Assembly (NCBI GenBank): GCA_013043965.1
Contig: JABEVF010000062.1
Location: forward strand, 1 to 39,497
Direction of reading: 5' to 3'
DNA length: 39,497 nt
From: Gallionella sp.
GTDB taxonomy: Bacteria > Pseudomonadota > Gammaproteobacteria > Burkholderiales > Gallionellaceae
The notes below the pieces were generated by a model that saw nothing but the letters and a program-made list of their open reading frames with translations, was not told where the DNA came from and searched no databases. This document shows, piece by piece, positions 1 to 39,497 of this stretch (position 1 is its first letter; every line of letters starts with the position of its first letter). Made by a program: the position numbers and the translations under genes.

Positions 1-853
1 AAATATGCGGTTTGGGTTCGCTCAAATAACAGCCCAAGAAATTCGCGATGTCTTCTCGATCCCAGCGTATCTGTTTGATGGCCTGCGCGACCTGATCCAG
101 CATTGCCGGGCTGATCTCGGACGGGTGGCGTTGCGTTGCCAGGCCGGGGTCGGCATACATGCCTGCTACATTGATGCGGTCTTGCAGATACACTAGGAAC
201 TGTTCCGCCAGTTCCTGATAGGACGGGGTGCGGAAGCCTATCGAATAAGTCATGCAATCATCTTCGGCGATGCCGTTGTGCGCGCAATGGGGGGGCAGAT
301 ACAACATGTCACCCGCTTCCAGCGACCATTCCTGCTCCGCTCTGAAATCCTTCAATATGCGCAATGGCGCATCGGCTATCAGGGTGCGGTCGGCCTGGGT
401 GGATATCTGCCAGCGGCGGCGTCCCTTGCCTTGCAACAGGAATACGTCGTATGAGTCGAAATGCGGACCAACACCGCCCCCCTTGGGCGCGTAGCTGACC
501 ATCAGGTCATCCAGTCGTGTATGGGGGATGAAATTGAACCGCTCGAGCAACTCGCCGGCCTTCGCCAAGTGATGGTTGACACCTTGTACCAATACGGTCC
601 ATTTGGCTTTGCCGAAATCGGAAAAATCATCGGGTGTGAAAGGGGCGTGGTGTAGCGCGAACTTGCCCCGGTACTGTGTGACCAGGCGGGATTGGATGTC
701 ATCCGTGCAGGCCAAGGCTATCAGTTGCTGCGGTTCGAGCAGGCCTTTGAAGCCGGGTATCGCCTGGCGTATCAGCAGCGGTTTTTTTTGCCAGTAATCG
801 CGCAGAAATTCTTCCACGCTCAAACCGCCGAGTAGTGTTTGCAGGGTTTTCAT
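1..853 (-). CDS. roxA: JmjC/cupin ribosomal protein oxygenase (YcfD/RoxA-like), 3' end runs off window
   Basis: Own minus-strand translation from ATG at 853: MKTLQTLLGGLSVEEFLRDYWQKKPLLIRQAIPGFKGLLEPQQL...PHFDSYDVFLLQGKGRRRWQIS...LEAGDMLYLPPHCAHNGIAEDDCMTYSIGFRTP. The HxD and downstream H are typical of the family. The frame is absent from the ORF track because it is open at the window edge. Confidence 0.88.
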   Translation of the reverse strand, partial: MKTLQTLLGGLSVEEFLRDYWQKKPLLIRQAIPGFKGLLEPQQLIALACTDDIQSRLVTQYRGKFALHHAPFTPDDFSDFGKAKWTVLVQGVNHHLAKAGELLERFNFIPHTRLDDLMVSYAPKGGGVGPHFDSYDVFLLQGKGRRRWQISTQADRTLIADAPLRILKDFRAEQEWSLEAGDMLYLPPHCAHNGIAEDDCMTYSIGFRTPSYQELAEQFLVYLQDRINVAGMYADPGLATQRHPSEISPAMLDQVAQAIKQIRWDREDIANFLGCYLSEPKPHI

Positions 854-952
854 GGGCCAGATTATAGCCGCGCTATTTTGAGTCTGGCGTGTCGAAAATT
901 TTTATGGGCGATTGCAAAAGCATTTACAATGCCGCACAGGGGGAACTGAACT

Positions 953-1456
953 ATGCAATTCGAACCGTTAGTTGTAGGAATGGAAGCGCCACATTTTGAA
1001 TTGCCAGATGCGGATATGCAGACTTTTGCGCTCACTTCTCAGCATGGCAAGAACAACGTCGTATTGTATTTTTACCCGCGAGACGACACGCCGGGATGCA
1101 CTTTGGAAGCCAACGAGTTTAGCGAACTGGACGCGGACTTCGCCGCGCTTGCAACGATCGTGGTGGGGGTGAGCCGTGATGACTGTTTGAGCCATGCCAC
1201 GTTCCGCGATAAATACGGATTGTCGGTCTTGTTGCTGTCTGATCCCGATGCGCGCGCGTGCAAACGTTATGGCGTGATGTACGAGAAAGAGGTCAGCACC
1301 GAGACCGATCGGGGTGTTGAGGTGCATAAAAAACCGTCTATCAAACGCTCCACTTTTATCATCGATAAACATGGCAAGTTGCGCCATGTCGCATACGGTG
1401 TGCAAGCGCATGGACACGCGCAAGAGATTTTGAATCTACTAAAGGAAATGAAATGA
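953..1456 (+). CDS. bcp: Peroxiredoxin, BCP/PrxQ family
   Basis: VLYFYPRDDTPGCTLEANEFSE peroxidatic Cys motif. The usual CxxxxC resolving Cys is absent; a Cys lies in SRDDCLSHATFRDKYG. Confidence 0.92.
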   Translation: MQFEPLVVGMEAPHFELPDADMQTFALTSQHGKNNVVLYFYPRDDTPGCTLEANEFSELDADFAALATIVVGVSRDDCLSHATFRDKYGLSVLLLSDPDARACKRYGVMYEKEVSTETDRGVEVHKKPSIKRSTFIIDKHGKLRHVAYGVQAHGHAQEILNLLKEMK

Positions 1457-1938
1457 AAATTGTTAAGGACTCGGTTGTCTCGCTGCGATATGAATTGCTG
1501 GATTCGGAGGGGGTGTTGGTCGAAACAGTCGAAGACCCGATCAGTTATTTGCACGGCGGATACGACGGGATTTTTCCATTGGTCGAAGAGGCGTTGCACG
1601 GCAAGGCAGTAGGCGATAAGGTCAGCGTGACTTTGCAGCCGGACGATGCTTTTGGCGAGTATGAGCATGAGATGGTCGAAGTCGAGGCGCGCAGCTCCTT
1701 CCCCAAGGATGTGGCGGTCGGTATGCAGTTCGAAGGCGCGCCTGAAGAAGCCGATGATGAAGATTTCATTCTGTATACCGTAATCGAAATAACCGACGAT
1801 GAAGTGACGGTGGATGGCAACCATCCTCTGGCCGGCAAGACCCTGACCTTCAATTGTGCCGTGACGGGTGTGCGTGCCGCCACCGCGGATGAATTGCAAC
1901 ACGGCCATGTGCATGACGAAGGCGGTCATCTGCACTGA
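1453..1938 (+). CDS. slyD: FKBP-type peptidyl-prolyl isomerase, SlyD-like
   Basis: SlyD-like sequence (HGGYDGIFPLVEEALHGKAVGDKVSVTLQPDDAFGEYEHEMV) with short His-rich tail HGHVHDEGGHLH; start overlaps bcp stop (ATGA). Confidence 0.9.
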   Translation: MKIVKDSVVSLRYELLDSEGVLVETVEDPISYLHGGYDGIFPLVEEALHGKAVGDKVSVTLQPDDAFGEYEHEMVEVEARSSFPKDVAVGMQFEGAPEEADDEDFILYTVIEITDDEVTVDGNHPLAGKTLTFNCAVTGVRAATADELQHGHVHDEGGHLH

Positions 1939-1953
1939 GTTTTGACCTCACAA

Positions 1954-2118
1954 ACCTGCGCTTAGATTGCGTTGTTGCGCGGAACTTGCTTACTCGCCCG
2001 GCTAACGGCATGTAGTTGCGACATAACCTAAAGGTTGGCCTGCTCCGGAATTCGCGTTGCTGGTTTTCTTGGTCACTCTGTTTGGTGCTGCCCGCACTCA
2101 AACCGCCCGCTACGGATT
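1954..2118 (+). repeat. Dispersed intergenic element, copy A
   Basis: Shares an ordered series of motifs with the reverse complement of 35110-35281: AGATTGC..GTTGCGCG..ACTT..CTCGCC..ACGG.ATGT..CGACA..AAGG..TCGCG..GCACTC..CCGC.CGCTACGG. Confidence 0.65.
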
Positions 2119-2151
2119 TTCAAGGTTCGCGGGATCGGGATGAGAACAAAT

Positions 2152-2187
2152 AAAAACTCGAAACCTGATTGTTTCGAGTTTTTATTC
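2152..2187 (+). terminator. Intrinsic terminator hairpin just upstream of panC
   Basis: AAAAACTCGAAAC-CTGATT-GTTTCGAGTTTTT perfect 13-bp stem followed by a T-rich tract. Confidence 0.85.
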
Positions 2188-2200
2188 TTTGGAGTTTTAT

Positions 2201-3034
2201 ATGCAAATAATTGATTCTATTGAGTCTTTACGCGACTTGTTGGTGTCTCAGTCCAGTGTCGCATTGGTTCCGACTATGGGTAATCTGCATGAGGGGCATC
2301 TGGCATTGATGAGTCAAGCCCGCCAGCACGGTAAGCTGGTGGTGGCGAGCATCTTCGTCAATCCTTTGCAGTTCGGACCCAGTGAGGACTTTGACCGTTA
2401 CCCGCGTACCCTGGCGGAGGACTGCAACAAGTTGCAAGGGGTGGCCGATGTGGTGTTTGCGCCGTCCATTAATGATATGTACCCTCAGCGACAAACTGTA
2501 TTTGTCGAGTTGCCCGAGATTGCCAATGAGTTGTGCGGCGCATCTCGCCCGGGACACTTTCGCGGTATGGCGACGGTGGTGCTGAAATTACTCAGCATCG
2601 TCCGGCCGCAGGCTGCCTTCTTCGGTAAAAAAGATTATCAGCAGCTGCATATCATTCGGCAGATGGTTACGCAATTTAACTTGCCGGTGCGCATCGTGGG
2701 CGGCGAGACGGTGCGCGCCGCAGACGGCCTGGCCCTGAGTTCGCGCAACCAGTATTTGAGCGAGGAGGAGCGCCAGGAGGCTCGCCGCTTGAGTTGCATG
2801 CTGCGAGAGATGCGGCTGGAGATGCTCGCTGGCGATCGTTCTGTGGAACGATTGCAGCAAGCAGCTACCGAAGCGCTCGCCAGCAGGGGGTGGTTGGTCG
2901 ATTATGTTTCAGTGCGTGATCAATTGACATTGCAGGCGGCCCAACCATCAGATCGTGAACTGGTGATCCTGGCCGCGGCAACATTGGGCAAGACACGCTT
3001 GCTGGACAACATCGAAGTATATCTGCCCGGATGA
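2201..3034 (+). CDS. panC: Pantoate--beta-alanine ligase
   Basis: VPTMGNLHEGHLALM, VVASIFVNPLQFGPSEDFDRYPRT, FFGKKDYQQL. ATG at 2201 is preceded by GGAG; the track start at 2189 (TTG) is less likely. Confidence 0.95.
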   Translation: MQIIDSIESLRDLLVSQSSVALVPTMGNLHEGHLALMSQARQHGKLVVASIFVNPLQFGPSEDFDRYPRTLAEDCNKLQGVADVVFAPSINDMYPQRQTVFVELPEIANELCGASRPGHFRGMATVVLKLLSIVRPQAAFFGKKDYQQLHIIRQMVTQFNLPVRIVGGETVRAADGLALSSRNQYLSEEERQEARRLSCMLREMRLEMLAGDRSVERLQQAATEALASRGWLVDYVSVRDQLTLQAAQPSDRELVILAAATLGKTRLLDNIEVYLPG

Positions 3035-3075
3035 GTGCTATATAATCCGCGCCCCATTTGAAATGGAGGTCCCTT

Positions 3076-3456
3076 ATGCAAAGAACCATGCTTAAAGCCA
3101 AGTTGCACCGGGTGCATGTCACGCATTCCGAGTTGCACTATGAGGGCTCGTGCGCGATCGACGATGATTTGCTGGATGCCGCCGATATTCATGAGTACCA
3201 GCAAATCGATATTTATAATGTGACGAATGGCGAGCGCTTCACCACTTATGCGATACGCGCGCAGCGCGGCTCCGGTGTGATTTCCGTGAACGGGGCGGCC
3301 GCCCATAAGGCGAACCCGGGGGATATTTTGATTATCGCCACCTACGCCGTGTATACCGAACTGGAGTTGCGAGAATTCCATCCCAAGCTGGTGTATGTGA
3401 ACGAGCATAACCGCATCGTCGCGCAACGTGACGAGATATCTGTGCAAGCAGCTTAG
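3076..3456 (+). CDS. panD: Aspartate 1-decarboxylase
   Basis: [36 protein letters not shown] with the GSC self-processing site; RBS GGAGG upstream of ATG 3076. Confidence 0.95.
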
Positions 3457-3539
3457 CAAGGCGTTTTTCAAATATTGCGCAGCTACAACTCTCCCGGGGG
3501 CTTTCACGCGGGAGCGGATCGAGCGGTGGATATTGTGAG

Positions 3540-3992
3540 TTACCCACCGGAGACGATAGGGATGGATTTGAAGGCGGCGATTGTTTTTTTGGGCGCCTTG
3601 GATAAGTCGGCTAGCGTGTATTGGTCGAGTACGCCCATGAAGGTCGCTTGCGCATTGAATAATACGGATTTCAGGCTGCAGGAGCGGGTGATGACGCATT
3701 GATCCGTCGCGGGGTTGAAGCATTCCAGCAAATCCAGATCGGGTTCGGTAGCGCGCACCACATTCCCGATCAATATCTCTTTGGCGGGATGGGCTAGCCT
3801 GAGTCCGCCATTCCTGCCCCGGGTCGTCAAGATGTATCCCTTAAGCCCCAGGTTGTGCACCACTTTGACGAGATGGTTGCGCGAAATCTTATAGAAATCG
3901 GCGAGGTCGCTGATCGTCACCACTTCGTCTTCCTTGCCGGCTAGATACAGTAGGACTCGTAATGAGTAATCGGTGTATAGGGTCAAGCGCAT
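3540..3992 (-). CDS. nsrR: Rrf2-family transcriptional regulator, NsrR-like
   Basis: MRLTLYTDYSLRVLLYLAGKEDEVVTISDLADFYKISRNHLVKVVHNLGLKGYI...RGRNGGLRLA...ECFNPATDQCVITRSCSL: Rrf2 winged helix plus three Cys as in NsrR. Confidence 0.9.
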   Translation of the reverse strand: MRLTLYTDYSLRVLLYLAGKEDEVVTISDLADFYKISRNHLVKVVHNLGLKGYILTTRGRNGGLRLAHPAKEILIGNVVRATEPDLDLLECFNPATDQCVITRSCSLKSVLFNAQATFMGVLDQYTLADLSKAPKKTIAAFKSIPIVSGG

Positions 3993-4138
3993 TTCTTACC
4001 TTTTCCGGGTTGTACGGCTCTAACAAGCTTTGGTGAGGCGGCTATTCTACTGGGCGGCCGCATCCGGGTGGTCATCTTTCACGTATCGGATACCGCCGAT
4101 CCTCGCAACATTCTCTTACAATTTCTCGAACACAATTC

Positions 4139-4168
4139 TTGACGCGTTTGCCGAAGAACAATTAAGAT
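4139..4168 (+). promoter_or_regulatory. Putative sigma70 promoter of the globin/reductase operon
   Basis: TTGACG (4139-4144) - 18 nt - TAAGAT (4163-4168), ~120 nt upstream of the globin ATG. Confidence 0.5.
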
Positions 4169-4186
4169 GCACTAAGAATGTATCTT
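4164..4186 (+). promoter_or_regulatory. NsrR operator
   Basis: AAGATGCACTAAGAATGTATCTT: inverted half-sites AAGATGCA / TGTATCTT spaced as in the published consensus AAGATGCATTTnAAATGCATCTT; overlaps the predicted -10. Confidence 0.85.
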
Positions 4187-4290
4187 ATTGTTGTGTTGGT
4201 CTAGCGCAGCTTGAATATACATCCTCGGAGTGCGTTTATACAATCACCAGGACTTTCTGGCAGTAGGTCAAATAACTTTAGGAGAAGAAT

Positions 4291-4653
4291 ATGAGTCTGT
4301 TTAACGAAATTGGTGGTGAAGGTGCAGTGGATGCTGCAGTGGATATTTTTTATCGCAAGGTTTTGAAAGATGATCGCATCAAGAGGTTCTTCGATGGTGT
4401 CGATATGAACAAGCAGGCGGCCAAGCAAAAGGCCTTTTTGACCATGGCATTCGGTGGCCCGCACAACTACTCCGGTGCGGATATGAGAAAAGGCCATGCC
4501 CATCTTGTCGCTCAGGGGCTCAACGACTCGCATTTTGATGCGGTGATGGAACACCTTGGCGGCACGCTTGCCGAGCTTAAAGTGCCGGGGCATTTGATCG
4601 CGCAGGCCGCTGCCATTGCGGAAAGCACCAGGCATGACATTTTAGGCAAATAG
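4291..4653 (+). CDS. Truncated haemoglobin, group 1 (TrHbN/GlbN-like)
   Basis: MSLFNEIGGEGAVDAAVDIFYRKVLKDDRIKRFFDGVDMNKQAAKQKAFLTMAFGGPHNYSGADMRKGHAHLV: B10 Tyr, GGP motif, proximal His. RBS AGGAGAAG. Confidence 0.93.
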   Translation: MSLFNEIGGEGAVDAAVDIFYRKVLKDDRIKRFFDGVDMNKQAAKQKAFLTMAFGGPHNYSGADMRKGHAHLVAQGLNDSHFDAVMEHLGGTLAELKVPGHLIAQAAAIAESTRHDILGK

Positions 4654-4665
4654 GTTCAGACACCG

Positions 4666-5619
4666 ATGCCCAAGATTATTTATGGCGGGCAGTCATACGA
4701 GTGCGACGAGGGCTCGGTTCTCGACTGTTTAACTGCCCACGGTGTTGCCGTTCCTTCCTCCTGTCGCTCCGGCGTTTGTCAGACCTGTCTGATGCGCGTG
4801 ACCGAGGGTGAGGTGCCCGAAAAGGCACGGGCAGGGTTGAAACCGACGCTTGCCGCCCAGAATTACTTCCTGGCGTGTTCCTGTTATCCCGAAAAAGACA
4901 TCGAGGTCGCCCTGCCCGAAGCCGGGCTTGGTAGGTTGGAGGCCAAGGTTGCCCGTGTCGAATATCTCAATGCCGATATTCTGGGTATCAGGCTCAAGCC
5001 TTCCCGGACCTTTGAATACAAGGCGGGGCAATTCATCAATCTTTTCAAAGATGAGGCTACGGCGCGCAGCTATTCACTGGCAAGCGTCCCGGCTCTGGAG
5101 GAGGAGCTTTTCCTCAATGTGCGCAAGGTTCCGGGCGGGCTGGTGAGCGGTTGGGCTTTCGCGGATATCAAAGCGGGGGACACGCTGACGATCTCGGAAG
5201 CTTCCGGCGATTGTTTTTATGTTCCGGGGCAACCCGAGCAGAATATCCTCCTGATCGCCACGGGTTCGGGTCTCGCGCCGTTGTATGGCATCATCCGCGA
5301 TGCGTTGTTGAACGAGCATCACGGCAAGCTCAGTCTTTATCATGGTAGCTATAACGCGGATGGGTTTTATCTGGTCGATGAGTTGAGGCGGCTTGCGCAG
5401 GCTCACCCCAACTTCGAATATGTGCCGTGCATATCCGATGGTGAGGCCTCGGTAGGATACGCGTCCGGGATGGTTTTGGATGTTGCCTTGGCTGACAATC
5501 CCGATCTTTCCGGTTGGCGCGTCTTTTTATGCGGCAATCCGAACATGGTCAATGCGGCCAAACAGCAGACGTTCTTTGCGGGCGCGTCCATGCGTGATAT
5601 CTTTGCCGATCCGTTCTAG
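4666..5619 (+). CDS. [2Fe-2S] ferredoxin / FAD / NAD(P)H oxidoreductase
   Basis: N-terminal plant-type ferredoxin (SSCRSGVCQTCLMRV...LACSC), FAD motif RSYSLASVP, nucleotide motif LIATGSGLAPLYGIIRDAL, C-terminal VFLCGNPNMVNAAKQ. Confidence 0.93.
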   Translation: MPKIIYGGQSYECDEGSVLDCLTAHGVAVPSSCRSGVCQTCLMRVTEGEVPEKARAGLKPTLAAQNYFLACSCYPEKDIEVALPEAGLGRLEAKVARVEYLNADILGIRLKPSRTFEYKAGQFINLFKDEATARSYSLASVPALEEELFLNVRKVPGGLVSGWAFADIKAGDTLTISEASGDCFYVPGQPEQNILLIATGSGLAPLYGIIRDALLNEHHGKLSLYHGSYNADGFYLVDELRRLAQAHPNFEYVPCISDGEASVGYASGMVLDVALADNPDLSGWRVFLCGNPNMVNAAKQQTFFAGASMRDIFADPF

Positions 5620-5652
5620 CCGGATGCGCATATAAAACTCTGTGTCATTCTT

Positions 5653-5685
5653 ATGGCGGTTGCCACGGCCACACCGCCATCTTTG
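5653..5685 (+). terminator. Putative terminator downstream of the reductase
   Basis: ATGGCGGT-N12-ACCGCCAT hairpin followed by CTTTGT; weak U-tract. Confidence 0.45.
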
Positions 5686-5804
5686 TCAAGACAAAATCCC
5701 GAGACTTTTGATGCTGTATGTTCAGGTCGATTCGGTTTGTTCCATTGACCATTCGGCTGTTCGCGGGTAGGATTGCGCGCTTTCGTGTTTGGCGGATTGA
5801 TAAC

Positions 5805-6560
5805 GTGCGACGCAAATTGGTTGTCGGAAATTGGAAGATGTACGGTCGTTTGGCGCGTAATCAGGAGTTGCTGCAAGGTGTGCTCGCCGGCGTGCGCGAA
5901 TTGCGCGGTGCGGACTATGCGGTTTGCGTGCCTTACCCCTATCTGGCTCAGGCTCAGTCCTTATTGCAAGGCAGTAACGTGGCATGGGGGGCGCAGAACT
6001 TGAGCCCGAACGAAGAGGGGGCGTTCACCGGTGCGGTCGCTCCCGGGATGTTGACGGATTTCGGTTGCAAATTTGTGATCATCGGGCACTCCGAGCGCCG
6101 TGGCTTGTTCCATGAGAGCAACGAAGTCGCATCGGCCAAATTCGATGCCGCGCAAAAAGCCGGCATGACCCCGATCTTTTGCGTGGGCGAAACTTTGGCG
6201 GAGCGTGAATCGGACATCACGGAGCAAGTGGTCGCGACGCAATTGGACGCGGTGCTGGATCGCGCCGGCGTGCAAGCCTTGTCGAACGCGGTCATCGCGT
6301 ATGAGCCGGTCTGGGCGATCGGCACAGGCAAGACGGCGAGCCCCGAGCAGGCGCAGGCGGTTCACGCTTTCATCCGCCGGCGTGTGGGGGGGCATGACCC
6401 TGAAGTGGCGGAAAAGCTGTGTATACTCTACGGCGGAAGCGTGAAAGCTGCGAATGCCGAGGCGTTGTTTGGTATGGCGGATATCGATGGTGGTCTGATA
6501 GGCGGGGCCTCATTGGTGGCGGAAGAGTTTGTGGCGATCTGTCGCGCGGCACAAAAATAA
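5805..6560 (+). CDS. tpiA: Triosephosphate isomerase
   Basis: RRKLVVGNWKMYGR, VIIGHSERR, AYEPVWAIGTG, YGGSVKAANA. GTG at 5805 gives the canonical N-terminus; the track start at 5718 adds 29 atypical residues. Confidence 0.93.
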   Translation: MRRKLVVGNWKMYGRLARNQELLQGVLAGVRELRGADYAVCVPYPYLAQAQSLLQGSNVAWGAQNLSPNEEGAFTGAVAPGMLTDFGCKFVIIGHSERRGLFHESNEVASAKFDAAQKAGMTPIFCVGETLAERESDITEQVVATQLDAVLDRAGVQALSNAVIAYEPVWAIGTGKTASPEQAQAVHAFIRRRVGGHDPEVAEKLCILYGGSVKAANAEALFGMADIDGGLIGGASLVAEEFVAICRAAQK

Positions 6561-6582
6561 TTTAAAAGTTCTGGGGTGAAGT

Positions 6583-6915
6583 GTGGAAACATTAGTTTGG
6601 ATAGTGCATGTCTTGACCGCCGTGGTGTTGGTCGGCTTGGTGCTGGTTCAGCATGGCAAAGGCGCCGACATGGGGGCTGCGTTCGGTACCGGGTCCGCGG
6701 GTAGTCTGTTCGGTTCCAGCGGCTCGGCGAATTTTTTGAGCCGTAGTACTGCGGTTGCTGCAACCGTGTTCTTTGTGACCAGTCTTTTGTTGACTTACAT
6801 TTATGCCCACCCTGCGCAGCAAAACGGGGTGATGGATAAGGTGAAGGTGTTGGAAAGCAAGTCTGCGCCAGTCGCACCTGCTGATACCTCCAAGTCTAGA
6901 GAAATCCCAAAATAG
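6583..6915 (+). CDS. secG: Preprotein translocase subunit SecG
   Basis: METLVWIVHVLTAVVLVGLVLVQHGKGADMGAAFGTGSAGSLFGSSGSANFLSRSTA; located after tpiA. Confidence 0.95.
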   Translation: METLVWIVHVLTAVVLVGLVLVQHGKGADMGAAFGTGSAGSLFGSSGSANFLSRSTAVAATVFFVTSLLLTYIYAHPAQQNGVMDKVKVLESKSAPVAPADTSKSREIPK

Positions 6916-6922
6916 TAATATC

Positions 6923-7009
<87 letters not shown>

Positions 7010-7095
7010 AAACATAAGCTGATACGTGCGCGTGTCGGTAATTATAAAAAAGTGGCCATGGGTGTCCCAAGGGTCAAGGCAGAGGAGGAAGCTCA

Positions 7096-7452
7096 ATGTT
7101 GGAAAATTATTTTCCGGTGCTGTTGTTTATCTGCGTCGGTTTGGCCGTTGGTGTCGCGCCTTTGGTGCTTGGCAGGTTGCTTGCCCCCAATCGTCCCGAT
7201 AGTGAGAAGTTGTCTCCGTACGAATGTGGTTTTGAGGCGTTCGAGGATGCCCGGATGAAATTCGATGTGCGTTACTACCTGGTCGCCATCCTGTTTATTT
7301 TGTTCGATCTCGAAATCGCGTTTCTTTTCCCCTGGGCCATCGTGCTCAAGGAGATCGGTACGTTCGGTTTTGTCTCCATGATGATATTCTTGGCGATTCT
7401 GGTGGTCGGCTTTATCTATGAATGGATGAAAGGGGCGTTGGAATGGGAGTAG
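7096..7452 (+). CDS. nuoA: NADH-quinone oxidoreductase subunit A
   Basis: [42 protein letters not shown]. Confidence 0.97.
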
Positions 7453-7919
7453 AAGGCATGCTGGAAAAGGGTGTCGTCACGACGACCCTGGACACCATCA
7501 TCAATTACACCCGCACCGGCTCATTATGGCCGATGACTTTTGGTCTGGCGTGCTGCGCGGTAGAGATGATGCAGGCGGGTGCGGCGCGCTATGACCTGGA
7601 CCGTTTTGGCGTGGTGTTCCGCCCCAGTCCGCGCCAGTCCGATGTGATGATCGTGGCGGGAACCTTGTGCAACAAGATGGCCCCCGCGCTGCGCAAGGTC
7701 TATGACCAGATGGCCGAGCCGCGCTGGGTAATCTCGATGGGCTCCTGTGCGAACGGCGGGGGCTATTATCACTATTCCTACTCGGTGGTGCGCGGTTGCG
7801 ACCGCATCGTGCCGGTCGATGTATATGTGCCCGGTTGCCCCCCGACAGCGGAGGCGCTGCTGTACGGCATCATCCAGCTGCAAAACAAAATCAAACGTAC
7901 CAATACCATTGCGCGCTAG
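7443..7919 (+). CDS. nuoB: NADH-quinone oxidoreductase subunit B
   Basis: [51 protein letters not shown]. Start ATG 7443 overlaps the nuoA end. Confidence 0.97.
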
Positions 7920-7927
7920 GGTGAATT

Positions 7928-8530
7928 ATGGCTGCTGACTTGATCACATTGCGCGACCATTTGTCCGGGTTGTTGGCCGGGAAATTGGTGAGCGTGCAAG
8001 ATAAATTGGATGAGTTGACCGTGGTGGTGAAAGCCGCCGATCTGTTGCCGGTGATGTCTGTGTTGCGCGATGCCGACAAGTTGCGCTTCGAGCAGATGAT
8101 CGATTTGTGCGGTGTGGATTATTCCGAATATGGCGACGGGGCATGGCAGGGCAAACGCTTCGCGGTGGTCTATCATCTCCTGTCCATCACTTACAACCGG
8201 CGGTTGCGCGTCCGCGTGTTTGCCGAAGAAGACGGTTTTCCGGTGTTGCCCACTGTGGTGGATATCTGGTCTTGTGCAAACTGGTACGAGCGCGAAGCGT
8301 TCGACTTGTTCGGTATCGTCTTCACGGGTCATCCCGATCTGCGCCGTTTGCTGACCGACTATGGTTTTGTCGGCAACCCGTTCCGCAAGGACTTCCCCTT
8401 GTCCGGTCATGTCGAGATGAAATATGACCCGGCGCAGCAGCGCGTGGTTTATCAGCCGGTTTCCATCGAACCGCGCGAAGTGACCCCGCGCATCGTACGT
8501 GACGAGTTGTACGGCTCGGTTCGGGGATAG
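7928..8530 (+). CDS. nuoC: NADH-quinone oxidoreductase subunit C
   Basis: [21 protein letters not shown]..., [42 protein letters not shown]. Confidence 0.97.
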
Positions 8531-8534
8531 CGCC

Positions 8535-8654
8535 ATGTCGGGAATCAAGAATGACGCAATGCATTTCAGCTGCGGCATAACGCTGGCCGCGCCAACAGTG
8601 GCATGCACGGGAATTCAGTGTGGGCGCGCGCTACAAATCGTGGGAGGCATCTAA
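8535..8654 (+). CDS. Possible 39-aa ORF between nuoC and nuoD (leader peptide or nuoD start duplication remnant)
   Basis: ATG 4 nt after the nuoC stop, TAA 4 nt before the nuo[43 protein letters not shown]; first 33 nt ~76% identical to the first 33 nt of nuoD. Translation is unproven. Confidence 0.3.
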
Positions 8655-8658
8655 CGCT

Positions 8659-9912
8659 ATGTCCGAGATCAAGAACTACACAATGAATTTTGGGCCGCAG
8701 CACCCGTCCGCACACGGTGTGTTGCGCCTGGTGTTGGAGCTGGATGGCGAGGTCATCGAGCGTGCCGACCCGCACATCGGTTTGCTGCATCGCGCGACGG
8801 AAAAACTCGCCGAGCACAAGACCTTTTTGCAGTCTGTCCCCTATATGGACAGGCTCGACTATGTGTCGATGATGTGCAACGAACACGCTTATGTCATGGC
8901 GATCGAAAAGTTGGCGGGTATAGCCGTGCCCTTGCGCGCGCAATACATCCGGGTGATGTTCGACGAGATCACCCGCGTGTTGAATCATCTGCTGTGGCTG
9001 GGCGCGCACGGGCTGGACATCGGCGCGATGACCATGTTCCTGTATTGTTTCCGCGAACGCGAAGACCTGATGGATGTGTACGAGGCGGCTTCCGGCGCGC
9101 GCCTGCATGCGGCCTACTATCGTCCGGGCGGTGTGTACCGCGATCTGCCGGATTCCATGCCGCAGTATCAGGCTTCAAAGATCCACAATGCCGCAGCCGT
9201 GGCGAAGATGAACGAGAATCGCCAGGGTTCGGTGCTGGATTTCATCGAGGATTTCACCAAGCGCTTCCCCAAGTGTGTCGATGAGTACGAGACGCTGTTG
9301 ACCGACAATCGTATCTGGAAACAGCGCACGGTAGGCATCGGCGTGGTCACACCGGAACGCGCGCTGGCGATGGGTTTCACCGGACCGATGCTGCGCGGCT
9401 CGGGTGTCGAATGGGATTTGCGCAAGAAGCAGCCTTACGAAGTCTACGACCGCATGGACTTTGACATCCCGGTCGGCAAGACCGGCGATTCTTACGATCG
9501 TTATTTGGTGCGGGTCGAGGAGATGCGCCAGGCTAACCGTATCATCGGGCAGTGTGTCGCCTGGCTGAAAGCCAATCCCGGCCCTGTGCTGACGACCAAC
9601 CACAAGTTCGCTCCCCCCAGTCGCGTGGCGATGAAAGAGAACATGGAAGAGCTCATCCATCATTTCAAATTGTTTACCGAGGGTATGCATGTGCCCGCCG
9701 GTGAGGCCTATGCGGCGGTCGAGCATCCCAAGGGCGAGTTCGGTATCTATCTGGTTTCCGATGGCGCGAACAAGCCTTACCGCATGAAGATACGCGCGCC
9801 GGGTTTTGCGCATATTTCCGCTTTGGATGAAATGGCGCGCGGACACATGATCGCTGACGTGGTCACGATCATCGGTACGCAAGACATCGTTTTTGGAGAG
9901 GTAGACCGCTAA
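8659..9912 (+). CDS. nuoD: NADH-quinone oxidoreductase subunit D
   Basis: [59 protein letters not shown] upstream of ATG 8659. Confidence 0.97.
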
Positions 9913-10391
9913 TGTTATCCGCGCATATACAAGACCAGATCAACCGCGAATTGATCAAGTATCCCGCTGACCAGAGACAGAGCGCGGTGATGGCCGCCTT
10001 GCGTTTTGTGCAGGATGAGAAAGGCTGGATATCCAACGATGATATGACGGATATCGCCGCCTTTCTGGGCATGCCGCATATCGCGGTGTATGAGGTAGCG
10101 ACCTTCTATCACATGTATAACCTCAAGCCCATGGGCGAGCACACTTTGACGGTGTGCACCAACCTGTCCTGCACTTTGTGCGGTGCGCTGGACACGGTCA
10201 AATACATCGAGAACAAGCTGGGCATAGCCGTAGGCGAAGTGACTGCCGATGGTAAGTACGGTTTGCGCGAAGGCGAGTGTATGGGCGTGTGTATCGATGC
10301 GCCTTTGCTCACCATCAATAATAAGAAGCTATGCGGCCGCATGACCCCGCAAAAGATCGATGCGATGCTGGCAGAATTGGATAAATCATGA
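9912..10391 (+). CDS. nuoE: NADH-quinone oxidoreductase subunit E
   Basis: [29 protein letters not shown]...[17 protein letters not shown]. Confidence 0.97.
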
Positions 10392-11653
10392 GAGGCCCGG
10401 TCACACAAACCACGATGGATTTCGACCAGCCGTGGACGCTGGAGAACTACCTGAAGGTCGGCGGCTACCAGGCGCTGCGTAAAGTTCTGAGCGAAAAAAT
10501 GTCACCGGAATCCATCATCGCGGACGTGAAGTTGTCGGCCTTGCGCGGGCGCGGTGGCGCGGGCTTCCCCACCGGCTTGAAGTGGAGTTTCATGCCGCGC
10601 GGTTTCGCCGGCGATAAATACATCGTGTGCAATTCCGACGAGGGTGAACCCGGCACCTGCAAGGACTGGGACATCCTGCGTTACAACCCGCACCTGCTCA
10701 TAGAAGGCATGGCCATCGCCGCGTACACCATGGGCGTGAAGACCGGCTACAACTATGTGCATGGCGAGATTTTTGAAGCCTATGAGCGCATGGAAGAAGC
10801 GTGTGAGGTCGCGCGCAAAGCGGGCTTCCTCGGCAAAAATATCATGGGCCTGGATTTCGACTTCGAGCTGCATAATCACTTGGGTTACGGTGCGTATATC
10901 TGCGGTGAAGAAACCGCGTTGCTCGAATCCATAGAAGGCAAGAAAGGCCAGCCGCGTTTCAAACCGCCGTTCCCCGCGAGCTTTGGTTTGTACGGCAAGC
11001 CGACCACCATCAACAACACCGAAACCTTCGCCAGCATTCCCTACATCATCAACCACGGCGGCCAGGCGTTTCTGGATCTGGGCAAGCCCAATAACGGCGG
11101 CACCAAGCTGTTCTCGGTGTCCGGCCACGTGAACAATCCCGGCAATTTCGAAGTGCCTATGGGCACGCCGTTTGCCGAGCTGTTGGAGATGGCGGGCGGG
11201 GTGCGTCACGGGCACAAGTTGAAAGCGGTGATCCCGGGCGGTTCGTCCATGCCCGTATTGACCGGCGCAGTGATGATGGATCTGACCATGGACTACGACT
11301 CGATCGCCAAGGCGGGTTCGGGCTTGGGTAGCGGTGCGGTGATCGTCATGGACGAGACGGTTTGTATGGTGCGCGCGCTGGAGCGGCTGTCGTATTTCTA
11401 CTACGAAGAATCGTGTGGCCAATGCACGCCCTGCCGCGAAGGCACGGGCTGGCTGTACCGCATCGTGCACCGCATCGAACACGGCGAGGGACGCAAAGAA
11501 GATCTGGATCTGCTGTTGAGTGTCGGCGAGAACATTGCCGGGCGCACCATCTGCGCATTGGGTGAAGCCGCCGTGTGGCCGGTGCAGGGGATGTTGAAGA
11601 ACTTCCGCGACGAATTTGAATATCACATCGAACACAAGCGCTGTTTGGTGTAG
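10388..11653 (+). CDS. nuoF: NADH-quinone oxidoreductase subunit F
   Basis: [44 protein letters not shown]. Confidence 0.97.
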
Positions 11654-11670
11654 CCGACGGGTGAATAGAC

Positions 11671-14025
11671 ATGATTAAGATCGAAATTGACGGCCTGCTG
11701 ATCGATGCCCCAAAAGGCTCGATGGTGATAGAAGCCGCGCAACAAGCCGGTATTTATATCCCGCATTTTTGTTATCACAAAAAACTTTCTATCGCGGCCA
11801 ACTGCCGTATGTGCCTGGTCGAAGTCGAAAAAGCCCCCAAACCTTTGCCTGCTTGTGCGACGCCGGTCGCCGAAGGGATGAAGGTGCACACCCATTCCGA
11901 CATGGCGGTCAAGGCGCAAAAAGGCGTGATGGAGTTTTTGTTGATCAACCATCCGCTGGATTGCCCGATCTGCGACCAGGGCGGAGAGTGCCAGTTGCAG
12001 GATCTGGCGGTCGGCTATGGCGGCGGCGAGTCGCGCTATCAGGAAGGCAAGCGCGTCGTGATGCACAAAGACATAGGCGCGCTGGTGTCCACCGAAGAAA
12101 TGACCCGCTGCATCCATTGCACCCGTTGCGTGCGCTTCGGTCAGGAGATCGCCGGAGTCATGGAGTTGGGTATGGCGTTCCGTGGCGAGAATGCGGAGAT
12201 CATGAGTTTCGTGAACAGCACGGTCGATTCCGAACTGTCCGGCAACATGATAGACCTGTGCCCGGTCGGCGCGCTGACCAGCAAGCCGTTCCGTTACACC
12301 GCGCGCAGCTGGGAGTTGTCGCGCCGCAAGTCGGTCAGCCCGCACGATAGCCTGGGATCGAATCTCGCATTGCACACCAAAGATAACAAAGTGCTGCGTG
12401 TCGTGCCCATCGAGAACGAAGATCTCAATGAATGCTGGTTGTCGGATAAGGATCGCTTCAGCTACGAGGGGCTGAGCGTGCAAGAACGCCTGACCAAACC
12501 CATGCTCAAGCAGGACGGCAAGTGGCTAGAAGTGGAATGGCAAACCGCGCTTGAGTATGTCGCGAGCGGGCTGCGCCAGATCAAGACTACCTCCGGTGCC
12601 GAACAGATCGGCGCGCTGGCGACCCCGCACAGCACGCTGGAAGAGTTGGCCCTGTTGCAGAAACTGATGCGCGGCATGGGCAGTCACAACGTGGACTTCC
12701 GTTTGCGCCAGTCGGATTTCAGCGCGGATGGGCATCAGGCAGGTGTGCCGAATCTGGGTATCAATGTCGCCGACCTGAACACGCGTGATCGCTTCCTGCT
12801 GGTCGGCAGTTTCCTGCGCAAAGACCATCCGCTGCTGGCGCAGCGCATCCGCGCCGCCGTCAAGAAGGGCGCGCAAGCCAACATCATCCATGCGGCGGCT
12901 GACGATTTGCTGATGCCGGTAAGCCATCAGGCCATCGTCGCGCCGAGCGATCTGCCGTCCTTGCTGGCGCAAGTGCTGAAGGCTCTGGCAACGATCAAAC
13001 AAGCGCCGCTGAGTGCCGCGATGCAAGCAGCGGTTGCCCCGGTTTTTGTCTCGGAAACCGCGCAAGCCATCGCGCAGAGTTTGAGCGGCGGCGAGCGTGT
13101 GGCCGTGCTGCTGGGCAACTACGCGCAACAGCACCCGCAAGCGGCGCAACTGGCCTTGCTCGCCGCAATGATCGCCGAGCTGAGCGGCGCGTCGTTCGGT
13201 TATTTGGGCGAAGCGGCGAACAGCGTGGGCGGATACATCGCCGGCGCGGTGCCGTTCGCGCACGGCGGACACGGCATGAATGCCGCGCAAATGCTGGCAT
13301 CGCCACGCAAGGCATATGTGTTGCTGAACGTGGAAGCGGAGCTGGACACGCACGACGCGCAACAGGCGATGGCGGCGATGCAAGCTGCCGACATGGTGGT
13401 GGTGCTGAGCGCGTATCGACACCACGCCACGCAATATGCCGATGTGATGTTGCCTATCGCGCCGTTCAGCGAAACTTCGGGCACCTTCGTGAATACCGAA
13501 GGTCGCGCGCAAAGTTTCAAGGGCGCGGTGAGGCCCTTGGGTGAGGCGCGTCCGGCCTGGAAAGTGTTGCGCGTGCTGGGCAACCTGCTGGAAGTGCCCG
13601 GCTTCGATTACGACACCTCTGAGGCGGTGCGCGATGAGGTGCTGGCGGGCTACAGCAGCGCACGTTTGAGCAACGCGGTCACGGGTGTTGCGTTGCAGGC
13701 CATCGCAACCAGCCAAAACGAAGGACTGCAACGCGTCAGCGATGTGCCGATCTACAGCAGCGATGCGGTGGTGCGCCGAGCGGTTTCGCTGCAAAAGACA
13801 CACGATGCGGCGACGCCGGTGGTGACCATGCACAGCAGCGAGCTGGCCAAGCTGGGCGTGCGTGCGGGCGATACCGTCAAAATCACGCAAGGCGATGCCA
13901 GCGTGCGTCTGCTGGTACAGGCCAACGACCGTCAACCTGTCCGTACGGCACGCTTGCCCGCCGGGCACGCTGCGACGGCGGCGCTGGGTGGGATGTTCGG
14001 AACAATAAGCGTGGAGCGTGCATGA
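11671..14025 (+). CDS. nuoG: NADH-quinone oxidoreductase subunit G
   Basis: [80 protein letters not shown]. Confidence 0.97.
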
Positions 14026-15062
14026 TGGAATTGCTACTCAGTCTGGAGCAGGCGGGACAAAATTTACTGGGAGTGTTCTGGCTGCCGCTTTGGACGCTGG
14101 TGAAGATCATGGTCATCGTCGGCCCCCTGATGGGCGCGGTGGCTTATCTGACGCTGGCGGAACGCAAGGTGATAGGCTGGATGCAGATCCGTATCGGCCC
14201 GAATCGCGTGGGACCTTTGGGTCTGCTGCAGCCGCTCGCCGACGGCCTCAAGTTGCTGATGAAAGAGATCATCATTCCCGCCGGCTCGAATAAATTCCTG
14301 TTCGTTCTGGGACCTGTCATCGCCTTGATGCCCGCGCTGGCGGCTTGGGCGGTGGTGCCGTTCAATGCCGAGCTGGTGTTGTCCAATGCCAACGCCGGTT
14401 TGCTCTATATATTGGCGATGACCTCGCTGGGTGTGTACGGCGTGATCATCGCGGGCTGGGCATCCAACTCCAAGTATGCCTTCCTCGGCGCATTGCGTTC
14501 CGCCGCGCAGATCGTGTCTTACGAGATCGCGATGGGCTTCGCGCTGGTGTGCGTGCTGATGGCGGCGCAGAGCATGAATCTGGGTGACATCGTGCACGGG
14601 CAGCAAGGCCGTTACGGCGCGCTGAACTGGTACTTCATCCCGCTGTTCCCGATGTTCCTGGTGTACTTTATTTCCGGGGTCGCCGAAGCCAACCGCGCAC
14701 CGTTCGACGTGGCCGAAGGGGAATCCGAGATCGTGGCGGGTTTTCACGTGGAGTATTCAGGCATGGCCTTCGCGCTGTTCTTCCTCGCCGAATACGCCAA
14801 CATGATCCTGATCGCCTTCCTGACCTCCATCATGTTTCTGGGCGGCTGGCTGTCACCCGTGCCTTTTCTGCCGGACAGTATCGTGTGGATATTCGCCAAG
14901 GTGTTCTTCGTGTTGTTCCTGTTTTTGTGGTTCCGCGCGACGTTTCCGCGCTACCGCTATGACCAACTGATGCGCTTGGGCTGGAAAGTGTTTATTCCGT
15001 TATCGATCGTCTGGGTCGTGGTGGTGGGCGCGTGGATGCAAACCCCGCTGTGGGTCTGGTAA
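14022..15062 (+). CDS. nuoH: NADH-quinone oxidoreductase subunit H
   Basis: [64 protein letters not shown]. Confidence 0.97.
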
Positions 15063-15074
15063 ACGCCGGAGATG

Positions 15075-15566
15075 AATATGGAAAAAATAAAATATTACTT
15101 TAAGACCTTTCTGCTGGTCGAATTGCTCAAAGGTCTGGCGTTGACCGGACGCTACATGTTCGCGCGCAAGATCACCGTGCAATTCCCGGAAGAAAAGACC
15201 CCGCAAGGCTATCGTTTTCGCGGTCTGCACGCTCTTCGCCGTTACGCCAACGGCGAAGAGCGCTGCATAGGTTGCAAGCTGTGCGAAGCGGTCTGTCCGG
15301 CCCTGGCGATCAAGATCGAAGTCGCGGAACGCGACGATGGCACGCGCCGCACCACACAGTACGACATCGACCTGACCAAGTGCATATTCTGCGGTTTCTG
15401 CGAGGAGTCCTGTCCGGTTGACGCGATCGTGGAGACGCGCATATTCGAATATCACGGCGAGAAAAAGGGCGACCTGTACTACACCAAGCCGATGTTGCTG
15501 GCGGTGGGCGACAAATATGAGGCGCAGATCGCCCAGGACAGGGCAGACGACGCGAAATACCGTTAA
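15075..15566 (+). CDS. nuoI: NADH-quinone oxidoreductase subunit I
   Basis: [18 protein letters not shown]..., [22 protein letters not shown]: two 4Fe-4S motifs. Confidence 0.97.
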
Positions 15567-15572
15567 TAGCGG

Positions 15573-15645
15573 GCAGCTACTAGCTTGTAGCAAGTAGCTA
15601 AAAAGCAACGCGCTACAAGCTACAAGCTACAAGCTACAAGCTTTT
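15573..15645 (+). repeat. Heptad intergenic repeat, nuoI-nuoJ
   Basis: AGCTACTAGCTTGTAGCAAGTAGCTA then GCTACAAGCTACAAGCTACAAGCTACAAGC: 7-nt tandem CTACAAG with an inverted AGCTTGTAGC upstream. Confidence 0.9.
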
Positions 15646-15659
15646 AAGAGGATAGATAG

Positions 15660-16277
15660 ATGAATTTTTTGGACATCGTGTTTTATGTGTTTGCAGCCAT
15701 CACCGTGTTCGCCGCGATGGGTGTGATCACTTCGCGCAACCCGGTGAACGCGGCGTTGTTCCTGGTGCTCGCATTCTGCAGTTCGGCGGGGATATGGATG
15801 CTGCTCGAAGCCGAGTTCCTCGCCATCGTGCTGGTGCTGGTCTACGTCGGCGCGGTGATGGTGCTGTTCCTGTTCGTGGTGATGATGCTGGACATCAACC
15901 TGGTCAGGCTGCGCGAAGGTTTCTGGCGTTGGTTCCCGTTCGGCGCGGGCCTGGCCGGGTTGATGGTATTCGAGATGATCTATGTGCTGGGCGCACGACA
16001 GACCTCGGACACCGTGCACGCGATCGTGCATCCGGCCGACTACAGCAATACCAAAGAGCTGGGCCGTTTGCTATACACCGATTATGTCTACCCGTTTGAA
16101 TTGGCGGCGGTGCTGCTGCTGGTGGCGATGGTCGCGGCGATCGCGCTGACCTTGCGCCGCCGCGCCGGCGTGAAGACTCAAAATATTTCCGAGCAGGTGC
16201 AGGTGCAGGCCGGGGATCGGGTCCGTATCGTCAAGCAGATGTCAGCCGAAGGCACCGGTTCGGCGACCCGGAAATAA
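15660..16277 (+). CDS. nuoJ: NADH-quinone oxidoreductase subunit J
   Basis: RNPVNAALFLVLAFCSSAGIWMLLEAEFLAIVLVLVYVGAVMVLFLFVVMML. Confidence 0.97.
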   Translation: MNFLDIVFYVFAAITVFAAMGVITSRNPVNAALFLVLAFCSSAGIWMLLEAEFLAIVLVLVYVGAVMVLFLFVVMMLDINLVRLREGFWRWFPFGAGLAGLMVFEMIYVLGARQTSDTVHAIVHPADYSNTKELGRLLYTDYVYPFELAAVLLLVAMVAAIALTLRRRAGVKTQNISEQVQVQAGDRVRIVKQMSAEGTGSATRK

Positions 16278-16324
16278 GCCGTCCATCACCCACCACAAAA
16301 ATATATTAGGGGAGAGTAAATCGC

Positions 16325-16630
16325 ATGTTGACCCTGTCACATTATCTGATACTGAGCGCGGTGCTGTTTGCCATCAGCGTGGTCGGTATCTTCCTGAACC
16401 GCAAGAATATCATCGTGTTGCTGATGGCGATCGAACTGATGCTGCTCGCGGTGAACACCAACTTTGTCGCGTTCTCCCATTATCTGCATGACACTGCCGG
16501 ACAGGTGTTCGTGTTCTTCATCCTGACCGTGGCCGCCGCAGAAGCCGCGATAGGCCTGGCGATCCTGGTGGTGCTGTTCCGCAACTTGCGCACCATTAAC
16601 GTCGATGATCTCGGCGGTTTGAAAGGCTGA
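16325..16630 (+). CDS. nuoK: NADH-quinone oxidoreductase subunit K
   Basis: [37 protein letters not shown]...[18 protein letters not shown]. Confidence 0.97.
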
Positions 16631-16634
16631 TGTG

Positions 16635-18689
16635 ATGGATATCCAAACTCTGTACCTGCTGGTCCCGTTGGCCCCGTTGCTCGGCGCAATCCTGGCCGGG
16701 CTGTTCGGCAAATGGCTGGGGCGCAAATGGTCGCACCGCATCACCATCGCCTTGGTCGGCGTGTCTTTGTACGCGTCCGTGCAGATTTTTCGCAGTGTGT
16801 TGGACGGACATTCGTTCGACGGTCCCGTTTACACCTGGCTGACGTCGGGCGGTATCTCGTTCCATGTCGGGTTCCTGATCGACCGGTTGACGGTCACCAT
16901 GATGCTGGTGGTGACTTCGGTGTCGCTGATGGTGCACATCTACACCATAGGCTACATGGAAGAAGACCCGGGCTACCAGCGTTTCTTCAGCTACATCTCG
17001 CTGTTCACCTTCTCCATGCTGATGCTGGTGATGGCGAATAACTTCATGCAACTGTTCTTCGGCTGGGAAGCGGTGGGTTTGGTCTCTTATCTGCTGATCG
17101 GTTTCTGGTACACCCGCCCGACCGCGATCTACGCCAACCTGAAAGCCTTTCTGGTCAACCGCGTCGGCGACTTCGGCTTTCTGCTGGGCATCGCGCTGGT
17201 GCTGATGGTGTTCGGCTCGTTGAACTATGCCGACGTGTTCGCCAACGTGGCCAGCCATGCCAACGACCTCGCTCCGATAGCTGGCATGCATGTCAATCTG
17301 ATCACCGCGATCTGCATCCTGCTGTTCATCGGCGCGATGGGCAAATCGGCACAGTTTCCGTTGCATGTCTGGTTGCCCGACTCGATGGAAGGCCCGACCC
17401 CGATCTCCGCGCTGATCCATGCGGCGACCATGGTGACCGCCGGTATCTTCATGGTGGCGCGCATGTCGCCGATGTTCGAGTTCTCCGAGACCGCGTTGTC
17501 GTTCGTGATGATCATCGGTGCGATCACCGCCTTGTTCATGGGCTTTCTGGGCATCATCCAGAACGACATCAAACGCGTGATCGCGTATTCCACCTTGTCG
17601 CAGCTGGGTTACATGACCGTGGCGCTGGGCGCGTCGGCCTACTCGGCGGCGATCTTCCACCTGATGACCCACGCCTTTTTCAAGGCACTGCTGTTCCTGG
17701 CCGCAGGTAGCGTCATCATCGCGATGCACCACGACCAGGACATCCGCAACATGGGCGGCTTGCGCAAGTACATGCCCACCACCTGGATCACCTCGCTGAT
17801 CGGTTCGCTGGCCCTGATCGGCACGCCGTTCTTCTCCGGCTTCTATTCCAAGGACAGCATCATCGAGGCGGTCGAGTACTCGCATCTGCCCGGCCATACC
17901 ATCGCTTACATCGCGGTGGTCGCGGGCGTGTTCGTCACGGCCTTCTATTCTTTCCGGATGTACTTCCTGGTGTTCCACGGCGAGGAGCGTTTCGGCAAGG
18001 CGCATGCCCCGCATCACCCGGGTGCGCATGACGACCGTCATGCAAAAGAAACCGCGCACCCTTCGGCAGACACGGGGCAGGCTGAGCATCACGGCCTCGC
18101 CCCCGGCCAGAAACCGCATGAGTCGCGGTGGGTTGTGACCCTGCCCCTGGTGTTGCTGGCGATCCCGTCCGTGGTGATCGGTTACTTCGCGATCGAGCCG
18201 ATGTTGTTCGGCGGCTATTTCAAAGACGCGATCTACGTTTCCGCCGAACACGGCAAAGTTTTGCACGAGATGCGCGAAGAGTTCCACGGTGCGTTGGGGA
18301 TGGCCGCCCGTTCTTTGCTGAGCCTGCCGTTCCTGTTGGCCCTGGCGGGCGTGGCGATGTCCTGGTTCTTCTACATGAAGCGCCCCGATATTCCCGCCGC
18401 GATCCAGAAACGCTTCCAGTGGATCTACACCGTGTTGGATAACAAATATTACTTCGACCGTTTTAACGACTGGTTCTTTGCCGGCGGCGCGCGCGGCGCG
18501 AGCCTCTTCCTGGCCAAGTTCGGCGACAAGTTCCTGATCGATGGTTTGCTGGTCAACGGAACGGCGGGTATGGTCGGGAAAATATCCGGCATCGTGCGCC
18601 GTTTCCAAACTGGCTACATCTACCATTACGCATTCACCATGATCACCGGGGTGTTCGTATTGTTGACCATACGCAATTGGTTTGAATAG
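16635..18689 (+). CDS. nuoL: NADH-quinone oxidoreductase subunit L
   Basis: Antiporter-like subunit: LFFGWEAVGLVSYLLIGFWY, WLPDSMEGPTPISALIHAATMVTAGIFMVAR. Confidence 0.97.
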   Translation: MDIQTLYLLVPLAPLLGAILAGLFGKWLGRKWSHRITIALVGVSLYASVQIFRSVLDGHSFDGPVYTWLTSGGISFHVGFLIDRLTVTMMLVVTSVSLMVHIYTIGYMEEDPGYQRFFSYISLFTFSMLMLVMANNFMQLFFGWEAVGLVSYLLIGFWYTRPTAIYANLKAFLVNRVGDFGFLLGIALVLMVFGSLNYADVFANVASHANDLAPIAGMHVNLITAICILLFIGAMGKSAQFPLHVWLPDSMEGPTPISALIHAATMVTAGIFMVARMSPMFEFSETALSFVMIIGAITALFMGFLGIIQNDIKRVIAYSTLSQLGYMTVALGASAYSAAIFHLMTHAFFKALLFLAAGSVIIAMHHDQDIRNMGGLRKYMPTTWITSLIGSLALIGTPFFSGFYSKDSIIEAVEYSHLPGHTIAYIAVVAGVFVTAFYSFRMYFLVFHGEERFGKAHAPHHPGAHDDRHAKETAHPSADTGQAEHHGLAPGQKPHESRWVVTLPLVLLAIPSVVIGYFAIEPMLFGGYFKDAIYVSAEHGKVLHEMREEFHGALGMAARSLLSLPFLLALAGVAMSWFFYMKRPDIPAAIQKRFQWIYTVLDNKYYFDRFNDWFFAGGARGASLFLAKFGDKFLIDGLLVNGTAGMVGKISGIVRRFQTGYIYHYAFTMITGVFVLLTIRNWFE

Positions 18690-18696
18690 GGACTGA

Positions 18697-18765
18697 CTCC
18701 TCCCGGCCTCCCCCCGTCATCTGGGCAGACCGGTTTCCCCCTGATGAGGGGGATCGAGGGGGTTG
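18697..18765 (+). repeat. C/G-rich inverted repeat between nuoL and nuoM
   Basis: CTCCTCCCGGCCTCCCCCC ... CCCCCT-GATG-AGGGGG(18736-18751)ATCGAGGGGG: competing hairpins. Confidence 0.6.
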
Positions 18766-18788
18766 ATACTAAACGTAAAGGAAAGAGC

Positions 18789-20279
18789 ATGATTTTTGGA
18801 TTACCCGTCATTAGCGTCACCATCTGGCTGCCCATCATCTTCGGCGTGCTGGTGCTGGCGACCGGCAACGATAAGAACGCGCCACTGGCGCGCATGTTGG
18901 CTCTGGCCGGTGGGGTGCTGGGCTTCCTGGTGACGCTGCCCTTGTATACCGGCTTCGACATCACCACCAGCGACATGCAGTTCGAGGAGATGCACAGCTG
19001 GATCAACCGCTTCAACATCCATTACCACCTGGGTGTGGACGGCATTTCGATGCTGTTCATCCTGCTCAACAGTTTGTTCACCCTTATCGTGGTGCTGGCC
19101 GGCTGGAAGGTGATCGAGAAGCGCGTGGCGCAATACATGGCGGCATTCCTGATCATGTCCGGCATTGTTAACGGCGTGTTCGCGGCGCTCGATTCGGTCC
19201 TGTTCTACGTGTTCTGGGAAGCGATGCTGATCCCGATGTTCATCATCATCGGCGTGTGGGGCGGCCCGAACCGCGTCTACGCGGCGATGAAGTTCTTCCT
19301 GTACACCTTGCTGGGCTCGCTGTTGATGCTGGTTGCACTGATCTATCTGTACAACCTGAGTGGCGGCAGTTTCGAAATTCTGGACTTTCATGACCTGGTG
19401 ATTCCGATGCAGGCGCAGATCCTGATCTTCATCGCGTTCTTCTTCGCCTTTGCGGTGAAAGTGCCGATGTTCCCGGTGCATACCTGGTTGCCCGACGCGC
19501 ACGTGGAAGCCCCGACCGGCGGCTCGGTGGTGCTGGCGGCGATCATGTTGAAAGTGGGCGCGTACGGTTTCTTGCGCTTCTCCCTGCCCATCACGCCAGA
19601 TGCCAGCCACAAGCTGGCCGGCGTGATGATCGCGCTGTCGCTGATCGCCATCGTGTATATCGGCCTGGTCGCGTTGAAGCAATCGGACATGAAGAAACTG
19701 GTGGCGTACTCTTCTATTTCGCACATGGGTTTCGTCACGCTCGGCATCTTCATTTTCAATACCTACGGCGTGGAAGGCGCGCTGCTGCAGATGCTGTCGC
19801 ACGGCTTCGTCGCGGGGGCGCTGTTCCTGTGTATCGGCGTGCTGTACGACCGCGTGCATTCGCGCGAGATCTCCGCATACGGGGGCGTGGCCAACAGGAT
19901 GCCGGTGTTCGCCGCGTTCTTCATGCTGTTCGCGATGGCCAATAGCGGGCTGCCCGGCACCAGCGCGTTTGTCGGCGAGTTCATGGTCATCATGGGCGCG
20001 GTCAAAGTGAATTTCTGGTATGCCTTCGCCGCCGCCAGCACGCTGGTGTTCGGCGCGGCCTACACGCTGTGGATGTACAAGCGCGTGATCTTCGGGGCGG
20101 TGGCGAACCACCATGTCGCCGAGCTGGCCGACATCACGCCGCGCGAAAAATTGATTTTCGCGGTGCTCGCGATATTCGTGTTGGGCATGGGTGTCTATCC
20201 CTTGCCGTTCGGTGAGATTTTGCACGTGTCGGTGAATGATTTGCTGCTGCACGTGGCTCATTCCAAGCTGACAAACTAA
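18789..20279 (+). CDS. nuoM: NADH-quinone oxidoreductase subunit M
   Basis: NIHYHLGVDGISMLFILLN, FWEAMLIPMFIIIGVWGG, WLPDAHVEAPTGGSVVLAAIMLKVGAYGFLRF. Start ATG 18789. Confidence 0.96.
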   Translation: MIFGLPVISVTIWLPIIFGVLVLATGNDKNAPLARMLALAGGVLGFLVTLPLYTGFDITTSDMQFEEMHSWINRFNIHYHLGVDGISMLFILLNSLFTLIVVLAGWKVIEKRVAQYMAAFLIMSGIVNGVFAALDSVLFYVFWEAMLIPMFIIIGVWGGPNRVYAAMKFFLYTLLGSLLMLVALIYLYNLSGGSFEILDFHDLVIPMQAQILIFIAFFFAFAVKVPMFPVHTWLPDAHVEAPTGGSVVLAAIMLKVGAYGFLRFSLPITPDASHKLAGVMIALSLIAIVYIGLVALKQSDMKKLVAYSSISHMGFVTLGIFIFNTYGVEGALLQMLSHGFVAGALFLCIGVLYDRVHSREISAYGGVANRMPVFAAFFMLFAMANSGLPGTSAFVGEFMVIMGAVKVNFWYAFAAASTLVFGAAYTLWMYKRVIFGAVANHHVAELADITPREKLIFAVLAIFVLGMGVYPLPFGEILHVSVNDLLLHVAHSKLTN

Positions 20280-20284
20280 AAATG

Positions 20285-20366
20285 AGTCATAAGCCGTAAG
20301 GCGTAAGTTTTCGCGAATTACCCGTTTTAACTTATGGCTTACGTCTGGCAACTTACGACTGTATTA
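20285..20366 (+). repeat. Heptad intergenic repeat / hairpin, nuoM-nuoN
   Basis: GCCGTAAGGCGTAAGTT (20293-20309) pairs 14/17 with AACTTATGGCTTACGTC (20329-20345); units ATAAGCC-GTAAGGC-GTAAGTT and AACTTAT-GGCTTAC-GTCTGGC-AACTTAC are 7-nt periodic. Confidence 0.75.
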
Positions 20367-20376
20367 CGAGGTGAAT

Positions 20377-21828
20377 ATGAATTTGATGGTTGAACTGATG
20401 CCCGCTGGAGCGGAAATTTTCCTGCTGGTGATGGTGTGCGTGATTCTGATCGTGGATCTGCTGCTGGCTGAAAGCAACAAGATATACACGTATTCTCTGG
20501 CGATGCTCACCTTGCTGGGCTGCGCCCTGATCACGGTGGGCACGCATACTCAGGGCGTGGTGTACACCTTCCACAACATGTTCGTGGATGACCTGATGTC
20601 CGATGTGTTGAAGCTGTTCACCTATATCGCCGTGGGGGCGATGCTGGTGTATTCGCGCCAGTACCTGACGGTGCGCGGCCTGTTCACCGGCGAATTCATG
20701 GTGCTGGCCCTGTTCGCGCTGCTGGGCATGAACGTGATGATCTCCGCCAACAACTTTGTCACCTTGTATCTCGGTTTGGAGCTGCTGTCGCTGAGTTTGT
20801 ACGCGATGGTGGCGTTGCAACGCGATTCCGCCGTGGCTACCGAAGCCGCGATGAAATATTTTATCCTGGGTGCGCTGGCCTCGGGACTGCTGCTGTACGG
20901 CATGTCCATGCTGTACGGTGCGACCGGATCGCTGGAGCTCGGTGTGATCTCCGCTGCCATCACACACGGCGTGCCGAACAACGCCCTGCTGGTGTTCGGT
21001 CTGGTGTTCATCGTTTCCGGCCTGGCGTTCAAGCTCGGTGTCGTGCCTTTCCACATGTGGGTCCCCGATGTGTATCACGGCGCGCCGACCGCGATGACCA
21101 TGATGATAGGCTCCGCGCCCAAACTGGCGGCTTTCGCGTTCACCGCGCGCATCCTGGTGGAGGGCCTGCAACCGCTGATGAAAGACTGGTCCGGCATGCT
21201 GATCATCCTGGCGATCGCCTCGATGGCGCTGGGCAACCTGAGCGCGATCGCGCAAACCAACCTGAAACGCATGTTCGCTTACTCGACCATCTCGCACATG
21301 GGTTTCCTGCTGTTGGGTTTCATCGGCGGCGGCGTGGAAGGCTACGGTTCGGCGATGTTCTATGCGGTGGTCTACGTGCTGATGACGCTGGGCGGATTCG
21401 GCATGATCATGTTGCTGTCCCGCGCCGGTTTTGAAGCCGACACGCTGAACGACTTCAAGGGGCTGAACCAACGCAGCCCGTGGCTGGCATTCATGATGCT
21501 GCTGCTGATGTTCTCCATGGCAGGCGTGCCGCCCACGGTCGGCTTCTATGCGAAATTCTCGGTGCTCAATGCGGTCGTGCAGACTGGCCACACCTGGCTG
21601 GCGGTCCTGGCGGTAATGTTCTCGCTGATCGGCGCGTTCTATTATCTGCGTATCGTCAAACTGATGTACTTTGACGTGCCGCAAAGCCACGAGCCGATCA
21701 ACCTCGCCCCCGACACCGGCCTGCTCATCAGCATCAACGGTTTGGGTGTGCTGGCGCTGGGCATGATGCCCGGCATGCTGATGTATACCTGCGCGGAGTC
21801 GGTCAAGCAGTCCCTGCTGTTGCATTGA
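20377..21828 (+). CDS. nuoN: NADH-quinone oxidoreductase subunit N
   Basis: [50 protein letters not shown]. Alternative in-frame ATG at 20371 exists in the track frame. Confidence 0.95.
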
Positions 21829-21851
21829 GCCCGTGATGTGCTGAATCTCGA

Positions 21852-21878
21852 AACTCCCGCCGTATGCGGGAGTTTTTG
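21852..21878 (+). terminator. Rho-independent terminator of the nuo operon
   Basis: AACTCCCGC-CGTAT-GCGGGAGTT followed by TTT. Confidence 0.88.
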
Positions 21879-21932
21879 TTGGTGCGGTGCAAACGTGTCA
21901 GAATGTGTGAGCCGAAAAATCGGGAGGACGAA

Positions 21933-22346
21933 ATGGAAAGCTATTGGCTGTGGTGGTTGGCCGCGCTGGCGCTGGTGATCGCCGAAATGTTCAGCGGCAC
22001 CTTCTATTTGCTGGCGGTGGCCGGTGGCCTCGGCGCGGCTGGCCTGGCCGCCTATCTGGGCATGGCCTGGAGCGGGCAGGCGTTGATCGCCGCCTTGTTG
22101 TGCAGCGCCAGTGTGGTGATGATCTATTTCTGGAAACGGCAATCCGTGCAGCCAGTCCAGAGCAATTTCGCGTACGACATTGGCCAGACGGTGCACATCG
22201 CGAGCTGGTCGGATGCGTGCCACGCGAGGGTGCATTATCGCGGCGCCGAATGGGATGCCGAGCTGGCCGATACCGCGCTGATCGATGCGGGAAAAACCGC
22301 GTGGCGCATCAAGAACATCGCGGGTTCGTTGTTAATCATAGAGTGA
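21933..22346 (+). CDS. NfeD-family membrane protein
   Basis: MESYWLWWLAALALVIAEMFSGTFYLLAVAGGLGAAGLAAYLG... plus C-terminal OB-like domain; RBS GGGAGG; next to an SPFH gene. The track start 21864 lies inside the terminator. Confidence 0.9.
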   Translation: MESYWLWWLAALALVIAEMFSGTFYLLAVAGGLGAAGLAAYLGMAWSGQALIAALLCSASVVMIYFWKRQSVQPVQSNFAYDIGQTVHIASWSDACHARVHYRGAEWDAELADTALIDAGKTAWRIKNIAGSLLIIE

Positions 22347-22354
22347 GGGGAGTC

Positions 22355-23260
22355 ATGGATAGCGTTGTCATTGGTTTGGTTATATTTGCGATCTTCCTGG
22401 CTGTTCGAACCATCAAGATCGTGCCGCAACAAAACGCATGGGTGATAGAGCGGTTCGGGAAATATAACCGGACGCTGGAACCCGGCCTGAGCATCGTCAT
22501 CCCGTTCATGGATCGCGTGGCATACAAGCACCACCTCACCGAGTTCCCCATCGACATCGCGCCCCAGGTCTGCATCACCCGCGACAATACCCAGGTGCAG
22601 GTGGACGGCGTGCTGTACTACCAGGTGACCGATGCCGCGCGCGCAAGTTACGGCACGTCGAATTATCTCGCCGCCATCACCATGCTGGCGCAGACCGCGT
22701 TGCGCTCGGAATGCGGCAAGCGCGACCTCGACAAGTTGCTGGAGGATAGGGACGCGATCAACCGCACCGTGGTGTTCGCGCTCGACGAAGCCAGCCCGAA
22801 CTGGGGCGTGAAGGTGTTGCGTTACGAGATCAAGGACATCACGCCGCCGCAGCAAGTACTGGCCTCGATGCAGAAGCAGATCACCGCCGAGCGCGAGAAG
22901 CGCGCGCTGATCGCGCAATCCGAAGGCAAGAAACAGGAAGAGATCAATCTGGCCGAAGGCCTGATGACCGCCTCGATACGCGAATCGGAAGGCACACGCC
23001 AGGCGGCGATCAACAATGCTCAGGGTGAGGCCGAAGCCATCATGCTGGTGGCGAAGGCGACCGCCGAATCCATCCGCCTGGTGGCCAGCGCGATACAGAG
23101 CGACGGCGGCATGACTGCGGTGAATCTCAAAGTCGCCGAACGTTTTGTCGATGCTTTCGGCAACATCGCCAAACAGGGCAACACCATGATCATTCCCGGC
23201 AATGCGGCCGATATCGCAGGCCTGGTCGCCACCGCGATGCAGGTGGTGAAAAAAGCCTGA
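22355..23260 (+). CDS. SPFH/stomatin-family protein (paraslipin/QmcA-like)
   Basis: MDSVVIGLVIFAIFLAVRTIKIVPQQNAWVIERFGKYNRTLEPGLSIVIPFMDRVAYKHHLTEFPIDI..., REKRALIAQSEGKKQEEINLAEG. Confidence 0.94.
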   Translation: MDSVVIGLVIFAIFLAVRTIKIVPQQNAWVIERFGKYNRTLEPGLSIVIPFMDRVAYKHHLTEFPIDIAPQVCITRDNTQVQVDGVLYYQVTDAARASYGTSNYLAAITMLAQTALRSECGKRDLDKLLEDRDAINRTVVFALDEASPNWGVKVLRYEIKDITPPQQVLASMQKQITAEREKRALIAQSEGKKQEEINLAEGLMTASIRESEGTRQAAINNAQGEAEAIMLVAKATAESIRLVASAIQSDGGMTAVNLKVAERFVDAFGNIAKQGNTMIIPGNAADIAGLVATAMQVVKKA

Positions 23261-23379
23261 ACAATCGGAAAGATGGCCATTCGATGTTGCAAGCCTGAAG
23301 AATATCGTCGTCTCTAAAGTTCCTAAGGCCACACCTATAACCTTTTGCCGGTGACACAACCGAAAATTTTGGAGCGAGC

Positions 23380-23925
23380 ATGGATTTGACTGAAACACGC
23401 CTGGATTCCATGCGGATGTATGACGGCGGCTTTATCCAAGTGCATAAGGATACGGTGCGCCTGCCGGATGGTACGGTGAGCACGCGCGAATATATCCGGC
23501 ATCCCGGTGCGGTGGCGGTGCTGGCGTTGCTGGACAACGGCAATCTGGTGATGGAGCGGCAATACCGTTACCCGCCGCAGCGCGAATTCATCGAACTGCC
23601 CGCGGGCAAGATCGATCACGGTGAGGACATCCTGCTTTGCGCGCAGCGAGAGCTGCTGGAGGAGACCGGCTATGTGGCGCGCGAGTGGACGCATCTCGCC
23701 ACCGCCTGGCCGTGCATCGGCTATGCCGACGAGCGCATGGAATATTTTTTGGCGCGCGGGCTGACGTTGCAGGCGCGCAAGCTGGACGACGGCGAGTTCC
23801 TCGAGGTGTTCGAATTGTCGTTGGCCGATGCCATCGAATGGATACGGCTGGGCAAGATCAACGAAAGCAAGACCATAGTCGGATTGTTCTGGTTGGAGAA
23901 ATACCTGAAGGGGTGGCGGGACTAG
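23380..23925 (+). CDS. NUDIX hydrolase (ADP-ribose pyrophosphatase-like)
   Basis: NUDIX box GKIDHGEDILLCAQRELLEETGY. Confidence 0.92.
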   Translation: MDLTETRLDSMRMYDGGFIQVHKDTVRLPDGTVSTREYIRHPGAVAVLALLDNGNLVMERQYRYPPQREFIELPAGKIDHGEDILLCAQRELLEETGYVAREWTHLATAWPCIGYADERMEYFLARGLTLQARKLDDGEFLEVFELSLADAIEWIRLGKINESKTIVGLFWLEKYLKGWRD

Positions 23926-24001
23926 TGCCTTGGGGTCGTGCGCAAGACATGCCGCATCCGGTTCGCGCCCATCTAGGGATGCGCGATCGCCAACCAGAGC
24001 A

Positions 24002-25312
24002 TCATCGGGTGAACCGTTGCCGGTAGCGAAAAACGGTGCCGGGTTCCATCCCCCGGTCATGCAGGCTCACGACCCCGCCCGAACGAACTGCGGCTTCGCG
24101 CGCGATGGCCAGCCCAAGCCCGCTGCCCTGCCCGGACGAATCCGGCATTCGGTAGAACGCATCAAACACACGCTCGCGTTCCGGGGCGGGAATCCCGGGC
24201 CCGTTGTCAACGACTTCGATCACGGCACTGTCGGCATCGGACAGCAGGCGCAGCGTAACCACACCGTTTTCCGGCGTGTATTTCAGGGCGTTCTCCAGCG
24301 CGTTCTTGAGTATCAGCGGCAACGTGTCGGGCGACGCGCGCACTTGAAGCCGCGTGACTTCCTCAAGCCCCAGGTCTATGTGTTTGGCTTCGGCCATCGG
24401 CAGGTACTCCGCAATCAAGGCGCGAGCCATCGCCGGGACATCGACCAGCACCTCGCCTTGGGTTTCGGCTTGCGTTCTGGCGAGGGTCAGCAGCTGTTCG
24501 GTGAGCTGCCGCGCGCGCTCTATCCCGGCTTGCAGCGGCGTCACGCGCGTTTGCACGGCTTCCAGCGTATCGGCCTGCCGCAAATTCTGCGCCTGTAACG
24601 ACAATGCGGTGAGCGGGCTGCGCAGTTCGTGCGCGGCATCGGCGATGAAACGCCGCTGTTGTGCCACCAAGTGGTTCACTCGCCCCAGCAGGCGATTGAT
24701 CGCGTGGACGAACGGGGCGATTTCCCGGGGGATGTCATGGTCGGCAAGCGGGTGCAGGTGATCTGCGGGCTGCTCATCCAGACTCTTGGCCAGCAGCGTG
24801 ACCGGTGCGAGTTCATGCCGGATGATACGCACGATCAGCCAGGCCAGTACGGGTAGCAGGAGCAACAACGGAATCAAGGTGCGCCACGCGCTGTCGGCCG
24901 CGATCTCATCACGCGCGTCGGTGAGCTGGAACACAACCGTGCGCGTTCCGGCTGGCCCATCCCGCACGAATACCCGCAGGTGGTCGGCCCCGACGTTCAG
25001 CGTATGCAAGCCTGCGGACAGATCGCCGGTGAGCCAGTCGGGACGGGTGTCCGAGGGAAGATGAAGGATGGTCACGCGGGATTCGGGGTCGGCGAGTGCG
25101 GTATCCGGCAGATATTGACCGTCCGTGATAGACGCGGGTGAGTTTGCTGCCGAGCCTGCCGACATGGCTGCAATCTGGCGGAGCATGTCGTCTTGGAACT
25201 CTTTGGCTTCCGAATAGGCCAGCCGGAAAGAGGCGATGGCGGCCAGCAAACCGGCGCATAGGATGGCGCTCCCCAACACCAGTGAAAGTTGGCGTTGCAG
25301 AGAGCGTTTCAT
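24002..25312 (-). CDS. Sensor histidine kinase (QseC/PmrB-like architecture)
   Basis: H-box FIADAAHELRSPLTAL, N-box NALENALKYTP, G-boxes EVVDNGPGIP and GQGSGLGLAIAREAA; N-terminal TM segment. Confidence 0.94.
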   Translation of the reverse strand: MKRSLQRQLSLVLGSAILCAGLLAAIASFRLAYSEAKEFQDDMLRQIAAMSAGSAANSPASITDGQYLPDTALADPESRVTILHLPSDTRPDWLTGDLSAGLHTLNVGADHLRVFVRDGPAGTRTVVFQLTDARDEIAADSAWRTLIPLLLLLPVLAWLIVRIIRHELAPVTLLAKSLDEQPADHLHPLADHDIPREIAPFVHAINRLLGRVNHLVAQQRRFIADAAHELRSPLTALSLQAQNLRQADTLEAVQTRVTPLQAGIERARQLTEQLLTLARTQAETQGEVLVDVPAMARALIAEYLPMAEAKHIDLGLEEVTRLQVRASPDTLPLILKNALENALKYTPENGVVTLRLLSDADSAVIEVVDNGPGIPAPERERVFDAFYRMPDSSGQGSGLGLAIAREAAVRSGGVVSLHDRGMEPGTVFRYRQRFTR

Positions 25313-25971
25313 ACCGGTTTCTCCACCATCCAGCCGGCGCCCCGCACATTTTTAATGGCGCTAGCGCCGAGTTTTTTGCGTACGCCGTGAATCAGAAAAT
25401 CCACTGCATTGCTTTCCACTTCTTCGTTCCAGCCATAAATGCGTTCTTCCAGCTCGGCCCGGGTGAGGATCGCACCCGGGCGCAGCAGCAGCGCGTGCAG
25501 CAACGCAAACTCGCGCGCGCTCAGCAGCTCCGCGGCATCGCCGCAGCGCGCTTCCATGGTGGCCTGGTCGAGGCTCACCTTGCCGTTGGTGAGCAGCGGC
25601 GCGGCTTGCCCGCCCTGGCGGCGGATGACCGCGCGCAGCCGGGCCAACAGCTCGTTGATGTCAAAAGGTTTGACCAGATAATCATCCGCACCGAAGTCCA
25701 GCCCCTGGACCCTGTCCGCCACGCTATCACGCGCTGTGATGACGATGACCGGCACCGTGTTGCCGCCCAGTCTCAGGCGGCGCAGCACTTCGAGACCGTC
25801 ACGTTTGGGCAACCCCAGATCGAGCAGCACGGCCTGGTGTTCGCCGTGCTCCAGCGCGGTGCTGGCGGTCGCGCCATCCTTGACCCAGTCGACGGCATAC
25901 GCCGAGTCTTTGAGCGCGACGCTCAAGGCTTCGCCTATCATGCTGTCGTCTTCAACGAGGAGTATGCGCAT
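25309..25971 (-). CDS. OmpR/PhoB-type response regulator
   Basis: MRILLVEDDSMIGEALSVALKDSAYAVDWVKDG...VLLDLGLPKRDG...ARDSVADRVQGLDFGADDYLVKPF plus winged helix; overlaps the kinase start. Confidence 0.95.
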   Translation of the reverse strand: MRILLVEDDSMIGEALSVALKDSAYAVDWVKDGATASTALEHGEHQAVLLDLGLPKRDGLEVLRRLRLGGNTVPVIVITARDSVADRVQGLDFGADDYLVKPFDINELLARLRAVIRRQGGQAAPLLTNGKVSLDQATMEARCGDAAELLSAREFALLHALLLRPGAILTRAELEERIYGWNEEVESNAVDFLIHGVRKKLGASAIKNVRGAGWMVEKPV

Positions 25972-25989
25972 GTCGCCGGCGGGTTGCCG

Positions 25990-26514
25990 TTACTTGAGCG
26001 CGTTGCGGGCCGCGTAGGCCTGGTCCAGGCGCGCCTTGGCCTGCGCGACTTGCGCCTCCAACTCGCCGAGGCGTTGGAAATAACTCCCGGTCAGTCTCGT
26101 GCCGCCGCCGATGTCGGCGCGTCTTTCCCCGCCAAGCGGAGTGCGCCCGTTCTGCAGCGCATTTTCTGCGTCTGCGAGCGCCTTTTGTGCGGCAAGGATT
26201 TCCCCGTCTACCTGCTTCCATGCCTCGTCGCGCGACTGCAGTTGCGCGTCAGCCCCGGCCGCGGCGTTCCTTTCCTGCTGGCGCAACAGCGCGGCGGCGC
26301 GGCGCTGCTCAGGGGTCAGGCTGTCGGTCTCTATCGTTCTGGATTCCCGGGCATCGGGCATGGGCTGCGAAGAGTAAGTGACCTCGCCGTCCGCGCTGGT
26401 CGAACGGTAAATGGTTTCCGCGTACGCCGATGTGGCGTAGCAATACAGCGCGATCAGGATAGCGGCAAGGGTGGTTGCTGCTTGGGTCTGGTTACTGGGA
26501 TATATCGGCATCAT
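25990..26514 (-). CDS. DUF4124-domain exported protein
   Basis: Signal-like N-terminus, then ETIYRSTSADGEVTYSSQPMPDARESRTIE (DUF4124-like), then Ala/Gln/Arg-rich coiled coil. Confidence 0.8.
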   Translation of the reverse strand: MMPIYPSNQTQAATTLAAILIALYCYATSAYAETIYRSTSADGEVTYSSQPMPDARESRTIETDSLTPEQRRAAALLRQQERNAAAGADAQLQSRDEAWKQVDGEILAAQKALADAENALQNGRTPLGGERRADIGGGTRLTGSYFQRLGELEAQVAQAKARLDQAYAARNALK

Positions 26515-26685
26515 GCATTCTCCTTAAGTCAGGTCACAACGACAACAGCTGCGTTTGACTACCCAGCCACCAAGGCGAGAGCGGCCTTCGGTGTGCAGGT
26601 AAGCGCGTAGCTGTACGGGCAGTGTAGGCGAGATCGCCGGCACTGCAAACTTGTTCATCGGGCCAGCCAATAATCTGGTGATCCG

Positions 26686-27444
26686 TCAATGGCTTGTTTT
26701 GGACGCTCGGTGCTCGAAGATCAAGATGCAGGCCACAATAAACACCAGCAGCACTAGCGACGCGGAGTAGCGACTCAATGCCAGACCGCCGGCGTTGAGC
26801 GGTTTGTCGAGAAAATCTCCGACCACCGCACCTAGCGGGCGGGTGAGTATGAATGCGGCCCAAAACAGCACGGTGTGGGATATTTTTGTCCGGTAGTAGG
26901 CTGCAACAACGAGCAGCAGCAGCGCGCCGAACACCATCGCGCCCCCCGCGTAGCCCAGCCCGGCCGTGTCGGCTGTCCAATCGCCCAGGGCAGTGCCCAA
27001 GGTCTGGGAGAACATGATCGTCACCCAATAGAACATCTCGGCCTTGGGCGAACTGACGCTGGCAACCGATACCGAGCCCAGCGCCCGATACCAGATCAGC
27101 AACGAGGACATCAACAGCACCAGCAGCAGCGAGGCGCCGCCCGCATAGCCTATCCCGAGAGAGCGGTCGGCAAAATCCGCCAACGTTGTCCCGACCGTGG
27201 TCGTTGCGATGATGGTCGTCCAGTACAGGAACGGATGGAAGCCCCTGGCCTGGATTTGTGCTGCTACAGCCAGAAGAAAGACGACTGCGAAAATGGCCGT
27301 CCCCACCAGATAACCCAGGTTCATCGACATCGACACGGCATCGCCACCGGTTTCACCCAGGGTGGTAGCCGCGATCTTTATGATCCAGAAGATCAACGTA
27401 AGCTCGGGGACTTTGCTCAAAGTGTGTTCGGTAGCGGGTTTCAT
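26686..27444 (-). CDS. COG4705-like polytopic membrane protein with internal repeats
   Basis: MKPATEHTLSKVPELTLIFWIIKIAATTLGETGGDAVSMSMNLGYLVGTAIF...; four repeat cores (TLGETGGDAVSMSMNLGY, TVGTTLADFADRSLGIGYAGG, TLGTALGDWTADTAGLGYAGG, PLGAVVGDFLDKPLNAGG). Start placed at 27444 by RBS and hydrophobicity. Confidence 0.82.
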   Translation of the reverse strand: MKPATEHTLSKVPELTLIFWIIKIAATTLGETGGDAVSMSMNLGYLVGTAIFAVVFLLAVAAQIQARGFHPFLYWTTIIATTTVGTTLADFADRSLGIGYAGGASLLLVLLMSSLLIWYRALGSVSVASVSSPKAEMFYWVTIMFSQTLGTALGDWTADTAGLGYAGGAMVFGALLLLVVAAYYRTKISHTVLFWAAFILTRPLGAVVGDFLDKPLNAGGLALSRYSASLVLLVFIVACILIFEHRASKTSH

Positions 27445-27791
27445 ACATTTTCCCTTCTGGGATGGTTTCGATGATGCGATCAATCCGGGATCGAGACTGA
27501 ACCGATAATAGCGCTCGCCGCCTGTTCTGCCGAGCGACGGCCGTGCAAATTGCCAGGAGCGCTTTTTATGCGGGCATCCTGGTCTTGGCAAGAGGGGAGA
27601 TGCGCCAGGCGGTGAAGATACCGCCCAAAAATTAGCAGGGAGTTAGGCTTGATATTTTTGCCGGCTATGGAAGCGGTCATCCGGGCTGATACAATCCGCG
27701 CATCCCCAACGTTGCAGCGGACCGCATCGCTATCAGCACGTTAGATATTCGGTGCGGTGCCAAAAGCATCCCTCCCGTTCCGCTGTGGCTA

Positions 27792-27818
27792 TAAAGTTTT
27801 GCGCCAGCTTGCCGATAA
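27792..27818 (+). promoter_or_regulatory. Sigma28 (FliA) promoter
   Basis: TAAAGTTT-TGCGCCAGCTT-GCCGATAA: exact match to the enterobacterial FliA consensus TAAAGTTT-N11-GCCGATAA. Confidence 0.8.
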
Positions 27819-27954
27819 AACGACTGTACGGGCGGCGGCCGTTTAATATACGCCGGGTTGTCGATGCGCTTGCGCCTAAGCCTCGAGAAGCGGAGGGCGA
27901 TATGCGTTGCCCGCACCACATGAGAAACAATTTTTTGGAAGATGAGTTTGGAAA

Positions 27955-28833
27955 ATGAATATGTATAACCTTGATCAGCCCGTCAATTTGAAACTTGCCC
28001 TTGCCAACCTGGACACCTTGCCTGCCATGCCGGCGATAGCCCAGAAGCTGTTGGGCCTGCAGTTGGATACGGATCAGGGCGAAGCCGAATTCTTGCGGTT
28101 GATCGAACAGGATCCGCAAATTTCGGCAAAGATCCTCGGTTTGGCAAACACCGCGGCGTATGGCGCATCGCGCAAAGTGCTGTCTCTTTCCGATGCGGTG
28201 ATGCTGATGGGCATGACCCGCGTCAAGTCGGTAGCGATCGGCATCGCGGCAACCTCCACGCTGGCCAAGGTACCGGAAGGCAGGCTCAAATCTACCGAGA
28301 TCTGGATGCACAGCATGGCGATAGCGATGGGCATGAGCACCATTGCCCGCGCCATGCCGGCGCACAGCAGGCCCCAGGAAGACGTGATATTTTTTGCCGG
28401 GTTGCTGCATGACATCGGCTACATGGCCCTCAGCTATATGGACATCAAGACCAGCGATGTGCTGCACGGGCAACTGCAACAGGCATCGGGCAGCATGCTG
28501 CTGAGCATCGAGAAGGAGCTGCTCGGTATGACGCATGGCGAGATCGGTGCGGAACTGGCACGTCACTGGGGTCTTCCGGAGGAGATCGTCGCGGTGATAC
28601 GCGATCATCACGGTTACGGCGAAACGGATACGCGCGCATATCCCCCCTTGGTCCGCCTGGTGAATATCGCCGAGAAGATACTGGGCGAGTTCGGCGTGCA
28701 CAAGCTATCCGAACAGGCCATCGCGGATAGAGAATGGCTCGATCTCGGGATCGACCCGGAAAAAGCCGACGATCTATGCGGTCGGGTCTGCGAAGTGGCG
28801 ACACAAGCCGGGCAGATGGCGAGCGCTTTTTGA
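27955..28833 (+). CDS. HDOD-domain protein
   Basis: LANLDTLPAMPAIAQKLLGLQ...LIEQDPQISAKILGLANTAAYGASRKVLSLSDAVMLMGMTRVKSVA...GLLHDIGYMAL. Confidence 0.93.
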   Translation: MNMYNLDQPVNLKLALANLDTLPAMPAIAQKLLGLQLDTDQGEAEFLRLIEQDPQISAKILGLANTAAYGASRKVLSLSDAVMLMGMTRVKSVAIGIAATSTLAKVPEGRLKSTEIWMHSMAIAMGMSTIARAMPAHSRPQEDVIFFAGLLHDIGYMALSYMDIKTSDVLHGQLQQASGSMLLSIEKELLGMTHGEIGAELARHWGLPEEIVAVIRDHHGYGETDTRAYPPLVRLVNIAEKILGEFGVHKLSEQAIADREWLDLGIDPEKADDLCGRVCEVATQAGQMASAF

Positions 28834-28901
28834 GCGGTATCGCCCGCTAAGCGGCTATAGATGATGCACGGGCATCAGTCCTCTATGCTGTGCGGTGTTG
28901 C

Positions 28902-30278
<1,377 letters not shown>

Positions 30279-30351
30279 TTAACCTTAATAACGTAAAGTA
30301 ACAGGCAGGGCGGATAACGGCCTGCAAATGGAGGGTCGCATTTTACGCGAT

Positions 30352-31437
30352 TCAGGGATGTCCTTGTTCGATGATTGCGCCGCCCAGACACACTTCCCCG
30401 TCGTAGACCACCACCGATTGACCAGGCGTGACCGCCCATTGCGCCTCCTCGAATGCGAGCGTGCATCTTTCGCCGTCTAGTCCGGTGAAATGGCAGGCCG
30501 CATCGGCCTGGCGGTAGCGGGTCTTGCCCGCATAGCGATGCTGCGGTAGCGGCGCGGCCCCGCTGATCCAGTGGCTACCCAGCGCACTCACTCGCGGCGA
30601 GAGCAGCGCGGGATGGTCATGGCCCTGAACCACGATCAGGCGGTTGTGTTCCATGTCTTTAGCCGCCACGAACCACGGCTTGCCAGAGGACGCTTTTGCG
30701 CCGCCTATGCCCAGGCCCTGGCGCTGACCCAGCGTGTAGAAACTCAGGCCTATGTGTTTGCCGATTGACTGTCCTTCCGGCGTGCACATCTCGCCGGGCT
30801 GGGTCGGCAGGTAGCGGTTGAGGAATTCGCGGAACGGGCGCTCGCCGATGAAGCAGATACCCGTGCTGTCTTTCTTTGCATGGTTGGACAGGCCGTGTTG
30901 TTCGGCAATGCGGCGCACTTCGGATTTCAGCAGTTTGCCCAAAGGAAACATCGCGCGCGAAAGTTGCGTCTGGTTCAAGCGATGTAAAAAGTAGCTTTGG
31001 TCCTTGCCGGCATCGGTCGCTTTGAGCAGCTGGAACAGGCCATCCACCTCGCGCACTTGCGCGTAATGCCCGGTGGCGATGGTGTCCGCGCCCAGCGCGA
31101 TGGCGTGGTCGAGGAAGGCTTTGAATTTGATCTCGGCGTTGCACAGTATGTCGGGATTGGGCGTGCGCCCCGCCTGATATTCGCGCAGGAAATAACTGAA
31201 CACCCGGTCTTTATATTCTTTGGAAAAATTCACCACTTCGATGGGTACGCCTATGGTGTCGGCGACCGATACGGCATCGAGCAGATCCTGGCGCGACGAG
31301 CAATACTCGTCGTTGTCATCGTCTTCCCAATTCTTCATGAACAGGCCGATCACGTCGTAGCCCTGCTGCTTGAGCAACAAAGCGGTAACGGAAGAATCGA
31401 CTCCGCCGGACATGCCGACCACGATGCGCTTACGCAT
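30352..31437 (-). CDS. mnmA: tRNA-specific 2-thiouridylase
   Basis: [63 protein letters not shown]. Confidence 0.96.
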
Positions 31438-31876
31438 AGTGCACCAGCAGGTCGAGCGGGTAACGTTTGCCCGCGAGATAGTCTTCCATGCAGCGCAGGA
31501 CCAGCGGGCTGCGGTGACGCATTTTGCTGGCGCGAATCTCGTCGGGAGTCAGCCATACGGCTTGCAGGATGCCGGCATCTAATGCCCGGTCTGCTTCGTG
31601 CCCGGCAATGTCGCCGGTGAAAGCGAAACGCAAATACGTGGTGTCGGATTCGATGGCATGCCAGCGATAGATGCCGACGAGATGAGAGGGCGTGAAGTGA
31701 TAAGCCGATTCTTCCAGCGTTTCGCGCACCGCGGCGGCGAGCAAGGTTTCATCGGCTTCGAGGTGTCCTGCAGGTTGGTTGAAACGCGCGCCTTGCACGG
31801 TTTCTTCTTCAACCAGCAAGAATTTTCCAGCGCGCGCGATGACGGCGGCGACTGTGACGTTGGGTTTCCAGACCAT
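31430..31876 (-). CDS. NUDIX hydrolase (NudJ-like)
   Basis: [53 protein letters not shown]; overlaps the mnmA start. Confidence 0.92.
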
Positions 31877-31903
31877 GTGGCGGCAGTGGATGATTTTAGA
31901 AAT

Positions 31904-31934
31904 AAAAAAAGGCAGGGTTGCCCCTGCCTTTTTT
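31904..31934 (-). terminator. Bidirectional-looking intrinsic terminator
   Basis: AAAAAGGCAGGG-TTGC-CCCTGCCTTTTT, immediately downstream of the small minus-strand gene. Confidence 0.9.
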
Positions 31935-31948
31935 AAGCGTGCAACAAA

Positions 31949-32158
31949 TTACTTGGCAGCAGCGTCAGCAGCAGCCTTTTTGTGCTTCTTGGCGTGCTTT
32001 TTAGCGTGGTGCTTGGCTTCTTTCTTTTCTTCAGCAGCAGGAGCCGATTTAGCGGCAGCAGCTTCAGGAGCCTTGGCTGGAGCCGCATCGGCAGCAACAG
32101 CAGAGAAAGTAACAGTAGCGAATACAGCGGCGATCAGTGCGGACAAAAGTTTGCTCAT
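31949..32158 (-). CDS. Small exported Ala/Lys/His-rich protein (Asr-like composition)
   Basis: MSKLLSALIAAVFATVTFSAVAADAAPAKAPEAAAAKSAPAAEEKKEAKHHAKKHAKKHKKAAADAAAK; GGAG RBS before ATG at 32158; signal peptide with AVA-AD cleavage-like site; strong terminator downstream. Confidence 0.8.
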   Translation of the reverse strand: MSKLLSALIAAVFATVTFSAVAADAAPAKAPEAAAAKSAPAAEEKKEAKHHAKKHAKKHKKAAADAAAK

Positions 32159-32230
32159 TGTGAACTCCATTTTCAGTAGTTTATTAAACGTTTATGACAC
32201 TACGTGTCGCTTGCATTAACGCTTCCTTGA

Positions 32231-32258
32231 TTTATTTGGTTGACACTAACCAAATAAA
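32231..32258 (-). terminator. AT-rich hairpin downstream of tRNA-Leu (putative terminator/processing hairpin)
   Basis: TTTATTTGGTT-GACACT-AACCAAATAAA perfect 11-bp stem. Confidence 0.5.
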
Positions 32259-32264
32259 TTTGTG

Positions 32265-32349
32265 TGGTGCCGGGGGGGGGACTCGAACCCCCACGCCTTT
32301 CGGCACCGGATTTTGAGTCCGGCACGTCTACCAGTTCCATCACCCCGGC
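32265..32349 (-). tRNA. tRNA-Leu (anticodon CAA)
   Basis: Reverse complement GCCGGGGTGATGGAACTGGTAGACGTGCCGGACTCAAAATCCGGTGCCGAAAGGCGTGGGGGTTCGAGTCCCCCCCCCGGCACCA; 7-bp acceptor, encoded CCA. Confidence 0.95.
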
Positions 32350-32427
32350 GAAGCGACGCGCATTATCCATGAAACGCCAGCCCGCATCAAGCTACAATCT
32401 CGTCTTTGCCGAAATTAGGTTGGTTTT

Positions 32428-33456
32428 ATGCGTACTGATGAGTTTGATTTTTCCTTGCCGGAGAGCCTGATCGCCCAGCATCCGCCGGCGCGGCGTGGCG
32501 CCAGCCGCTTGCTGCATGTGCATGGAGGAGGGCTCGATGACAGGCAGTTCACGGATCTGTTAGCGCTGGTGCAAGCGCGCGACGTGCTGGTGTTGAATGA
32601 CACCCGCGTCATCAAGGCGCGGCTGTTCGGTGCCAAGCAAACGGGCGGGCAGGTCGAAGTGATGGTCGAGCGCGTGTTGAATGACCACGAGGCGTTGGCG
32701 CAGGTGCGCGCCAGCAAGTCGCCCAAGGCTGGAAGTTACTTGCATCTGGCCGGACAACTCAACGTCGAGGTGCTGGGGCGCGAGGGCGAGTTCTTTCATT
32801 TGCGTTTTGTCGACGAAGAGAGTGTATGGACGTTGCTGGAACGGCACGGGAGACTGCCGCTGCCGCCTTACATCACGCATGCCGCCGAGGACGAGGACGA
32901 GCAACGCTACCAGACCGTGTTCGCGCGCGCGGACGGAGCGGTCGCCGCGCCCACCGCCGGGTTGCATTTCGATGAGGCCATGCTGCAAGCCTTGCGCGAT
33001 AAGGGCGCGGAGGTCGCCTATGTGACGTTGCATGTGGGGGCGGGGACGTTCCAGCCGGTGCGCGCCGAGTTCGTCCACGAACACACCATGCACAGCGAGC
33101 GCTACGAGATCCCGCAAGCGACCGTGGATGCGATCGCCCACGCGCGCGGCGCGCAAGGTCGCGTGATTGCGGTCGGAACCACCAGCCTGCGCGCGCTGGA
33201 AAGTGCGGCAGCATCGCGAGAATTGGCAAGTGGTGCGGGTGAAACCAGTATTTTCATCACGCCGGGTTATGCGTTCCGCGTGGTGGATGTGTTGCTGACC
33301 AACTTCCATCTGCCCAAATCCACGCTGCTGATGCTGGTGAGCGCGTTCGGCGGGATGGGCGCGATGCGCGCCGCCTATAAACACGCGGTGGAAAAGGAAT
33401 ATCGCTTCTTTAGCTATGGCGATGCGATGCTGATAGAAAGAGCTAGTAGCTACTAG
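32428..33456 (+). CDS. queA: S-adenosylmethionine:tRNA ribosyltransferase-isomerase
   Basis: [89 protein letters not shown]. Confidence 0.96.
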
Positions 33457-33520
33457 CTACTAGCTACTAGCTACTAGCTACTGGCTACTAGCTACTGGCT
33501 ACTGGCTACTGGCTACTGGC
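33441..33520 (+). repeat. Heptad tandem repeat overlapping the queA 3' end
   Basis: 18-bp palindrome AGCTAGTAGCTACTAGCT (33441-33458) continuing into ~10 tandem 7-mers (AGCTACT / GGCTACT). Confidence 0.95.
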
Positions 33521-33532
33521 GAGCAGCTTTGA

Positions 33533-34666
<1,134 letters not shown>

Positions 34667-34677
34667 CACCCGCTTCA

Positions 34678-34686
34678 TGCTAGAAT
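34678..34686 (+). promoter_or_regulatory. Putative extended -10 upstream of yajC
   Basis: TGCTAGAAT in the tgt-yajC gap; no clear 17-nt-spaced -35. Confidence 0.35.
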
Positions 34687-34717
34687 GCGCGGCTTTTTCA
34701 ACTCGGAGATTCGGAAC

Positions 34718-35044
34718 ATGTTTATTAGTAACGCATACGCGGAAGCCGCCGCCACACCGGCAGGTAGTGACTTGACACAATTTTTGCCGCTGGTCGCGCT
34801 GGTGGTGGTGTTTTATTTCCTGATATTGCGCCCGCAACAGAAACGCGCCAAAGAACACAAGGTGATGATGGGAGCACTGCAGCGCGGCGACGAAGTTGTC
34901 ACCAGCGGCGGGGTGGTGGGGAGTGTCGCTAAGGTGTACGAACAATACGCCAGCGTGGAACTGGCCGAGAACGTGGAAGTCATCGTGCAAAAAAGCGCGA
35001 TCCTGAACGTGTTGCCCAAGGGCACGATCAAGTCCATCAAGTAG
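34718..35044 (+). CDS. yajC: Preprotein translocase subunit YajC
   Basis: LTQFLPLVALVVVFYFLILRPQQKRAKEHKVMMGALQRGDEVVTSGGVVG; start ATG 34718. Confidence 0.95.
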   Translation: MFISNAYAEAAATPAGSDLTQFLPLVALVVVFYFLILRPQQKRAKEHKVMMGALQRGDEVVTSGGVVGSVAKVYEQYASVELAENVEVIVQKSAILNVLPKGTIKSIK

Positions 35045-35065
35045 CGCTCGTTATTTAAATATGAG

Positions 35066-35085
35066 CCGGGGATGTCCCCGGTTTG
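35066..35085 (+). terminator. Putative terminator hairpin after yajC
   Basis: CCGGGG-ATGT-CCCCGG followed by TTTG. Confidence 0.55.
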
Positions 35086-35109
35086 TCGTTTTCTGGGATT
35101 GGTGAGACA

Positions 35110-35281
35110 CCCCGATCAACCGTAGCGAGCGGCTGGAGTGCAATGCGTATTGAGCGGACGATAAGACGAACTTCGCGAGTTTCGGCGAAGACTGGCCTTC
35201 GGGCTGTGTCGGGGCCACATACCGTGAGGCAGGCGAAAGAAGTGACGCGCAACGCAGCAATCTGGTCGCGCAGTAGGTTGG
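35110..35281 (-). repeat. Dispersed intergenic element, copy B
   Basis: Minus strand AGATTGCTGCGTTGCGCGTCACTTCTTTCGCCTGCCTCACGGTATGTGGCCCCGACACAGCCCGAAGG...CGAAACTCGCGAAGTTCGTC...GCACTCCAGCCGCTCGCTACGGTTGATCGGG aligns with copy A. Confidence 0.65.
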
Positions 35282-35306
35282 TCCGGGTGTATGGGAAGAG
35301 GTTGTG

Positions 35307-37118
35307 ATGAATCGTTATCCTTTGTGGAAATATGTGCTGATCTTTGCCGTGCTGTTGGCGGGCCTGATCTATACCCTGCCGAATTTTTTTGGCGAATCGC
35401 CTGCGGTGCAAGTCTCGCCGTTGCGCACCGGCATCAAAGCGGATGCGGCATTGCTGGAACGTGCCTCCGACGCGCTCAAGGCGGCAAATCTCAATCCCGA
35501 TATGCTGAGTCTGGAAGGCAATAGCGTGAAAGCGCGTTTTGCCGATACCGATACCCAGCTCAAGGCCAAGGATGTGCTGCACACCGCTTTGGGCGAGGAC
35601 TACGTGGTCGCGCTGAACCTGGTGTCGCGCTCGCCGCAGTGGTTGACGAATTTGCACGCGCTGCCGATGTATCTGGGCCTGGACTTGCGCGGCGGGGTGC
35701 ATTTCCTGCTGCAAGTGGACATGAAGGCCGCGCTGGACAAGACGCTGGATGCGACGACCGGCGATCTGCGCAGCACCTTGCGCGAACAGAACGTGCCGTA
35801 CTCGGGTGTGAGCCGCGAGGATAGCGTGCTGCTGGTCAAGTTCCGCGATGCGGCGGCGCGCGACAAGGGTGAGGCGGAGATCAAACAACGCTTTGCCGAT
35901 TACAGCCTGAGCGGCAAAGAGCAGGGCGGCGAGTTTTTGCTGCAAGCACAGCTCACCGAACAAGCCAAACGCCGCATCCAGGAATCTGCGGTGCAGCAAA
36001 ACCTGCTGACCCTGCGCAATCGCGTCAACGAGCTGGGCGTGGCCGAGCCGGTCATCCAGCAACAGGGCGTGGATCGCATCGTCGTGCAACTGCCCGGCGT
36101 GCAGGACACGGCGCGCGCCAAAGATATTCTGGGGCGTACCGCGACCCTGGAAGTGCGCCTGGTCGATGACGAACACCAGCTGGACGCGAGCGGTGTCGCG
36201 CCGTTTGGCACGGAAGCGTTCAAGGACAGGGAAGGCAAAACGCTGCTGGTGAAGAAGCAAGTGTTGCTGACCGGCGAGCGTATCAACGACGCGCAGCCCG
36301 GTTTCGACAATCGCGACAACGAACCGGCCGTGCATATCAATCTGGACGGGGTGGGTGCGCGCAAATTCAAGGAAGCCACGCGCGAGAACGTCGGCAAGCG
36401 CATGGCGATCATCCTGTTTGAAAAAGGCAAGGGCGAGATCGTCACCGCGCCGGTGATACGCGAAGAGATCGGCGGCGGCCGCGTGCAGATCAGCGGGCGC
36501 ATGACCACCGAGGAAGCGCAGGACACCTCCTTGCTGTTGCGCGCCGGTGCCCTGGCCGCACCGATGGAGATCGTCGAGGAGCGCACCGTCGGCCCCAGCC
36601 TGGGCGCGGACAATATCGCGCGCGGTTTCAACTCCACCAAGATCGGCTTCATGCTGATCGCCGTGTTCATGGTGGCGTACTACCTGATGTTCGGCACGAT
36701 CTCGGTGTTCGCGCTGGCGGCCAACCTGCTGCTGCTGATCGCCCTGTTATCCATGCTGCAAGCCACGCTGACCCTGCCGGGCATGGCGGGTATCGCGCTG
36801 ACGCTGGGGATGGCGATCGACTCTAACGTGCTGATCAACGAGCGCATCCGCGAGGAGCTGCGCAACGGTGTCAGCCCGCAAGCCGCCATCCATGCGGGTT
36901 ACGACAATGCCTTCGCCACCATCGTGGATTCGAACATCACCAACCTGATCGCCGGTATCGCGCTGTTCCTGTTCGGTTCCGGCCCGATCAAAGGCTTCGC
37001 GGTGGTGCTGTGCCTGGGGATACTGACTTCGATGTTCAGCGCGGTGCTGGTATCGCGCGCGCTGGTGAACCTCATCTATGGCAGCAAGGCGCGACTCAAT
37101 AAAGTCGCCATCGGTTAA
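35307..37118 (+). CDS. secD: Protein translocase subunit SecD
   Basis: MNRYPLWKYVLIFAVLLAGLIYTLPNFFGESPAVQV, LGLDLRGGVHFLLQVD, LGMAIDSNVLINERIREE. Confidence 0.96.
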   Translation: MNRYPLWKYVLIFAVLLAGLIYTLPNFFGESPAVQVSPLRTGIKADAALLERASDALKAANLNPDMLSLEGNSVKARFADTDTQLKAKDVLHTALGEDYVVALNLVSRSPQWLTNLHALPMYLGLDLRGGVHFLLQVDMKAALDKTLDATTGDLRSTLREQNVPYSGVSREDSVLLVKFRDAAARDKGEAEIKQRFADYSLSGKEQGGEFLLQAQLTEQAKRRIQESAVQQNLLTLRNRVNELGVAEPVIQQQGVDRIVVQLPGVQDTARAKDILGRTATLEVRLVDDEHQLDASGVAPFGTEAFKDREGKTLLVKKQVLLTGERINDAQPGFDNRDNEPAVHINLDGVGARKFKEATRENVGKRMAIILFEKGKGEIVTAPVIREEIGGGRVQISGRMTTEEAQDTSLLLRAGALAAPMEIVEERTVGPSLGADNIARGFNSTKIGFMLIAVFMVAYYLMFGTISVFALAANLLLLIALLSMLQATLTLPGMAGIALTLGMAIDSNVLINERIREELRNGVSPQAAIHAGYDNAFATIVDSNITNLIAGIALFLFGSGPIKGFAVVLCLGILTSMFSAVLVSRALVNLIYGSKARLNKVAIG

Positions 37119-37128
37119 GGGGATAAAC

Positions 37129-38061
37129 ATGGAATTTTTTAAGATTAAACGCGACATCCCGTTCATGAGTTACGGGCGTTACACCACTTCAATCTCGCTG
37201 GTGACATTTCTGATCGCGGTGGTTTTTCTGGCGACCAAGGGGCTGAATTTCGGCGTGGACTTTACCGGCGGAACAGTCATGGAAGTGCATTACGTGCAGG
37301 CCGCCGACCTGAATAAAGTCCGCGAACAACTCGCGGTTGCGGGCCTGCCCGACGCGCAAGTGCAGAACTTCGGTTCCAGCCACGACGTGCTGATCCAGAT
37401 TCCGCTCAAGCAAAATAAAGCGGGCGCGAAATTGAGCGACCAGGTGATGTCGACCCTGCGCCAGCAGGATGGCGACGTGGAAGTGCGCCGCGTCGAATTT
37501 GTCGGCCCGCAAGTCGGCAAGGATCTGGTCGAGAACGGTGCGATGGCCTTGCTGCTGGTGAGCCTGGGGATCGTCGGTTATCTGTGGATACGTTTCGAGT
37601 GGAAGTTTGGCCTGTCGGCGATCATCGCCAACTTGCATGACGTGGTCATCATCCTGGGCTTCTTCGCGTTCTTCCAATGGGAGTTCTCGCTGTCGGTCTT
37701 GGCTGCGGTACTCGCAGTACTGGGCTATTCGGTGAACGAATCGGTGGTGGTGTTCGACCGTATCCGCGAGAACTTCCGCAAGATGCGCAAGGCGGATACC
37801 GCCGAAATCATCGACAACGCCATCACCCGCACCATGTCGCGCACCATCATCACGCACGGCTGTACACAGATGATGGTGTGCGCGATGTTGTTCCTAGGCG
37901 GCGAGACGCTGCATTATTTCGCGATGGCGCTGACCATAGGCATCCTGTTCAGTATCTATTCTTCGGTGTTGGTCGCCAGCCCGTTGTTGATGATGTTCGG
38001 CGTGTCGCGCGAAGACTTCATCAAGCCGGAAAAGACCGCCGCGGAAGAAGTGTTGCCTTAA
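37129..38061 (+). CDS. secF: Protein translocase subunit SecF
   Basis: MEFFKIKRDIPFMSYGRYTTSISLVTFLIAVVFLATKGLNFGVDFTGGTVMEV, LGYSVNESVVVFDRIREN. Confidence 0.96.
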   Translation: MEFFKIKRDIPFMSYGRYTTSISLVTFLIAVVFLATKGLNFGVDFTGGTVMEVHYVQAADLNKVREQLAVAGLPDAQVQNFGSSHDVLIQIPLKQNKAGAKLSDQVMSTLRQQDGDVEVRRVEFVGPQVGKDLVENGAMALLLVSLGIVGYLWIRFEWKFGLSAIIANLHDVVIILGFFAFFQWEFSLSVLAAVLAVLGYSVNESVVVFDRIRENFRKMRKADTAEIIDNAITRTMSRTIITHGCTQMMVCAMLFLGGETLHYFAMALTIGILFSIYSSVLVASPLLMMFGVSREDFIKPEKTAAEEVLP

Positions 38062-38071
38062 GAAGCGGCGG

Positions 38072-38140
38072 GTAGCTAGTAGGCGGTAGCGGGTAGCACA
38101 AGCGAACTGCCCTAGCGACCCGCTACCGCCTACTAGCTAC
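38072..38140 (+). repeat. Perfect 23-bp inverted repeat of heptad units between secF and dedA
   Basis: GTAGCTAGTAGGCGGTAGCGGGT (38072-38094) / 23-nt loop / ACCCGCTACCGCCTACTAGCTAC (38118-38140), 23/23 complementary. Confidence 0.95.
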
Positions 38141-38153
38141 GAGCTCAAGAAAT

Positions 38154-38780
38154 ATGATCGATCTCATTCTGCATCTCGATACGCACCTGCTCGCCATGAC
38201 GCACGAGTATGGTTATTGGGTGTACGGCATTCTGTTCGTCATCATCTTTGCCGAGACCGGCCTGGTGGTCGCCCCCTTCTTGCCAGGCGACTCGCTGTTG
38301 TTCGTCGCGGGTGCGCTGTGCGGTCTGGGCGCGCTGGACATGGCCTGGCTGATGCCGGTATTGATGATCGCGGCGTTTACCGGCGACAACATCAATTACT
38401 GGATAGGCCGCTTTCTGGGGCTGCACCTGTTCGACCTGTTCATCGGGAAATTCATCCGGCGCGAACACCTGGACAAGACCCGCGCGTTCTACGAGGAGCA
38501 TGGCGGCAAGACCATCATCTTCGCGCGTTTCCTGCCCATCGTGCGTACCTTCGCGCCGTTCGTGGCCGGTTTGGGGCTGATGCGTTATCCGATGTTCGTG
38601 ATGTTCAGCCTGCTGGGCAGCGTGGCGTGGATAGGCTCATTGACCCTGGCGGGATATTTCTTCGGCAACATCCCGGTGGTGAAAAACAATCTCACGCTCA
38701 TCATCGCAGCGATTGTCTTGCTCTCCTTCGTGCCCGCTATCAGCGGGTACATCAGGCATCGCCGCAACCGTTCGGTTTGA
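38154..38780 (+). CDS. DedA-family membrane protein
   Basis: VIIFAETGLVVAPFLPGDSLLFVAGALCGLGALDM...GDNINYWIGRFLG, ARFLPIVRTFAPFVAGLGLMRYPMF. Confidence 0.94.
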   Translation: MIDLILHLDTHLLAMTHEYGYWVYGILFVIIFAETGLVVAPFLPGDSLLFVAGALCGLGALDMAWLMPVLMIAAFTGDNINYWIGRFLGLHLFDLFIGKFIRREHLDKTRAFYEEHGGKTIIFARFLPIVRTFAPFVAGLGLMRYPMFVMFSLLGSVAWIGSLTLAGYFFGNIPVVKNNLTLIIAAIVLLSFVPAISGYIRHRRNRSV

Positions 38781-38895
38781 TCGGGCGAATTAGCGGAATA
38801 AATTGGTTTTTCTGTTTCCCTGAATCTCGATTCACCATTCGCACGGCATGACGCGGCCGTCAGGTAGCGGTGGGTTATATTCGACCTGATTGTCC

Positions 38896-39426
38896 TCACT
38901 CTATCTGAAGTTCGGAGCGCATCAATTTAAGCATAAGACTATCAAATGTGTAAAACCCCTTTGAGCAATTGCTGAGCTGCAGCAGCGCAAATGCCGCCCC
39001 TGTACCGAACGCTTCTCGCCTGATCGACTCGTGCGTGAGACGCACAGTCTGGTGCGGAAACCCGAATATCACTTCGTGGTGACCAACGATACCGCCAAAC
39101 CGCAATGAAGTGATGCTCTCGTCCCCCACCTCCAGAGTTTTGGCAAGCTTGCGCGCTGTACCCGACACCTCGGGCTTGTCCTTGAAGTGCTGTTCGAGGA
39201 TCTCGATATCGGCGAACGGTGCGATCTTGCGCAATAGATTGGCCGCCACGATTATAAAATTGATGCCGAGTGTGATATTGGGCGAACATAGCACGCGGGT
39301 GTCGTCTCCCAGGCTATGCGCATACGCCAGGTCGTGTTCCGAATAAGCCGAGATAGCGCTGACCAGCATGATGCCGCGTTCGCGCACTTCTTCACCGTAA
39401 ATCACTAGTGTCCGGTTAAAAATCAA
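38896..39426 (-). pseudogene. N-terminally truncated DapB (dihydrodipicolinate reductase)-like ORF
   Basis: SPNITLGINFIIVAANLLRKIAPFADIEILEQHFKDKPEVSGTARKLAKTL...GGIVGHHEVIFGFPHQTVRLTHESIRREAFGTGAAFALLQL resembles the DapB C-terminal domain; the NAD-binding N-terminus is missing, with an in-frame TGA just upstream of the only start (TTG). Confidence 0.6.
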
Positions 39427-39497
39427 ACAGAATCATCTGGTTATTGGGTGGTGGCGCAATGCTTCTGATGGTGTCAGGCTGCAAAGCGCATGAAATA

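Follow-up and report, generated by a model that had tools for sequence, protein, structure and literature searches.

NsrR was first described at the ncgABC-nirK cluster of Nitrosomonas, in which the genes follow one another in the order of that name. The published NsrR site consists of two AAxATGCATTT arms of 11 bp, 1 bp apart, and in Vibrio vulnificus both nsrR and the divergent hmpA are repressed from a single NsrR site between them (PMC8175989). A further NsrR system has been predicted in Legionella, where a glbN-ferredoxin reductase operon was put forward as the sole NsrR target, with NO oxidation as its proposed function (Rodionov et al., 2005; PMC1274295). The prediction was repeated by Gardner (2012), who argued that ferredoxin reductases are electron donors to such globins (PMC3820574). 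For the group 1 truncated haemoglobin (trHbN) of Sideroxydans and Gallionella, on the other hand, a terminal-oxidase role has been preferred (PMC3770913).

The window analysed here is a stretch of 39,497 nucleotides (contig JABEVF010000062.1, positions 1 to 39,497) from the draft genome of a Gallionella sp., a freshwater iron oxidiser (GCA_013043965.1; 2.48 Mb, 96% complete). Because the assembly is a draft, all gene absences from this genome are provisional. Flanked by panC/panD (2189-3456) on one side and tpiA (5718-6560) on the other, a regulator gene stands divergent from a globin/reductase gene pair, with 12 bp between the latter two genes. This three-gene layout, including its coordinates, had been described correctly in the initial annotation. 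The features of the module are as follows:

3540-3992, minus strand: Rrf2-family nsrR-like repressor gene, 150 aa, with a C-x7-C-x5-C cluster motif.
4139-4144, plus strand: -35 element TTGACG of the globin operon (TTGACA in most relatives), conserved in eight intergenic regions.
4163-4168, plus strand: -10 element TAAGAT, 18 bp from the -35 element and overlapping the left arm of the operator, conserved in eight intergenic regions.
4164-4186, no strand: predicted NsrR operator, an 11-1-11 inverted repeat, AAGATGCACTA-A-GAATGTATCTT, recognized by motif match and conservation.
4291-4653, plus strand: glbN, encoding a group 1 truncated (2/2) haemoglobin, a probable NO dioxygenase, 120 aa.
4666-5619, plus strand: gene for a ferredoxin-type NAD(P)H reductase, the probable electron donor to the globin, 317 aa.

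The module is closest to the predicted glbN-lpg2536 system of Legionella pneumophila, in which a cyanoglobin-type group 1 truncated haemoglobin and a ferredoxin reductase likewise share one operon with an NsrR site and were proposed, as they are here, to substitute for Hmp in NO oxidation. It differs in that the regulator gene is divergently adjacent and that the host is a Gallionella-type betaproteobacterium. Moreover, no NsrR target other than glbN was reported in Legionella, whereas in the present genome another candidate site precedes an ncgABC-like operon. Since the Legionella arrangement was predicted in 2005, the module in the window is a further well-supported example and not a new type of system; what is new is the lineage-wide conservation of the module, the lysine at distal position E10 of the globin and the second candidate site. 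None of the papers searched links NsrR with Gallionella.

The divergent placement of nsrR and a (here probable) NO dioxygenase gene around a single intergenic 11-1-11 site is shared with V. vulnificus nsrR-hmpA and other NsrR-Hmp systems. However, Hmp is a fused flavohaemoglobin, whereas in the window globin and reductase are separate proteins, the latter with a [2Fe-2S] domain; the site in the window lies on the -10 element, that of V. vulnificus spans -2 to +18 of hmpA (PMC8175989). Unlike the Nitrosomonas-type context, nsrR stands with glbN here, and the ncgA-like gene is found on another contig with a candidate site of its own. In two related genomes the regulator gene does lie beside a two-domain multicopper oxidase gene, with an NsrR-like site between them. 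Chlamydomonas THB1 and the GlbN proteins of Synechocystis and Synechococcus are group 1 truncated haemoglobins like the globin in the window, but differ from it in regulation and electron donor.

The regulator belongs to the Rrf2 winged-helix family (Pfam Rrf2, 3.8e-35), and its best match in the PDB is NsrR of Streptomyces coelicolor (5n07). NsrR is also its best NCBIfam match, at 135.8 bits, which lies below the model cut-off of 182. As the Nitrosomonas-type regulators whose genes, in two related genomes, adjoin that of an ncgA-type multicopper oxidase score only 131-133 bits, and hence fall below it too, this cut-off looks enterobacterial and too narrow for the clade, and it was dropped as a test of identity. 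The three cysteines noted earlier in the Fe-S loop are present in the form C-x7-C-x5-C, which is conserved among the regulators of related glbN loci with the exception of L135 (x8). The same spacing is common in RirA proteins, so it is uninformative for NsrR against RirA and was likewise set aside.

A tree of 70 proteins, with rows for NsrR, RirA and IscR, provides the phylogenetic check that had been proposed for the NsrR assignment. One branch (98/80) holds the window regulator together with E. coli NsrR, Streptomyces NsrR and the ncgA-adjacent Nitrosomonas-type proteins, and excludes RirA and IscR. The E. coli and Streptomyces proteins are joined to the window clade by long branches, that of Streptomyces being very long and its exact placement unsure. 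One other full-length Rrf2 gene was found in the draft genome, on contig C134; since it lies beside iscS and iscU, its product is IscR, and an IscR identity for the window regulator (47.9 bits against the IscR model, cut-off 207.55) was rejected.

The 23-bp site at 4164-4186, AAGATGCACTAAGAATGTATCTT, agrees with the published 11-1-11 NsrR motif, and the presence of two half-sites at NsrR spacing, as initially annotated, is thus confirmed. Against the working consensus AAGATGYATTTNAAATRCATCTT, which has 22 specified positions and whose exact string is our rendering of the literature motif, 18 of the 22 agree, the top score in the window with both strands searched. The operator has C at position 9 and A at position 11, both in place of T, G instead of A at position 13 and T instead of C at position 18; among related loci, G is the majority base at position 13. 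With these four differences, the description of the operator as near-consensus is slightly generous. When the 300 bp preceding the globin gene were shuffled with dinucleotides preserved, 1 of 5,000 shuffles reached a score of 18. Pattern matching across the 2.48-Mb draft genome returned 4164-4186 as the sole match to a strict pattern; a loose pattern returned it together with three weaker matches, of which one is plausible; this leaves two credible operator matches in total, that at 4164-4186 included.

The promoter proposed to overlap the operator, TTGACG-N18-TAAGAT, is weak by consensus alone (three promoter-like sites found against 2.0 expected), but gains support from the conservation of both elements in relatives. 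The closest relatives of the globin are found in Gallionella genomes, with a top identity of 96%. In an alignment of eight Gallionella-type intergenic regions, which comprised the window and its closest relatives and was scored at those columns that the window occupies, 14 of the 23 operator columns and five of the six -35 columns are invariant. Taken together, operator and -35 element have 19 of 29 columns invariant, against 18 of 269 elsewhere (Fisher P 4e-13). Invariant runs of at least four columns occur at the nsrR start codon, at 4138-4143 (CTTGAC) and at 4163-4169 (TAAGATG), and nowhere else.

The association of site and regulator extends to a wider survey, covering 77 related globin loci whose upstream sequence was long enough; an operator-like site was here defined by a score of at least 16. 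Of the 32 loci with a divergent regulator, 29 have such a site, as against 12 of the 45 that lack a divergent regulator (Fisher P 1.3e-8, a value that overstates independence because the loci are related). The reductase lies downstream of the globin in all 32 loci with a divergent regulator. Among the relatives that have the module is the cultivable Methylococcus capsulatus (L092).

Two other arrangements were seen at globin/reductase loci. Globin/reductase loci with a good operator and no adjacent regulator gene (L065, L072, L077, L086, L091, L101, L107 and L110) may be served by a regulator located elsewhere in the genome. Loci from Ferrovum and similar organisms (L089, L097, L099, L103 and L117) have the globin, with the reductase 85-138 bp downstream, and neither an adjacent regulator nor an operator; their regulation has probably diverged.

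The globin matches Pfam Bac_globin (8.5e-19), and among solved structures cyanobacterial GlbN is closest (Synechocystis cyanoglobin, 1.7e-33), with Chlamydomonas THB1 at 1.4e-27. Tyr21, Gln42, Lys45, Gln46 and His69 are invariant in 15 aligned globins and, from the alignment and general knowledge, we take them to occupy helix positions B10, E7, E10, E11 and F8, respectively. With a globin family match, a histidine at F8, a tyrosine at B10 and glutamines at E7 and E11, the protein has the features of a trHbN, and its earlier assignment to the group 1 truncated type is well founded. In the alignment, Lys45 falls opposite the histidine that Synechocystis GlbN has at E10. Position E10 can supply the distal haem ligand, GlbN using a histidine and THB1 a lysine (PMC4304232, PMC11904497), and from the alignment we infer that the haem of the window globin may also be ligated by its distal lysine. 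The reductase contains Fer2, FAD_binding_6 and NAD_binding_1 domains (Pfam) and an N-terminal [2Fe-2S] motif, C-x4-C-x2-C; these [2Fe-2S], FAD and NAD domains agree with its naming as a ferredoxin-type reductase.

Two of the steps from these observations to a NO response could be read differently. The regulator might be a RirA-like or more general Fe-S or iron sensor, with the operon answering mainly to iron or O2 and not to NO. Such a response would be natural for a microaerophilic iron oxidiser, and the nearest named relatives belong to Gallionella, an iron-oxidiser genus; in addition, the score of the regulator against the RirA model (120.9 bits, below the cut-off of 193) is nearly as high as its NsrR score, and the cysteine spacing is shared with RirA proteins. 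In the tree, however, the RirA proteins form a group of their own, apart from the window protein and from all NsrR rows. The window regulator shares 38-42% identity with RirA, but 47% with E. coli NsrR and 51-54% with the Nitrosomonas-type regulators, and the operator has the NsrR 11-1-11 form. A RirA identity was rejected on the tree and the scores, and we consider it quite improbable that iron or O2 is the main signal. Alternatively, the 23-bp palindrome could have arisen by chance, with the regulator acting elsewhere, as its four departures from the 22 specified positions might suggest. A chance origin was rejected in view of the shuffles (about 1 in 5,000), the conservation of both position and sequence of the site among relatives and its association with the regulator gene, and deserves hardly any credence.

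A further reading accepts the regulation as proposed and places the role of the globin in O2 delivery or storage, or in a terminal oxidase, instead of NO removal. This has been suggested for Sideroxydans trHbN (PMC3770913) and would suit a microaerophilic type of organism. A dedicated reductase and an NsrR-type operator nevertheless fit NO turnover better, and THB1, with its distal lysine ligand, acts as a NO dioxygenase in vitro (PMC4304232). A search of the 96% complete draft genome for a flavohaemoglobin-type globin domain (PF00042) gave no match. Together these points make an O2-related role unlikely and argue for NO detoxification over a terminal-oxidase function, at least for the trHbN copy in the window. 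The draft genome also encodes a copper nitrite reductase, NirK, which could be an internal source of NO.

The module is thus best read as a NO-defence switch, very probably one in which an NsrR-type Fe-S repressor, released by NO, controls the glbN/reductase operon for NO dioxygenation. As judged from sequence, holo-NsrR with a cysteine-ligated Fe-S cluster would bind the 23-bp repeat on the glbN -10 element and block RNA polymerase. Sensing of NO would consist in destruction of the cluster, upon which the repressor would let go and the glbN-reductase operon would be transcribed, giving the NO-induced derepression foreseen in the initial annotation. The truncated haemoglobin, acting as a NO dioxygenase, would bind O2 and turn NO into nitrate, and electron transfer through the reductase (NAD(P)H, FAD, [2Fe-2S]) would return the ferric haem to the ferrous state. 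Globin and reductase together would do the job of a flavohaemoglobin. It is possible that nsrR is also repressed from the operator at 4164-4186, as initially suggested; such autoregulation would be less direct here because the operator precedes the nsrR start by 171 bp, a distance greater than in several relatives.

The plausible weaker match in the genome, AAGATGTATTTAAAATATAGCAA (contig C133:2093-2115; L182), was found with the loose pattern and precedes, by about 22 bp, a two-domain multicopper oxidase gene, which is followed by two cytochrome c genes. Among the solved two-domain laccases matched by the oxidase is 3g5w (5e-129), the Nitrosomonas europaea enzyme, and the operon resembles the ncgABC portion of the ncgABC-nirK cluster in Nitrosomonas. 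None of 5,000 shuffles reached the score of this site, and in related genomes candidate sites lie upstream of the same multicopper oxidase gene (shuffle P 0.001 to 0.015). The right arm of the C133 site is degenerate, and we treat it as a candidate second NsrR site only. NnrS (contig C126) and NirK (contig C139) were considered as further targets and dropped, with no convincing site upstream of either gene. Tentatively, and with rather less than even confidence, Gallionella-type NsrR may be pictured as governing a compact regulon in which Hmp is replaced by a lysine-ligated truncated haemoglobin and a [2Fe-2S] reductase, and which also takes in the ncgABC-like operon and, in some relatives, membrane-anchored double-domain truncated globins.

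For at least some iron-oxidising betaproteobacteria, the module offers a specific and testable answer to the question of what trHbN does, where a terminal-oxidase role was preferred before. The globin/reductase module, predicted once in Legionella, is moreover widespread and conserved, and would be an alternative to flavohaemoglobin. With its E10 lysine and its reductase partner, the enzyme pair may also be useful for the question of how truncated haemoglobins are re-reduced.

Other truncated haemoglobins were observed alongside these loci. A second group 1 protein, 82% identical to the window globin, is encoded on contig C95:53336-53692 (L055:9193-9660) and has an N-terminal hydrophobic segment resembling a membrane anchor; no convincing NsrR site was found for this gene. 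In six loci from related genomes (L076, L081, L088, L093, L098 and L105) two truncated-haemoglobin domains are fused in one protein, with a hydrophobic N-terminal segment ahead of the globin domains in L076 and L081. A literature search on two-domain truncated haemoglobins found no relevant paper. NsrR-like sites lie 25-89 bp upstream of several of the fused genes, with up to 18 of 22 matches (L098). Finally, on plasmid p3 of Azospirillum brasilense (L179), the gene for an NsrR-like Rrf2 regulator lies divergently from those for an alternative oxidase and a group III truncated haemoglobin, in what may be a further globin-based arrangement for NO defence.
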